From Litorimonas cladophorae (GTDB taxonomy: Bacteria; Pseudomonadota; Alphaproteobacteria; Caulobacterales; Maricaulaceae), in contig NZ_BMYV01000001.1 of the NCBI RefSeq assembly GCF_014652455.1, positions 806,001 to 870,000 of the forward strand: a DNA stretch of 64,000 nt, read 5' to 3'. Below, one piece after another: positions 1 to 64,000 of the stretch (positions are counted from its first letter, which is position 1; every line of letters starts with the position of its first letter). The position numbers and the translations under genes were made by a program. Under the pieces are notes generated by a model. It did no database searches and was not told where the DNA came from. It worked only from the letters and a program-made list of their open reading frames with translations.

Positions 1-834
1 CCAAATTGGCCGAATGAGGATTGGATTTACCTGTCCCTCTCTGACCCGAAAACTTCGGGGTCGAGTGAAGCCATGACGAAAATTATCCGCGCCAAATTAG
101 AGGGTACGAAGCTGACGAATATTGAAACTTTGTTCCAAGCCAAAGCGGCCGATTATGTGGACGCTGGTTTTCACTATGGGTCTCGGATCACCTTTGACGC
201 GGCGGGGCACCTCTATTTCTCCATCGGTGACCGCGGGATCATGTCCGATGCGCAAGACATCTCTAAACCAAATGGAAAAATTCATCGGATCAATCGTGAC
301 GGGACGATCCCGGCTGATAATCCGTTCGTCGACACAGCTGATGCCTATGCCACGATCTACAGCTACGGGAACCGAAACCCACAGGGATTAATCGTCCATC
401 CGGATACCGATGTCCTTTGGTCGACCGAACATGGCCCAAAGGGCGGCGATGAGCTGAATGTCATTCGCAGCGGCATCAATTATGGCTGGCCCGAAATCTC
501 CTATGGGATCAATTATAACGGTTCAGTTTTGACGGAGTTCACACAAAAACCAGGGATGGCCCAACCCATCAGTCAGTGGACACCATCCATCGCGGTGAGC
601 GGCCTTGAGGTTTATAAAGGCGACCTATTCCCAGCGTGGAACGGTCGATTGATGGTCGGCGCACTGGCTTTCGAAGAACTCCGTCTGGTCACTGTCGACG
701 GTGACAAATACGGCTCTGAAATTATGATTTTGCAGCAAGAAGGACGGATCCGCGACGTCACCACTGGGCCCGACGGCGCAATCTATGTTGCAACATCAGA
801 TCAGATTTTAAGACTAAGCCCCGCTGATAAATAA
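1..834 (+). CDS. PQQ-dependent sugar dehydrogenase (GSDH family), 5' truncated by window edge
   Basis: The reading frame is open from base 1, so the ATG at 73 is internal and the N-terminal part lies outside the window. The visible ~277 residues form the C-terminal part of a six-bladed beta-propeller of the glucose/sorbosone dehydrogenase family. Typical pieces are YGSRITFDAAGHLYFSIGDRG, NRNPQGL, STEHGPKGGDELN and NYGWPEISYG. Known family members oxidise aldoses with PQQ in the periplasm. The substrate cannot be told from this fragment, and a signal peptide would be in the missing part. The gene faces lon and ends just before a shared terminator hairpin. Confidence 0.85.
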   Translation, partial: PNWPNEDWIYLSLSDPKTSGSSEAMTKIIRAKLEGTKLTNIETLFQAKAADYVDAGFHYGSRITFDAAGHLYFSIGDRGIMSDAQDISKPNGKIHRINRDGTIPADNPFVDTADAYATIYSYGNRNPQGLIVHPDTDVLWSTEHGPKGGDELNVIRSGINYGWPEISYGINYNGSVLTEFTQKPGMAQPISQWTPSIAVSGLEVYKGDLFPAWNGRLMVGALAFEELRLVTVDGDKYGSEIMILQQEGRIRDVTTGPDGAIYVATSDQILRLSPADK

Positions 835-859
835 GAATAACTTTCGCTAACCAAAACGA

Positions 860-887
860 AAAACCCCGACACACTGGCCGGGGTTTT
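860..887. terminator. Bidirectional terminator between sugar dehydrogenase and lon
   Basis: A perfect 9-bp stem, AAAACCCCG (860-868) with CGGGGTTTT (879-887), encloses a 10-nt loop. A run of A precedes it and a run of T follows it, so it can act as an intrinsic terminator for the plus-strand dehydrogenase and for minus-strand lon, which converge here. Confidence 0.85.
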
Positions 888-912
888 AAAATTTACGTGG
901 CGATATTGATCG

Positions 913-3315
913 CTAGTGAGCAGCAGTTCCGCCTTCTGGCATTTGTGAACCTGTCGTTCCCATCATGATGCCCGCGAGCTGAGCTTCGTCAGCAGACGTC
1001 CACTCCATCGGCGTGATCTTCTTGGTCAGCGCGTGCTCAAGAACTTCGCTAACATGTGTGACCGGAATGATTTCCAAAGCCGCTTTCACATTGTCTGGAA
1101 TATCGGCGAGATCTTTCTCATTCTCACTTGGGATCAATACAGTTTTCACGCCACCACGAAGGGCTGCGAGTAGTTTTTCTTTCAATCCACCAATGGCCGT
1201 CACACGTCCACGCAAGGTTACTTCGCCCGTCATGGCGATGTCATTACGCACAGGGATTTCAGTCAGAACCGACACAATTGCCGTGACCATCCCAATACCT
1301 GCGCTTGGCCCGTCTTTGGGCGTCGCCCCATCGGGGACGTGAACGTGGATATCGTTAGAGCGGAATTTCCGTGGGGAAATACCCAACTCGGGCGCCTTCG
1401 CCTGCACATAGGAATTCGCCGCAGAGATGGACTCTTTCATTACGTTTTTCAGATTTCCTGTCACGGTCATCTTGCCCTTGCCAGGCATAGCGAGCGCTTC
1501 GATTGTGAGGATATCACCGCCAACGGACGTCCAAGCCAAACCCGTGACAACGCCAATCTGGTCTTCTGTATCGGTCTTGCCATAGCGGAATTTTTTCACG
1601 CCTAGCAGATCATCCAGATGTTCAGATGTCACATCGATGCGTGTTTCCGCCTTGGAAACAATCTTGGTCAGAACTTTACGCGCAAGCGATGCGATTTCGC
1701 GTTTCAATCCCCGCACACCCGCTTCACGCGTGTAATACCGAATGATGTCACGCACAGCGTCTTCAGACAGCGTAAATTCGCTGGCTTTCAACCCATGTTC
1801 TTTCGTCTGCTCAGGAATGAGGTGACGCTTAGCGATCTCGACTTTTTCGTCCTCGGTGTAACCGGGAATACGAATGATCTCCATACGGTCGAGTAAAGGC
1901 TGCGCCATATCTAGGCTATTGGCCGTCGTGATGAACATGACATCAGACAGATCATAGTCCACGTCCAGATAATGATCGTTAAAGGTGTCATTCTGTTCTG
2001 GGTCTAGGACCTCAAGCAGCGCCGCAGATGGATCACCACGATGATCTTGTCCCATCTTGTCGATCTCATCAAAGAGGAAGAGCGGGTTGTTATATTTCGC
2101 CTTCTTCATCGACTGAATGACACGTCCCGGCATGGACCCGATATAGGTCCGACGATGACCGCGGATTTCACTTTCATCACGCACACCACCGAGGGATACG
2201 CGTACGAATTCGCGACCTGTTGCACGTGCAACAGATTTACCTAGCGAGGTTTTACCCACACCTGGAGGGCCAACGAGGCAGAGGATTGGGCCTTTGACCT
2301 TTTTGGTACGCGTTTGCACGGCCAAGAATTCGATGATCCGCTCTTTGACTTTATCCAAGCCATAGTGATCAGCGTCGAGAATTTCCTGCGCCTTGGCAAG
2401 ATCACGCTGCACACGCTTTTTCTTGCCCCACGGCACAGAGAGCATCCAGTCGATATAGTTGCGGGAGACGTTGGCTTCCGCGCTCATCGGCGACATTTTC
2501 TTGAGGCGCGATAATTCTTTATCGACCTTCTCCTTGGCCTCGACGGTCAGTTTTGTATCTTCGACTTTCTGGCGCAGCTCTTCCATCTCATCGGGTTCGT
2601 CGCCGCCGAGTTCTGTTTGGATCGCTTTCATCTGTTCGTTCAGATAATATTCGCGCTGGGTCTTTTCCATCTGGCGCTTTACCCGACCCCGAATTTTCTT
2701 CTCGACTTTGAGAATGGAGGCTTCGCCATCCAAGAGCTCTAGGATTTGCGCAAGACGGTCGCCCACTTCTGTGGTTTCCAGCAGGGATTGCTTGCGCGCG
2801 ATATCTGCGCCCAAATGCACGGCCACGATGTCGGAGAGCTTCGCAGCGTCCGTTGTTTCAGTCACTGAGGTGATTACCTCATCCGCCACCTTCTTGTTCA
2901 ATTTGCCATAAGAGCCAAAGCCTTCGCGGACTTGGACAGCCATTGCTGCAACGTGGTCCTTATCAGCCATTTCACTTTCAGTGATGCGCACATCACCTTC
3001 GAGGAAATCACCCACAGACAGATTGGTCACCGCCGCGCGGTCCTCGCCTTCGACGAGGACCCGTACGGTCCCATCAGGCAGTTTTAGCAATTGCAAGATT
3101 TTGGCGATGCAGCCGCGCTCAAACAGATCGTCACCAACGGGATCGTCAGTGGTGGAGTCCTTTTGAGTAAGCAGGAAAATACGTTTTTCCGCCTTCATCA
3201 CATCTTCGAGGGCAGCGATAGATTTCTCGCGGCCAACAAAGAGCGGTACGACCATATGCGGGAAAACCACAATGTCGCGCAGCGGTAGAATTGGGAGGCG
3301 TTGTGTGTCGCTCAT
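913..3315 (-). CDS. lon: Endopeptidase La (Lon ATP-dependent protease)
   Basis: This is full-length Lon, 800 residues, a cytoplasmic AAA+ serine protease that degrades misfolded and regulatory proteins. An N-terminal LON substrate-binding domain (about 1-200) precedes a coiled region and the AAA+ module, with Walker A GPPGVGKT at 349-356 and Walker B LFLFDEID near 415. The C-terminal protease domain carries the Ser-Lys dyad, S671 in PKDGPSAG and K714 in GGLKEKLL. The start ATG follows AGGA at a good distance. lon has its own upstream region after the clpX terminator, with a candidate heat-shock promoter. Confidence 0.98.
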   Translation of the reverse strand: MSDTQRLPILPLRDIVVFPHMVVPLFVGREKSIAALEDVMKAEKRIFLLTQKDSTTDDPVGDDLFERGCIAKILQLLKLPDGTVRVLVEGEDRAAVTNLSVGDFLEGDVRITESEMADKDHVAAMAVQVREGFGSYGKLNKKVADEVITSVTETTDAAKLSDIVAVHLGADIARKQSLLETTEVGDRLAQILELLDGEASILKVEKKIRGRVKRQMEKTQREYYLNEQMKAIQTELGGDEPDEMEELRQKVEDTKLTVEAKEKVDKELSRLKKMSPMSAEANVSRNYIDWMLSVPWGKKKRVQRDLAKAQEILDADHYGLDKVKERIIEFLAVQTRTKKVKGPILCLVGPPGVGKTSLGKSVARATGREFVRVSLGGVRDESEIRGHRRTYIGSMPGRVIQSMKKAKYNNPLFLFDEIDKMGQDHRGDPSAALLEVLDPEQNDTFNDHYLDVDYDLSDVMFITTANSLDMAQPLLDRMEIIRIPGYTEDEKVEIAKRHLIPEQTKEHGLKASEFTLSEDAVRDIIRYYTREAGVRGLKREIASLARKVLTKIVSKAETRIDVTSEHLDDLLGVKKFRYGKTDTEDQIGVVTGLAWTSVGGDILTIEALAMPGKGKMTVTGNLKNVMKESISAANSYVQAKAPELGISPRKFRSNDIHVHVPDGATPKDGPSAGIGMVTAIVSVLTEIPVRNDIAMTGEVTLRGRVTAIGGLKEKLLAALRGGVKTVLIPSENEKDLADIPDNVKAALEIIPVTHVSEVLEHALTKKITPMEWTSADEAQLAGIMMGTTGSQMPEGGTAAH

Positions 3316-3346
3316 TTTTAATCAGTCCTATTCGGCGTTCCCTATC

Positions 3347-3375
3347 TATGTGGTGACATAAACAGGCTCGACAAG
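3347..3375 (-). promoter_or_regulatory. Candidate sigma-32-like promoter of lon
   Basis: Read on the minus strand, CTTGTCG (3375-3369) is followed after about 15 nt by CCACATA (3353-3347), roughly 30 nt upstream of the lon start codon. This resembles the heat-shock pattern CTTGAAA-N11-16-CCCATNT. lon is commonly part of the RpoH regulon in alphaproteobacteria. The match is partial and the call rests on position plus similarity. Confidence 0.35.
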
Positions 3376-3430
3376 GTGCATGGGATGCATTCATCCGCAT
3401 ATGCGCAGCAATATAACACTATACGAACGA

Positions 3431-3454
3431 AAACGGGGGCCCGTGAGGCCCCCG
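3431..3454 (-). terminator. clpX terminator
   Basis: The stem CGGGGGCC (3434-3441) pairs with GGCCCCCG (3447-3454) around a 5-nt loop. On the minus strand the hairpin is followed by TTTTCGTTCG. It sits 29 nt after the clpX stop codon and separates clpX from lon. Confidence 0.85.
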
Positions 3455-3482
3455 CGATGATTCTTTCAGCTGCCGTCTGGAT

Positions 3483-4745
3483 TTAAGCAGATTTATCTGC
3501 CTTTTTCGAGGCTTTCGCATGCACCAAGAGTGGCTCCGCATTGCCTTCGACAACTTCAGCATTGATGACGACTTCTTCGACGCCCTCATAGGCAGGCAGA
3601 TCAAACATCGAGTCCAGCAGGATGCCTTCCATGATGGAGCGTAGACCACGTGCGCCAGTCTTCCGTGCCAAGGCACGTTTGGCGATCGCTTTCAGCGCGT
3701 CCTCGGTGAAGGTCAGTTTGACATTCTCCATCTCAAACAGTGTTTGATACTGCTTTACGAGCGCGTTGCGCGGTTTGGTCAGGATTGTGATCAAAGCATC
3801 TTCGTCTAGATCCGTCAGCGTTGCGATGACAGGCAAACGACCCACGAATTCTGGGATCAGACCAAATTTCGTCAGATCTTCTGGCTCTACACCTTGAAGA
3901 ATGTCACCGACGCCTCGTTGGTCGATCTCTTTAACCGAGCCACCGAAGCCAATCGAACTATCGTCGCCACGACCCGCGATCACTTTATCAAGACCGGCGA
4001 ATGCGCCGCCCACGACAAAAAGGATGTTCGTTGTATCAACCTGCAAAAATTCTTGCTGAGGATGCTTACGCCCACCTTGCGGCGGAACGGAGGCGACTGT
4101 GCCTTCCATAATCTTCAGAAGCGCTTGCTGCACACCCTCACCCGACACGTCACGTGTGATGGACGGGTTGTCGGATTTGCGTGAAATCTTATCGACCTCA
4201 TCAATATAAACGATACCGCGTTGGGCGCGCTCCACATTGTAATCGGCAGATTGCAGCAGCTTCAGAATGATGTTCTCGACATCTTCACCGACATAACCCG
4301 CTTCTGTCAGGGTTGTCGCATCGGCCATTGTGAATGGCACGTCCAAAATCCGCGCCAAAGTCTGGGCGAGCAATGTCTTACCGCAACCTGTTGGGCCAAC
4401 AAGCAAGATATTGGATTTCGCGAGCTCCACATCTGGATTAGACGCGGCGTGGTTCAGGCGTTTGTAATGGTTATGAACCGCAACGGACAGCACGCGCTTC
4501 GCGTATTTCTGGCCAATGACGTAATCATCCAAGGTTTGCGTGATCTCTTGGGGTGTCGGAACACCTTCCTGAGTTTTCGCCAGAGAGCCTTTGCCCTCTT
4601 CCTTGATGATATCCATGCAAAGTTCGACGCATTCATCACAGATGAATACGGTCGGGCCAGCTATCAGTTTACGGACCTCATGCTGGGACTTGCCGCAGAA
4701 GGAGCAGTAGAGCGTATTCTTACTGTCAGTTGTCGTCTTGCTCAT
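3483..4745 (-). CDS. clpX: ATP-dependent Clp protease ATP-binding subunit ClpX
   Basis: The 420-residue AAA+ unfoldase feeds substrates, including SsrA-tagged proteins, to ClpP. The N-terminal C4 zinc-binding domain is visible as C14, C17, C36 and C39. Walker A is GPTGCGKT at 117-124, and Walker B is VYIDEVDK near 193. Pore-loop and sensor regions look intact, and length is normal for the family. It follows clpP on the same strand after 213 nt that hold two hairpins, and ends at its own terminator. The N-domain is the known docking site for SspB tails; an SspB gene lies at 42.9 kb. Confidence 0.98.
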
Positions 4746-4861
4746 CGTTTAACCTTCATTCCTCGGCTTTAAACCGCGCCGCATCGCCAATGGCGCTACC
4801 TTGCAAGTCGGATGCCGAATGCGTCCCAATATCCTTACCTGCCGAATCACGACGGGTGGTA

Positions 4862-4888
4862 CTGCGAGACTTTGACTCAATCTCGCAG
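4862..4888 (-). promoter_or_regulatory. Hairpin in clpP-clpX intergenic region (clpX-proximal)
   Basis: A perfect 8-bp inverted repeat, CTGCGAGA (4862-4869) and TCTCGCAG (4881-4888), encloses an 11-nt loop. It lies about 117 nt upstream of clpX. No U-run follows on either strand, so it is not a standard intrinsic terminator. It could be an mRNA processing or stability element, or an operator. Confidence 0.5.
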
Positions 4889-4903
4889 ATAAATCTTAAA
4901 TTC

Positions 4904-4939
4904 AGGCTTACACAAGAAAAATAGACCTGTGAAAGCCTG
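4904..4939 (-). promoter_or_regulatory. Hairpin in clpP-clpX intergenic region (clpP-proximal)
   Basis: AGGCTTACACA (4904-4914) pairs with TGTGAAAGCCT (4929-4939) with one mismatch, around a 14-nt loop rich in A (T on the minus strand). It begins 20 nt after the clpP stop codon on the minus strand. The downstream base composition is AT-rich but lacks a clean T-run, so partial termination or 3'-end protection of clpP mRNA is possible. Confidence 0.45.
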
Positions 4940-4958
4940 CGTTACAGTCAAGCGTGCG

Positions 4959-5579
4959 TTAAGTTTCGCCGCGCTTGGAATAAACATGGTCAACGATGCC
5001 GAAATCTTTGGCTTCTTGCGCGCTCATGAAGTGATCCCGATCGAGTGTTTTCTCAATCACAGCGTATTTATTCCCAGTATGGGTCACATAGATTTCGTTC
5101 AAACGCTTCTTCATCGCTTGAATATCGTCGGCGTGACGCTGAATGTCAGACGCCTGACCACGGAAACCGCCTGATGGCTGATGCACCATGACGCGCGCAT
5201 TTGGCAGAGCCACGCGCATATCCGGTGCGCCCGCCGCGAGAAGCAAGGACCCCATGGAACAAGCTTGGCCGATACAGACAGTCGAGACTGGGCATTTGAT
5301 ATATTGCATCGTGTCATAGATCGCCATGCCAGCTGTCACCACGCCACCGGGCGAGTTGATATACATGCTGATCTCTTTTTTCGGGTTCTCTGACTCGAGG
5401 AAGAGCAGCTGCGATGTGATCAAGGCGGCCATGCCATCTTCGACAACACCGGTCAGGAAGATGATACGGTCCTTGAGCAGGCGCGAGAAAATATCAAACG
5501 CGCGTTCGCCGCGTGAGGTTTGCTCGACAACCATTGGAACAAGGTTCATCAGTGTTTCTTGGGGATCTTGCATCATCAT
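4959..5579 (-). CDS. clpP: ATP-dependent Clp protease proteolytic subunit ClpP
   Basis: This is the 206-residue serine peptidase that forms the tetradecameric degradation chamber working with ClpX. The catalytic triad is visible: S108 in GQACSMGS, H133 in MVHQPSGG and D182 in LDRDHFM. The N-terminus begins MMMQDPQ, so one of three tandem Met codons starts the protein; the first is used here. It is encoded upstream of clpX on the same strand, the usual alphaproteobacterial order tig-clpP-clpX-lon, but here about 3.6 kb of unrelated genes separate it from tig. Confidence 0.98.
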
Positions 5580-5725
5580 AGTCTATCCTTTGGAACCGAG
5601 CGGCAGAACGCACGCAGGCAAATCAGTTAGTCCCATATTGCCCTACCCGTCCCAGCTTTCAAGTGCGGAGCATGGGTTATGTTGGCACGGGGTTAATTGT
5701 GGCGGTCGGTCGGACCATCATATGG

Positions 5726-6232
5726 TCATTCTGGGATAATTTCACCTGCTTCGTCTAACAGCTGGAACCTAATTGTTCTTGGTTCTGTTTCGAACGGCTC
5801 TGTCTGACCGATATCATTCTTCGTCGGATGGAACCGCGTTTTCAAAATACTCGCTCTGGACGGCTCTTCGAAAACAACATCGCTACACTTTAGGCTCAAG
5901 ACGGATTTGACGGACCCTGTTCTATCAATTTGAGCCGTGTAAACACAATGCCCTGACCTTTCCGCATTAGCCGGAAACACAGGCGGAGCGGGATGACTAG
6001 ACCGTCCTTCAAGTGAGTGCCCTGGCTCATTAAAAGGTGGGAACACGTTTATCTGTGGTTTTTCGGGCAAGTAGTTTTTGCGGTCCAGAGTCACCTTCAC
6101 CTCCGGTTGACGTTCCAAGGAGCCCAAATTCTGAGAAACCAATTCGACAGGCTTTTGCTGTGCCAAGAATAAACCCGCGACGACAACGATGAAGGCGAGC
6201 AAAAAACCAACAAATATCGACCCCTTCAGCAT
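5726..6232 (-). CDS. Membrane-anchored protein with TonB C-terminal-like domain
   Basis: The 168-residue protein has one N-terminal membrane segment (about 4-24), a polar linker, and a C-terminal part that resembles a TonB carboxy-terminal domain. The resemblance is in PPVFPANAERSGHCVYTAQIDRTG followed by a KSVLSLKCSD strand and a RFHPT end, which match the P.yP..a...G.v.v.f.vd..G pattern. It may be a periplasmic energy-transducer-like or unrelated protein using the same fold. No ExbB/ExbD partner is nearby. The gene stands alone on the minus strand upstream of clpP. Confidence 0.6.
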   Translation of the reverse strand: MLKGSIFVGFLLAFIVVVAGLFLAQQKPVELVSQNLGSLERQPEVKVTLDRKNYLPEKPQINVFPPFNEPGHSLEGRSSHPAPPVFPANAERSGHCVYTAQIDRTGSVKSVLSLKCSDVVFEEPSRASILKTRFHPTKNDIGQTEPFETEPRTIRFQLLDEAGEIIPE

Positions 6233-6326
6233 AAATTTATGTTATATTATATCATGGACAATGTAAAGCTTACCGGATCATCTCACCTAATTTTCATCAG
6301 ACAAAATAGATCGTAAAATACTCCCC

Positions 6327-6572
6327 CTACCCCTTCAACATATCCGCCGTTAACGACGGAAATGGTGTGAGCGAGAAGAGCGTCTCTACGGGCAGTTCGA
6401 AATAGGCCGCCGCTTTCAGCGCGATATCGAGCGAAGGCATATATTCGCCTCGTTCGACATAACCGATGGTTTGGTAGTGAATGCCCAAAATATCGGCCAT
6501 TTCCTTGCGCGAAATGCCCCGCTCACTACGGAGCATGGGCAATCGCGTGTAGATTTTGATTTCTTTCGCCAC
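6327..6572 (-). CDS. XRE-family helix-turn-helix transcriptional regulator
   Basis: This small 81-residue DNA-binding protein is almost entirely one HTH_3/XRE domain: RSERGISRKEMADILGIHYQ is the HTH core and YVERGEYMPSLDIALKAAAY the following helices. It lies 3 nt downstream of the membrane-protein gene at 6576-7070 and is surely co-transcribed with it. The shared promoter carries a perfect palindrome over its -10 box, so this protein is the likely autorepressor (inference). XRE plus small multi-pass membrane protein is a recurrent bacterial gene pair of largely unknown signal. Confidence 0.9.
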   Translation of the reverse strand: MAKEIKIYTRLPMLRSERGISRKEMADILGIHYQTIGYVERGEYMPSLDIALKAAAYFELPVETLFSLTPFPSLTADMLKG

Positions 6573-6575
6573 GTC

Positions 6576-7070
6576 CTAGCCCTCCGCGTCTAACTCATCC
6601 GGCAGGTTCCACGCGAGCAGCATCGCAGGCAAGCAAATGACAATCCCAATGCCCCCCGCAATCATTGGCAGGGTATGCGGGCCGTCCCCGCCCACGCGGG
6701 CGATCATAAATCCGAGAATACCCGCAAGACTGACGCCTTGCACATATGAACCAAGAAAAGCCTTCGATTTCACCTGTCCTTGACGCTCATCCAGCGCGCC
6801 AAGGGGAATTTCTGTTACGCCTCGGACCGACATGTTGATCATGGAAACTAAGGGGAAGAACCCGAGGAACAATATTCCCCACGCCCAAATCAAATGGGGG
6901 AAATTGAAAGCCACAAGATTTGTGACGATGAACCAGCCCACCAGCCCCAAAACAAGGAGGCGTCTGATTTTGCGTTTCTGGAATTTCTCAACCATGGGGC
7001 TGTTGAAAGTTGTCTTCAACGTTTGCGCATAGGCATCATATGAACTGGGCTTGTTGGTTTTATCTGGCAC
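6576..7070 (-). CDS. Four-helix membrane protein in operon with XRE regulator
   Basis: The 164-residue protein has an N-terminal cytoplasmic tail and about four membrane helices (near 38-58, 61-83, 108-126 and 134-153). The family is not recognised. The start is GTG at 7070, supported by AAGGAGA 7 nt upstream. It is the first gene of a two-gene operon with the XRE regulator, and the promoter and operator lie directly upstream. It could sense or respond to a membrane condition, but no motif shows the function. Confidence 0.8.
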   Translation of the reverse strand: MPDKTNKPSSYDAYAQTLKTTFNSPMVEKFQKRKIRRLLVLGLVGWFIVTNLVAFNFPHLIWAWGILFLGFFPLVSMINMSVRGVTEIPLGALDERQGQVKSKAFLGSYVQGVSLAGILGFMIARVGGDGPHTLPMIAGGIGIVICLPAMLLAWNLPDELDAEG

Positions 7071-7098
7071 GATAAAGTCTCCTTTAATTGATACATAT

Positions 7099-7128
7099 TG
7101 TATAATATTTTATACAAATAGAGTCAAT
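7099..7128 (-). promoter_or_regulatory. Promoter and palindromic operator of the XRE/membrane-protein operon
   Basis: On the minus strand there is TTGACT (7128-7123), a 17-nt spacer and TATACA (7105-7100), a near-consensus sigma-70 promoter. The perfect palindrome TTGTATAA-TATT-TTATACAA occupies 7099-7118, covering the -10 box and most of the spacer. A repressor bound there would block RNA polymerase. The local DNA is far richer in A+T than its surroundings. Confidence 0.8.
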
Positions 7129-7312
7129 ATGCTATTTTTCGTCAGGCCAGAAATCACGCGACATACCGCCCCCCCTTAGCTCCGATCTTGCAGAGGAAAA
7201 CCACTAAAATCTCCCATTTCAAAAACCTTTCCCGCCTTAAGCAAAAACGAAAATCCGTGTTTTCAACAGCTTAAGCCTAGATTCGACAATCGTCTCCCCG
7301 CTTCCGATTTCT

Positions 7313-7571
7313 GTGTCATTTTAAAGTTGTCTTCTTTCAACGGGCAGTCAGGTGCACATTGACTTAACTGGAAAGAAGCGACGCTTGTCATTGGAGGACG
7401 CTGGGTAATGTCAGCAGAATTGGGTGGCCTGCCGCGAGCTGATTCAGACGAGACTTCTGTGTTCGGCCGGCAGTGGAAAAAGGCGTCGTCGCGAGTGTCC
7501 CTCATGGGTCGAAAACCAACCTAGCTTATTCCAGTTCCACTGGACCCATTGATACACTCGCTAACATCCCG
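7313..7571. repeat. Dispersed structured repeat, copy A (uninterrupted)
   Basis: These 259 bp match 48261-48699 once two insertions there are removed, with long identical blocks such as CTTCTTTCAACGGGC, GGAAAGAAGCGACGCTTGTC and GGCGTCGTCGCGAGTGTCC. The right part can fold: GCGAGTGT (7491-7498) pairs with ACACTCGC (7554-7561) and encloses CCC-TCAT-GGG and CCAG-TTCCA-CTGG hairpins. Open frames inside it are not conserved as proteins. It may be a cryptic intergenic repeat of the genome, a non-coding RNA, or a mobile-element remnant. The AT-rich stretch before it (7131-7312) holds a CTTAAGC/GCTTAAG inverted repeat (7236-7275) and no gene. Confidence 0.8.
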
Positions 7572-7617
7572 ATTTTTCCGCCTGAAACGCAATACAAGAC
7601 AACATACAGGAGGCGAC

Positions 7618-7947
7618 ATGCCCCGAGGACGTTTAGGGGCTCGCCCCCGCCGCACAGCCGTTTCGGCGCTGCGGTTCGAACAAATGTGCCATGACATTCG
7701 CGCGACTCGACGCGCCGAACACGCACGACAGCAAGATTTGAAGCTGAAACAGCAGGTTTCAGGCTATGCCGAACTGCGTGAGCAAACCGCCGTGCTGGAC
7801 ATTCAGCTGGAAATGAAAGCTATGGAATTGCGCCTCGTCAACGCCGATCGGCTCATGATCGGCTTGCCAGCTATTGATGTTCTCCCGATGGATGGCGGCA
7901 TCGGCGACACCCGCCGCCCCGAAGATGACTACCGCAATTATCAGTGA
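7618..7947 (+). CDS. Hypothetical protein, basic N-terminus and central coiled coil
   Basis: The 109-residue product begins MPRGRLGARPRRTAVS at an ATG placed 5 nt after AGGAGG, a very strong ribosome binding site. An in-frame upstream ATG at 7549 lies in repeat copy A and lacks such a site. The N-terminus is arginine-rich, the middle (about 25-75) is helical with heptad-like leucines, and the tail is acidic (RRPEDDYRNYQ). I do not recognise the family. It starts 46 nt after the repeat ends, so transcription may begin in or near the repeat. Confidence 0.6.
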   Translation: MPRGRLGARPRRTAVSALRFEQMCHDIRATRRAEHARQQDLKLKQQVSGYAELREQTAVLDIQLEMKAMELRLVNADRLMIGLPAIDVLPMDGGIGDTRRPEDDYRNYQ

Positions 7948-8067
7948 TGGGATTCACGCGACGTTGACCCAATGCATTCACCCCTGCGAAACACCCCAAA
8001 ATCAAAGCCTTGAATGTGATTTGACATGCTGAGGTCCGTCGTGAGACAAAATCCTCAGGAGAAAGAT

Positions 8068-8496
8068 ATGACCATTTCAAACAAGATTTTCTTTTCACTG
8101 GCCACAGCCTCAATGCTGACGTTGTCCTCCACGGCCCATGCGAATTCTGCCAATGGTGTCAATACGACGAACGCCTTTCTCGCCAAAGCGGCCGTCAACG
8201 ACGGTGACGTTCAGAATTTGCGGCTGTTTGACGTCAGTGCCCTGCCGCTTCGCGGTGAAAGATACTTGGGCTCAAGTCGGACCGCTACGTTTTACTACAA
8301 GAAGGGTGTGAAAAGCGTCGAAAAAGGAGACCTTGATAAGGCGGTTCGCCATTTCAGAGCGGTCCTGAGAGCCGATGGATCCAGAGGGCTGGATATCGCG
8401 ACACTTCACTACCTCGCGAACATCACACACCGACAAGGCAATGTGGCCCAAGCGGAGAAATATGTTGAGGCTTACAACAGGCTAAACCAAAGGTAA
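8068..8496 (+). CDS. Exported TPR-containing protein
   Basis: The 142-residue protein starts at ATG 8068 behind CAGGAGAAAG. A Sec signal peptide (about 1-24, ending STAHA-NS) is followed by a tail with two tetratricopeptide-like helices pairs: KGVKSVEKGDLDKAVRHFRAV and ATLHYLANITHRQGNVAQAEKY. Such small periplasmic TPR proteins mediate protein-protein contacts; no partner is apparent here. A TTGACA box lies about 45 nt upstream, and CTGAGG/CCTCAG (8031-8057) could fold over the ribosome binding site. Confidence 0.75.
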   Translation: MTISNKIFFSLATASMLTLSSTAHANSANGVNTTNAFLAKAAVNDGDVQNLRLFDVSALPLRGERYLGSSRTATFYYKKGVKSVEKGDLDKAVRHFRAVLRADGSRGLDIATLHYLANITHRQGNVAQAEKYVEAYNRLNQR

Positions 8497-8579
8497 TTTG
8501 GCGTAAAACTAAGACCTACACCTTCCAATCTCCGCCTCAATGAGGATCATAGAGGGGGACATAATGAAGGTCGTGGCAA

Positions 8580-9095
8580 TCAGGATAAGCCGTCTGTCTT
8601 TGCCCGCAGCCGCTTCAATCTGGGCGCGATAAAGAACATCCCGATCGCGATATAGAAAAACCCGAGACAGAGAACGAATATCCTACTTCCACGCGCCAAT
8701 TGAGGGCTGTCTTCGCTGTCAACAACGCGGCGTGAGACCATAACAATAGCGGCGATCAAGGATACGAACATAGTTGGAGCCGCGACCATTAAAGCCCACT
8801 CTAAAATAGGCATACCCCTCAAAGGCATCATGCCGATAAGTCCGAACGAAAAAAAACAAGCTAAAACAAACGCTATAGCAAGACTTAAAATCAATCTTGA
8901 GGGCGGTTTGGACAAAGCCGCGGACGACATTTGATCAGCCGTAATGATCCAAAATGCGTATGGTAGCATCAGAGCCGTTTGACCAAACCCAAAAAGCAAC
9001 CCTGTCAAACGGCTTGCGTCCCATCCTGGATTTAAGATCACCAGAACGATTCCCGCGATTATGCAGGACCAGGATATAAAAATAAGACGTCTCAT
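8580..9095 (-). CDS. Hypothetical membrane protein with about five transmembrane helices
   Basis: The 171-residue protein is mostly hydrophobic. Helices are predicted by eye near 4-22, 31-52, 66-88, 96-118 and 138-157, and the C-terminal tail is basic (RLKRLRAKTDG). No conserved motif or family is recognised. It converges with the TPR protein at 8068-8496 and stands alone upstream of the tig terminator. Codon use looks like that of the neighbours, which supports a real gene. Confidence 0.65.
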   Translation of the reverse strand: MRRLIFISWSCIIAGIVLVILNPGWDASRLTGLLFGFGQTALMLPYAFWIITADQMSSAALSKPPSRLILSLAIAFVLACFFSFGLIGMMPLRGMPILEWALMVAAPTMFVSLIAAIVMVSRRVVDSEDSPQLARGSRIFVLCLGFFYIAIGMFFIAPRLKRLRAKTDGLS

Positions 9096-9180
9096 GAAAA
9101 GTGTTTAGGTCTTTAGAGCCCCAGCACCAAATCATTAAAAGCTCGCCTCCAGACCGACCGAAAGGTGAAAATTTACTCGC

Positions 9181-9212
9181 AAAAAAGCCCGCTCACATTT
9201 CTGTAAGCGGGC
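9181..9212 (-). terminator. tig terminator
   Basis: GCCCGCT (9187-9193) pairs with AGCGGGC (9206-9212) around a 12-nt loop. On the minus strand the hairpin is followed by six T residues. It lies 50 nt after the tig stop codon. Confidence 0.88.
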
Positions 9213-9261
9213 GGTTTTCTTAGGGCTGTTCGCCCCGCCGAGCCTTTAAAGGCGAATGGCT

Positions 9262-10602
9262 CTAAATCATGCCGTCTTCTTCGAAGAGAGTCTCTTTATC
9301 GACTTTCTTGTCTGTCATTTTGGCTTTCTCAACGATCAGGTCGACGACCTTCTCTTCGTAGATTGGCGCGCGAAGTTGAGCGATAGCCTGTGGGTTCTTC
9401 TGATAGAACTCGATGACTTGCTGCTCTTGACCCGGATAGTTACGGGCTTCGGCGATCATCGCGGTTTGCAGCTCTTCATTTGTGATTTGGATTTCGTTCT
9501 TCTGACCCATTTCGGCGAGAACGAGGCCCAAACGCACGCGGCGCTCTGCAATTTTGCGATAGTCTTTTTCAAGCTGCTTATCAGTCTTCTTGGCGTCTTC
9601 TTCGTCAAGATTGCCGGCTTCTTTTTCAGCCTGAACCTGTGTCCAGATGTTTGTGAACTCAGCTTCGACCATGCCCGGTGGCAGATCGAAAGTGTGTTTC
9701 TTGTCTAGCTCATCGAGGATTGCGCGCTTCAAGCGAAGACGAGACTGGCCTTCCAGCTCAGCTTCATATTGCTCTTTGACAGCCGTCGTCAGGGCGTCTG
9801 CGGACTCAAGACCAAATTTCTTGGCGAAGTCGTCATCAATTTCGCTATCTTTGGCGCCTTGCACTTCGAGAACTTTCGTTGCGAAGACAGCTTCTTTACC
9901 CGCCAAGTCAGCGGACTGATATGGGTCTGGGAATGTGACTGTGACGTCCAATTCGTCGCCAGCTTTTGCGCCGATCAACTGATCTTCAAAGCCAGGAATG
10001 AATGTGCCGGAACCGAGAACGAGCTGATGGCCTTCCATCGCGCCGCCTTCGAAGGCTTCGCCGTCGACTGTACCCACGAAGTCGATCAGGACGGCATCGT
10101 CCTTTTTGGCTTTCGCTGTTTTGGCTTTTTTCTTGTACGACTTCTGTGAAGACGCCAACTCTTTAAGACGCTCGTCGATGTCTTTTTGATCGGCTTCATG
10201 CACGAGGCGTGTGAACTTCAATGTGGTTGGATCGACAGGCTCGAACTCAGGGATCGACTCGACGACCATTGTGTATTCAAGGTCGGCTTTGCCTTTCGTG
10301 ACTTCTTCGCCATTGGCGCGCAGGTCGATTTTTGGCTGACCGGCTGGGCGCAGCTTGTTGTCATTGATCGCCTTTTGCGAGCTCTCATTGAGAACTTCCT
10401 GTACGAGGTCATTCATGATGGACTGGCCAAACATCTTACGGATGTGGGAGGCTGGCACTTTACCAGGGCGGAAGCCTTTGAGAGACACTTGAGGCTGCAT
10501 CTCTTTGATTTTGACCTCCAGCTTTTCTGCCAGGTCTTCTTTCGGGACCGTGATGGCAAACGTCTTGGAAAGGCCTTCGGCCGAGAGCTCTTTGATCTGC
10601 AT
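9262..10602 (-). CDS. tig: Trigger factor (ribosome-associated chaperone and peptidyl-prolyl isomerase)
   Basis: The product is 446 residues when started at ATG 10602 (MQIKELSAEG), the conserved N-terminus; an in-frame ATG at 10707 would add 35 residues not typical of the family. The ribosome-docking signature GFRPGKVP is near residue 45. A central FKBP-type PPIase domain (about 160-250) is visible as DDAVLIDFVGTVDGEAFEGG and FIPGFEDQLIGAKAGDE, followed by the helical C-terminal arms. It assists folding of nascent chains at the ribosome exit. It precedes clpP, clpX and lon in the usual order, with insertions between. Confidence 0.96.
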   Translation of the reverse strand: MQIKELSAEGLSKTFAITVPKEDLAEKLEVKIKEMQPQVSLKGFRPGKVPASHIRKMFGQSIMNDLVQEVLNESSQKAINDNKLRPAGQPKIDLRANGEEVTKGKADLEYTMVVESIPEFEPVDPTTLKFTRLVHEADQKDIDERLKELASSQKSYKKKAKTAKAKKDDAVLIDFVGTVDGEAFEGGAMEGHQLVLGSGTFIPGFEDQLIGAKAGDELDVTVTFPDPYQSADLAGKEAVFATKVLEVQGAKDSEIDDDFAKKFGLESADALTTAVKEQYEAELEGQSRLRLKRAILDELDKKHTFDLPPGMVEAEFTNIWTQVQAEKEAGNLDEEDAKKTDKQLEKDYRKIAERRVRLGLVLAEMGQKNEIQITNEELQTAMIAEARNYPGQEQQVIEFYQKNPQAIAQLRAPIYEEKVVDLIVEKAKMTDKKVDKETLFEEDGMI

Positions 10603-10877
10603 GATGATGTCACCAAGTTTGGGCAAGCGCGAATAGCCCCTGCCGAGGAGTTTGAAAATTTCGCGCCTTATGTCACGACCTTTCAGGAACCGCAACGCCT
10701 TAGACAAGGCTTATTTCAGTCAATCTATATTGGGCCGCCACAGAGGAAAATCGCTCACCTTCATTGGGAAAGCTTTTGCCGTTGCGCGGTTCTCGCCCCT
10801 ACCCCGCGGCTGCCTACCGTTCTCTTGTCAGGCCCGTGACTTGACCTCACCAGCACCCTGTGGTCCGAGGATGACCT

Positions 10878-11420
10878 ATGGACCCCTCTTGGTATCTCTA
10901 CGCTGGTATTTTTTTTGGCCCTTTCGTGCAGGAAGACGCCGCCGTGATCGCCGCCGCGACACTGAGCGCATCTGATCCGCAGCATTTCCCGACCGTATTT
11001 TTTGTCATTCTGTTTGGTTTGTTTGTATCGGACATCTGGAAATATTGGATCGGATATTCCGCCCACGCCTCCTCCCGCGCCCGCAAATGGGCCGAGAAAG
11101 ACCGCGTTATGGCCATGTCGGACCGGGTACAACGTCACGCCGTGATGACCTTACTGGCGGCGCGGTTTCTGCCTTTGGCGCGCGTGCCGGCCTATGTCGC
11201 CTGTGGCTATTTCAAGATGAATTATGTGAAGTTTTGCGTGATCATTTTTGTGACGGCCTTGCTCTACTGCATGGCTATGTTCGCCCTCATCCATTTTCTG
11301 GGCGAAATCTTTGGAGATCAAATGCGAGTTGGCTTAGGATTGGCTGCTGTCGCCATCATCATGACCGTCGGTTCGGTTGCACTCATCAAGCGTCGCCGAT
11401 CCAAATTTGAAGCGGATTAG
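10878..11420 (+). CDS. DedA/VTT-domain membrane protein
   Basis: The 180-residue protein has a shortened DedA-like architecture. A first re-entrant region contains the acidic motif FVQEDAAV near 15-22. The central part has the conserved arginine motif RFLPLARVPAYVACGYFKM near 97-115, and two to three C-terminal helices follow. DedA proteins are inner-membrane lipid scramblases or transporters required for envelope homeostasis. The start ATG follows GAGGATGA. The stop codon interlocks with that of the convergent lipoprotein gene (shared bases 11417-11420), so no terminator fits between them. Confidence 0.85.
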   Translation: MDPSWYLYAGIFFGPFVQEDAAVIAAATLSASDPQHFPTVFFVILFGLFVSDIWKYWIGYSAHASSRARKWAEKDRVMAMSDRVQRHAVMTLLAARFLPLARVPAYVACGYFKMNYVKFCVIIFVTALLYCMAMFALIHFLGEIFGDQMRVGLGLAAVAIIMTVGSVALIKRRRSKFEAD

Positions 11421-12046
11421 CTGGCGTTTGAATCGCGCTGGGTTTCCAGCCAATTCACGATGTCAGCCATGGCGGCTTGATTGGCTTTTTCCATCGCATC
11501 CACAATTGAGGACACATTGATCGAATCAGCACGTCGCGCTTGGCGCACGGTATGGGTTCCGATCAGCTCTCTGTCTTCGGCGCGCGTGTATGTGACGCGA
11601 TATTGAACGACAGCCTGCGGCGCCATCTTGGCGCCATTGTCAAAATTGGCTTCGAAGTTTTTGATGGTCAGGTTGAGCCGTGTTTGCGTTCGCGCCCCCG
11701 ACGATGGTGCCAAGCCAATGAACTGAGATGACCCTTCTAGAGCTTGGATCAACGAGCTTTGAATGATGATGGGTGTCGCTTCAGACCAATTTGCCAGGGC
11801 AACAGCAGAAAGCTTCTTTCCATCCATGCTGACCACAATGTCGTCGGAACTAAAGACCTGCGAAGCCGCCGGACGATCTACGCGAACAAGCTCAGCCCCT
11901 TTGGCAGCAGCGACAGGCTCAATCGTCGTTTCTAATCGGTAGACGGATGGCGCGGGTTCTGGGTCGGGCAATATTGAGACACAGCCAGCAAGACCCGTTC
12001 CCAATGCGAGAATAAGGCCAAGACTTGAAAGAGATCTAATCATCAT
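11417..12046 (-). CDS. ABC-type transport auxiliary lipoprotein (Mla/PqiC-like)
   Basis: The 209-residue lipoprotein has a signal peptide and lipobox (LGTGLAGC near 16-22), then the ABC_trans_aux fold of PqiC-like proteins: YRLETTIEP near the start and VVQYRVTYTRAEDRELIGTHTVR in the middle. Family members sit at the outer membrane and assist MCE-protein lipid transport between membranes. It is the last gene of the mlaE-mlaF-mlaD operon; its start overlaps the 3' end of mlaD by 4 nt (ATGA), which indicates translational coupling. Confidence 0.88.
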   Translation of the reverse strand: MMIRSLSSLGLILALGTGLAGCVSILPDPEPAPSVYRLETTIEPVAAAKGAELVRVDRPAASQVFSSDDIVVSMDGKKLSAVALANWSEATPIIIQSSLIQALEGSSQFIGLAPSSGARTQTRLNLTIKNFEANFDNGAKMAPQAVVQYRVTYTRAEDRELIGTHTVRQARRADSINVSSIVDAMEKANQAAMADIVNWLETQRDSNAS

Positions 12047-13023
12047 TGCGGCAAGACCACTTCTTCACGTTCTGCTCCGACCAAAAACTGTGTCGGGCTT
12101 TGTTCCAGTCCATCGGCCACGCGGCCCAAGGTGGTGACCAAATGCCGGATGGCGTCGACCGTTTCTTCCAAATCGGTGAGCCCCGAATTTGACAAGCGGT
12201 TCACGGCCCCCCGCGCGTCGACGACCATTTCATCAATACCTTGCGCTGTGCCGTCGAAACTAGAGACGGTTGTATCGACTGTCTTGAGCGTATCTTCGGC
12301 TTTCATCAGTAGCGCTTTGAAGTCTTCCTTCACGGCCACATCAATGCTGTCGGAAGTGCCCTCTATTGAACGCGCGGTTTCGGCAATCGCATCTGCGGCC
12401 AATTTAAAGCTATCCATCATATCGTTCAGCTTAGAGGCCTCTAATTCTGATACATCGACGGACGCTGTAATGGCGTCCACATTTTTAAGAATACTGCTGA
12501 AGGTCGCGAGGTTCTCTTCGGAGAGCAACATATTCGCGCGGGCTAGAGCCGATTGCGCCGCGACGACGACATCGCCACCGCCCGTTAGCAGCTCATCAAC
12601 AGAACTCTCAGTACCCACGATACGCTTTGGCCCACGGCCTGGCATATCCGCCATTAAGGGCGCACCGGAGTCAAAGCCTGGCGTGATTTCAATATAGTTC
12701 AACCCCGTTAAACCCAGAGGGGTCAGTTGGGCTTTCGCATTCACATCAATTGGCGTGTTTTCCGTAACTTGGACTTCAGCAAGCACGAGGTTTGGATCAT
12801 CTTTATCATAGGCCAAGTTAGTCACCTCGCCCACGCCTAGACCATTGAAACGGACTTCCGAGCCTTTGCTGAGGCCGCGAACGCCGCCATCAAATGCAAC
12901 CTCATAGGTGTCATATTGCCGATTTATACTTGCGCCAGTCAGCCATATCGCAAAACCGAGCACGGCCGTAACGGCCACGACGACGAACATGCCGATCAAT
13001 GCGTAATTTGCCTTGTTCTCCAT
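12043..13023 (-). CDS. mlaD: MCE-family lipid-binding protein MlaD
   Basis: Started at ATG 13023 (MENKANYALIG), which lies 2 nt beyond the stop codon of the ATPase gene, the product has 326 residues. One N-terminal membrane helix (about 7-28) is followed by an MCE domain (about 38-120, YEVAFDGGVRGLSKGSEVRFNGLGVGEV). A long helical C-terminal region follows, as in the MlaD of alphaproteobacteria. The periplasmic hexamer binds phospholipids and couples to the MlaE/MlaF transporter. A longer start at 13107 would overlap the ATPase gene and is less likely. Confidence 0.92.
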   Translation of the reverse strand: MENKANYALIGMFVVVAVTAVLGFAIWLTGASINRQYDTYEVAFDGGVRGLSKGSEVRFNGLGVGEVTNLAYDKDDPNLVLAEVQVTENTPIDVNAKAQLTPLGLTGLNYIEITPGFDSGAPLMADMPGRGPKRIVGTESSVDELLTGGGDVVVAAQSALARANMLLSEENLATFSSILKNVDAITASVDVSELEASKLNDMMDSFKLAADAIAETARSIEGTSDSIDVAVKEDFKALLMKAEDTLKTVDTTVSSFDGTAQGIDEMVVDARGAVNRLSNSGLTDLEETVDAIRHLVTTLGRVADGLEQSPTQFLVGAEREEVVLPQ

Positions 13024-13025
13024 GC

Positions 13026-13838
13026 TTACCCTGTCTCCCGACTCTGTGTCTCTTTCGCAGCAATTGCCGCGCGGGACCGAGGGCCACCGAAATATTCCTT
13101 CACCCAAGGATGGTCGTATTGACTCACGACAGCCAAACTATCGGCGATGGGGATGCGTTTATCAACCAAAACCGCAATCCTGTCACAGATGTGATACAGA
13201 CTATCCAGATCATGCGTCACCATTAAGACGGTCAGATCCATCGCTTCGCGAAGACCCAAGATAAGCTCGTCAAAGGCATTTGCACCGACGGGATCCAAAC
13301 CAGCTGTCGGTTCGTCCAAGAAGAGCAATTTGGGGTCCAAAGCTAAAGCCCGCGCCAAACCAGCGCGTTTCTTCATACCCCCAGAGAGGTCTGACGGATA
13401 CAGAACTGCGCTTTCAGGCGGAAGGCCAACCATATGGATTTTCATATCGGCCAATTCACGCATCAAACCTTGTGAAATGTCTGTGTTCTCACGCATTGGC
13501 ACCATAATGTTCTGGCGAACCGTCAGCGAGGAAAATAAAGCACCACCTTGAAATAAGACGCCCATGCCGTTGTTGATCTTGCGACGCACCTCAGGGGCTA
13601 AAGCGTTTCGATCCCGCCCGAAATATTCAATGGTTCCGCCCTCGGGTTCTTTGAGGCCTAGCATCGTATTCATCAGCACAGACTTGCCAGAACCCGATCC
13701 CCCAACCAAACCCACGATCTCGCCTTGATTGACCGTAAAATCTAAGTTGTCGTGAATGACATTTGGCCCGAACTGGGTGCGTATACCAACAGCGCGCATG
13801 GGCGGTGCCGATGGGTCGATTTCCGTTTCACCTGCCAT
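13026..13838 (-). CDS. mlaF: ABC transporter ATP-binding protein MlaF-like
   Basis: The product has 270 residues from ATG 13838, which follows GGGGGT and leaves a 4-nt gap to the permease gene; an upstream in-frame ATG at 13874 overlaps the permease. The ATPase core is complete: Walker A GGSGSGKS (about 43-50), signature LSGGMKKRAGLARA (about 150-163) and Walker B LLFLDEPTAGLD, followed by MVTHDLDSL. It powers inter-membrane phospholipid transport by the MlaE/MlaD complex. Confidence 0.93.
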   Translation of the reverse strand: MAGETEIDPSAPPMRAVGIRTQFGPNVIHDNLDFTVNQGEIVGLVGGSGSGKSVLMNTMLGLKEPEGGTIEYFGRDRNALAPEVRRKINNGMGVLFQGGALFSSLTVRQNIMVPMRENTDISQGLMRELADMKIHMVGLPPESAVLYPSDLSGGMKKRAGLARALALDPKLLFLDEPTAGLDPVGANAFDELILGLREAMDLTVLMVTHDLDSLYHICDRIAVLVDKRIPIADSLAVVSQYDHPWVKEYFGGPRSRAAIAAKETQSRETG

Positions 13839-13842
13839 CGCG

Positions 13843-14973
13843 TCAGACCCCCATTTGGTAGAAGAGAATCGCAAACATGGCGTTGACGAGAATTACTGAA
13901 AATATGGCCTGAACCACGGCTGTGGTCGTGCGTTGCCCCAAGCTTTCAACACTGCCGGTTACGGCCAAACCCTGACGGCAGCCGATAATGGCGATCATCA
14001 CCCCAAAAATGGGCGTCTTAACCAGACCCACCCAAAGGTTTTGAATGCCGACCGCCGCGTTCAATCGATTAAAGAAGAGTATAGGCGTAATATCGGCCGT
14101 CGCCCACGCCACCAGAAGGCCGCCAGCCAAGCCGCTCATCATCGCCAAGAATGTCAAAATTGGCATCGCAATTAAGCAAGCAATCACGCGCGGCACCACC
14201 AACACTTCAAATGTGTCCAAGCCCATAACTTTCATTGCATCGATTTCTTGACGCATCTTCATCGCCCCGATCGACGCAGTGAAAGCCGAGTCTGAACGAC
14301 CCGCCAGCAAAATAGCGGTAATAATGACTGCGAGCTCACGCAGGATCGAGAAGCCCACGAGATCGACCATGAAAACGCTAGCGCCAAAACTCGCCAGCAA
14401 ATTTGCGCCCATATAAGCAATCACGGCACCAATGAAGAATGACAAGAGCATGACGATGGGCGCGGCATCAAAGCCAACGCTTTCAACGAGACTTACAATT
14501 GAACGCCAACGCAAACGTTTGGGCTGCGCAATGACCTTCGCCATGACCACGAAAAACTGGCCTAAGAAGGCGAAAAAAGCGACAGTTTCTTCCCAGAACC
14601 GGATCGTCGCTTGCCCAATACGCGCAAAGGCATCGTACCATTGACGACGCGTCTCAGGCTCTCTGCCCAACACGGCTGAGGTTGCGGCGCTCATCAAGGT
14701 TTTATGCCCATTTGAACCGCTACACACATCCCAGCTCTCGGCGGGAACAACGCCATGCCGAATCGCGCGTGCCAAAAGATAGGCGCCTGCCGTGTCCAAT
14801 TCGACGAGTCCGGTCATATCATAATCGACATGGGTGTAAGTCAAAGACGCGACATCACGGGCTAAACGGCCCTCTAATTGGCTCGCTTGCGAAATCGTCC
14901 AGCTACCGCGCGGGTGAACGACGAGAGCGTTTTCCCGCATCTCAAGTTCATAATCTGTGGAGCTTGCCAACAT
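13843..14973 (-). CDS. mlaE: MlaE-family ABC permease with N-terminal STAS-like domain
   Basis: The product has 376 residues from ATG 14973 (MLASSTDYELEM); a longer frame to 15060 reads through the divergent promoter region. The first ~100 residues resemble a STAS domain (HPRGSWTISQASQLEGRLA, MTGLVELDTAGAYLL). The rest is the MlaE permease, with FWEETVAFFAFLGQF and MLLSFFIGAVIAYMGANLLASFGA. The fusion places the MlaB-like STAS partner and the permease on one chain, a layout common in alphaproteobacteria. First gene of the operon, divergent from the epimerase gene. Confidence 0.92.
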   Translation of the reverse strand: MLASSTDYELEMRENALVVHPRGSWTISQASQLEGRLARDVASLTYTHVDYDMTGLVELDTAGAYLLARAIRHGVVPAESWDVCSGSNGHKTLMSAATSAVLGREPETRRQWYDAFARIGQATIRFWEETVAFFAFLGQFFVVMAKVIAQPKRLRWRSIVSLVESVGFDAAPIVMLLSFFIGAVIAYMGANLLASFGASVFMVDLVGFSILRELAVIITAILLAGRSDSAFTASIGAMKMRQEIDAMKVMGLDTFEVLVVPRVIACLIAMPILTFLAMMSGLAGGLLVAWATADITPILFFNRLNAAVGIQNLWVGLVKTPIFGVMIAIIGCRQGLAVTGSVESLGQRTTTAVVQAIFSVILVNAMFAILFYQMGV

Positions 14974-15052
14974 GTAATACAGGGTGCAAAGATGGCGTGT
15001 CGGGGTCAATCCCTTATTGCTTCTTATACCGCTAAGTTTGCGACTTTCTGTT

Positions 15053-16027
15053 ATGCCCACTGAATTTGTTATCGAGGCGAAAACCTACCCAACATTTGGG
15101 GCATTTAGGATATCCAGAAGCTCCGTGAACTCGGTCCATGTCGTTCAGGTTAACCTTCACCATCAAGGCGCCACAGGGCGCGGCGAATGTCGCCCCTACC
15201 CGCGCTACAATCAAACCGTCGAGAGCGTGATTGCCGCACTGGAAGCCCATCGCGCCAATGTGGAATCTGATGACATTGAGGCTGTTCTGGCAAAGCTCCC
15301 CAAAGGGCCCGCACGAAATGCGTTAGAATCAGCTTGGATTGATTTACGGGCCAAACTTTCAGGGCTCACCGCTGCCGAATTAATGGGTGTGAAACAGCCC
15401 ATCGCCCGTGAGACGGCTTTTACCTTATCGTGGGGATCGGTCGATGAAATGGCGAAGGCTGCAACAGACGCCGCCGCTTACCCGTGGCTTAAAATAAAAA
15501 TCGGGGCTGGTGGTTTGGCGCAAGTTTTAGCCGTCGCGTCTGCGCGCCCTGACGCCCGTTTGATTATTGACGCCAATGAAGCCCTGACCACTTCCGACCT
15601 GCCCTCATTTTTGGCGGAGCTTGCCGATTTGAATATCGCATTGATTGAGCAGCCTTTGCCAGCCGATCACGAGGAAAATCTGCCAGAAACCGCACTTGTA
15701 ATCTGCGCAGATGAAGGTTTGCACTCAATCGATGATCTTGCCCGACTTTGGGCGCAGGGCTACCGCGCCGTGAATGTGAAGTTGGATAAATGCGGTGGCC
15801 CACTCGCGGCCCTAGATTTAATCCGCGAAGCCAGAGTAATGGGCTTTACCGTCATGGCGGGATGTATGGTTGGCAGCTCACTAGCCATGGCGCCCATGCT
15901 GACGTTGGAAAGCCTATGCGATGTTATCGATTTGGACGGGCCATTGCTCTTGGCTACAGATATTGAGGACGGCCTAATTTATGACGGAGCGAATGTTTCG
16001 CCACCTTCCAAAACCCTCTGGGGCTAA
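15053..16027 (+). CDS. dgcA: L-Ala-D/L-Glu epimerase (enolase superfamily dipeptide epimerase)
   Basis: The 324-residue product starts at ATG 15053 (MPTEFVIEAKTYP). The enolase-superfamily fold shows the KxK motif (LKIKIG), metal ligands in IIDANE, IEQPL and CADEG, and the distal base in NVKLDKCGG. This arrangement fits the muconate-lactonising subgroup and the dipeptide epimerases that recycle murein peptides. Exact substrate specificity is inferred from overall likeness. Its TAA stop interlocks with the TAG of the convergent lipoprotein gene at 16024-16027. Confidence 0.85.
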   Translation: MPTEFVIEAKTYPTFGAFRISRSSVNSVHVVQVNLHHQGATGRGECRPYPRYNQTVESVIAALEAHRANVESDDIEAVLAKLPKGPARNALESAWIDLRAKLSGLTAAELMGVKQPIARETAFTLSWGSVDEMAKAATDAAAYPWLKIKIGAGGLAQVLAVASARPDARLIIDANEALTTSDLPSFLAELADLNIALIEQPLPADHEENLPETALVICADEGLHSIDDLARLWAQGYRAVNVKLDKCGGPLAALDLIREARVMGFTVMAGCMVGSSLAMAPMLTLESLCDVIDLDGPLLLATDIEDGLIYDGANVSPPSKTLWG

Positions 16028-16629
16028 GACGTTGCGTTACGGCGCGCAGCCATTTCTGCCGCAGCATCATTTCGCACGCGATCGCCAAACTTGTCCGTTA
16101 CAATCGTCAAACCCGCGATTTCTGCGTTCAAAGCTCGTAGCTCTGAAGACTCTGGACCTACAACTTTTTCAAAAGCCGCAGAGGCTTCACGACAAGAGAG
16201 CAAGGCTTCTTCTAGACTATCCAATTCTTTGCGAAGCTTTTCTGAACCATCGGTCATTTCAAAATAGACTTCTGCGGCGTTTTTGGCGCGTTCTACATGC
16301 TGTGTCGCGAACGCAATATCGGCGATAACGACGGACCGCGGGAGCTCTTGCGACGCGTAGCCCGCATCTTGCGACGCCAAATCACGCTCTTCTAAGCCGT
16401 TCAATAGAATGGACGCCGCCGATTGCATTTTTTTCCGAGATGTCTTGGGCACGAAGCCTTTATTACGAAAGGCGGCGTAGAGTTTATTAGCCGCTCTCAG
16501 GACGATATTCTGTTCCGATGGGGCCTCAGCCTTTGACGACATGGGTGTCGCCATTTCCGTCATATCTACGGTAGCACAGCCGCTCGCCAGAAGCGCAGCG
16601 GTTGTCATAATCGCGATGCGAAGCCGCAT
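16024..16629 (-). CDS. Hypothetical lipoprotein
   Basis: The 201-residue protein has a signal peptide and lipobox (ALLASGC, Cys near 18). The mature part is helical and rich in Ala, Glu and Lys, and has a coiled-coil tendency (YFEMTDGSEKLRKELDSLEEALLSCREA). No known domain is recognised. It may be an envelope-anchored spacer or scaffold protein. It is a single gene, separated by about 170 nt from the downstream end of the SNF symporter gene. Confidence 0.75.
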   Translation of the reverse strand: MRLRIAIMTTAALLASGCATVDMTEMATPMSSKAEAPSEQNIVLRAANKLYAAFRNKGFVPKTSRKKMQSAASILLNGLEERDLASQDAGYASQELPRSVVIADIAFATQHVERAKNAAEVYFEMTDGSEKLRKELDSLEEALLSCREASAAFEKVVGPESSELRALNAEIAGLTIVTDKFGDRVRNDAAAEMAARRNATS

Positions 16630-16798
16630 AAAAAATCCTTCAAAAGAGCCCGACGAAATTATCGCCAGTCACCGATGTTTCAACATCCCCTAACGAATGG
16701 ATGTTGAATAACATCTGAACAGCTTAGCTCTATTTCCTAATCAAACCGTTACAAGCCCATAACTGCATTCAATAGTTAAATTGAAGACAGACGTAGAT

Positions 16799-18172
16799 TT
16801 AAGCGAAGAGCGGCGCAATCCACCGGCTCCATGTTCCCAAGATGAGGACAAGTCCCATAAAGATCGGCGCAACATACCGCACAAAGAACAGAATAAAGCG
16901 TCCAAGACCTTCACCAGGACCAGATAGCTCGTCCGCAAGAATGGCCTTGTTCAAGCGCCAGCCTGTGAACAAGACGATTAGTAATGCTGATAGCGGGGCC
17001 AAGACTGGACCCGCAAGGCCGCCGTCGATGAAGTCCATGAACCCTGTCACATAAATTGACGCAAGACCGAGGGTCATGATCGCGGCACCCGTAATCCATG
17101 CCGCTTTCTTTTTCGCCCAACCTGTCTTTTCTGCTAGATACGCCACCGATGGCTCGAGCAGAGAAACAGATGATGTAATTGCTGCGAAGAAGGCCAAGAA
17201 GAAGAACGCTGCACCAACGATCATACCGCCCGGAGCATTTGACATAGCCGTCGGCAATGTCGTGAAAAAGATACCCGCCCCAGCTTCAAAATCGAGATTA
17301 TTCGCAAAGACTACAGGGAAAATCGCAAGACCCGCTGTAATCGCAACGACGGTGTCGACCAATGACACAGTTACGGCGGATTTGGGAATGGACACATTCT
17401 TGGGCAAATAAGACCCATAAGTGATCATGATCGCATTGCCGATACCGATCGAGAAACAGGCCTGTCCCAAAGCGGACTGCGCAACTTCGGCATTAATTTT
17501 GCTGAAGTCGGGCGTGAACATAAATGCCAGAGCGTCAGATGTGCCCCCATTACCCATAGATGAGATAATTGAGTAGGCCGCCAAACAGATCAGAAGCAGG
17601 AAGAAAACCGGCATCAACAAACGCGCCGCAAGCTCGATGCCCTTATTAACGCCACGTGCAACCAGCCAGGATGTCACGAGGCCAAAGAACAAGAACCAAG
17701 GTAAAACCTGAGTGGTTGGGTTGTCGAGCATCAAGCCGAACTGCTGCTCAATCTCCCCAGCAGGCATGCCTTGGAATGTTCCGAACAGGAACTTTGGAAT
17801 ATAGGCCAGAACCCAAGCGGCAACCACGCAATAAAAGCTAACAATCAGAAATGAAGCAATCATCCCGAACCAAGCGCCAGAACTCCAGACTTTGGAGACA
17901 CCCGACCGATTGGCCAAATCATCACTTGAACGAACCGCTGATGAAGCATTACCCGCACGTCCGATGATATATTCACTCATCAAGACAGGAATACCGACAA
18001 AAACGATACAAGCGATGTAAATCATCAAAAAGGCTGCACCGCCATTGGTTCCCAGCTCCGCGGAGAAACGCCAAAGGTTGCCTAAACCAACAGAGCTACC
18101 CACCGCAGCCATGATGAATGCAAAACGTGATGACCACTGCGCTGTGCCGCGTTCGATAGGAATGCTTGCCAT
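16799..18172 (-). CDS. Sodium-dependent neurotransmitter-symporter (SNF) family transporter
   Basis: Started at ATG 18172 behind AGGGGT, the protein has 457 residues and about 11-12 membrane helices. The SNF/LeuT signature is clear: WSSRFAFIMAAVGSSVGLGNLWRFSAELG, the TM1 substrate/Na+ site, and the second conserved GGAAFLMIYIACIVFVGIPVLMSE. The C-terminal half shows SxxxxxLEP. Family members import amino acids with Na+, consistent with a marine lifestyle. The specific substrate cannot be told. A longer in-frame start at 18313 would overlap the divergent gene and is unlikely. Confidence 0.92.
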   Translation of the reverse strand: MASIPIERGTAQWSSRFAFIMAAVGSSVGLGNLWRFSAELGTNGGAAFLMIYIACIVFVGIPVLMSEYIIGRAGNASSAVRSSDDLANRSGVSKVWSSGAWFGMIASFLIVSFYCVVAAWVLAYIPKFLFGTFQGMPAGEIEQQFGLMLDNPTTQVLPWFLFFGLVTSWLVARGVNKGIELAARLLMPVFFLLLICLAAYSIISSMGNGGTSDALAFMFTPDFSKINAEVAQSALGQACFSIGIGNAIMITYGSYLPKNVSIPKSAVTVSLVDTVVAITAGLAIFPVVFANNLDFEAGAGIFFTTLPTAMSNAPGGMIVGAAFFFLAFFAAITSSVSLLEPSVAYLAEKTGWAKKKAAWITGAAIMTLGLASIYVTGFMDFIDGGLAGPVLAPLSALLIVLFTGWRLNKAILADELSGPGEGLGRFILFFVRYVAPIFMGLVLILGTWSRWIAPLFA

Positions 18173-18311
18173 TGGATAACCCCTAAAATTCTGAGACGTT
18201 CTAAGACGCTTTGAAATGTGGCATAACGGGAATTTAGGAGGGGTCAAGATGAACAGGTGTACAGGATGGTTTTGATAACTAAATTTTAGGTTGTGTATGT
18301 GAAAATATCCC

Positions 18312-19151
18312 ATGGTTGAAGTTCCGACAATTCCTCCCCTGCAGATTCTTCTGGCCGATGATAACGACGCGAACCGTCTTATTTCGCGTACAATTCTGGA
18401 ACGGGCTGGTCACAGCGTCACAACCGCTCGCAACGGCAGTCACGCCCTTAGCCTCGCAAAATTCGCCACATTTGAACTGATCATTCTTGATATTATGATG
18501 CCCGTTATGGACGGTATGCGGGCCTTGCGTCAGTTGCGACGCAGTAATTCCGTGAATGAGAAAACACCCATTTTTGCCTTAACCGCTTATTGCAGCGCCG
18601 CAGATCGTCAGCGTTATTTTCTGTCTGGATTTGACTCCGTTCTTTCAAAGCCACTGCGTCCAGGGGATCTCGAAAACGCGTATATTCGGCACAAGGACCA
18701 CCGGCATTCTCCTGTGGTTCAGGCACCCGATAATCGTCCGAGCGCAGGGGTTCCCTTATTAGACGCCGAGATGATCTCGCAACTATCGCAAGTCGCCGAC
18801 GCGGAAAGGCTCGCCGCCATCCAATCTCGGTTTTGGATATCAATTGAGACCAAATGCGAGATGATCAAACGTGCCCTGCCCGATGCTTTGCGGGGTGACG
18901 GGCAATTTTTATCTCAATTCAGGCGAGCGGTTCACGCTGTTAAAGGCGCAAGTGCGGCGATTGGGCTATCGCGAGTCGCGCATATCGCTCGGGACCTCCA
19001 AAATGCCCCACCTTCGGATATAGCTCCACTTATGCGCGCTTTCGCTGATGCATTGACAGAGAGCCGCCCGGCACTCACCGCAGCCTTGAGCCAGACAGAG
19101 CCCTCAACCGGGGCGAGGCAGCTCGACGCCCCGATGCAAATGCGCGGATAA
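18312..19151 (+). CDS. Response regulator with C-terminal HPt domain
   Basis: The 279-residue protein joins a REC domain (about 10-125: acidic pair DD at 16-17, phospho-acceptor Asp in ILDIMMP, conserved Lys in SKPLRP) to a C-terminal histidine phosphotransfer domain. The HPt core is HAVKGASAAIGL, with H near 215. No kinase or output domain is present, so it probably shuttles phosphate within a multistep relay. No partner histidine kinase is encoded nearby. Its 3' end overlaps rodA by 48 nt on the opposite strand. Confidence 0.88.
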   Translation: MVEVPTIPPLQILLADDNDANRLISRTILERAGHSVTTARNGSHALSLAKFATFELIILDIMMPVMDGMRALRQLRRSNSVNEKTPIFALTAYCSAADRQRYFLSGFDSVLSKPLRPGDLENAYIRHKDHRHSPVVQAPDNRPSAGVPLLDAEMISQLSQVADAERLAAIQSRFWISIETKCEMIKRALPDALRGDGQFLSQFRRAVHAVKGASAAIGLSRVAHIARDLQNAPPSDIAPLMRAFADALTESRPALTAALSQTEPSTGARQLDAPMQMRG

Positions 19152-20258
19152 AATTAGTCCAAATCCACCCATGACCGCCATGATGACAGTGCCGCCATAT
19201 GAGATAAGCGGTAGAGGCACACCGACAACTGGTGCCAATCCCATCACCATGCCCAGATTGATAAAAATGTAGAGCGTGAAGGTCGTTGTCAGCCCCAATA
19301 TCATGAGCTTGGAGAAAACCTCTTTGCATTGGAGCGACAACCAAATGCACACTCCAATAACGGCCATATAGAGCCCTAAAGTCATCAGACCACCAACCAA
19401 GCCAAATTCTTCACCGATCACGGTAAAGATGAAATCAGTTCTATTTTCCGGAACATATTCGCCCTGTCGCTGCGTCCCCTTCATAAACCCTTTTCCGTGA
19501 ACCCCGCCGCTGCCCAAGGCGATTTTTGATTGGGTAATATGATAGCTCGCACCAGCAGGATCACGTGATGGATCCAAAAAGGTCAGTATTCGCTCTTTCT
19601 GATAGGCCTTGAGACCGAATTGATAAAAGATCGTAATCGCAATCGTCGCAAAAACGCTGGCCAGTCCGATCACGCGCCAAGAGATACCCGCTAAAAAGAC
19701 TATCGCAACACCTGTTGCCGCCAACAACAAGGTGGTCCCTAAATCCGGTTGACGAAATATAAGGCCCATCGGCACAATCAGTAAAATTAGAGCACCGAGT
19801 AAACCCCAAACGTTGCTAACCCGCCAGTCTGGAAGGTCATGGTAATAACGCGCAAGCGCCAAAACGATAGCAGGCTTCATGATCTCCGATGGCTGGAAAC
19901 GGAATACACCCAAATCAATCCAGCGGACGGAGCCATTTACAGACAGGCCAAAAAACTCGACGCCAAACAGCAATATGATACCAACAAAATAAATGGGATA
20001 CGCCAGACGATACCAAATACGTATATCGATCATCGCAACTCCGAGCATTGCCACTCCGCCCAGGGCAATACGGGTAAGATGCTGAAAAGCCCCACGTTGC
20101 CAGACACCGTCAGTGGCAGCGTAAATCATAACGACCCCGACCAGACCGACTAAGCCGACCAGCGTGAGCAATAGCCAATTGATTTCAAATAGCTTGCTGG
20201 TAAGGAGCCCGCCTGGCGTTGATCTTTTGCCCTGAAATACCTGACCTCTCGCGCGCAT
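19104..20258 (-). CDS. rodA: Rod shape-determining protein RodA (SEDS peptidoglycan polymerase)
   Basis: The 384-residue SEDS-family integral membrane protein has about ten helices and polymerises glycan strands together with PBP2. Characteristic segments are YRLAYPIYFVGIILLFGVEFFG, RQPDLGTTLLL and the C-terminal APVVGVPLPLISYGGT. The start ATG overlaps the stop codon of the PBP2 gene (TAATG), so translation is coupled. It is the last gene of the mreBCD-mrdA-rodA operon. Its 3' end overlaps the convergent REC-HPt gene. Confidence 0.95.
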   Translation of the reverse strand: MRARGQVFQGKRSTPGGLLTSKLFEINWLLLTLVGLVGLVGVVMIYAATDGVWQRGAFQHLTRIALGGVAMLGVAMIDIRIWYRLAYPIYFVGIILLFGVEFFGLSVNGSVRWIDLGVFRFQPSEIMKPAIVLALARYYHDLPDWRVSNVWGLLGALILLIVPMGLIFRQPDLGTTLLLAATGVAIVFLAGISWRVIGLASVFATIAITIFYQFGLKAYQKERILTFLDPSRDPAGASYHITQSKIALGSGGVHGKGFMKGTQRQGEYVPENRTDFIFTVIGEEFGLVGGLMTLGLYMAVIGVCIWLSLQCKEVFSKLMILGLTTTFTLYIFINLGMVMGLAPVVGVPLPLISYGGTVIMAVMGGFGLILSAHLHRGVELPRPG

Positions 20259-22171
20259 TATCTCAAGGCACCTTGCTCGCTTTTGGGCCCAGACCCGACG
20301 CCATCACGACGAAGAGCCTCGCCTAAAACCGCTCGCGTAATATCTGCCGCGCGTTTTGCGCCAGATCCACCATGCTCAACGATTGTTCCAACCGCGAACT
20401 TTGGGTTATCAAACGGCGCGTAGCCTACGAAAATTGAATGGTCTCTTAGTTTCCAAGGCAGTTTAGAATTATGGCGGATTCCGGATGTCCGCTCTGTCAT
20501 GCTTATCCCACGCACTTGTCCTGTCCCAGTTTTCCCCGCCATCTGAACACCATCTAATCCTGAGTCTTCAGCGAAAGGGCGGTTTCGATAGGCCGTTCCA
20601 CCAGGTTCTGAAGTTACCGACCACATGGCATCTCTAACATAAGCGATATGCGCAGGATCAAAATCTAGCGATTTAAAGGGTTCCATCTCTTGCCCAATAA
20701 TCAGCTGAGGCATGACAGCGGTTTGCGCATTCGCAATCCGCGCAGTCATAACGGCCAATTGCAAAGGTGTGGCCAGAACAAACCCTTGACCGATCGAGGA
20801 ATTTAATGTGTCCCCCATGCGCCAACCCGTGCCCAAGCGGTCTTGCTTCCATTGAGCGTCAGGGACAATTCCTGAAATACCTCCGCCGACGCCAATCTGG
20901 TATTTCTCGCCCAGTCCCAAACGTCGCGCCACGTTGGCAATCGCTTCAATCCCGATGACCTGCGAAATGTCATAAAAATAGGTGTCACAACTATGTTTAA
21001 GCGCGTCACGCATATCCATTTTGCCGTGACCCTGACGCTTCCAGCAATGGAAGTTTCGGTTACCCAGTCTGATCTTTCCGCCGCAGAAAACGGCGTCCGT
21101 TGGATCGATCAATCCAGATTCCAACGCGGCCAACATTACTGTCATCTTGAAGGTCGAGGCGGGCGGATATCCCCCTGCTATTGCCTTGTTATATTGAGGG
21201 CGCTTTGGGTCATTATTAAGTTGATCCATATCAGCCTGCGTCAAACCCGATACAAAGAGGTTTGCATCAAAAGTTGGCATCGACAGCATGGTCCGCAGCT
21301 CACCCGTAATCACGTCGATCACGCAAATTCCGCCGCTATCGTCGCCCTCGTCCTCGGTCGCAAATTGCTTGGCTGCGAATTCTTGTAAGTCTGCGTCAAG
21401 GGTCAACCAGACGTCTTTGCCCGGGACCGCGCGCGTCTTCGGGTCGGGCCATTCACGCACAATCCTGCCCTTGGCATTCACCTCAACTTTCAACTGTCCT
21501 GACGCACCGCGCAGGGTTTTCTCCTGAGACGCTTCGACTCCCGTTTTTCCGATACGAAACGTTGGTTGCCGCAAGAGCGGATCAGGGTCGGACTCAATGT
21601 CCCGATCACCCGCGCGTCCGATGTACCCTAAAACGTGAGAGAAGACGCCGTTTTCGGGATACGCCCTACCCTGACCTGCTTCGGAAACAACGCCCGGCAA
21701 ATCATGAAGACGCATGTTCAGCGCGCTAAATGTTTTCCAATCCATATTGTCTTCGATGAGAATAGGAATGAACTTCGGGTTTTGTTGAATGTCTCGCAGT
21801 ATTCGATCGCGTTGGCGATCTGACAAAGGGCTAATTTCCGCCACGCGATCCAAAGTCAGCGCAATCTCAGGCGTGCGCTCTGGAATCATCACAAGTCGAA
21901 AATTCTGACGGTTTTTCGCTAGCGCACGTCCAAACCGATCTCGAATTTCTCCACGTTCAGGCAAGAGCATGTTGAAATTGAAGCGGTTGTTTTCCGATAA
22001 AGTGCGGTAGTCCTCTGCCTGCAAAACTTGGAGCTGATATAGGCGGGCGGCCAAGACGCCGAATACACCCAATCCCCCCGCGCCGAGGATCGCTGTGCGT
22101 CTGGTAACTTTGGCTTTATCGTTTTGGTTTTGATTGGTTAGCGATGACACTCTATCGCTCCCAATCTTCAC
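20258..22171 (-). CDS. mrdA: Penicillin-binding protein 2 (MrdA)
   Basis: This 637-residue class B PBP is the transpeptidase of the elongasome. A single membrane anchor lies near 25-47. The dimerisation region contains RGEIRDRFGRALAKN, and the catalytic motifs are S339-T-F-K342, S394-C-D396 and KTG in MAGKTGTG near 547. The length is normal for alphaproteobacterial PBP2. It overlaps mreD by 20 nt upstream and rodA by 1 nt downstream, all on the minus strand. Confidence 0.97.
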   Translation of the reverse strand: MKIGSDRVSSLTNQNQNDKAKVTRRTAILGAGGLGVFGVLAARLYQLQVLQAEDYRTLSENNRFNFNMLLPERGEIRDRFGRALAKNRQNFRLVMIPERTPEIALTLDRVAEISPLSDRQRDRILRDIQQNPKFIPILIEDNMDWKTFSALNMRLHDLPGVVSEAGQGRAYPENGVFSHVLGYIGRAGDRDIESDPDPLLRQPTFRIGKTGVEASQEKTLRGASGQLKVEVNAKGRIVREWPDPKTRAVPGKDVWLTLDADLQEFAAKQFATEDEGDDSGGICVIDVITGELRTMLSMPTFDANLFVSGLTQADMDQLNNDPKRPQYNKAIAGGYPPASTFKMTVMLAALESGLIDPTDAVFCGGKIRLGNRNFHCWKRQGHGKMDMRDALKHSCDTYFYDISQVIGIEAIANVARRLGLGEKYQIGVGGGISGIVPDAQWKQDRLGTGWRMGDTLNSSIGQGFVLATPLQLAVMTARIANAQTAVMPQLIIGQEMEPFKSLDFDPAHIAYVRDAMWSVTSEPGGTAYRNRPFAEDSGLDGVQMAGKTGTGQVRGISMTERTSGIRHNSKLPWKLRDHSIFVGYAPFDNPKFAVGTIVEHGGSGAKRAADITRAVLGEALRRDGVGSGPKSEQGALR

Positions 22172-22679
22172 TGTCAGAGAATCGTCTGGAGATGACGCCT
22201 CGCATCACACCCAAGACAGGTAGGATAAGTGTCGCCACGAGCATTTGGCGTCCAAAAGACCCGAAATCTGGCAAGACACCGTAAACGAACCATCCCGTTA
22301 CGCTCAACAATACGACTGCCAGCCCGCATGTTGCGAGCCAAAATAGAAACAGGCTAACAGGCGCAAAGGGAGAACCCCGCAGCTCAGGTCTGAGAACACC
22401 CCAGATAACAAGATAAACCAAAGCCCATTGGCCGATAATGCTTGCCGTTGCCCAATCCGTAAAGATGCCAGCAAAGAACAGAAATGCGATGGATAGAAGC
22501 GTGTTGGCCTGTCGCGGCCAAATCGCCAAAACCACAAGCGGAAAAAAACCAAATCTAGCAAAAGCCCCGAAGACGTGGACACCGCCAACTGACAGTGCAC
22601 TCGCGAATAATAGTGCAATCCCCGCGACAACGGCGGGCCAGAGGCGACGAATAGGGGCTTGCGTATCGAGATAGGTCAT
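22152..22679 (-). CDS. mreD: Rod shape-determining protein MreD
   Basis: The 175-residue protein has about five membrane helices and is placed between mreC and mrdA, which is the main basis for the name since MreD sequences diverge strongly. Hydrophobic segments include AVVAGIALLFASALSVGGVHVFG and FFPLVVLAIWPR. It is thought to link MreC to the membrane-embedded elongasome. The start overlaps the mreC stop codon (ATGA) and the 3' end overlaps the mrdA start. Confidence 0.88.
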   Translation of the reverse strand: MTYLDTQAPIRRLWPAVVAGIALLFASALSVGGVHVFGAFARFGFFPLVVLAIWPRQANTLLSIAFLFFAGIFTDWATASIIGQWALVYLVIWGVLRPELRGSPFAPVSLFLFWLATCGLAVVLLSVTGWFVYGVLPDFGSFGRQMLVATLILPVLGVMRGVISRRFSDSEDWER

Positions 22680-23521
22680 GGCGTGACCTCATCCTCAGCC
22701 GGAGGCTCGATCGGTTTGTAGGGTGAAACCCAAACCCAGTCGGTCGCGGCACTGGCACTGGATAAGTCCACCCTCATCGCACCCGTTTCGTCGATCATCA
22801 CCACACCAACGGCTAGACCTCTGGGAAGCGCACCATCGTCTCCGGATGAAATGACCCGATCCCCTTCAGCCCAATTCTCTGCCTGATTGATAAAATCCAA
22901 CTTCGGTCGTGGCGAGTTATCTCCCGCAAGTATTGCAGTGGCCTCAGATCGCGCGGACGCTACTGCAATGCGACTATTCAAGTCCGATAGACGCAATACG
23001 CGCGCAGATCGCGGCCCGACATTGATTACATGTCCAACCAAGCCATCGACGGACATGACTGGATTACCAATGGCCACGCCGTCTTTGGCGCCGACGTTTA
23101 GCAATAGCGAACGCACAAACGGGCCGTCCACTTCGCCAACCGCCCGCGCCGCAATTTTTTTTAACGGCACATCTGTTTCGGTATCCACACCGAGGATGGC
23201 CTCGTAGCGCGCCACTTTAATTGCAAGATTTTCGTAACGGGCTTGACGGTCACGTAAGGTGACAAGTTCGCTTCGGAGCTGGGCGTTTTCTTCAAAAGCG
23301 CGCGCGCGCTCTGCAAAAGAAGAAAAAAAGTTTTCTACATTTCTAATCGGTCCTGAGAGCGCACCAACAAGTGGCGAAACACCTTCTTGTGTCGCCATCT
23401 CTAATTTTGACGCCTCGCGCATGGCACCGCGATTAAAACTGATAAGCAAGCATGAAACTATGATCGCTAGGGAGAGCGCTATCCTGGTCCAACCACTATT
23501 GGGGTGCTCCCCGTGCCGCAT
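22676..23521 (-). CDS. mreC: Rod shape-determining protein MreC
   Basis: The 281-residue protein has one N-terminal membrane helix (about 12-28), a coiled coil (about 60-110, ARAFEENAQLRSELVTLRDRQ), and the two beta-barrels of MreC with GAKDGVAIGNPVMSVDGLVGHV and a later RVISSGDDGALPRGLAVG. It is a periplasmic scaffold that connects MreB filaments to PBP2/RodA. It follows mreB after 18 nt and overlaps mreD by 4 nt. Confidence 0.95.
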   Translation of the reverse strand: MRHGEHPNSGWTRIALSLAIIVSCLLISFNRGAMREASKLEMATQEGVSPLVGALSGPIRNVENFFSSFAERARAFEENAQLRSELVTLRDRQARYENLAIKVARYEAILGVDTETDVPLKKIAARAVGEVDGPFVRSLLLNVGAKDGVAIGNPVMSVDGLVGHVINVGPRSARVLRLSDLNSRIAVASARSEATAILAGDNSPRPKLDFINQAENWAEGDRVISSGDDGALPRGLAVGVVMIDETGAMRVDLSSASAATDWVWVSPYKPIEPPAEDEVTP

Positions 23522-23539
23522 TGTGGCCTCCGGAAATGC

Positions 23540-24643
<1,104 letters not shown>

Positions 24644-24741
24644 TTATTACCGAGACCCGTTCATCGAAGGTCATTATTAACCTTACACTAATTTGCAAGC
24701 AACCGACGCCGTAATTCCGCGAAAACACTGCTTTTTTAGGC

Positions 24742-25398
24742 CTAAAGTGACGATCTGGCCTCTAATCGTTTGCGTGCCAGCCATGACACACCAATTGCAA
24801 CAACGGCGAGCGCCGCAAAAATTATTGCCATCACGCTGCCCGACAATCCCGATATTATGCCCTGACTGATCATCGCGATGACGACAATTTTGGGAACAAT
24901 CCCGATCGCCGTACCCGTTGCAAAATGGCTAAATTTCATCCGCGATACACCCGCAGCTAAGTTCACCAAAATCGCGGGCCCTGTCGGAACAAGACGGATC
25001 ACCAAGCTCGTCATGAACCCATTTTTTCGGACAGCTGCGGACAGCTTTTGGATGAGTTGCGCATCGATACGCTGCAGTCGCTCGGCTCCCACAAGATGCC
25101 CGACCCAGAATCCAAGACTTGCCGCCGCTAAACTTCCAATCCAGGCTAGCAGACTTCCCTCCCACGGTCCAAATGCAACGACGGCACCTGTGACTAACAT
25201 CCACTGGGGAGCGCCGATAAAGGCTAATCCGCAAAACAAACCGATTGTGATGGGAACAGCCCAAGGTGAGTCTCGCAAAGAGGTCATCATTTCAATGAAG
25301 TCAGATTGGTTGACCCCTAGAAACTGTTTCGCAAGCAGAACCAGAAGAACGGGTGTCAATAAGCTGACGATCAACCAAATTGTGGCGCGTTTATTCAA
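24742..25398 (-). CDS. TVP38/TMEM64 (VTT-domain) membrane protein
   Basis: The 218-residue protein has about six hydrophobic segments and the VTT core: FCGLAFIGAPQWMLVTGAVVAFGPWEGSLLAWIGSLAAASLGFWVGHLVG followed by VIRLVPTGPAILVNLAAGVSRMKFSHFATGTAIG. These proteins are related to DedA lipid scramblases. It starts with TTG at 25398, behind GAGGGAC, and that codon overlaps the miaA stop as TTGA, so it is coupled to miaA. Confidence 0.85.
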   Translation of the reverse strand: MNKRATIWLIVSLLTPVLLVLLAKQFLGVNQSDFIEMMTSLRDSPWAVPITIGLFCGLAFIGAPQWMLVTGAVVAFGPWEGSLLAWIGSLAAASLGFWVGHLVGAERLQRIDAQLIQKLSAAVRKNGFMTSLVIRLVPTGPAILVNLAAGVSRMKFSHFATGTAIGIVPKIVVIAMISQGIISGLSGSVMAIIFAALAVVAIGVSWLARKRLEARSSL

Positions 25399-26312
25399 AA
25401 CGTAAGTCCCTCAAGCCCTTTTGTAAATCGACCGCGATCAGACCTATTGGCGAGAAAAACGCCTTTGGGAGGTTGATTTCGGAACCATGTCATTTGGCGC
25501 TTTGCAAATCGTCGACTTTCACGTTTGGCGTCTTCGACCGCTTCATCCAAAGAGCATAAATCGTTGAAATATCTTTCCAATTGACGGAGTCCAATAGCTT
25601 TCATCACGGGTAGTCCCTTATCGAACGCCTTGTCGAAAACCGCCTTTGCCTCTTGCAAACCACCTTGTCTTAGCATTTGGTCATATCGCGCATTGATCCG
25701 ATCATAGAGTACTTCCCGCGGCGGTGTCAGAACACAAAACCTTGCGAAACGTGACGGAACGACCGGATGCGTTTCGGATTGCCAAGTCGAAAGGGCCTGA
25801 CCCGTGCCGACGGCAACATTGACAATCCGTTGTAAACGTTGCGGATCGTTACCAAGAACGCGTGCCGTCGCAATCGGGTCCAATTCCGTTGCGCGTTGTC
25901 GCAGTGCCGCGACGCCCCCCACCTCTAATTGCCGCTTGGTTTGGTCCTGCACAGCTTTTGACACAGCGGGAATATCGGCCATACCTTGCAAAAGCGCACG
26001 GAAGTAAAGACCCGTACCACCCACCAACACGGGCGCCTTCCCGCGCGCCAAGATTTCTAGGATCAAAAGTTCAACAGATCTCAACCATTCACCTGTGGAA
26101 TAGCGTATCTCACCAGAGATATGACCAAAGAGATGATGCGGAACACCACCCATTTCGGAGTCGAGGGGTCGGGCGGACAGAATATGCAGGTCTTCATAGA
26201 CCTGAAGAGCATCTGCGTTGATAATCTCACCGCCCACAACTTCTGCGACTTCAAGCGCATAGGCACTCTTGCCGCTGGCCGTCGGTCCTGCGATACAGAT
26301 CACTGGCTTCAT
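25395..26312 (-). CDS. miaA: tRNA dimethylallyltransferase MiaA
   Basis: Started at ATG 26312 (MKPVICIAGPTASGKS), the product has 305 residues. It transfers the dimethylallyl group to N6 of A37 in tRNAs that read codons beginning with U. The P-loop GPTASGKS, the INADALQVY segment, GGTGLYFRALLQG and the C-terminal RRFAKRQMTWFRNQ are typical. A slightly longer start at 26330 (MEDALK) is also possible; that ATG shares a CATG with the serB start on the other strand. Confidence 0.95.
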   Translation of the reverse strand: MKPVICIAGPTASGKSAYALEVAEVVGGEIINADALQVYEDLHILSARPLDSEMGGVPHHLFGHISGEIRYSTGEWLRSVELLILEILARGKAPVLVGGTGLYFRALLQGMADIPAVSKAVQDQTKRQLEVGGVAALRQRATELDPIATARVLGNDPQRLQRIVNVAVGTGQALSTWQSETHPVVPSRFARFCVLTPPREVLYDRINARYDQMLRQGGLQEAKAVFDKAFDKGLPVMKAIGLRQLERYFNDLCSLDEAVEDAKRESRRFAKRQMTWFRNQPPKGVFLANRSDRGRFTKGLEGLTF

Positions 26313-26328
26313 TTTTAGAGCATCTTCC

Positions 26329-27204
26329 ATGTCAGCACCGTCCATAGACACGATCACAACACTTGTCCTCAAAAAGCGTAACCCCGAACAGTTACAAGCT
26401 GCACAGGCGGCGCTTGGAATGGCCGAGATAAAAACCCTCGCGGAAGGGCTGGCTATCGAGGGAAAGACAAATTTCTCCGACTCTCACGCGGCTGCTGAAA
26501 TTTTGAATACGGCTAATATTCAGGCAGACGTTTCAATTTCCAAATCGCAGAACCGACGCAAGTCATTGTTGATCTGTGACATGGATTCCACGTTAATCGG
26601 CGAAGAATGTATCGATGAACTTGCTGATTTCGCAGGTGTCAAAGCGCGAGTAAGCGCCATCACCGAACGCGCCATGCGCGGCGAAATTGGATTTAACGGT
26701 GCATTGCAAGAGCGTGTGGCGCTTTTGAAGGGGCTGCCACTCGAAACGCTTCAAACTTGTTTTGAAGAACGTATTCACATCAACCCCGGCGCAAAAACGC
26801 TTTGCGCGACAATGAAAGCCGCGGGCGCAAAGACTTTAATTGTCTCGGGTGGCTTTACATTTTTCTCGCAACGCGTCGCTGAGGCGACGGGTTTTGAAGA
26901 TCATCAGGCAAATATACTTTTGAACGATGGGAAGAATTTGCTTGGGACTGTGGCGGATCCTATTTTGGGACGTGAAGCAAAGTTAGATGCACTAAAAGCC
27001 AATGTCGGAAATCCTTTGGACGCCGTGGCTGTTGGCGATGGCGCCAATGATTTGGCCATGGTCACAGCGGCAGGATTGGGCGTCGCCTATTACGCGAAAC
27101 CCGCCGTTGCCGCTGCGGCTCAATCCGCGATTCGCTTCACCGATTTGCGGACGGTCCTTTATTTCCAAGGCTTCTCAGAGGACGAGTTTGTCGAAGTCGG
27201 ATAA
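26329..27204 (+). CDS. serB: Phosphoserine phosphatase SerB
   Basis: The 291-residue HAD-family enzyme performs the last step of serine synthesis, removing phosphate from O-phosphoserine. Motif I is CDMDSTLIGEECIDE, with the nucleophile D84 and acid D86. Motif II is the Ser in VSGGFTFF. Motif III/IV are K in GREAKLDAL and GDGANDLAMV. The N-terminal ~70 residues form a small regulatory-type domain. It is divergent from miaA with no free space between the start codons, so its promoter must lie inside the miaA reading frame. Confidence 0.95.
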   Translation: MSAPSIDTITTLVLKKRNPEQLQAAQAALGMAEIKTLAEGLAIEGKTNFSDSHAAAEILNTANIQADVSISKSQNRRKSLLICDMDSTLIGEECIDELADFAGVKARVSAITERAMRGEIGFNGALQERVALLKGLPLETLQTCFEERIHINPGAKTLCATMKAAGAKTLIVSGGFTFFSQRVAEATGFEDHQANILLNDGKNLLGTVADPILGREAKLDALKANVGNPLDAVAVGDGANDLAMVTAAGLGVAYYAKPAVAAAAQSAIRFTDLRTVLYFQGFSEDEFVEVG

Positions 27205-27212
27205 ATCCCCGC

Positions 27213-28640
27213 CTAACTCGTCGGGTTCAACGCATAGAAGATGTAATTCCCGTTCCGATTGACGAGCAGCGTTACAGGCTCATCTAGTTCTGCCGCGGCT
27301 TCCATCGCATCTTCGAATTCTGCTGGCGTTTTAACAGCCTCAAACCCAACCTCTTCGATAATATCCCCTTTGAGGATTTTACCGCTAGCTGCAGCGCGCT
27401 TGTCGACTTTCACGACGCGAACGCCATTTATGTCTTTCTTGATCCGATTTCGGTCTCGAACATCTTCCGTAAGGGCCTCAACCGAAATACCCGCGATAGA
27501 ACGCTCAGCATTACCCGCCTCAGCTTCGCGTTTGACTTTTTCTTCTACCGTAATTTTCTCTTCTAAACGCTCGATGGTTACATTGATCGTTTTTCGCTTT
27601 TTCTTACGGAGAATGTCAATTGGAATAGATTTGCCAATTTCGGCTTCCGCAACGCGACGAGACAATAGGCGGGAAGCCTCAAGCGGCCTCCCCCCGATAG
27701 AGAGGATCAAATCTCCGCGCTGCAAACCCGCTTTATCCGCCGGACTATCGTTCACGACGGAAGCGACCAATGCCCCCTGCGCTTTTTTGAGACCATAGCT
27801 CCGCGCGATAGCATTATCGACGACCTGCGGGCGGACGCCGAGATAGCCTCTGCGTGTTTCACCAAATTCAATCAGCTGTGTCGCGATGGATTGTGCCAGT
27901 TCAGCTGGAACCGAAAAACTGATGCCCACGCTACCGCCTGTAGGCGACAAAATCGCCGTGTTCACGCCAATCACCTCACCGTCCATATTGAACAGGGGCC
28001 CGCCTGAATTGCCTCGGTTAATCGCAACATCCGTCTGGATGAAGTCGTCGTAATTTCCAGACGAAATATTCCGATTACGCGCAGAGATGATACCCGCCGC
28101 AACCGAGCCGGAATAGCCAAAGGGGTTACCAATCGCGATGACCCACTCGCCAACTTCAGACTCATCGCTGTTACCCCAAGGGACAGCGGGCATTTCAACG
28201 CCTGTGTCGATCTTCAAAACCGCGATATCCGTCGCGGGGTCACGGCCGACTAACTCTGCCTCATAGGTATCCCCATTCGGAAAAGTTACTTCAATCAGAT
28301 CCGCGTCTTCAATAACGTGGTTGTTAGTGACGATGTGACCTTCGGCATCGATGACAAAGCCTGATCCTAAAGACTTACTGACGCGACCGTCCCGATCATT
28401 GCGCCCTCCGAAAAAGTCGTTGAAACGTTCGAGCGGGGAGCCTTCTTCGAAAGGTTTGGCTTCTGTTGTGTCTATCTCGATCGTCTGCGCGGTCGAAATA
28501 TTGACAACCGCCGGAGAAAGCCGCTTGGCAAGCTCGGTGAAGCCCTCTGGCGTGCCACGGGCATCAGCAATTTGCGGCGTGACGGCGACAGCCGACATTG
28601 CAAAAATCAAAGACACAGCAGCGGTACGAAGTAATTTCAT
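27213..28640 (-). CDS. degP: Do-family periplasmic serine endopeptidase (DegP/HtrA)
   Basis: The 475-residue protein has a Sec signal peptide (about 1-27). The trypsin-like domain carries H108 (TNNHVIED), D138 (DPATDIAVLK) and S212 (NRGNSGGPL). Two PDZ domains follow (about 280-365 and 385-470). It degrades and refolds damaged envelope proteins. It is the last gene of a run hflK-hflC-DUF2065-degP on the minus strand, a common alphaproteobacterial arrangement. Only 8 nt separate its end from the convergent serB. Confidence 0.96.
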   Translation of the reverse strand: MKLLRTAAVSLIFAMSAVAVTPQIADARGTPEGFTELAKRLSPAVVNISTAQTIEIDTTEAKPFEEGSPLERFNDFFGGRNDRDGRVSKSLGSGFVIDAEGHIVTNNHVIEDADLIEVTFPNGDTYEAELVGRDPATDIAVLKIDTGVEMPAVPWGNSDESEVGEWVIAIGNPFGYSGSVAAGIISARNRNISSGNYDDFIQTDVAINRGNSGGPLFNMDGEVIGVNTAILSPTGGSVGISFSVPAELAQSIATQLIEFGETRRGYLGVRPQVVDNAIARSYGLKKAQGALVASVVNDSPADKAGLQRGDLILSIGGRPLEASRLLSRRVAEAEIGKSIPIDILRKKKRKTINVTIERLEEKITVEEKVKREAEAGNAERSIAGISVEALTEDVRDRNRIKKDINGVRVVKVDKRAAASGKILKGDIIEEVGFEAVKTPAEFEDAMEAAAELDEPVTLLVNRNGNYIFYALNPTS

Positions 28641-28711
28641 AAGAACACCCTAGCGATATGGAACGCCCTGCCAAGGGGTTGAGTGCCGCAGGCGGGCTTA
28701 CATTTGCGTCA

Positions 28712-28912
28712 TCAGAGCACGAGTTTCGCGCCGTAAGCGAGTAAACACGTACCGACGAAAACCCCGATAGCACCCGCAATATGCAGGTCCCGATCCGAGA
28801 CCTGCTTCATCATTTCATCATAGGTGCGCCGCATAGCGGAAGGCAATATCGCCCACATCAATCCCTCCAGCAGGATGAACCCGCCGACGGCAATCAATAT
28901 AACCGCACCCAT
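28712..28912 (-). CDS. DUF2065 family small membrane protein
   Basis: The 66-residue protein has two membrane helices (about 3-23 and 44-64) joined by LPSAMRRTYDEMMKQVSDRDLH. This is the DUF2065 pattern, often encoded beside hflC. It lies 9 nt after hflC and upstream of degP on the same strand. A role beside the HflKC complex is inferred only from position. Confidence 0.85.
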   Translation of the reverse strand: MGAVILIAVGGFILLEGLMWAILPSAMRRTYDEMMKQVSDRDLHIAGAIGVFVGTCLLAYGAKLVL

Positions 28913-28921
28913 GAAAGCGGC

Positions 28922-29815
28922 CTAGCGTCGGCCGCCTTGGCTATCAAGATATCCAAGGAAGTCACTGTCAGGAGACAGGACGTAGGTTGTGCTGCCGATT
29001 AGGCCTTTTTCATAGGCCTGCATCGAGCGGTAAAAGGCGAAAAACTCTGGGTCTTTGTTGTAAGCCTCAGCGTAAATCGCATTTCGCTTCTGGTCACCCT
29101 CACCGCGAATGATTTCCGAGTCACGACGTGCGTTCGCCAGAAGGATTTCAACTTCCTTGTCGGCTTGGGCTGTGATGGTCCGCTTGGACCGCTCGCCCTC
29201 ACCCCGTTTCTCCGCTGATTGTTCCTGACGATCAGCTGCCATTCGTTCGAAGACCCGATCCGCGTTTTCTTGCGGCAAGTCTGCACGTTTGATGCGCACG
29301 TCTTCAATGACCAGACCAAATTTACCAGCAGTCGCACGCGCATTCGCACGCGTTTCGATTGCGTTCATCAGGTCAACACGCTGACCAGAAATGATTTCCT
29401 GAGATTCAACAGACCCCAAAACATCTCGGATCAATGAATCAAGCACGTTGCCGAGCTGGATTTCAGCTCGGGAACGAGTTGCGAAAGCCTCGTAGAAAGA
29501 TCGAACGTCGGTAATTCTGTAGCGAATAAAGGCATCGACCAGTAGACGTTCTTGATCAGAGGCCAAGATAGGCTGCGCTCTGAGATCGAGCACCAAGTTC
29601 TTGCGGTCATAATGCGTGACTTCTTCGATAAACGGGACCTTAAACTTTAGACCCGCGTCTTCTTCGACGCCAAATGCATTTTCCGTTCGGACAGGCTCAC
29701 CAAAACGCAGCACTAGGCTCTGTTTATCTTCGCGCGTCGTATAAAAAACCTGACTCACGAGAATTAATGCGACAGCGGCAACGCCGCCAAAGAGGAATAG
29801 TTTATTCTGGTTCAT
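28922..29815 (-). CDS. hflC: Protease modulator HflC (SPFH/band 7)
   Basis: The 297-residue protein has one N-terminal membrane anchor (about 5-24) and a periplasmic SPFH domain (LRFGEPVRTENAFGVEEDAGLKFKVPFIEEV). A long helical region rich in Glu and Arg follows (AERMAADRQEQSAEKRGEGE region, then GDQKRNAIYAEAYNKDPEF). With HflK it forms the membrane microdomain that cages FtsH. It follows hflK after 2 nt. Confidence 0.95.
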   Translation of the reverse strand: MNQNKLFLFGGVAAVALILVSQVFYTTREDKQSLVLRFGEPVRTENAFGVEEDAGLKFKVPFIEEVTHYDRKNLVLDLRAQPILASDQERLLVDAFIRYRITDVRSFYEAFATRSRAEIQLGNVLDSLIRDVLGSVESQEIISGQRVDLMNAIETRANARATAGKFGLVIEDVRIKRADLPQENADRVFERMAADRQEQSAEKRGEGERSKRTITAQADKEVEILLANARRDSEIIRGEGDQKRNAIYAEAYNKDPEFFAFYRSMQAYEKGLIGSTTYVLSPDSDFLGYLDSQGGRR

Positions 29816-29817
29816 GA

Positions 29818-30915
29818 CTAGTTCCCTTTCTTGTTGAGTTGATCAAGCGGAAGATAGGGCACAACACCAGATCCAGCGTCACCGTCCAAAACAATCTTTT
29901 CTGCGTCGCCATATACAAGTTCCATTGTTTCTAGATACATGCGTTGACGGGTCACTTGTGGGGCCAATTTGTACTCCCCATAAATCAGTTCAAAACGCTG
30001 AGCTTCACCTTCAGCATCGGCGATTACGCGATCACGATAACCTTCGGCCTGTTGAATGATCTTTGCGGCTTCACCTTCAGCTTCTAGAACCTTCGTGTTC
30101 CGATAAGCGCGGGCCTCGTTAATTGCACGCTCTGCTTCTTGAGAAGCGTTCACAACATCAAGGAAGTCATCTACGACCTCAGCCGGTGGATCTGTTTTCT
30201 GGAACTGAACATCATTGACCAAAACGCCAGCTTCATACTCGTCCAGAAGCTCTTGTAGGCGGTCACGGACTTCGCCACCAAATTGCTGACGGCCCGTGGT
30301 GATGATCGGGTCCAACTCATTCTTACCGATGATCTCACGCACAACTGACTCAGCTGCTGATTTGACCAAGTCTTCGGGTTGATCGACTTTGAAGAGATAA
30401 CTCTCCAAATCTTTAATCACCCACAGAACGGCAAAGTTAATGTCGACAATGTTTTCGTCGCCCGTCAACATGAGTGATTCAGCATTGTTGCTGATGCCGA
30501 CAATTGTCTCTCTTTGGTTTGTGACGTCTTGAATTTCTTTTGTCTCAATTGGGCTGGGCAATTTAAAATGCAGACCTGGACCGACAGTGCGTTGGTAATC
30601 ACCAAATCGCAGAATCGCGGCTTCTTGGTTACCTTGAACTGTGAACACTGAGGTTGCCAAAAGGAAAACAATCGGAACCGCAACAAAAGCCCATTTTGGA
30701 ATATTAAAATCTGGCATTTGCGGGGCGCCGTTATTGCCGCCGCCATTACCGCCGCCGCCTGTGCGGGACTTAAAGCCCTCGATCACATTATCACGTGAGG
30801 GGCGTTGTGGTCGATTGGGACGCTGTCCGCCTCCCCATGGGGAATTGCCGTCCCCTTTTCCGCCACCATTGCTGGAACCCGGTTTGGGACCCCAAGGACT
30901 GTTATTATCAGACAT
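29818..30915 (-). CDS. hflK: FtsH protease activity modulator HflK
   Basis: Started at ATG 30915 (MSDNNSPWGP) behind GGAGAG, the product has 365 residues. A Gly/Pro/Asn-rich cytoplasmic head (about 1-65) precedes one membrane helix (KWAFVAVPIVFLLATSVFTV) and the SPFH domain (VQGNQEAAILRFGDYQRTVGPGLHFKLPSPI). HflK pairs with HflC to control FtsH. A longer ATG at 30942 lacks a good ribosome binding site. Confidence 0.95.
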   Translation of the reverse strand: MSDNNSPWGPKPGSSNGGGKGDGNSPWGGGQRPNRPQRPSRDNVIEGFKSRTGGGGNGGGNNGAPQMPDFNIPKWAFVAVPIVFLLATSVFTVQGNQEAAILRFGDYQRTVGPGLHFKLPSPIETKEIQDVTNQRETIVGISNNAESLMLTGDENIVDINFAVLWVIKDLESYLFKVDQPEDLVKSAAESVVREIIGKNELDPIITTGRQQFGGEVRDRLQELLDEYEAGVLVNDVQFQKTDPPAEVVDDFLDVVNASQEAERAINEARAYRNTKVLEAEGEAAKIIQQAEGYRDRVIADAEGEAQRFELIYGEYKLAPQVTRQRMYLETMELVYGDAEKIVLDGDAGSGVVPYLPLDQLNKKGN

Positions 30916-30991
30916 GTTCTCTCCGAAAATTTCTTTCGCCACATGTGGAGTGACCCACCGCAGGTTTCAAGGTGATTACGCGTAGTAAGGA

Positions 30992-31510
30992 CTAATGGAC
31001 GCGATCAAAGACTGTGATGAAAAATGCGTGATCATCTTTGGGTCCCTGAATCGGGCCTTCTTTCGAAGACATTTGCCAGTCATCCCGTGAAATCTCGGGG
31101 AATACTGCATCACCCTCAACCTCTGTATCGACCTGCGTGACATAAAGGCGCTCGCAATGCGGCAATAGGCTTGCGTAAAGCTGCCCGCCACCGATCAGCA
31201 TGATTTCATCAACGCCCGATTTACCCGCCAATTCAAACCCTTGTCCGATCATCGCGTGTAGATCGGTAAAAACCTCCGCACCTTCGGCCAGATAATCAGC
31301 ATTTCGAGACAAGACGAGATTGGGCCGTCCCGGTAGGGGAAACGGCAGGCTTTCCCAGGTTTTCCGGCCCATCAGACAGGGTTTGCCAAGGGTCACGCGT
31401 TTGAAGTGTTTGAGATCAGACGGGAGACGCCACGGCAAATCACCGTCTCGTCCGATGACATTATTGTTATCCATCGCAACGACAGCACAGAGTTTTGGAT
31501 TCGTAGACAT
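30992..31510 (-). CDS. folA: Dihydrofolate reductase
   Basis: The 172-residue enzyme reduces dihydrofolate with NADPH, completing the folate cycle that thyA drives (thyA is 3.7 kb away). Typical motifs are DNNNVIGRDGDLPWRLPSDLKHFK, MGRKTWESLPFPLPGRPN and IMLIGGGQLYASLLP. The start is ATG 31510 or, 6 nt earlier, ATG 31516. It sits upstream of hflK on the same strand and is divergent from the VUT transporter gene. Confidence 0.95.
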   Translation of the reverse strand: MSTNPKLCAVVAMDNNNVIGRDGDLPWRLPSDLKHFKRVTLGKPCLMGRKTWESLPFPLPGRPNLVLSRNADYLAEGAEVFTDLHAMIGQGFELAGKSGVDEIMLIGGGQLYASLLPHCERLYVTQVDTEVEGDAVFPEISRDDWQMSSKEGPIQGPKDDHAFFITVFDRVH

Positions 31511-31540
31511 GGGCATGGCCCTAGCCTAAGCCACGACCCT

Positions 31541-32101
31541 ATGTCGACAGCAAGCCAAACTTCCCAGCGTAAATTCAGCCTTCCGATCATGACGATCGTC
31601 TATGTGGCGCTGATCCCTTTCATCAACTGGTCTTTCACTTGGGCGCCTATGTGGGAAGTCTTGCCCGGCTGGGCGTTTAACCCCGTCACAATTGTTACAG
31701 GTCTTGTTTTAGTCGTCAGAGATTTCGCGCAACGGGAGGTCGGACATTATGTCCTGATCGCAATGGCAATTGCGCTCGTCTTGACCGCATTTGCCGCAGG
31801 CCCAGAATTGGCGCTGGCGAGTGGTGGGGCCTTTGCCATTGCCGAAATGGTCGACTGGGCGATGTTCACATTTACCAAATACCGCTTGTCCACGCGCGTG
31901 TTGTTGTCATCCGCGATTGCCGCGCCACTCGATACGACGATCTTTCTTTACGGGGCAGAAATGATCAGGCCCGATCAGTTGACCGGGCCAAATATTACCA
32001 TGAGCATTATCGGAAAGATGGTCGGAGCTGTCGTGATCTGGTGGATCGTGCGGAGCCGTTTCGAACGCAACCAAACCACGCCCGCTTCCAGATCAAACTA
32101 A
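31541..32101 (+). CDS. VUT-family (vitamin/queuosine-precursor uptake) transporter
   Basis: The 186-residue protein from ATG 31541 has about six membrane helices and VUT-family signatures: VVRDFAQREVGHYVLIAMAIAL, FAIAEMVDWAMFTFTKYR and APLDTTIFLYGAE. Family members (YhhQ-like) import small precursors such as queuosine precursors; the substrate here is not shown. A longer in-frame ORF from 31406 overlaps folA and is not supported. Confidence 0.85.
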   Translation: MSTASQTSQRKFSLPIMTIVYVALIPFINWSFTWAPMWEVLPGWAFNPVTIVTGLVLVVRDFAQREVGHYVLIAMAIALVLTAFAAGPELALASGGAFAIAEMVDWAMFTFTKYRLSTRVLLSSAIAAPLDTTIFLYGAEMIRPDQLTGPNITMSIIGKMVGAVVIWWIVRSRFERNQTTPASRSN

Positions 32102-32107
32102 ACGTCT

Positions 32108-33487
32108 TTATTCTTGGAAAAGTTCAATCGTTCCAGCGGTCATGGCTTGAACACCGAGTTTCAAAGCCGGTTCAGGCTGTGGCGCGAAAAACGGCGAGTG
32201 ATTACCTGACGGCATCGGCCCCTTGCCATCTAAACCATCTTGGAACGCTTTGGGGTCCGATCCCCCCGTCCAGAATATCACCGTCTTGATGTCCTTGTCA
32301 TAGCGGTGGAATTGGGAAAAGTCCTCGCCGCCCATGCTGGGCGGTTGGGTCATGACTTTGTCTTCACCGATGGATTTGCCGATTGCGCCCATGACACGCT
32401 CTGTCATTTCGGGGTCATTATAAGTGGACGGCGTGTAGTCGCTCTCCATTTTAATCTCAGGCATAAGATCGTCAGGCAAACCCGCCGAGAGCGCCTGCGC
32501 AATGGCGATTCGTTCAATCCCGTCCAGCAATGTCTTGCGAACGCCATCGTCATAGGAGCGCACAGTGATCTGCAATTTGGCTTCGTCAGGAATGATGTTG
32601 TGTTTGAAGCCCGCGCGGAAACTGCCGACTGTTACGACGCCTGCCTCTAATGGGTTTACTTCGCGCGAAACCAAGGTCTGCAACGCATTGATGATCTGCG
32701 CGCCGATGACGATCGGGTCCTTGCCCATATGTGGGGCTGACCCATGTGCGCCAACGCCTTTGACTGTAATGTCGACCGAGTCGACATTCGCAAGGGCGTA
32801 GCCAGAGGTATATGAAATTTTACCCGCTGGACCCCAACCTGATGTGTGCGTCGAGAGCACATATTCAGGCTTGGGGAATTTCGTGTAGAGCCCGTCTTCC
32901 AACATGGCGATGGCGCCCAAACCGATCTCTTCTGCCGGTTGTCCGATCAGAACCAGCGTGCCCGACCATTCGTCCTTTCGCTCGACGAGCTGACGCGCCG
33001 CGCCAACCAAAATCGCGACGTGACTGTCATGGGCGCAGGCGTGCATGACGGGTGCATCTTTACCCGTATGAGTTTGGCTCATGACTTTTGAGGCGTAATC
33101 CAGACCCGTTTTTTCCTCTAGTGGCAGCGCGTCCATATCGGCGCGCAACATAACGGTTGGCCCGTCGCCATTTTTCATCACGGCAACGACGCCATATCCG
33201 CCTACATCTGGCAAGAGTTTGCCCTCGTCTTTCATGACCTTGTCCTTGACCCACGCATCGCCGACACGTTCGGTGACGTCAAAGCCGAGTGATTTGAGTT
33301 CCTTCGCGAGGCGCGCGGCGGTCTCAACCTCTTTGAACGATAGCTCTGGGTTCTCGTGAAGATGCTTATATAGGTCCAGAATATAGGCATGATCATCTGC
33401 GACGGTTTCCGCCAAATCCGCAGCATAGGCGGGCGCAACAAGCATCATTGCGGTAAACATCGCGGCCGTGGTGAGGTATCGGGTCAT
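32108..33487 (-). CDS. Secreted M20D-family amidohydrolase
   Basis: The product has 459 residues from ATG 33487 (MTRYLTTAAM). A signal peptide ends APAYA-AD near residue 23. The M20 fold is complete: LHENPELSFKEVETA, VMLRADMDALPLEE (metal Asp), HACAHDSHVAILVGAA (metal residues), PAEEIGLGA (catalytic Glu) and QPPSMGGEDFSQF (C-terminal metal ligand). Family enzymes hydrolyse N-acyl amino acids or hippurate. Export suggests scavenging in the periplasm. It converges with the VUT transporter with 6 nt between. Confidence 0.92.
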   Translation of the reverse strand: MTRYLTTAAMFTAMMLVAPAYAADLAETVADDHAYILDLYKHLHENPELSFKEVETAARLAKELKSLGFDVTERVGDAWVKDKVMKDEGKLLPDVGGYGVVAVMKNGDGPTVMLRADMDALPLEEKTGLDYASKVMSQTHTGKDAPVMHACAHDSHVAILVGAARQLVERKDEWSGTLVLIGQPAEEIGLGAIAMLEDGLYTKFPKPEYVLSTHTSGWGPAGKISYTSGYALANVDSVDITVKGVGAHGSAPHMGKDPIVIGAQIINALQTLVSREVNPLEAGVVTVGSFRAGFKHNIIPDEAKLQITVRSYDDGVRKTLLDGIERIAIAQALSAGLPDDLMPEIKMESDYTPSTYNDPEMTERVMGAIGKSIGEDKVMTQPPSMGGEDFSQFHRYDKDIKTVIFWTGGSDPKAFQDGLDGKGPMPSGNHSPFFAPQPEPALKLGVQAMTAGTIELFQE

Positions 33488-33610
33488 GGGCTGTCTCTCT
33501 TGCATTTGGGTTCAAATTTAAGCTGTCTCTCCTTTTTAGGTGACCCAGAACGCAAAGCGGGGCAAGGCCCATATTCGAATTACGTGACGTGAAATGTGAA
33601 GTGAGCCAAG

Positions 33611-33955
33611 ATGTCCGACGACCAACAAGCCCTACCGCCCTGCCCCGAATGCGAAGGCATTTACGCCTATGAAGACGGCGCGTTGCTGGTCTGCTCCGAA
33701 TGCGCCCATGAATGGAACCCCGAAATGCCGACGCCAGGCGAAAGGGTTTATAAAGACGCCAATGGCAATGTTTTGGTCGATGGCGATTGGGTCACGATTA
33801 TCAAAGACCTGAAAGTCAAAGGCACATCAAAGGTCGCGAAAGTCGGAACAAAAGTCAAAATCAACCGCCTCATCGACGAAGACCATGACATTGATTGCAA
33901 GATCGACGGGATTGGCGTGATGAAGCTGAAGACGATGTTTGTGAAGAAGGCTTAA
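33611..33955 (+). CDS. yjdM: Zinc-ribbon protein YjdM (PhnA family)
   Basis: The 114-residue protein has an N-terminal zinc ribbon ([25 protein letters not shown]) and the C-terminal PhnA domain ([24 protein letters not shown]). It is the widespread YjdM/PhnA family, often called an alkylphosphonate-uptake protein, though its biochemical role is unsettled. It stands alone, and no phn transport or C-P lyase gene is nearby. Confidence 0.95.
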
Positions 33956-33962
33956 GTCCCAC

Positions 33963-34451
33963 TTACGAAACTTCTCTCCACTCACCGTTTACACCTCTAT
34001 AAACATTTATTCCCTTAAGTTCATCACTGCGCATTTCAATTTCGACCGCATCGCGCAAAGACTTCAAAAAGATAGGTAAGTAGGTTTCACCATCCTCCGT
34101 TAGATATCGTGCGTGAATGAACATGTTTGAGACTTTTTTCATTTCACTATCAAAATTGAAATCGTTCAACTTCGCACGAATCGGGTCAGAATTTTCTAAA
34201 GGTAAAAGGCCGAATAATTTCTCTAAATTATGGACCTTTGGAGGCATCGTACCCGAAATAGTTACTAGGTGTTTTAAAGCGATTTCAATTTGAAAGGCTG
34301 CCAAAGTTGCCCAAGGCAAAGAAAGTAAAATATCGCTTCTGTTAGAGTGCTCGGGACCGTGAAATGAAGAAAAAAACTTTGGCTCAATCGTTTTAACAGC
34401 AAATTTGAAACACTCATAAATCTGAAATGATTTTTGCACTGATAAAGTCAA
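33963..34451 (-). CDS. HEPN-like hypothetical protein, AT-rich
   Basis: The 162-residue protein is helical, and [17 protein letters not shown]...[13 protein letters not shown] followed by [11 protein letters not shown] resembles HEPN-domain proteins, many of which are RNases or antitoxin-neutralised toxins. The assignment is by eye and tentative. The gene is clearly richer in A+T than yjdM and thyA on either side, which suggests transfer. The start is TTG at 34451, overlapping the thyA stop as TTGA, so expression would depend on thyA translation. Confidence 0.55.
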
Positions 34452-35242
34452 ACCGCCACTTTCCCAGCAATATGCGGATGCGCTTTGTAGCCGAAAATTT
34501 TCACGTCCTCATAGGTAAACCCGTCGATCTCTTTGACGTCTGGGTTCAGCCTCAAACGCGGGAGCGGCATGGGTTCGCGGGTTAATTGCAACTTCACCTG
34601 TTCGAAATGGTTGGCGTAAATATGCGCGTCGCCAAAGGTATGCACGAAATCCCCGACTTCGAGGTCACAGACCTGCGCCATCATATGCACCAACAGCGCA
34701 TAGCTGGCGATATTGAACGGCACGCCGAGGAAGATGTCAGCGCTGCGTTGATAGAGCTGACAGCTCAATTTGCCATTCGCGACATGGAACTGGAACAGAC
34801 AATGACACGGTGGCAACGCCATATCATCGACATCGGCCGGGTTCCACGCGCTGACAATGTGGCGGCGTGAATAGGGGTTCGTTTTGATTGCTTCGACGAC
34901 GTTTTTGACTTGGTCGATCACCGCGCCGTCGGGTCCAACCCAGCGTCGCCACTGTTTGCCGTAAACAGGACCAAGGTCACCATTTTCATCGGCCCATGCG
35001 TCCCAGATTTTAACGCCATTATCTTGTAGATATTTGATATTCGTATCGCCCGCGAGAAACCAGATCAGCTCATGAACGATAGATTTTTTATGCAACTTCT
35101 TGGTCGTGACCATCGGAAAGCCGTCCGATAAATCAAAGCGCATCTGATGGCCAAATACGCCGCGCGTGCCCGTGCCCGTGCGGTCACCACGGTCAACGCC
35201 GTTGTCCATCACGTGTTTCAGAAGATCGAGATATTGTTGCAT
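34448..35242 (-). CDS. thyA: Thymidylate synthase ThyA
   Basis: Started at ATG 35242 ([15 protein letters not shown]), the product has 264 residues, the usual length. It methylates dUMP to dTMP with methylene-tetrahydrofolate. Motifs are the phosphate-binding [14 protein letters not shown], the active-site Cys in [12 protein letters not shown], and [18 protein letters not shown]. Its stop codon provides the TTG start of the next gene on the minus strand. It is divergent from the secreted-protein gene at 35408. Confidence 0.97.
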
Positions 35243-35407
35243 TGGGCGACTATAGGTGATTCTGTGCCCGCGGAAAGTCGCCCGCCCCTTTGCCCTGTTT
35301 ACAAATATTAACGCTGCGTGATCGGCATCACGGCAGCGTCTCGCTCCCCTTCTTACAACCGACTCATCAACCGCAGGCAAAACGCCCGCGGGCATTTGGA
35401 GGGCACC

Positions 35408-36667
35408 ATGTCTAAATCTAAACTTCTCTTACTCGCGACAATTGCTGCGGTTGGCATAATGCCTGCCGGGATGGCGCATGCACAAAACGTTCTGGTCAAT
35501 TCTGACTTTTCGCAAGGCGCTCCCTCAACTATGGGCAATCACGTCAATCAATTTTCCCCACCCGGTTGGGCTTTTGGTCCAGGTCAAAGCCCCAATGTGG
35601 TTACTGTCGACGGACCTGGCGGCTATAATTACGGAACAAACGGCCCGCAATCCGACGCGACCGGTACAGGCAATATCCAACATTATTTGGATATCGCCAA
35701 TGGCGGAAACAGCTTTTACCAAACCTTCACGCCAACCTGCAGCGGCAATGTTGAATTTGGCGGTGCGTTTTCAACGCGCGGCAATGGCGCGGCGCGTGCG
35801 TCAATCGCTATTCGTCAAGGTAATGGACTTAACGGCACTTTGGTAGGAACCACACAGCAGACCAGCCTGCCGCGCGGCACATCAATGACCGATCCTTGGC
35901 GTCAGGTAAGTTACACCACCGCTTTGCAAGCTGGACAGACCTACAGCTTTGTTGTCACGATGGATAACAATTCCAACTTTGATGATGGTTTTGTCGAGTT
36001 TGATAACTGCCCAAGCACGGATTCAATGATTGACCTTTGTTGTACACCTTGGACCGAAACCAAGTCTGGCGCGGCACTACAACCTGTTCCGGGACCAGGC
36101 GGCTTGTTCTCTAACTATACGGTAAAGTATCAAGCCATAGCATCGTCCAACACTCAGATGGTTGCCTATGCCAATTATCTGGACGTCGTTGACCCGGCCT
36201 TTGAAGATTTGAAAGGCACATTTACCGTCGCCGCTTACGGCAACGGCGCGACGCCGAACTCCTCCGGTGTGTCTGTGCCCGGCGCAGGACAACAGCAAGT
36301 CAATTGGGGCGGAACCAACGGAACCTATCCTTCAAATGCATTCTGGTCCGGCTTCCCATTCCAGCAAAACACTTGGTACGGGTTTACCACAACGGTTATC
36401 GCCCGGGACGCCCAGCGCAATGATTTAGGTCTGTTCGAAGAAAGCTGTGAGCCGACGACCGTCTATTACCGCGTTCAATCGATGGGCGGGGCACGGTCAA
36501 TGGTTGCCGGACGACCTGCTCAAGGCAGCAACGGTGGATTTATCCTACAGAAAAGTGATGGTCGCCGCATCACATCCAGTGAAGTTCTGGAAACAAAGCC
36601 TAAGGAAAACCGCTTTGACCGCCGCGACATTCGCAAGCGTCCAGAGCCACGTCAGCAACGTCGCTAG
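35408..36667 (+). CDS. Secreted protein of unknown function with lectin-like N-terminal domain
   Basis: The 419-residue product starts at ATG 35408, behind GGAGGG. A signal peptide ends AGMAHA-QN near residue 24. The N-terminal ~180 residues read like a carbohydrate-binding/DUF642-type jelly roll ([13 protein letters not shown], then [20 protein letters not shown]). The middle part holds a cysteine pair ([13 protein letters not shown]). The C-terminus is Arg/Lys-rich and low in complexity ([20 protein letters not shown]). No enzyme motif is seen. A strong terminator follows. Confidence 0.75.
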
Positions 36668-36686
36668 GCGCGCACTAAAAACCAGA

Positions 36687-36716
36687 AAGCCCCGACTTAG
36701 ATCGGGGCTTTTTTTT
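36687..36716 (+). terminator. Terminator of the secreted-protein gene
   Basis: The stem AAGCCCCGA (36687-36695) pairs with TCGGGGCTT (36702-36710) around a 6-nt loop. Eight T residues (36709-36716) overlap and follow the stem. It lies 19 nt after the stop codon and just before the end of the convergent M14 peptidase gene. Confidence 0.92.
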
Positions 36717-36719
36717 GCG

Positions 36720-37844
36720 CTAAAGTTGCCCGACGACGTCCGCCATGGCGTCAAGAACGGCGCCGCCCAATTGTGCACTCCGGTCTGGGCTCCAGCCCTC
36801 TGCGGCGTCTGGAGCATCAGCGTTATCTTTGAACGGCATTTCGAGGGTCATGGCGAGACAATCGTAACGATGGGCCGTGTAGTTCGTACACATCGTCAGG
36901 TTACCCGTTCCAGCAGGGGAAAGGCCATAGCCATGCTCGGTCTGAAAATCAGGGGACGCCTTTTTATAGGCGGTCAGAAAAGCCGCCAGATCATCGGCTT
37001 GTTTCTGCGTATATCCCGGGATGCCTTCAGCCCCGGCAATAAAGTTATACGGCAGCGACTCATCACCATGCACATCCAGACATAGTACAGGTTTATCGGC
37101 GTCCATCGCCGCAATCGTACAAAGGACTTCTGGACACCGCTCTGGCGTAGCCACGCCCCACTCGCGGTTAAGATTCGCGCCCTTAATGTTGGTGCGTAGA
37201 TTACCGTGACGGGAACCGTCTGGGTTCATATTCGGCACAATACGGAATTTCACATCGCGACGAAGTTGCTGGGCGACCTCATCTTCTTCGTCCAGCAGGC
37301 GCGCGAGGAAACCTTCCATCCACCATTCGGCCATGCTCTCACCAGGGTGTTGGCGTGCGATAACCCAAATCGTTTTGTCGCCCTCTCCGATGGTCAGGCA
37401 GTCAATCGTTTGCCCTTCGACGGATTGTCCGAGAACCTCGAGCGAGACGCCGTCATATTGTAGACAATCTGCAATCAGATCGGCGTGGCGCTCCATCGAA
37501 TAAGGCGCAAAATATGCGTAATAGATCGAGTCCTGCTCTGGCGCATGGTTCCAAATCAGGTGGCCATTTTCATATTTAGTCGCATCGACACGGAACCACG
37601 TCTCGCGATCATAACTGGCCACCACGCGATAGCCGTCCCATCCGCCAGTAAAGGCAGCGCCAGCGGCATTTGTTATGCGGAAGGTGCACGCTGTGCCTTT
37701 TGCGCCTGAGGCACGAAAGTGGAACCATTGGTAAAAATCTGACTCAGAGTCCTTGCGGATCGACAAGCGGATATCGCGCGGGTCGTCGGCGCTTTCGACA
37801 AGGATGTTTCCAGAGTCAAATGCAGCATTGATATTCAGGGCCAT
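36720..37844 (-). CDS. M14-family (cytosolic carboxypeptidase-like) zinc peptidase
   Basis: The 374-residue protein has an N-terminal beta domain (about 1-125, FYQWFHFRASGAKGTACTFRITNA) and an M14 catalytic domain. Zinc ligands are in RQHPGESMAEWW and CLDVHGDE, and the catalytic Glu is in TLEMPFKD. This architecture matches bacterial relatives of cytosolic carboxypeptidases (AGBL). There is no signal peptide, so it should act in the cytoplasm. The substrate is unknown. Start ATG 37844 follows GGACAC. Confidence 0.9.
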   Translation of the reverse strand: MALNINAAFDSGNILVESADDPRDIRLSIRKDSESDFYQWFHFRASGAKGTACTFRITNAAGAAFTGGWDGYRVVASYDRETWFRVDATKYENGHLIWNHAPEQDSIYYAYFAPYSMERHADLIADCLQYDGVSLEVLGQSVEGQTIDCLTIGEGDKTIWVIARQHPGESMAEWWMEGFLARLLDEEDEVAQQLRRDVKFRIVPNMNPDGSRHGNLRTNIKGANLNREWGVATPERCPEVLCTIAAMDADKPVLCLDVHGDESLPYNFIAGAEGIPGYTQKQADDLAAFLTAYKKASPDFQTEHGYGLSPAGTGNLTMCTNYTAHRYDCLAMTLEMPFKDNADAPDAAEGWSPDRSAQLGGAVLDAMADVVGQL

Positions 37845-37865
37845 GGGGGTGTCCTTAGAACGAAT

Positions 37866-39014
37866 TTAAGCTTCAAAATCATCGGGCGCGGAAGCTGCAG
37901 CTTTAATCGCGTCGCCGATTTGTGCTGCATCTAGGCCCTTCCAGAACACACGCCAAGCCCCAGACGTGTTATTGGTCCGCTGCATCCCATCGCACTGCCG
38001 CATATACCAAGTGTTGAAAGGGTTTCCCATGCGCGACCGCCAGATGAACGCGGGGACTTCGGCGCAGGCTGCATCCCAAATATCCCGCGCAATGCCGTCA
38101 CCGCGCGTTTCCCGAGACACAAAAAATTTCGAGAGATAGGGATAGCCAGCTTGCTCAATGAACAAAGCACCGCCCTGATAATCGGCCTCGACGAAACCTT
38201 TGTGCAGCGGTGTCTCGTAAAAGGTTTCCTTCAACCGTTTGTCGAACGCGGTTTCCAGCGCGCGCGTCAGATCAGGCTTAGAGAAATCTTTGAAACTGTC
38301 GCCCGTCTTGACCGTAATCCCGCGTCGGATAAGTGTCCCTGATCCGCGCGTCGTAAATAGCTCGCTCAACAGGTTCAGCGGCGACGCGATAATATAGCTG
38401 CGCTTTGCCTTGGCTGAGGTTTCGAGCTCTAAGACGCAATCTAGGAAGCGTACCTGCCCAGCGGAGAAATTTTCGGTTTCCATGAAGGATGGAAGTTCTG
38501 CGACGGTCAAATTCGCGAGCCGCATCCCGTTTTGGTTTAAGCCCCCAGAGGGTTGCAGGAAGATGATTTTCTTGGGTTGGAGTTCCGACACCAAGGCGGC
38601 CAAATTCATCTTTCCACGACGGTCCGTCATTTCCAAGATCGGCATTTTGCCTTGCACAGCCGTTTTCCGCACCTCTTTGATGAGACCGTAACTCGCCGTG
38701 TTCAGTTTCGCTGACCTGACACCGGACCTGTCCAAATCGCGTGACAAGCGCTGCGCCTGAAACTTTGTCGCGGTGCGCTCATCGCCCAATGCACCAACAA
38801 CCAGCAGCGGCGTGAGTTGTAGGTTTGCCAAAATCCGCAATGCCGTAATCAGCGCTTCGAGCAAAGGGTCTTTTAAACAGCGCGGGTCGAGCACCAACAT
38901 GGCAAAGGTTTCGGCATCTTGGCGGGCGAAAAGCTCGGCATAAAACTTTGCCTCATGCTGCGCGCCGACCGCAGACAGGCTTTGTAAAACGGTTTCGCGC
39001 ACACTCATTTTCAC
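37866..39014 (-). CDS. N-acetylglutamate synthase-like protein (degenerate kinase domain plus NAT domain)
   Basis: The 382-residue protein resembles the bifunctional NAGS/kinase group of Maricaulis-type bacteria. The C-terminal ~150 residues form the NAT domain (GGALFIEQAGYPYLSKFFVSRETRGDGIARDIWDA, then FIWRSRMGNPFNTWYMRQCDG). The N-terminal amino-acid-kinase region lacks the usual Gly-rich phosphate loop and reads LTPLLVVGALGDERTATK. It therefore probably makes N-acetylglutamate but not its phosphate (inference). It overlaps argE by 4 nt (ATGA), supporting a role in arginine synthesis. Confidence 0.8.
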   Translation of the reverse strand: MKMSVRETVLQSLSAVGAQHEAKFYAELFARQDAETFAMLVLDPRCLKDPLLEALITALRILANLQLTPLLVVGALGDERTATKFQAQRLSRDLDRSGVRSAKLNTASYGLIKEVRKTAVQGKMPILEMTDRRGKMNLAALVSELQPKKIIFLQPSGGLNQNGMRLANLTVAELPSFMETENFSAGQVRFLDCVLELETSAKAKRSYIIASPLNLLSELFTTRGSGTLIRRGITVKTGDSFKDFSKPDLTRALETAFDKRLKETFYETPLHKGFVEADYQGGALFIEQAGYPYLSKFFVSRETRGDGIARDIWDAACAEVPAFIWRSRMGNPFNTWYMRQCDGMQRTNNTSGAWRVFWKGLDAAQIGDAIKAAASAPDDFEA

Positions 39015-40186
39015 GACCCTTGCAAAGCGATGGCATAGCGCTGCGCCGCCACCTCCAATTGCTCAATCTCTACATATTCGTTCGGTTTATGCGCCTGTTC
39101 AAGATTTCCAGGACCATAGACAACGGCATTGACCCCAGCTTGGCTCAACATCGCCGCTTCCGTCCAATAGGGCAGATCGACGATCTCTGTCTCCCCAAAT
39201 ATATCGGCAAATTTCGACATGTCTTTCGTCGCAAAAGGTTCAAAGGCGACGATTGTGTCGAGGGCCGCCTGACCTGCCAAGGCGTAAATATCGGCTTCGC
39301 GTTTGCCCACATCATCCCCAGGGGGCGGCCGTAACGATAGCCAGAGTTTGGCCTGCGTTGGGATAACATTATAGGCCCCATCGCTTTCGATCTCGCCAAT
39401 GTTCACGCACAGCCCTTTGAACGGGGCAGCGCCGAAATTCAGATACGCATCGGCGTATTCACCAATCTTTGCGGCCAATCGCGCGGCATCCAGTAAGGGT
39501 CGCGCCGTGACATCTGCCAAGGAGCTGTGCCCGCCGGGTCCTGAGAAACCTGCCGAGATCGCCAACATCCCCCGATGGGCGCGACCGACGCGGCAAGATG
39601 TGGGCTCGCACACAATGGCGCGCTTCACGCCGTCCAGACGGTCCGATGCAATCACGGCAGGCATGATTTCGCTTCCATGTTCCTCATCACCCGAAAACAA
39701 AACCGCCACATTTTTCGGCGCCACGGTTTCCAGCGCTGCCAATATACAGGCCGCAGCCCCTTTAATGTCGCTGGTCCCTAATCCGACAACGCGGTCGGCT
39801 TCGCGCTGAAGGTCAAGCGGGTCCGCGGTCCAGCCCGCACCGCTGGGGACCGTATCAATATGTACATTCAACAAGGTTTCGGGCTTTCCCCAAATCGCGA
39901 GAACATAGCCCGAGTCCGTTTTTCCGCGCGAGCGCGGCACTTGAGCAACATGCAGCTGATCGGGAGCGAAACCATTTAATGTTTCTTCCAAATAACGCAC
40001 GCAGATCATCTCATCGCCAGAGCCATTTCGCGTATCGAAAGATACGAGCGTCTCTAGGTGGTCGAGCAATGAAGATGTGTTGATCGAGTCGATGCGTGGG
40101 GCTCCTCTTACGCGTAAACTAATCGCCAGAGGCCCAAGACGCAACAACCCTCGCGCAATTGACAAACATGCGGCTTTGCCAATCAA
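39011..40186 (-). CDS. argE: Acetylornithine deacetylase (M20 family), start uncertain
   Basis: The frame gives up to 391 residues. M20 motifs are NVHIDTVPSG (metal), GTSDIKGAAA (bridging Asp), FSGDEEHGSE (catalytic Glu), CEPTS and AHRGMLA. It removes acetate from N-acetylornithine. The ATG at 40186 lies on top of the likely ssrA promoter on the other strand, and a strong GAGGAG sits about 90 nt downstream, so the true start is probably near 40070-40095, possibly a TTG. The NAGS-like gene follows with a 4-nt overlap. Confidence 0.88.
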   Translation of the reverse strand: MIGKAACLSIARGLLRLGPLAISLRVRGAPRIDSINTSSLLDHLETLVSFDTRNGSGDEMICVRYLEETLNGFAPDQLHVAQVPRSRGKTDSGYVLAIWGKPETLLNVHIDTVPSGAGWTADPLDLQREADRVVGLGTSDIKGAAACILAALETVAPKNVAVLFSGDEEHGSEIMPAVIASDRLDGVKRAIVCEPTSCRVGRAHRGMLAISAGFSGPGGHSSLADVTARPLLDAARLAAKIGEYADAYLNFGAAPFKGLCVNIGEIESDGAYNVIPTQAKLWLSLRPPPGDDVGKREADIYALAGQAALDTIVAFEPFATKDMSKFADIFGETEIVDLPYWTEAAMLSQAGVNAVVYGPGNLEQAHKPNEYVEIEQLEVAAQRYAIALQGS

Positions 40187-40193
40187 TTATACT
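40159..40193 (+). promoter_or_regulatory. Candidate ssrA promoter boxes
   Basis: A perfect TTGACA (40159-40164) and a good TATACT (40188-40193) lie just before the acceptor half of the tmRNA gene. The 23-nt spacing is too long for a standard promoter, so another hexamer may pair with one of them. The call rests on position. Confidence 0.3.
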
Positions 40194-40209
40194 GCGCAAT
40201 CTCCGCGCT

Positions 40210-40595
40210 TCCCCATTGCATATGCTGACTGGACGGCCCATATAGTTTGGGCTGGCTTGCCAGATATGACGATAAACGCGCATGCAATAAGCGGACTGGA
40301 CTCGGGGGCGGTACCCGACGACTCCACCAATAAGTCCTTTCTTTTCTCCACGGATTAGAGAGGGCTTTTCAGTGGGGTCGAAATAGGATCGACAGACGTC
40401 TAAAGATGTTAGCTTTCGTTCGTGTGAGCACCGATAAATGCTCGTATATTATAATTGCAAATGACAATTATTCTGAGGATTTTGCTCTAGCTGCGTAAGC
40501 GGTTCGGGTAATTCCAACTTTAACTCCTAGGGCGTCAGACCCCTAGGCGGGCTCCGGAGAGTAGCTGGCAACAGAAACTCTCCACTTTTCATTTC
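40210..40595 (+). ncRNA. ssrA: Transfer-messenger RNA, circularly permuted two-piece gene
   Basis: Acceptor half: T-arm TCGGG-GGCGGTA-CCCGA (40302-40318), acceptor strand CGACTCC (40319-40325) and encoded ACCA ending at 40329. Intervening segment: about 40330-40373. Coding half: GGGGTCG (40374-40380) pairs perfectly with the acceptor strand, including the G3-U pair used for alanylation. Then follow a D-like arm, the tag frame (40457-40498), hairpin CCTAGGG/CCCTAGG (40526-40547) and a last hairpin GGAGAGT/ACTCTCC (40556-40583). The order acceptor-then-coding is the alphaproteobacterial permutation. The mature pieces act with SmpB to rescue stalled ribosomes. The outer ends are approximate. Confidence 0.95.
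40457..40498 (+). other. tmRNA proteolysis-tag reading frame
   Basis: The resume codon GCA at 40457 opens the frame ANDNYSEDFALAA followed by TAA (40496-40498). The ending ALAA is the degron read by ClpXP, and AND at the start fits alphaproteobacterial tags. Together with the alanine charged on the tmRNA this gives a 14-residue tag. Confidence 0.93.
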
Positions 40596-40599
40596 ATTA

Positions 40600-41367
40600 T
40601 CAGTCCAACAACGAGTCGTGATTTTCCATGATGGGTAGTGAAAAAATTTCCAGTAGCTTGTCTCTTCGGGTTTCAAATTTCTGTATATCTGTAATTATTT
40701 CTTCCGCGTTCTTAGCAATTTCAATGACACAATAAGATCCGTAATTCGTCCGCAGCACATCCAAATCGGTAAGATCAAAATCTGCTAACGGTTTATAGAA
40801 CTCTTCACCCGCCGCAAACATCCACCCCAAACCCGGAACTTTTGGATCGGAGAGAGCTGCGAAGCGTCCATTTTGAAAATTTCCTTCTCTTTTGCTTGGC
40901 GGACAAGTTTCCTCCGTAAACACATGCATCATTGCCAGTTGGGGCTGCATTAGTTTGCAAAGGGAGAGGAACATATGTTTCCAATCAATCCTCTTACGAT
41001 ATGCAAAAGTCACATTCAAATACCCAGGAACCTTCGCACCCGTCGTCGCTTTAAATGAATGTCCAAAAGATCCGTCGCATTTGAGTGAGCTTTTATTTTT
41101 CCACCATAACTTTCGTGGGAATTGATAGTCTGTTCCATTGTATGTTCTCGTTTTGATTACGCACCAATTATCCAAAAAGTGATCTCGAGATTTACAAGGT
41201 GTCCCTTTTTCAAAATCCAACTCAATCTTTGTTGGAATATAGCGCGGTTCGGATGACCACAAAATATCTGCCAATTGGGTGCCAAAATCTTTATCCCGCA
41301 TATTCAACCGTGTGCGTATGGAAATCTGCACATAGGGCGGGCGCACATAATCACGAGGGTATTTCAT
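40600..41367 (-). CDS. Hypothetical protein, AT-rich, adjacent to ssrA
   Basis: The 255-residue soluble protein is rich in Lys, Phe, Tyr and Trp and has no clear motif. Its C-terminal part (GLGWMFAAGEEFYKPL ... NYGSYCVIEIAKNAEEII) vaguely resembles polymorphic-toxin immunity proteins of the Imm52 type; this is a weak impression. The gene is richer in A+T than its neighbours. It starts at ATG 41367 behind GAGGAG, which overlaps the end of the P450 gene, so the two form an operon. It ends about 16 nt from the tmRNA 3' hairpin, a position often used by integrating DNA. Confidence 0.6.
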   Translation of the reverse strand: MKYPRDYVRPPYVQISIRTRLNMRDKDFGTQLADILWSSEPRYIPTKIELDFEKGTPCKSRDHFLDNWCVIKTRTYNGTDYQFPRKLWWKNKSSLKCDGSFGHSFKATTGAKVPGYLNVTFAYRKRIDWKHMFLSLCKLMQPQLAMMHVFTEETCPPSKREGNFQNGRFAALSDPKVPGLGWMFAAGEEFYKPLADFDLTDLDVLRTNYGSYCVIEIAKNAEEIITDIQKFETRRDKLLEIFSLPIMENHDSLLD

Positions 41368-41371
41368 TTTG

Positions 41372-42763
41372 CTATCTCCTCACCATGCGTGCAGGCACAC
41401 CACCCTGCGGTCTTAATGTCACTGTCATCAAGGGTTTAGGATAGCACTCCTCAGGTATTTTTACATCATAATCCCGTACCAATCGCGCCAGAGACATCAA
41501 GGCTTCCATCGTTGCAAAGGCTGCGCCGACGCATATCCGCGGGCCTGCGCCGAATGGCATGTAGGGTGCGCCTTTGGCTTTTAATTTTGGGTCGCGGATG
41601 AACCGATCAGGATCGAATGCCAACGGATTATCCCATAGGCGTTCGGTGCGATGCATGACGTAATTACAGAGCAAGAACGTGTCGCCCGCTTTGATCTCTC
41701 GACCCGACACCACAGTGTCTTCATGGCATAACCGGTTGAGCATAGGTGCGGGCGGATAGAGGCGCATGGTTTCGTCGATCACCGCTTGAGTGAATTTCAA
41801 CTCCGCCATTTGATCATAACTCACATTCCCTTCGGGGCAGATCGCCATGACCTCGGCGCGGATGCGCTCCGCTGTCGGCCTATGCATTCCGATTAAATAG
41901 AGCGCCCACGTCAGAGTTAGCGCAGTCGTCTCATGCCCCGCGATGAAGAATCCGATTAGGTTGTCGCGCTGTTCACGCGCCGAGAGCCCCTCGCCCGTTT
42001 TTGGGTCGCGGGCGGCGATCAGCAGGCTCACGAGATCATTTTCAACGGGGCTTTTCTTACGTTGGGCAATCAACACATCGGCAGCCTTTTTTAGCTTTTT
42101 CAGCGCACGCGATCCCTTTGGCGAAATCGGACGCGGCACCCAGGCGGGAAAGGGAATCAAATCATCAGGCCGCAATGTCCCCGCGCTCGTGACCATGTTG
42201 CGAGTCGCGTATTTCAGCCGCTCGCCGTCAATCCCTTGCGGGTCACCCAGCAGGGCCTTAGCCAACACGTCAAATGTCAGCTCTGCCATCGCGGCGTTCA
42301 GCTCGACATCTGGCTCGGCGTCCAACCCTTCGCAAAAGGCATCCAAGGTGGTGGAGATAATGGGCGCGAGGTCTTCCATATGACGTTTGCGAAACATCGG
42401 CGCGACGGCTTTGCGTTGGCGCTTCCATTGCTCACCATGGACGGAGAGCAGGCCCTCTTTGGTCGCTGGCCCCAAAATCCGCGCATCGATGGCCGTTTTC
42501 GTGAATTTAGTCGCCTCATGCTGTAAGACCTGCATCATACCTTCGGGGTCGGTAATGACGTGTAGTTTTTTCCCAAAGTTCGGCACGCTGACGATGGGTT
42601 GATTATAGGCCAATGGACCGAATCCCTCGACGGGGTTGCGCAAGAATTTCCACGTCGCGTGAATAAATCCCTCATCCCCCCGCAGCGGTTGCGCGTGAGG
42701 CGGGTAAAACAAACCTGTCTTACCATCAGCAGGATTATCAAGGGGTTCAGTTTGGGTACTCAT
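41372..42763 (-). CDS. Cytochrome P450
   Basis: The 463-residue soluble P450 has the I-helix oxygen motif AGHETTALT, the K-helix E-T-M-R (DETMRLYPPAPM), a PERF-like FDPDRF and the heme-binding loop FGAGPRICVGAAF with the Cys ligand. It hydroxylates an unknown substrate using an external redox partner; no ferredoxin or reductase gene is nearby. The order of motifs and length resemble CYP102-like/CYP4-like bacterial P450s without the reductase. It is divergent from sspB. Confidence 0.93.
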   Translation of the reverse strand: MSTQTEPLDNPADGKTGLFYPPHAQPLRGDEGFIHATWKFLRNPVEGFGPLAYNQPIVSVPNFGKKLHVITDPEGMMQVLQHEATKFTKTAIDARILGPATKEGLLSVHGEQWKRQRKAVAPMFRKRHMEDLAPIISTTLDAFCEGLDAEPDVELNAAMAELTFDVLAKALLGDPQGIDGERLKYATRNMVTSAGTLRPDDLIPFPAWVPRPISPKGSRALKKLKKAADVLIAQRKKSPVENDLVSLLIAARDPKTGEGLSAREQRDNLIGFFIAGHETTALTLTWALYLIGMHRPTAERIRAEVMAICPEGNVSYDQMAELKFTQAVIDETMRLYPPAPMLNRLCHEDTVVSGREIKAGDTFLLCNYVMHRTERLWDNPLAFDPDRFIRDPKLKAKGAPYMPFGAGPRICVGAAFATMEALMSLARLVRDYDVKIPEECYPKPLMTVTLRPQGGVPARMVRR

Positions 42764-42863
42764 AGCTCTTCCTACGTGTCAATCAGGTGTTATGGGCGAA
42801 AAAACGACACGGCGCGGCCTTATGGCTGTTGATTCCCAGCGTCGCGACGATAGGATGCCTTCC

Positions 42864-43433
42864 ATGAGTTCTGACCTGATGAATTACGAGCAAATGACGC
42901 AACTCGCCCTCCGCGGGGTTGTGCGTGACGCTATTCGGCGCGTTATCCGCGAAGATGGCCTGCCCGGTGCACATCATTTCTACATCACATTTTTGACCCG
43001 TTATCCTGGCGTCGAAGTCGATGAAGGCCTCGCGCGGAAATATCCCGACGAAGTCACAATCGTGCTGGAACATCAATATTGGGATTTGAACGCCTATGAT
43101 ACGGAATTCGAAGTGACGTTGAAATTTGGCGGCATTCCGAAATACCTGAAAGTCCCCTATCACGCGATCACACGTTTCCATGATCCCAGCGTTGGCTTTG
43201 CTCTACAATTTGATCCGCCGGCTGAGCTTGAAGGCTCCGAATCTATCGCGCAGATCACGCCAGCCAAAACGCCCGCCACAGCCCCAAAGGCTACAGGTCT
43301 GGGTGCCGTCGCGAAGAAAACTGTATCAAAAGTCAAAGCGAAGAAACCCAAGGACGAAACGCCAGAAGACGATACACCGCCAGAAGATTCCGGCCCAAAG
43401 GTCGTCAGCTTGGATAGTTTTCGGAAGAAGTAG
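42864..43433 (+). CDS. sspB: ClpXP adaptor SspB (alphaproteobacterial type)
   Basis: The 189-residue product starts at ATG 42864, 8 nt after AGGA; upstream in-frame ATGs at 42792 and 42855 are less likely. The folded domain (about 1-125) has GAHHFYITFLTRYPGVEVDEGLARKYPDEVTIVLEHQYWDL and ends in SVGFALQFD. A flexible Ala/Lys/Pro-rich linker leads to the C-terminal tail PKVVSLDSFRKK, the ClpX-docking motif. It delivers SsrA-tagged proteins to ClpXP; the tag-encoding tmRNA gene lies 2.3 kb upstream. It heads a run of five genes ending with the RHH protein. Confidence 0.95.
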   Translation: MSSDLMNYEQMTQLALRGVVRDAIRRVIREDGLPGAHHFYITFLTRYPGVEVDEGLARKYPDEVTIVLEHQYWDLNAYDTEFEVTLKFGGIPKYLKVPYHAITRFHDPSVGFALQFDPPAELEGSESIAQITPAKTPATAPKATGLGAVAKKTVSKVKAKKPKDETPEDDTPPEDSGPKVVSLDSFRKK

Positions 43434-43438
43434 AATCG

Positions 43439-43735
43439 TTGGCTGACATCAAGCCCGATATGTTTTCTAAACCGCCATTCTGGATTCTCTACGATGGGGA
43501 CCCATATAAATTCGGTCAGACATTCAAATGGATAAATCCAGTTGCAAAGAAAATCTGCCTTTCAGGATTCTTTTTGGCATTTCCGATCTTTCCAACCGTA
43601 TGGTATTCGATTTCAAACGACCTCACTTTTTTTACTGTTGTTACCGTGTCGTACTTCGGACTTTGCCTGACCCCGATAATTTACGCCAATCTACGAAAAA
43701 CAGGATATATTTCCGATGACCAACCTCCGCACTGA
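43439..43735 (+). CDS. Small hypothetical membrane protein
   Basis: The 98-residue protein has two membrane helices (about 38-57 and 63-84) and a Trp/Phe/Pro-rich N-terminal part. The start is TTG at 43439 with GGAAGAAG upstream; an ATG at 43460 is an alternative. The 3' end overlaps fumC by 20 nt, and sspB ends 5 nt before it, so it is co-transcribed with both. It is not recognised as a family, and no function is suggested. Confidence 0.65.
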
Positions 43736-45107
43736 ATCCGACTCCTTTGGCGAACTTACCGTTCCTGCTGACAAATATTATGGCGCGCAGACTGCGCGTT
43801 CGTTGATCAACTTCCCGATTGGGATTGAGACGATGCCGCCCGCTCTCATCCGCGCACTGGGAATCATCAAACGTTCTGCCGCGATTGCGAACCACAAGGC
43901 CGACAATCTCGAAGCCGACATCAAAGACGCGATTGTCCAAGCTGCAAGCGATGTCGCTGAAGGTAAGCTGGACGATAACTTCCCACTCTCCGTTTGGCAG
44001 ACAGGGTCTGGCACGCAGTCCAATATGAACACAAATGAAGTCGTCTCCAACAAAGCCATCGAAATTCTCGGCGGTGTGGTTGGCTCCAAATCTCCTGTGC
44101 ATCCCAATGACCATGTGAACCGCAGCCAGTCGTCAAACGACACCTTCCCAACCGCGATGCACATTAGCGCTGCGGAGCAAATTCACCACAACCTCCTCCC
44201 GCAGCTCCAAGTTCTTCGCAATGCATTGAATGACAAAGCGAATGAATTTGCCAAGATCATCAAGATCGGCCGGACACACACTCAAGACGCCACACCCGTG
44301 ACACTCGGCCAAGAATTTTCTGGCTATGTGGCGCAGCTTGACCTCGGTATTGAGCGTATCAAACGTGGCCTGCTGGAGCTTTATCCGCTCGCCCAAGGCG
44401 GCACAGCTGTCGGAACAGGATTGAACGCCAAGCCTGGATTCGCAGAAAGCTTTGCCGAAGAAGTCGCCAACTACACAGGCCTGCCGTTTAAAACTGCAGA
44501 AAACAAATTCGAAGCCCTCGCCGCGCATGACGCATTCGTCTCCGCACATGGCGCGCTGAACACAGTTGCGGCCAGCCTCTTTAAAATCGCGAATGACATT
44601 CGCTTCCTCGCATCAGGCCCACGTTCGGGCCTTGGCGAAATCTCCCTTCCCGCAAATGAGCCGGGCAGCTCCATCATGCCGGGTAAGGTCAATCCGACGC
44701 AGTGCGAAGCCCTGACAATGGTCTGTACACAAGTCATGGGGAACAACACGACCATGACCATCGCAGGCAGCCAGGGTCATTTCGAGTTGAACGTCTACAA
44801 GCCTGTCATGGCCTATAATATGCTCCAATCGATCACTTTGCTGGCAGACTCCTCGCGCAGCTTTGCAGATAAATGCGTCGTTGGCATCACGGCCAATGAA
44901 GACCGTATTGCCGATTTGATGGGCCGCTCGCTCATGCTCGTGACCGCATTGGCCCCGACCATTGGTTATGACAATGCCACGAAGGTCGCCAAGACCGCGC
45001 ATAAAAACGGCACAACCTTGCGCGAAGAAGCCGTCGCGCTTGGCTTTGTAACGGAAGCCGAATTTGACGAAGTTGTTCGCCCAGAATTGATGATCGCACC
45101 ACGCTAA
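43716..45107 (+). CDS. fumC: Class II fumarate hydratase FumC
   Basis: The 463-residue TCA-cycle enzyme interconverts fumarate and malate without an iron-sulfur cluster. Motifs are [17 protein letters not shown], the [21 protein letters not shown] segment and the family signature [11 protein letters not shown]. Length is normal. Its stop codon overlaps the start of the DUF4169 gene (TAATG). Confidence 0.98.
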
Positions 45108-45334
45108 TGGCTGGCGATATCGTCAATTTTAACAAGGCTAAAAAGGCCGCTGCACGCCACGCTAAAGTTAAGCGTGCAGCCAATAACCGCGTGAAATATG
45201 GGGCGTCTAAACCCCAAAAAGAGCGCGCAGCAGCTTTGACGGAAAAACTTCAAGCCAAGCTCAACGCCCATAAGCTTGATACACCGCCAGAGAATACCAA
45301 CCCCGACGACACCGCATCTAAAGATGATGCTTAA
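45107..45334 (+). CDS. DUF4169 family protein
   Basis: The 75-residue basic protein, [20 protein letters not shown] and following Ala/Lys/Arg-rich helix, matches DUF4169, which in alphaproteobacteria lies downstream of fumC and upstream of an RHH gene. The tail is acidic (NPDDTASKDDA). It is translationally coupled at both ends. The function is unknown. Confidence 0.85.
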   Translation: MAGDIVNFNKAKKAAARHAKVKRAANNRVKYGASKPQKERAAALTEKLQAKLNAHKLDTPPENTNPDDTASKDDA

Positions 45335-45545
45335 ACGCTCCATCTCGCTTTATGGCCACCAAACCAGTGTGGCCTTAGAGGCCGAGTTCTGGGCCGTCAT
45401 CGACGCCGCCGTCGACGCCAGCGGTGAGAGCTTTGCTAGCTTTATCCGCACCCGCGACGACGAACGCATGGAAGGCGGTGCAACCCGCAACCTCGCCAGC
45501 CATTTACGGGTGTGGTGTTTGGGCTATGTTCAGACCAAACTTTGA
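45324..45545 (+). CDS. Ribbon-helix-helix domain protein
   Basis: The 73-residue protein starts at ATG 45324 or 45327, inside the end of the DUF4169 gene. KRSISLYGHQTSVALEAEFWAVIDAAVDASGESFASFIRT is an RHH_4-type DNA-binding domain: a beta strand and two helices, normally dimeric. The last ~25 residues are NLASHLRVWCLGYVQ. It may regulate this operon or act elsewhere. The fumC-DUF4169-RHH order is common in this class. Confidence 0.85.
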   Translation: MMLKRSISLYGHQTSVALEAEFWAVIDAAVDASGESFASFIRTRDDERMEGGATRNLASHLRVWCLGYVQTKL

Positions 45546-45628
45546 AGATTAGCTACCCACAAACGGGAGTCTTCGCAGTTCGGTCAAGCTTCATAAAACA
45601 ACAACCTCGACTTAAAGAACACCGAAAC

Positions 45629-45658
45629 AAGTTGGGCGGGATTGAGCCGCCTCAACTT
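45629..45658 (-). terminator. Possible terminator hairpin after the TonB-dependent receptor gene
   Basis: AAGTTGGGCGG (45629-45639) pairs with CCGCCTCAACTT (45647-45658) with one bulge. It lies just after the receptor gene on the minus strand. The following TTGTTTCGG is only weakly U-rich, so it may end receptor mRNA inefficiently or serve the plus-strand operon. Confidence 0.35.
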
Positions 45659-45670
45659 ATCCCTGCAAGA

Positions 45671-47923
45671 TCAGAAGCTGTATTTTACAGCAATACCGTA
45701 ATTACGTGGCGCGCCTCTAAAGGTATTGTACCCAATAAAACCAAACCCTGAAACTGCGTAGTCTGAGTCGGTTAGATTTCGCCCCCAAACACCTAGATCC
45801 ACGCCGTTTTTAAAATGTAAATAGGCACCCCCATCAACGATTTCATATCCAGTTTGGCGGCGATCGTCGCGCCCTTCCGCATCCAGATAAAAAGCGCTTT
45901 GATACTTCCCGTTCCCTTCTATGGAGGCACTTAAGGCGTCATTGAGTGCCCACTCATAGCGAGCGGAAAATACAGTCGAAACATCCGACGCAAATGGTAA
46001 AGGGTTTCCATCAAAGGTTTCAGCATTTTGGGGTACGGCGGGATTTTCGTTTTGCGCAATCTCTGTTTCCAAAAGCGTCAACCCCGCAAATAGATCCAGG
46101 CCAGCCAAGGGCGACCATGTAATATCAGCTTCTAAACCATATGATGTGGCTTCATCTAAATTGGACAGAGAGTTTGACGTAAACGAACCCCCATCGCCTG
46201 TGGTAAACGGTACAAAAATACGGGCCTGCGGCTTGTCGTAAAATTGGTAAAATGTGGCAACATTAGCCCGAATGTTTTCACGCGAAAATTTCAAACCGAA
46301 TTCAAAAGCATCGACGGTTTCCGCTCCGAACAGCCCCTCATCACTGAAGTGCGTTGAATTATTGATAACTTCACCGTTGAAACCACCGCTTTTAAAGCCA
46401 TTGGAATAAGAACCGTAAATCAATGTGTTATCTGCTAAAGTATAATTCACGCCCAAATTGCCAGATAGCCGGGTGTCAGTGATTTTATTCCCACCGCTAG
46501 CGAGACCTAGTCCATCACGATTGTTAAGCGCTGTGACGCCATCATCAAAAATGTGGCGCCCTTCGCCACTCGCCTTTACGGTTTCATATGAGAGGCGAGC
46601 GCCGACGACGAGGTCTATTTGCGGCGTGATTTTGACCGTATTATAACTAAATAATGCAGCTGTTTTGCGAGATTGCGTGATGACTGACTGCAGCGTGGTA
46701 GCAGTTGCTTCGGAAGCGGGTGCCGGCCCTGCACGGCCAGGGGCGCCCACATAGCGACATGTCCCGAGTAGTGTATCAGGGTTCAGAACGCCGCACCAAA
46801 TAAGGTAGTCTTGATCGAAGTCTTCAGCCTCTAAATATAGTCCCGCCATTAGCTCCGAGGTATCCGAGACATAGCTCAATCGCAGCTCTTCGCTAAATTG
46901 GGCAAAATCACGGTCATAGGCGAGATTAGCATTCAGGCTTGCGACGTCAAAAGGAGCTGGTGTCCCGTCAAAGTCAAAACCGTATTCCTGGTTATATCCC
47001 TCAAAGGCTGTGTGTGAAACGAGAGCTAAATCGCCGAAGTTACGGGTAATATTGACAGAGCCGCCAAAGAACTCATTGTCTGTGTCCTGGACGCCGTCGT
47101 CACCAATTGAAATTTCGTGATCCGCGAGATTAAGGCTATCATTAAGTGGGGACTGATTGATCCCGTTATCTTCCGCGTAATGTACATTGAAAAGAATTTC
47201 GGTTGTCGGCGAAGCTTGGAGGTGGCCAATTGCTCGAAGCCCAAATTCATCGCGTTTTCCGCCCGCATCCTTAGGTTCTGTAACAGTTGCGTTTGTATCA
47301 ACATTTCTCAACGTGGCGTCCTGCGCCAAATACCGTCCGGCAATACGAAGAGAGAAAGTATCACTGACGGGAAGCGTCTTTGCCCCGGTCAAGTTAAAGC
47401 GGTTGAACCGTCCATATTCTGCACCCAGATATCCGCTTGGCTGATCCCCAGGCAGAACGGAATTAAAATTGATAGCTCCGCTAGATGCATTTCGACCATA
47501 AAGCGTCCCCTGCGGCCCCTTCAGGACTTCAGCTCGATCGATGTCAAAGAGTAGAGGGCTCGTCTGCACATTCGTGGCTTGATAAGTCCCATCCACGTAA
47601 ATCGCGGCGGCTGTTGGTGTGAGCGCTTGATGGTCTACCGCACCAATCCCGCGAATTTGGAAGGCGATTTGACTCCCGTTTGCCACAGCTGCCTGTAAAC
47701 CATTTACATGCTGAGAGAGCTCTTCCGCGCCGTCAAAATCAGAGAGGGTATTTCCGTCTATAACGCTAACGCTGAGGCCTAGCTGTTGGGATGTTTTCTC
47801 AATTTTTGTCGCTGTGACAACAATTTCATCCTGCTGGCTTTGTGCGAAAGCAGAAAACCCTGTAAAAACGGTGAGGCATGATGAGGTCAAAAGCCCGACG
47901 AACAATTTGTGTGAAAACGGCAT
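45671..47923 (-). CDS. TonB-dependent outer-membrane receptor
   Basis: The 750-residue protein has a signal peptide (about 1-27, ending SAFAQS) and a TonB-box-like start DEIVVTATKIEKTSQQLG. The plug domain (about 40-160) contains DRAEVLKGPQGTLYGRNASSGAIN, and a 22-strand barrel ends in Phe (YGIAVKYSF). It imports a large or scarce nutrient with TonB energy. The sequence is typical of the receptors in carbohydrate- and siderophore-using marine alphaproteobacteria; the ligand is unknown. It stands alone. The 337 nt before it (47924-48260) are AT-rich with an 8-bp CAGTTTTT/AAAAACTG inverted repeat and no gene. Confidence 0.93.
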   Translation of the reverse strand: MPFSHKLFVGLLTSSCLTVFTGFSAFAQSQQDEIVVTATKIEKTSQQLGLSVSVIDGNTLSDFDGAEELSQHVNGLQAAVANGSQIAFQIRGIGAVDHQALTPTAAAIYVDGTYQATNVQTSPLLFDIDRAEVLKGPQGTLYGRNASSGAINFNSVLPGDQPSGYLGAEYGRFNRFNLTGAKTLPVSDTFSLRIAGRYLAQDATLRNVDTNATVTEPKDAGGKRDEFGLRAIGHLQASPTTEILFNVHYAEDNGINQSPLNDSLNLADHEISIGDDGVQDTDNEFFGGSVNITRNFGDLALVSHTAFEGYNQEYGFDFDGTPAPFDVASLNANLAYDRDFAQFSEELRLSYVSDTSELMAGLYLEAEDFDQDYLIWCGVLNPDTLLGTCRYVGAPGRAGPAPASEATATTLQSVITQSRKTAALFSYNTVKITPQIDLVVGARLSYETVKASGEGRHIFDDGVTALNNRDGLGLASGGNKITDTRLSGNLGVNYTLADNTLIYGSYSNGFKSGGFNGEVINNSTHFSDEGLFGAETVDAFEFGLKFSRENIRANVATFYQFYDKPQARIFVPFTTGDGGSFTSNSLSNLDEATSYGLEADITWSPLAGLDLFAGLTLLETEIAQNENPAVPQNAETFDGNPLPFASDVSTVFSARYEWALNDALSASIEGNGKYQSAFYLDAEGRDDRRQTGYEIVDGGAYLHFKNGVDLGVWGRNLTDSDYAVSGFGFIGYNTFRGAPRNYGIAVKYSF

Positions 47924-48314
47924 AATTCCTGATCAAAAAAACGCTTCTAAAAGCTAAGAAACGCGCGTCGGTATAGAAATTTTTCGTCAACTCAATAGGT
48001 AAAATGACGCGTTTCGAAAATCCTAATTCCGATTGAAAAAATGAAATATTGGGTTGTCATTTCAGTAACATTAAGGCGCTCCAACACATAGATTCAGTAC
48101 TCTTTATAAAGACAACCTTCGAACAGTTTTTTCTTAAGAGGCGAACATCGAATTTTTAAAAACTGCTCCACAATAAAATAGCTCATTGCATCTAGTTTCT
48201 CGTTTGTTTTCAATGAATTGCATTTTTGTCAGAGAGATGCATCCCCGCCCTCTCATTTGCGTGGCATTTTAAGATGGTCTTCTTTCAACGGGCGGTCATG
48301 TGCACATTGACAAA

Positions 48315-48402
48315 GTGCAGTTCTGTTTATTGGGGATCAAAAATTGGGCGAAGCTAGCCCATTTTTCGATACTCATTTGCTAACAGCAAAACAGAATTGC
48401 AC
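48315..48402 (+). mobile_element. MITE-like palindromic element, copy 1
   Basis: This 88-bp element has 14-bp terminal inverted repeats, GTGCAGTTCTGTTT at the left and AAACAGAATTGCAC at the right, with one mismatch. An internal stem is formed by AATTGGGC and GCCCATTT. It interrupts repeat copy B at the point matching 7360-7370 in copy A. No coding capacity and no obvious target duplication are seen. Confidence 0.8.
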
Positions 48403-48511
48403 GGACCGGAAAGAAGCGACGCTTGTCATTGGGAGAGATCGGGTAATGTCGGTCAATCTGGGTGGCCTAACGCGAGCTGATTACCCCACGACTGGGTTGT
48501 TCGGCCGATTC

Positions 48512-48598
48512 GTGCATTTCTGTTTTCACAAAAAATAGAACCATCGAAAAATGGGCAGCCTTGGCCCAATTTTCGATTCCGAATAAACAGAATTGCAC
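48512..48598 (-). mobile_element. MITE-like palindromic element, copy 2 (opposite orientation)
   Basis: This 87-bp element has the ends GTGCATTTCTGTTT and AAACAGAATTGCAC. Its reverse complement aligns with copy 1 along most of the left half, including the inner AAAATTGGGC...GCCCATTTTTCGAT hairpin, so it is the same family inserted in the other direction. It interrupts repeat copy B at the point matching 7471-7474 in copy A. Confidence 0.8.
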
Positions 48599-48850
48599 CA
48601 GGAAAAAGGCGTCGTCGCGAGTGTCCCTTCGGGGTCGAAAACCAAAACCAAGCTTTTTCCAGTTCCGCTGGACCCTAGAATACACTCGCGAACATCCCGT
48701 CACTCGGGACATTTTTCCAACGAAGACAGCAGAGACTAAGAGATACAAGAGGCCAAACAAACTAGCGGCTTCTGAGGAGATCGGCTCATCCGCCTGAGAA
48801 TTGAGCGTCGCGCATAGGTCGGCCACTGCCGTTCAATTCAACCTTGACTC

Positions 48851-49267
48851 ATGGGTGAATATACCTTGGATGTAGGCATGTCGCTTCAATACCGTACGCG
48901 TAAGGTTGTCAAACCCGCTGACTTGAACTCTCGGAATACTTTATTTGGGGGGCGCTTACTCGAATGGATAGATGAGGAATGCGGAGTCTATGCCGCCTGC
49001 CAGATGGGCACGCAGACCTTAGTTACCAAATCTATGTCCGCCACCAATTTTCTCGCCCCAGCAGTTCAAGGGGACGTGGTTGAGATCGGCGTCGAAACGG
49101 TAGGCGTTAGTCACACGACAATTACTGTTGAATGTCATGTCCGCATCAAACAAACGCATCAGGAAATTGTCAGCATTGACCAAATAGTTTTCGTCAATGT
49201 CGATGATGATGGTCGCCCTGTACGACACGGGCGTTACGCCGACTGGAAAGCGACTCACCAGACGTGA
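48851..49267 (+). CDS. Acyl-CoA thioesterase (hotdog fold, YciA-like)
   Basis: The 138-residue protein has the BACH/YciA-type hotdog signature VVKPADLNSRNTLFGGRLLEWIDEECGVYAA followed by VTKSMSATNFLAPAVQGDVVEIGVETV. Asn, Gly-Gly and Asp positions of the active site are present. It should hydrolyse acyl-CoA thioesters in the cytoplasm. The true start could be ATG 48851 or the internal Met at 48878. The stop lies 7 nt from the end of the convergent DUF1593 lipoprotein gene. Confidence 0.88.
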   Translation: MGEYTLDVGMSLQYRTRKVVKPADLNSRNTLFGGRLLEWIDEECGVYAACQMGTQTLVTKSMSATNFLAPAVQGDVVEIGVETVGVSHTTITVECHVRIKQTHQEIVSIDQIVFVNVDDDGRPVRHGRYADWKATHQT

Positions 49268-49273
49268 GCCACC

Positions 49274-50761
49274 CTACTCGGCTTCTACTGTGACAATTAT
49301 CCGCGCGTAACGTGTCAAAGGTGGCGTCCCGCGATCTGTCACTTTCAGAATGATATGACCTGTCTGCGTTTCGCTTAGGGTTGGGGCGGTCACAAAGGTT
49401 TCGCTAATGACCCCGTCTGCCTCAATGCCAAAGGGTGTCTCTAACGTCCCGGCTTCGGGATAATTGAACCAGTGATAGCTCAAACTATCCCCGTCTGGGT
49501 CTACGCTATTGGACGCATCCAAGCGGAAGACTTCGCCTGATGCGACGCTGAAGGTTTTCGGACCTTTGATCTTGGGAAGGGGCGGATGATTGGCTTCGGC
49601 ATAGGTGGAAACCGTCCAGTCCATGCGCGCGGCAAAATCGTTCTGAACAGCATCACGCCAGCGCCAAAGCGTGACGCGATTACCGTCAAAGGTCTCTTTG
49701 CTTTTCTCTATGACGCGTCCGAAATCACTCGGTTTCCATGGGGTATATTTGTCACTTGCATTGGTCCAGATCGGACGCGGTTCTGCCAGGACGGGCACAC
49801 CGCCTGTGAACCCATCGGGATCAATATCTTCCAGCGCCGGCGTTGCAAGGGCGTAACGTCCGCCCCACCCGCCCCAATTGGGATGCTCGGGCGCATTCAG
49901 CCCGTTCGGAATAAGCGAGAGATAAGCAGGGGTATCACCCTCATACCCATAGGCCGTATCTGGGTATTTGGTACCCAGAGGACCGTGGCCTTGCTGAATA
50001 TTTTCCGCAAACCAAGTATTTTTGATGGAGTCGGAATATCCTGGAATGAAAGTCGAAATCCCCATCCATGTTCCATTTCCATAGCCGCCAGGGCTCACAA
50101 TATAGAAGATATCGGGAAATTCTTTGCGTATCCAGATTGCGCTATCGTCTTGATCGCTGATTGTGTAAACGCGCAACTTATCTGTCAGACGCTTCTCGTC
50201 TTCTGGTGTGCGCGTTGATCGGATTTTATAAAGCGCCTGAGCCAGCGTATTTGGCCCACCCCAAACAGAGACCCATAGCGGGCGATCATCCTCGGCTTCT
50301 AAGGCCGCGATGATCCAATCGGACCCCTCCGTATCTTTCCCCTCTCCGACACCAAAGAGGCCATATTCTGCCGAGCCCGATTTCACGAGAGCGCCTAATG
50401 TTTCGGGCGCAGGAAAATCTGGGTCATGTTGCGTCAATGTTTGGTGCACATCGCGATATGCTGAAAGGATCTCATGGATCGACTCTGGGCGAATTTCCGC
50501 TTTCTGATGGACAGAAGTTGTCGCAATGATCCCTTCAATATCAATGTCATTTGCATAGAGGAACAACCGAACGAAAGACTGCGCATCATCAGGGTCCGCT
50601 TCGATATCAGACAGCACGATCAGGCGGTTTTTTTCGATCTCTTTTGGCGGCATCAAGGATAGCGCTGAGGGGTTCGGGTCTTCGGCGCCAACTTGTACTG
50701 TAGCAGGCGCGCAGGCACTTAGCGCTAGAAGTGACGATCCAATGGCGAAGCCTATTTTCAT
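49274..50761 (-). CDS. DUF1593 lipoprotein (nucleoside hydrolase-like, Sde182-type)
   Basis: The 495-residue protein has a lipobox (LLALSAC near 12-18). The main domain is DUF1593: NRLIVLSDIEADPDDAQSFVRLFLYANDIDIEGIIATTS carries the DxDxDD-type calcium/ribose motif of nucleoside hydrolases, and LWVSVWGGPNTLAQALY follows. A C-terminal Ig-like domain (about 400-495, FRLDASNSVDPDGDSLSYHWF) completes the Sde182 architecture described as cellulose-binding. Its substrate may be a nucleoside or glycan; this is not settled. Confidence 0.88.
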   Translation of the reverse strand: MKIGFAIGSSLLALSACAPATVQVGAEDPNPSALSLMPPKEIEKNRLIVLSDIEADPDDAQSFVRLFLYANDIDIEGIIATTSVHQKAEIRPESIHEILSAYRDVHQTLTQHDPDFPAPETLGALVKSGSAEYGLFGVGEGKDTEGSDWIIAALEAEDDRPLWVSVWGGPNTLAQALYKIRSTRTPEDEKRLTDKLRVYTISDQDDSAIWIRKEFPDIFYIVSPGGYGNGTWMGISTFIPGYSDSIKNTWFAENIQQGHGPLGTKYPDTAYGYEGDTPAYLSLIPNGLNAPEHPNWGGWGGRYALATPALEDIDPDGFTGGVPVLAEPRPIWTNASDKYTPWKPSDFGRVIEKSKETFDGNRVTLWRWRDAVQNDFAARMDWTVSTYAEANHPPLPKIKGPKTFSVASGEVFRLDASNSVDPDGDSLSYHWFNYPEAGTLETPFGIEADGVISETFVTAPTLSETQTGHIILKVTDRGTPPLTRYARIIVTVEAE

Positions 50762-50910
50762 GAATTTCTCCCAAAATTGCGCGGGATTGCCTCACGCTCA
50801 CATCTTTGTCAGATATCAGGCGAAGTTTGACAAGTCAGTTTGCCAAGCGTCTGCGCTCAGGCCGCCTAGACCATAGCCAAGCGGCGACGTTGCCTCTATG
50901 TTCTTTCCCA

Positions 50911-53265
50911 ATGTCCAAACCTGATTCCTTCACGCCCGCGCCGCCTCCACCGTCTGGTCGGTCAATATCGCAAATGGCGATGCCGACGCGGCCCGGTGCG
51001 CCCGCAGCTGGGGCTTACCTGGAGGGGTTGAACCCAGAGCAGAGGGACGCTGTCGTTTCCGTCGAAGGACCGCTCTTAGTCTTGGCGGGAGCGGGTACAG
51101 GCAAGACCCGCGTCTTAACGTGTCGCCTCGCCCATATCCTTAACAATGGCATGGCCTACCCGTCGCAAATCCTGTCAGTGACTTTCACGAATAAGGCCGC
51201 GCGCGAAATGCGCCATCGGGTGTCCGAGTTGTTGGGTCAAACGACGGAAGGCTTGCCGTGGCTCGGCACGTTTCATTCGATTGCAGCCAAGATCCTACGC
51301 ATTCATGCAGAGCTCGTCGGATTGAAATCCAACTTCACCATCCTTGATACCGATGATCAAATCCGTTTGCTCAAGCAGATTATCAAAGCCGAAAATATCG
51401 ATGATAAGAAATGGACCGCGCGGTACATGGCATCCCTGATTGATGCATGGAAGAACAAAGGCTTGACGCCAGGAAAATGCGACCCGAGCGAGAAATATAA
51501 GTTCGCTGAAGGCAAAGGTCTGATCATTTATAAGACCTATCAGGATCGCTTGAAGGTACTGAACGCTGCCGATTTTGGCGATTTGCTGCTACATAATCTA
51601 ACGATTTTTCAGAACAATCCTGATGTGCTCGCACGCTATCACGCCAAGTTCAGATATATTCTAGTCGACGAGTATCAGGACACGAACGTCTGCCAATATC
51701 TCTGGCTGCGGCTGCTCGCCCAAGGGTCGAACAACGTGTGCGTCGTCGGGGATGATGACCAATCCATCTATGGTTGGCGCGGTGCCGAAGTGGACAATAT
51801 CCTACGCTTCGAAAGCGATTTTCCTGGCGCGAAGGTCATTCGATTGGAACGGAATTACCGCTCCACGGAGCATATTTTGGCCGCTGCCTCCGGCTTGATA
51901 TCCTCCAACAAAGACCGACTCGGCAAAACGCTTTGGACAGAAGATGACGGGGGTCACAAGGTCAGCGTAACGGGTGTTTGGGATGCCCCCGCCGAAGCTC
52001 GAATTATCAGCACTGACATCGAAAATTGGTATTCCAAAGGGCGTAAATATTCCGATGTCGCGATCCTTGTCCGCGCCTCTCGTCAAATGCGGAGTTTCGA
52101 AGAACGCTTCATTCAAATCGGATTGCCTTACAAAGTTATCGGCGGACCAAGGTTTTTCGAACGCCAAGAAATTCGTGATGCCCATGCCTACATGCGGCTG
52201 CTCGTTAACGATACGGATGACTTGGCTTTTGAACGCGTCGTCAACACGCCGAAACGTGGCATTGGTGCCACCTCAATACAGAAGCTTCAACGCGCGGCCC
52301 GCAGTATGGGTGTCTCGCTGGAGACCGCAACGAGAGAACTGACGAAGACGGACGAGATTCGCGGCAAGGCCCGCTCGTCGCTTCGGGCATTCTGTCTCGA
52401 CTTGGACCGCTGGCGCGCAATGCAGGGCACGATGAGACATACAAATCTTGCTGAGCAAATCCTCGATGAATCAGGTTACACACAGATGTGGCGAGACAAT
52501 AAAGACGCGAAATCTGCCGGCCGTTTGGAGAACCTCAAAGAACTTATTCAAGCGATGAATGAATTTGATACGCTGCCCGCCTATCTGGAACACATCAGCC
52601 TCGTGATGGATGTCGATAAGAGCAATGGCGTCGAAGAAGACCAAGTCTCTCTCATGACGCTGCATTCCGCGAAGGGCCTAGAGTTTCCGCTCGTCTTTCT
52701 GCCAGGTTGGGAAGAAGGCATGTTCCCCTCGCAAAAGTCCATGGACGAAAGCGGCATGGCGGGATTGGAAGAAGAACGCCGCCTCGCCTATGTAGGCATC
52801 ACCCGCGCCCGCGAGCAAGCTAAGATCTATTTCGCGGCCAACCGTCAAGTTTATGGTAGCTGGCAATCATCCCTGCCCTCGCGCTTTATCGATGAGCTCC
52901 CGCCGGCTCACGTGGAAGCCGCCAGTGAATCAGGATTACATGATAGCGGCGCGGTTGCCGAACGTGTAGCCAGCAGTTTTGCCCGAAGTTTCGAGGAGAA
53001 TAAATCAGGTCCCGTTTCCCCTGGCTGGCAACGTTTTCAACAAAACAAGACGAAGAGTTTTGGACGCGCGCCAAAGGATATCGAAGGGCACGCCGTACGC
53101 CGTCCCGCAAAGGGGAAATCGTCAAATTACAATAAGGGCGACCGCGTGTTTCATCAAAAATTTGGATATGGCCTTGTTACGGAAACTGACGGCACGAAAC
53201 TAACTGTTGCTTTTGAGAAAGCTGGCGAGAAAAAGGTCTTGGACGGCTTCGTCGAACGCGCCTAG
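50911..53265 (+). CDS. uvrD: UvrD/PcrA-type DNA helicase
   Basis: The 784-residue protein from ATG 50911 (MSKPDSFTPA) is a superfamily 1A 3'-5' helicase for nucleotide-excision and mismatch repair. Motif Ia region is LAGAGTGKTRVLTCR (Walker A), then VDEYQDTN (Walker B), GDDDQSIYGWRGA, RLERNYRS, LMTLHSAKGLEFPLVF and VGITRAR. A C-terminal Tudor-like domain (about 735-784, GDRVFHQKFGYGLVTETDG) fits UvrD/PcrA. An in-frame ATG at 50806 is upstream but unlikely. A lipoprotein gene follows after 9 nt. Confidence 0.96.
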   Translation: MSKPDSFTPAPPPPSGRSISQMAMPTRPGAPAAGAYLEGLNPEQRDAVVSVEGPLLVLAGAGTGKTRVLTCRLAHILNNGMAYPSQILSVTFTNKAAREMRHRVSELLGQTTEGLPWLGTFHSIAAKILRIHAELVGLKSNFTILDTDDQIRLLKQIIKAENIDDKKWTARYMASLIDAWKNKGLTPGKCDPSEKYKFAEGKGLIIYKTYQDRLKVLNAADFGDLLLHNLTIFQNNPDVLARYHAKFRYILVDEYQDTNVCQYLWLRLLAQGSNNVCVVGDDDQSIYGWRGAEVDNILRFESDFPGAKVIRLERNYRSTEHILAAASGLISSNKDRLGKTLWTEDDGGHKVSVTGVWDAPAEARIISTDIENWYSKGRKYSDVAILVRASRQMRSFEERFIQIGLPYKVIGGPRFFERQEIRDAHAYMRLLVNDTDDLAFERVVNTPKRGIGATSIQKLQRAARSMGVSLETATRELTKTDEIRGKARSSLRAFCLDLDRWRAMQGTMRHTNLAEQILDESGYTQMWRDNKDAKSAGRLENLKELIQAMNEFDTLPAYLEHISLVMDVDKSNGVEEDQVSLMTLHSAKGLEFPLVFLPGWEEGMFPSQKSMDESGMAGLEEERRLAYVGITRAREQAKIYFAANRQVYGSWQSSLPSRFIDELPPAHVEAASESGLHDSGAVAERVASSFARSFEENKSGPVSPGWQRFQQNKTKSFGRAPKDIEGHAVRRPAKGKSSNYNKGDRVFHQKFGYGLVTETDGTKLTVAFEKAGEKKVLDGFVERA

Positions 53266-53274
53266 GTAGATTAT

Positions 53275-54723
53275 ATGTTACGTTTCTGCTTCCTATTTTT
53301 CGTCACGCTTTTTCTGTCAGGCTGCTCTACGACAGGCTTCAACGTGTTGGACATTAACACCTTAGAGTCCGATCGAAACGATAGCGGGTCGTTTCGGGGA
53401 TTAGAACGTATCGCCGAGCGCGCACCCGATGACGCCAGCAAAATCCGCGTGAACATCATCTACCTTCACGGTATCGGATATGTTGAAAATCCGGATGATG
53501 CGCCCCTGGCCAACGCCTTTATTTCAGGCGTGGCCGATGCCTATAACAAACAAGTCGAAGAGAAAGCTGTCGCCAGCCAATGCGGACGCGACGATGATAA
53601 TGAGAATGTAAAACTGTCTAATTCGATCATGATTACGGACACAAAGACACGCGACTATCGGACGACGCTGCCGGGTTCCAACCTTCAACTCACCGATTTA
53701 GCTTGTATGGATCGCCAAGTTCTTCAGGTCGGCGGAAACATTGAATATGTGATTTACCGCGTTTTTTGGGATGATATTTTTTGGGAAAGTTTGCAAGCCC
53801 CCCACGTCGGACAGGATGCGCTTGGCGCGACGAAGGGTGGAAAACTTGCCCTTCAACGTCGAAAATATAATGGGCAACTAAAGGATAAATTGGTCAATTA
53901 CGGGTTCTCCGATGCCGTTCTTTATCTGGGGCCCGCAGGTGAACAAATCCGCGATGCCGTCCGCGGCGCGATGTGCAGTGCGGCACTCGATGCCTCAGGC
54001 TATGGTTTTGAAGACCAAGGTGTCCGGGTCAACCACATCGACATTTGCCAAATTGCAGCGCTGGAAGATATCGAAACGGACCCCTTCGCCTTTGTCACAG
54101 AGTCCCTAGGATCAAAGATTGCTTTTGACATTATGCGCGACGCGATGACGGACGGCCGCGGGAACATTTACGATACCATGATTAAAGGCACACAGTTTTT
54201 TATGCTGGCCAACCAAATCCCCTTGCTAAGCCTCTCCGATATAACAGAAACCGAGCGCGTTGTTCCCGAGCCCTATTCAGATGACGAACGCCCGACCATC
54301 ATCGCAATGTCAGAAATCAACGACTTTCTGACATATGAACTGGTCCCATTCTATCGCAACCTATTGAGCCGTAGCCAACGCAGCCTCGATGGCCAAATTG
54401 ACATGTCTCAAGATTCTGAACGCGCAAAGTTGATCGATTTACTAGGCTTCAACGTTATTGACATGCGTGTCGAATTTGCGGGACCTGTCTTTCCCTTTAT
54501 CGGCGGTTTTGTTGATCCCCTTTTTGCCCATAATGGACATGTGCGTCAGCCAGAACTCATCGCCTATATATTATGTGGCGCTCAAAACGGTCAGTTGAAC
54601 GTCGAAGGATGTCGCGGATTGAGCAGCCCGAATTTGGTTGGGAAGAACCTCAAACGAACATTGGCTGCCGACCCGCCTCTGCCGTCGCCAAAGGGCGAAG
54701 CCGCCGCAAGGAGTGGTTCCTGA
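53275..54723 (+). CDS. Lipoprotein with alpha/beta-hydrolase-like features
   Basis: The 482-residue protein has a lipobox (LFLSGC near 12-17). NIIYLHGIGYV resembles the oxyanion-hole strand of alpha/beta hydrolases, and VTESLGSKIAFDIM near 285 resembles a nucleophile elbow with Ser. Later LFAHNGHVRQP might hold the His. This suggests a membrane-anchored serine hydrolase, by pattern only. The C-terminus (PKGEAAARSGS) is low in complexity. Its TGA overlaps the prmA ATG, so the genes are coupled. Confidence 0.6.
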   Translation: MLRFCFLFFVTLFLSGCSTTGFNVLDINTLESDRNDSGSFRGLERIAERAPDDASKIRVNIIYLHGIGYVENPDDAPLANAFISGVADAYNKQVEEKAVASQCGRDDDNENVKLSNSIMITDTKTRDYRTTLPGSNLQLTDLACMDRQVLQVGGNIEYVIYRVFWDDIFWESLQAPHVGQDALGATKGGKLALQRRKYNGQLKDKLVNYGFSDAVLYLGPAGEQIRDAVRGAMCSAALDASGYGFEDQGVRVNHIDICQIAALEDIETDPFAFVTESLGSKIAFDIMRDAMTDGRGNIYDTMIKGTQFFMLANQIPLLSLSDITETERVVPEPYSDDERPTIIAMSEINDFLTYELVPFYRNLLSRSQRSLDGQIDMSQDSERAKLIDLLGFNVIDMRVEFAGPVFPFIGGFVDPLFAHNGHVRQPELIAYILCGAQNGQLNVEGCRGLSSPNLVGKNLKRTLAADPPLPSPKGEAAARSGS

Positions 54724-55616
54724 TGGACACCGAATTCGTAGATGGGTTCCGACCTTGGGCACTCGATATTTACACGGAGGCCGACACAGCCTTTGATTTA
54801 TCTGATGACTTGGGTATGGACAGTCATATGTCGGCATTGAGTGTTACGCTCTTCGACGCGCCAAATGGTCAAATGCTCGTGCAAGCGCTCTATGAGAGTG
54901 AGGCGCTTGCGATTGCCTCGCGCGCGGCCCTCAGCATACCATCATCGGCTGAGGTGAAGATATCGCGCTTGCCCGCCACAGATTGGGTGAGCGAGACCCA
55001 AGCCGGCTTGGCCCCAGTTCGGGCGGGTCGGTTTCATGTTCATGGCTCCCACGATATCGAAACGGTCCCCAATGACGTGATCCCTATCCATGTCGACGCA
55101 GGGTTGGCTTTCGGGACGGGGCATCACGGAACCACCGCAGGCTGCCTCCGAATTTACAGTGAGCTTCTAGACCAAGGCATCCGTCCTAAAACGGTTCTAG
55201 ACCTGGGTTGCGGCGCAGGCGTCTTGGCCATTGCGGCGGCGAAAACACTCGACACTGCAGAGATACTCGCAACAGATATTGACCCAGATGCCATAATGGT
55301 GACGGACCAAAACAAAGTCTTGAACCATGTACAAGACAAGGTTGCCGCACATGTGGTGGACGGATTTGACAGCCCCCAATTGTCAGGGCGTCAGTTCGAA
55401 CTCATCTTTGCCAATATTCTCGCAGGGCCTTTGATGACGCTTGCCGATGATATTGTGTCGGCGGCAACGCCCGGTGGAAGGGTGATTTTATCCGGCATTT
55501 TGGACGAAAAAGCGGAACAAGTTGCAAAGTGTTTTGAAGCGGCAGGTTTGAGTGTCGTTCCACAACCAAGCTTGGAAGGTTGGACATCCTTGCTCGCGCA
55601 GAGGCCAACCTCTTAG
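54723..55616 (+). CDS. prmA: Ribosomal protein L11 methyltransferase PrmA
   Basis: The 297-residue product starts at ATG 54723, overlapping the upstream stop codon (TGATG). It is an S-adenosylmethionine-dependent enzyme that methylates ribosomal protein L11. Motifs are DAGLAFGTGHHGTT, the SAM site VLDLGCGAGVLAIAAAK, ATDIDPDAI and the catalytic FANILAGPL. The length is normal. A 34-bp hairpin that works on the opposite strand begins 14 nt later. Confidence 0.95.
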   Translation: MDTEFVDGFRPWALDIYTEADTAFDLSDDLGMDSHMSALSVTLFDAPNGQMLVQALYESEALAIASRAALSIPSSAEVKISRLPATDWVSETQAGLAPVRAGRFHVHGSHDIETVPNDVIPIHVDAGLAFGTGHHGTTAGCLRIYSELLDQGIRPKTVLDLGCGAGVLAIAAAKTLDTAEILATDIDPDAIMVTDQNKVLNHVQDKVAAHVVDGFDSPQLSGRQFELIFANILAGPLMTLADDIVSAATPGGRVILSGILDEKAEQVAKCFEAAGLSVVPQPSLEGWTSLLAQRPTS

Positions 55617-55626
55617 GTAGGCATAA

Positions 55627-55658
55627 AAAAGGCCGCCTCGCAAATCGCGAGACGGCCC
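55627..55658 (-). terminator. Terminator of the 46-codon gene
   Basis: A hairpin GGCCGCCTCGC / GCGAGACGGCC (about 55631-55656) has one mismatch and a 5-nt loop. On the minus strand it is followed by TTTTTTATG. It therefore ends a minus-strand transcript, that of the small gene at 55680-55820. On the plus strand no T-run follows. Confidence 0.75.
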
Positions 55659-55679
55659 GTTATTCAATCTATGTCTTTT

Positions 55680-55820
55680 TTAAATCGCGCGGGTTGCGCG
55701 ACGATTGCGACGGGTGTCGCGACGTGCAGCCAAACCATTACGGACCGGCGACGTGCTCGCTGTGCGACGGCTGTTTACCGGTGCGGAGACAAATTCAGTG
55801 CCATTCAATTGGGTGGTCAT
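55680..55820 (-). CDS. Small basic hypothetical protein of 46 residues
   Basis: ATG at 55820 with AGAGAAG 4 nt upstream opens a frame of 46 codons ending TAA. It encodes MTTQLNGTEFVSAPVNSRR and a tail in which about 10 of the last 22 residues are Arg. The stop is followed by a hairpin with a U-run at the expected distance. The Arg-rich tail suggests nucleic-acid binding, but no known family is recognised. Both the ribosome binding site and the terminator support a real gene. Confidence 0.6.
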   Translation of the reverse strand: MTTQLNGTEFVSAPVNSRRTASTSPVRNGLAARRDTRRNRRATRAI

Positions 55821-56139
55821 TTTACTTCTCTAACATTTTTGGCAATGACTTATTTCATCGCCGTTTCAATACGCGCTATGTAGGTTGAATGGAAAAATAC
55901 AGAACCGTCGTTGCGGGAAACGAGCTATGCAGAATTGCAATGAACCGCATGAATTTGTTAACCCTTTAAAAATTCGCCCTCCATTTGTGGTCGCTACCTA
56001 TTCGAAAACTGTTTGCCATAGACGGGTGGTCTCCCTACCGTTGCTGGCAAGTTAAGGCGCTCGTGCACCAACGGACCTACTTCACATGATTTCTTCGGCT
56101 TACGGTTTGTGCGCCAATGCCGATCCTAGGACTCTCTAA
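55821..56139. other. Intergenic region between small basic gene and pepP, no gene seen
   Basis: These 319 nt hold the divergent upstream regions of the 46-codon gene (minus) and pepP (plus). The minus-strand side has TTGAAA about 45 nt upstream of the small gene. No reading frame, RNA or repeat can be supported. Confidence 0.5.
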
Positions 56140-57969
56140 ATGAACCAAATAGCTGACCAGTTTCAAACTTATGACGTTACGGGTGGGCCAGAATATGGGC
56201 ATCGAAACCTGCCTAAACTGCGCTCAGTCATGAAAAATCTTGGTATTGACTACTTCTTGGTCCCGCATGAGGACGAGTATCAGAACGAGTACCTGCCTGA
56301 CTGCAATGAGCGTTTGATGTGGGTCAGTGGTTTCACGGGCTCGGCGGGGGCCGCCATCGTCGGGTTGGATGACGCCACAATGTTTGTAGACGGCCGTTAC
56401 ACGCTGCAAGTCCGTCAACAAGTCGCCGAAGACCTCTTTACCTTCACGAAAATGGAAGGCGGCGGCATGGCCGCTTGGTTGCGCACGCATGTGAAGCGCG
56501 GCCAAATTATCGGCTTTGATCCGCGCCTGCATAGCCCCGCCGCCTTGGGCAAAATTCGCGACGCCGTCAAACTTGCTGGCGGCGAAACACGCAGCCTTTC
56601 GACAAACCCCATTGATCAGTCTTGGGACGATCGTCCCCCCGTCCCGCTCACACAGGTGACGGTTCAGCCTTTAGATTTAGCAGGTAAAAGCCATGCAGAG
56701 AAACGCAGCGAAATTGGGCATAGCATAGCCGCCTCTGGCGCGGACGTCGCTCTAATCACGGCACCCGCCTCTATCGCTTGGCTTTTGAACATCCGTGGAC
56801 AAGATGTGCAATGCACACCCCTCCCGCTTTCGACCGCATTGATCGATGCCACTGGGCAAGTGCAACTTTTCATCGCTCCTGAAAAACTGACCGATGACGT
56901 TCGCTCACATCTTGGGAATGAGATTAGCGTTCAAACGGAAGACGCACTCCAAGGTGCTATAGGAAATCTGGCAGGCAAAACCGTCATCGTCGATCCCAAC
57001 ACAGCGTCAGCTTGGCACGTGGATAGTTTGAAGGCCGCTGGAGCGATTGTTAAATCAGCGGCAGACCCAGTCGCCCTGCCCAAAGCGACCAAAAACGCGA
57101 CGGAAATTCAAGGTACGACCGCCGCCCATATTCGTGACGGCGCGGCGATTGTTCGTTTTCTGCACTGGCTGGATACCGACGCGCAGTCAGGCCAGGTGGA
57201 CGAGATCGAAGCGGCAACTCAACTCGAACGCTTCCGCCGCATAGATAGCTCAATTCGAGACCTGTCCTTTGAAACAATTTCTGGCGCGGGACCAAATGGC
57301 GCGGTTGTGCATTACCGTGTGAACACGGGCACGGTTCTACCGCTAAACCGTGGGTCGCTCTTTTTGGTCGACAGCGGCGGACAATATCCCGACGGCACAA
57401 CAGACATCACGCGCACGGTTCCCATTGGTGAGCCGACACAGGAAATGCGTGAGCGATTTACACTTGTCCTGAAGGGCCACATTGCTCTCGCTACGGTTCG
57501 TTTTCCGGTCGGAACAACTGGAAGCAATCTAGACGCCCTTGCGCGATATCCCCTGTGGCAGGCTGGTCTGGATTATGATCATGGAACTGGTCACGGCGTT
57601 GGCGTTTTCCTTGGCGTGCACGAAGGTCCGCAACGAATTTCAAAGGCCCCCAATTCTATCGCGTTGAAACCAGGTATGATTGTCTCCAACGAACCCGGCT
57701 ATTATAAGACGGGAGAATACGGCATTCGCATTGAGAACTTACAATATGTCACCGAGCCTGAAGCTATTACTGGCGGAGAACGTGATATGCTTGGGTTTAA
57801 GACGCTCACGCTTGCGCCGATCCATCGTGACCTCATTGTCCTTGATAGGCTCACGCAAGCCGAACGCGACTATATCAACGCCTATCACACGAGAGTTTGG
57901 AACGTGGTCGGACCGCTTGTAAATGGCGAGGCTAAAGACTGGCTGCAATCGGCTTGCGCCCCACTGTAG
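56140..57969 (+). CDS. Xaa-Pro aminopeptidase (M24B family, long form)
   Basis: The 609-residue cytoplasmic metallopeptidase removes an N-terminal residue before proline. Two creatinase-like N-terminal domains are followed by the M24B catalytic domain, with metal ligands in VDSGGQYPDGTTDITRT, HGTGHGVGVFLGVHEGP, SNEPGYYKTGEYGIRIEN and the last Glu. The length of 609 fits the long, two-domain form rather than 440-residue PepP. The start follows AGGACT. The DUF1439 gene follows 11 nt later. Confidence 0.94.
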   Translation: MNQIADQFQTYDVTGGPEYGHRNLPKLRSVMKNLGIDYFLVPHEDEYQNEYLPDCNERLMWVSGFTGSAGAAIVGLDDATMFVDGRYTLQVRQQVAEDLFTFTKMEGGGMAAWLRTHVKRGQIIGFDPRLHSPAALGKIRDAVKLAGGETRSLSTNPIDQSWDDRPPVPLTQVTVQPLDLAGKSHAEKRSEIGHSIAASGADVALITAPASIAWLLNIRGQDVQCTPLPLSTALIDATGQVQLFIAPEKLTDDVRSHLGNEISVQTEDALQGAIGNLAGKTVIVDPNTASAWHVDSLKAAGAIVKSAADPVALPKATKNATEIQGTTAAHIRDGAAIVRFLHWLDTDAQSGQVDEIEAATQLERFRRIDSSIRDLSFETISGAGPNGAVVHYRVNTGTVLPLNRGSLFLVDSGGQYPDGTTDITRTVPIGEPTQEMRERFTLVLKGHIALATVRFPVGTTGSNLDALARYPLWQAGLDYDHGTGHGVGVFLGVHEGPQRISKAPNSIALKPGMIVSNEPGYYKTGEYGIRIENLQYVTEPEAITGGERDMLGFKTLTLAPIHRDLIVLDRLTQAERDYINAYHTRVWNVVGPLVNGEAKDWLQSACAPL

Positions 57970-57980
57970 GAACGCCTCTT

Positions 57981-62472
<4,492 letters not shown>

Positions 62473-62477
62473 CGGAC

Positions 62478-63332
62478 TTAGAACAAACGCTCTTTCAAGC
62501 GTGTCCAATAGCCCTGTTTACGCGGCTTGTTAATTTCGTCGTCCAGATTGACGCCATAGTTTTGTAGTAGGTTATAGCTGTCTTTATACCATTCGCTGTT
62601 TGGGTAATTATACCCAAGGACAGATCCCACAAGTTTGGCTTCTTGGATCACACCTATTGAGACATAGCTCTCGACCAAACGATGCAAAGCTTCTTCGGTT
62701 TGAGATGTGGTCTCATATTTGGAAACAACGGACTTGAACCGACCAATGGCAGCAAGATGCTGATTTTGTCTGAGGTAGTAGCGGCCGATAGACATCTCTT
62801 TACCGGCCAGATGATCCTGAGTTAGCTCAAGCTTCAAGCGCGCATCGCGAGCATAGTCGCTATCTGGGTAACGACGTACAACCTGTTGCAAGGCGGCTTC
62901 TGCCGCAATTGTCGTCGCTTGGTCACGACCTACGTCGTAGATTTGATCGTAGTAGTTCATCGCGACAAGGTAATAGGCGTAAGGCGCAGAGTCTGAGCCC
63001 GGATGAAGACCGACAAAGCGCTGCGCCATAGCAACACTTTCGTCATGATCGGCGGAACGATAAGATGCGTAGGCGCTCATTAACATGGAGCGACGCGCCC
63101 ATTTTGAAAAGGGATGCTGGCGTTCAACTTCTTGAAAAAGCAATTTGGCGTCGGCCCAATCACTACGCGCCATCTCTTCAAGCGCCTGATTATAGATCAA
63201 TTCGGCAGGACGTTCGACGTAAGCGAGTTTTTCTTTTTTTCCGCCTAAGGACCCGCAGCCTGTTATTGCAAACAAAGTCGCACCTAGAATGGTGAGACGG
63301 AGCGTAGATGGTAAGCGCGAGACGATGGACAT
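62478..63332 (-). CDS. bamD: Outer membrane protein assembly factor BamD
   Basis: The 284-residue lipoprotein (lipobox AITGC near 23-26) has tetratricopeptide repeats typical of BamD: AELIYNQALEEMARSDWADAKLLFQEVERQHPFSKWARRS and later YPDSDYARDARLKLELTQDHLAGKEM. It anchors the BAM complex that inserts outer-membrane barrels such as the TonB receptor. It lies between lpxC and recN in the common order lpxC-bamD-recN-ligA. Confidence 0.96.
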   Translation of the reverse strand: MSIVSRLPSTLRLTILGATLFAITGCGSLGGKKEKLAYVERPAELIYNQALEEMARSDWADAKLLFQEVERQHPFSKWARRSMLMSAYASYRSADHDESVAMAQRFVGLHPGSDSAPYAYYLVAMNYYDQIYDVGRDQATTIAAEAALQQVVRRYPDSDYARDARLKLELTQDHLAGKEMSIGRYYLRQNQHLAAIGRFKSVVSKYETTSQTEEALHRLVESYVSIGVIQEAKLVGSVLGYNYPNSEWYKDSYNLLQNYGVNLDDEINKPRKQGYWTRLKERLF

Positions 63333-63447
63333 GAAACCCGTTCAATCTTTGATTTGCTCTGCAATCCTGACGGTCGAGTCAATGCGAGAGCTATTACTTT
63401 GAGATTGTCTTAGAGGTTTAGAAAGAGCGCGGAAAGTGAGAAAAGCG

Positions 63448-64000
63448 TTAGGCCGAAAGGGATGTCAGGTACCGCGCATCCGAAAAATCGACCTCATCCA
63501 TAGGCATCGTTGTAAATTCCCACGCAGATGGCGTGCCATATAGCTTCATCAAGAGATCATGGTTCAACCCGTGCCCCGACTTGACGGTCGTTACACGACC
63601 CAAAATCGGTCCGCCAAGATAGAGGTCGCCCATCAAATCCAGAGCCTTATGGCGTACAAACTCGTCGTCAAAACGCAAACCGCTCGGATTGAGAACTTTG
63701 TCTTCATCTACAACAATCGCATTGTCATAGGAGCCGCCTTTTGACAGCCCAGCAGCTTGAAGGGCTGCGACTTCATGCAAACGTGCAAAAGTTCGTGCAC
63801 TTGCCATGCGGTCGCGAAAAGATCGAACATCTGGAACGATTTCAAGGCGTTGTCGGCCGATTGCCTCTTCAGCAAAATCAATCGTCACATCTAACTCTAG
63901 GCGATCAGAGGGCTCTACGCGAGCAAACATGTCTCCGGAACCCACCTCAACAGTCTTCAACACTTTCACATAACGTCGCGGTGCTGGCTGGCGGTACACG
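63448..64000 (-). CDS. lpxC: UDP-3-O-acyl-N-acetylglucosamine deacetylase LpxC, N-terminal part outside the window
   Basis: The frame remains open to the right edge, so this is the C-terminal 183 residues. LpxC motifs are clear: RTFARLHEVAALQAAGLSKGGSYDNAIVVDEDKVLN, then EFVRHKALDLMGDLYLGG, where the His and Asp are zinc ligands, and KSGHGLNHDLL with the catalytic His. It carries out the committed step of lipid A synthesis. The 115 nt between lpxC and bamD hold nothing recognised. Confidence 0.96.
   Translation of the reverse strand, partial: VYRQPAPRRYVKVLKTVEVGSGDMFARVEPSDRLELDVTIDFAEEAIGRQRLEIVPDVRSFRDRMASARTFARLHEVAALQAAGLSKGGSYDNAIVVDEDKVLNPSGLRFDDEFVRHKALDLMGDLYLGGPILGRVTTVKSGHGLNHDLLMKLYGTPSAWEFTTMPMDEVDFSDARYLTSLSA

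Follow-up and report, generated by a model that had tools for sequence, protein, structure and literature searches.

The repeat to which copy B belongs looks like a family of genes that encode a structured RNA ~260 nt long, as suggested by covariation and terminator-like blocks. The two palindromic inserts of copy B are members of a family of hairpin-forming elements, here called E, that occupy two joints of this RNA in a fixed orientation in this and other species. These two inserts had been reported in an earlier note on the same DNA, and that observation was confirmed, while its interpretation of a MITE-like element inserted twice within copy B was partly supported. The explanation favoured here, with somewhat better than even confidence, is that E entered the joints before the species split, was spread among the copies of the RNA gene by gene conversion and was lost from some of them.

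The window analysed is a stretch of 64,000 nucleotides from Litorimonas cladophorae (contig NZ_BMYV01000001.1, positions 806,001 to 870,000), and its features are listed in Table 1. The two inserts, E1 and E2, had been placed at 48315-48402 and 48512-48598 with a spacing of 109 bp, and these limits were reproduced to within a few bases by the two gaps in an alignment of copy B (48244-48702) with copy A (7296-7574). E1 and E2 are mutually inverted and both are absent from copy A. The reverse complement of E2 had been said to align well with E1, and identity was found in 66 of 88 columns. Both elements have the 14-bp ends (GTGCAgTTCTGTTT / AAACAGAATTGCAC) and the inner GGGC/GCCC hairpin ascribed to them. 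Among the inverted repeats listed for the window, the pair made by E1 and E2 ranks first in both length and complementarity (56 nt, 86 %), the next longest having 35 nt and 74 %. Folds of E1 and E2 compared with those of shuffled sequences gave z-scores of -6.6 and -5.6, and 0 of 200 shuffles were as good.

Table 1. Features of the two repeat copies and the palindromic elements, in positions of the window
Feature	Position	Strand	Remark
E1: 88-bp palindromic element, RNA core site 1 (joint P1a / 3' strand of P1)	48315..48402	+	
E2: 87-bp palindromic element, site 2 (joint P2b / 3' strand of P2)	48512..48598	- (best score)	
Copy B core, 5' part: P1 5' strand, proposed pseudoknot GGG, P1a	48244..48314	+	
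Copy B core, middle: P1 3' strand, P2 5' strand, P2a, P2b; 109 bp between E1 and E2	48403..48511	+	
Copy B core, 3' part: P2 3' strand, P3, P3a, P3b, proposed pseudoknot CCC	48599..48702	+	
Copy B end: terminator-like hairpin and T run, CCCG TCAC TCGGGACATTTTT	48696..48716	+	read from sequence
Block 3' of copy B core: GAGATACA - variable-loop hairpin - TGAGG	48740..48777	+	read from sequence
Copy A: RNA core without E at both sites	7296..7574	+	
Small ORF directly 3' of copy A	7618..7947	+	relatives 3' of core copies in other species

E is a palindrome of ~75-91 bp that forms a single nested hairpin, and its constant part lies in the ends, which consist of GTGCA, a usual mismatch at position 6 and then about seven paired bases. 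In a set of 49 elements that includes near-identical copies, the ends paired at positions 1-5 and 7-13 in 44-49 elements and were mismatched at position 6 in 43, mostly with A opposite A or T opposite T. At this position E1 has G opposite T, as one of four such elements, and E2 has T opposite T, or A opposite A on the other strand. This pattern of the ends is a specific mark and does not resemble an arbitrary hairpin.

The dispersed repeat described previously is real but is not confined to two copies, since a DNA search of the genome itself (3.02 Mb, nine contigs) placed it at 16 positions (L054-L069), two of which are cut by contig ends. It was detected in 10 of the 60 genomes searched; these ten, among them the present one, belong to a single genus. 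A covariance model of the middle and 3' part of the core had matches in 12 of 18 genomes of the genus; at the level of the family, 22 of 137 genomes, from 5 of 19 genera, had a match. When named genomes were scanned with a pattern, 51 stretches were returned, of which 50 belong to uncultured Caulobacterales; the other, from Stenotrophomonas, was taken as a chance match. An origin of the repeat in phages or plasmids was rejected, as copy A had no match in either; one exact core pattern matched no viral contig, and the sole match of E1 in plasmids was one 29-base piece. A divergent subfamily of the RNA was also read at five loci of this genome (L299-L303; G000:C1:123548, 1126197, 1522414, 584500 and C2:849525), two of which (L299 and L301) have mini-hairpins with GTGCA..TGCAC-like ends, seen by eye.

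Some neighbouring genes recur beside copies of the repeat. The thioesterase gene 3' of copy B has a counterpart in G009 (L169, G009:C20) with a divergent core upstream on the opposite strand, identified by eye, and no piece of a core was found beside this gene in G015 and G003. A relative of the ORF at 7618-7947 lies 3' of a core copy in G008 (L024/L188, 44 % over 108 aa) and another, assigned by eye, is present in G002 (L192) with an early in-frame stop.

Evidence for a structured RNA was obtained from comparisons among copies. A consensus fold from 30 aligned E-free cores had two-sided changes in 22 of 44 pairs. The core model, with 63 pairs in 12 helices, was drawn on one of the 27 full-length cores on which it was tested. 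In these cores 98.4 % of cells were paired, as opposed to 87.1 % in shuffles and 38-51 % when the model was slid. Two-sided changes were present in 27 of 63 pairs (18.2 in shuffles) and 188 cells (53.6 in shuffles), and the covariation score was 0.365 (0.140 in shuffles). The values for pairing, two-sided changes and covariation score were reached in 0 of 500 shuffles, and that for further pair types (69 versus 61.6) in 3 of 500, with the qualification that kinship among core copies inflates these tests. Eleven of the 12 helices contain two-sided changes. The exception is a proposed pseudoknot of three pairs, which is invariant and thus without covariation support; a longer GGGAC/GUCCC counterpart was read by eye in other genera. 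The core is presumably transcribed, although a covariation signal of this RNA-like kind could in principle also come from single-stranded DNA.

Copy A alone folded no better than its shuffles (z -0.79). Copy B as a whole gave a z of -8.7, a value that was set aside because it largely reflects pairing of E1 with E2. By eye, a terminator-like hairpin follows the core in several other copies, and the block of GAGATACA, a hairpin and TGAGG recurs in many copies with compensating stem changes and a variable loop length; this block looks like a second small structured element.

A known RNA family for the core was rejected in the absence of a credible Rfam match. At the gathering cut-off, the scan of the window gave tmRNA only and nothing over the core; up to an E-value of 10, copy A had no match and copy B had one rimP match of 17 bits (gathering 47); and up to an E-value of 1, none of 20 divergent loci had a match over the core. 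The tmRNA match is an alphaproteobacterial (permuted) tmRNA gene at 40212-40586 (RF01849, 247 bits). No recognised report of this RNA or of E was found in open-licence papers.

The placement of E in this RNA is highly regular. All ten convincing E places of this genome, with weaker matches (E-value 0.14 and up) left out, lie inside core copies, at two sites and with one orientation per site. Site 1 joins P1a to the 3' strand of P1 and holds E in the + orientation (as at G000:C1:1577815 in L069); site 2, at which E is inverted, joins P2b to the 3' strand of P2. These elements are carried by nine copies, of which three have E1 only, four have E2 only and copy B has both; the ninth is L067. The same two sites and orientations were found in other species, and in G004 E is located in the apical part of P2b (L193, L199). 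The further copies that the earlier note had proposed looking for exist both in this genome and in its relatives. In L067 (G000:C2:673101-673339) the left flank of site 1 is fused to E2 and the whole middle of the RNA is missing, as if deleted between shared GTGCAxTTCTGTTT ends. Ten distinct mini-elements of 26-32 bp with ends of the E kind were also present in the loci examined. With places assigned by eye, a third joint, in P3, accounts for eight of them, while L097 has one at site 1 and L092 has one within a terminator-like hairpin, in its loop. Cores of other genera (L291, L292, L295) seemingly have additional arms of other kinds, located at site 1 or in P2b, as read by eye, and these joints may accept expansions in general.

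The effect of E on the fold was counted in 70 of 71 cores, L114 being too divergent to include. In the 11 cores with E1 only, P1, P2, P2a, P2b and P3 were paired at 97-100 % and the inner P2a in 40 of 44 cells, and pairing was lower in P3b with 36 of 44 (158 of 176 in E-free cores); E1 looks neutral to the fold. In the nine cores with E2 only, P1, P2, P2a and P3 were paired at 98-100 %, and pairing was reduced in P1a (27 of 32 cells) and P3b (25 of 35). E2 costs the foot of P2b, where 38 of 54 cells were paired with E2 only versus 281 of 282 in the 47 cores without E. Three counted cores hold both elements. Most of the core fold is kept, since each E forms a hairpin by itself within a joint that is not paired, and carriage of E may be nearly neutral.

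E is not restricted to the RNA. In the genus, with an E-value threshold of 0.1 and at most 150 candidates scored per genome, the matches listed comprised 51 distinct E places, 33 in cores and 18 outside, a division made against 34 core places with one E place assigned by hand. A core search over the 18 free elements found none that overlapped a core, a weak match in L181 lying 400 bases off. Among the matches listed, 11 of the 18 free elements begin within 8 nt of an ORF stop codon, a count without a chance control. The adjacent genes are ones that we take to be a nusA-like ORF (L137), trigger factor (tig) in three species (L191, L306 and L312), ybgF in three species, with E lying after it and before a tilS-like ORF (L184, L308 and L309), and ruvB-like (L304) and rpsO-like (L313) genes; the remaining two elements precede ORFs that presumably resemble kdsB (L310) and an alcohol dehydrogenase (L311). 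One free E lies 11 bases before a tRNA-Leu, one precedes what is presumably a 5S-like sequence and one E copy lies within a gene that appears to be Rhs-like (L182). The first G of the free E in L191, L304, L310 and L311 completes a TAG stop codon, and in L304 and L310 an ATG follows within 3 bases 3' of E, as if E were the whole spacer. The long core copy at L137 (G005:C21) was considered as a carrier of a gene and rejected; the core is cut off inside E1 and followed by ordinary ORFs, the free E being the one that ends the nusA-like ORF.

Phylogenetic trees were used to examine the age of the elements. The E tree comprised 38 element rows (of the 51 listed places), 13 from site 1 and 13 from site 2, with mostly low supports and seven long rows. 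Site-1 and site-2 labels changed once among these 26 rows. Site-1 rows from five genomes formed a group that also includes one free element (L137), and the site-2 rows made up the remainder. Against all other rows, site-1 elements need 2 changes and site-2 elements 4, so a single founding is likely for site 1 only. The elements group by site, and copy B is therefore no evidence of two recent jumps; the proposal of two insertions into copy B itself was not upheld, since the grouping by site extends across species and the same sites are filled elsewhere. The founding of site 1, at least, probably predates the divergence of these species, and the insertions in copy B would have been inherited or converted.

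Gene conversion predicts partly homogenised copies at old loci together with a patchy distribution of E. In a tree of 71 cores from which E had been cut out, copies clustered by genome, with 19 changes versus 47.7 in shuffles. This clustering was partial, as no genome other than G010 had its copies in a single clade, and 7 changes are needed for the 14 rows of this genome. Several of the loci are orthologous, as judged from their flanking genes. Among six cross-species locus pairs that share genes on both flanks, five differ in E (L002/L208, L003/L105, L003/L205, L006/L209 and L010/L248) and one is empty on both sides (L105/L205). The five differing pairs represent four loci of this genome, with E here and none there. 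Some pairs with one shared flank, which are outside that count, agree in E (for example L004/L237, both with E1).

The sequence comparisons suggest that E was probably spread or lost among the RNA copies by gene conversion. In the favoured account, joint 1 would have received one E, and joint 2 a single inverted E or a small number of them, before the species split. The inserts would then pass between copies of the RNA gene by gene conversion, a process that would also keep the copies of one genome alike, and be lost from others, leaving copy B with both elements and copy A with neither. Gene conversion is not the sole route of E because elements occur outside the core (18 of 51 among the matches listed).

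Candidates for a mover were also sought. The Y1 transposase (PF01797) was rejected, being absent from 18 of 18 genomes of the genus while a control matched in 5 of 14. An IS with matching ends, the partner that the earlier note had suggested searching for, was not found in this genome, where 24 half-ends with at most one mismatch comprised 20 ends of the ten E elements and four isolated sequences. No direct flank repeat of 2-9 bp touched the element at any of 48 junctions, in agreement with the earlier statement that no target duplication is obvious. Since these searches yielded no mover, conversion was taken as the probable vehicle of E within the RNA family.

The best-surviving alternative, although a doubtful one, is that E is actively mobile, finds the joints and loops of hairpins in single-stranded DNA or RNA, and entered the same core joints repeatedly through target preference. 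E-like ends do occur in structured places, namely sites 1 and 2, the third joint with its mini-elements and the apical P2b of G004, as well as in a terminator-like hairpin loop (by eye) and beside the tRNA-Leu and the 5S-like sequence, so that structured sequence, for which a preference had been suggested, is a frequent location of E. The junctions without flank repeats and the site-2 elements, which do not form one clade, fit this alternative, and on the core tree the two site labels change 12 and 7 times, as repeated insertion would give (L117 was scored there without E1 although E1 is present). However, free repeated insertion would not be expected to yield site-1 elements that group across five species or an orientation fixed for each site, and neither the genus (PF01797) nor the IS of this genome provided a mover. 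A wider proposal, which we regard as tentative, is that E belongs to a class of mobile hairpins that target the joints and loops of RNA genes, either in the folded RNA or in single-stranded DNA, without target duplication. The end mismatch would serve as a recognition mark, and a multi-copy RNA would be a safe harbour in which they spread by conversion, this harbour being a new class of large multi-copy bacterial RNA.

It is unlikely that E is instead a functional processing or stability signal at mRNA 3' ends and RNA joints (for example for double-strand cleavage or protection) that is kept by selection and is not selfish. The proximity of free copies to stop codons, with the reservation given above for that count, would suit such a signal, as would the frequent mismatch at position 6 and the ends of E at tig, which change together (AAACA..TGTTT and GAACA..TGTTC). 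Against this, the trigger factor gene of this genome, which lies in the window, has no full E at its 3' end, and many orthologous core copies are without E.

The choice between insertion and ancestral loss, raised in the earlier note, was informed by outgroups. No E match at an E-value of 0.1 or below was found in 20 divergent core loci, 12 of them from other genera, with an E model built on this genus that may miss very diverged elements. The empty state looks older because the 12 cores of other genera have no E match, which supports insertion. A reading of E1 and E2 as original arms of the RNA that copy A and others like it have lost is therefore highly improbable: L067, whose middle was lost at the shared ends, shows that deletions occur, but these outgroup cores and the presence of E at unrelated places in relatives argue against it.

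The favoured history of early entry and conversion may be set beside known systems of short palindromes. With 88 and 87 bp and terminal inverted repeats, E1 and E2 have the form of a MITE, and the elements are one palindromic, non-coding family, in line with the single small element family proposed in the earlier note. They are not classical MITEs, having no target-site duplication (0 of 48) and no autonomous partner with the same ends in their own genome; dispersal to places outside the core amounts to 0 of 10 elements in this genome and, among the matches listed, 18 of 51 in the genus. REP elements are imperfect palindromes with a mismatch and in this are similar to E. In contrast to the REP/RAYT and IS200-IS605 systems, the genus that carries E has no Y1 transposase (PF01797, 18 of 18 genomes); REP elements are treated in passages of a survey (PMC12306157).

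The closest analogue would appear to be the Rickettsia palindromic elements (RPE) found in RNA genes. Passages of Delihas 2007 (PMC2229807) describe these as palindromic alphaproteobacterial sequences of 105-146 bp, fused into the tmRNA and M1 RNA genes and elsewhere, and as in-frame inserts in protein genes. Compared by description only, E is similar in being a palindrome in unpaired joints of a covarying RNA, and differs in occupying one RNA family at recurrent joints as well as positions next to stop codons. The same source includes passages on NEMIS/Correia, RUP and ERIC, which are short, have inverted ends and form a hairpin when transcribed (PMC2229807). E is likewise short with inverted ends and a hairpin, but differs from such bacterial miniature elements in its lack of a target duplication or a partner in its own genome and in the confinement of all ten own-genome elements to one RNA family. 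CIR of Caulobacter is outlined there as ~110 bp with inverted repeats, two arms joined by a linker and a conserved GANTC (PMC2229807). E shares the bacterial order of the host and the inverted repeats; by description, it differs in forming a single nested hairpin and in having GANTC in only 19 of 49 elements. Hairpin elements held to be mobile are further known from fungal mitochondria, namely double-hairpin elements (PMC5910586) and GC clusters, with a GC-cluster-like mobile family (PMC4478555). These are hairpin elements like E, but organellar, and some may likewise lie in structured RNA.

These findings link two open questions, namely how bacterial palindromes without a transposase move and how large RNAs gain peripheral helices. 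Orthologous loci offer each joint both with and without its insert, which makes it possible to test how well an RNA tolerates additional helices. The family itself, found at 16 places here and unmatched in Rfam over its core, would be a conserved RNA in a largely uncultured group of Caulobacterales.
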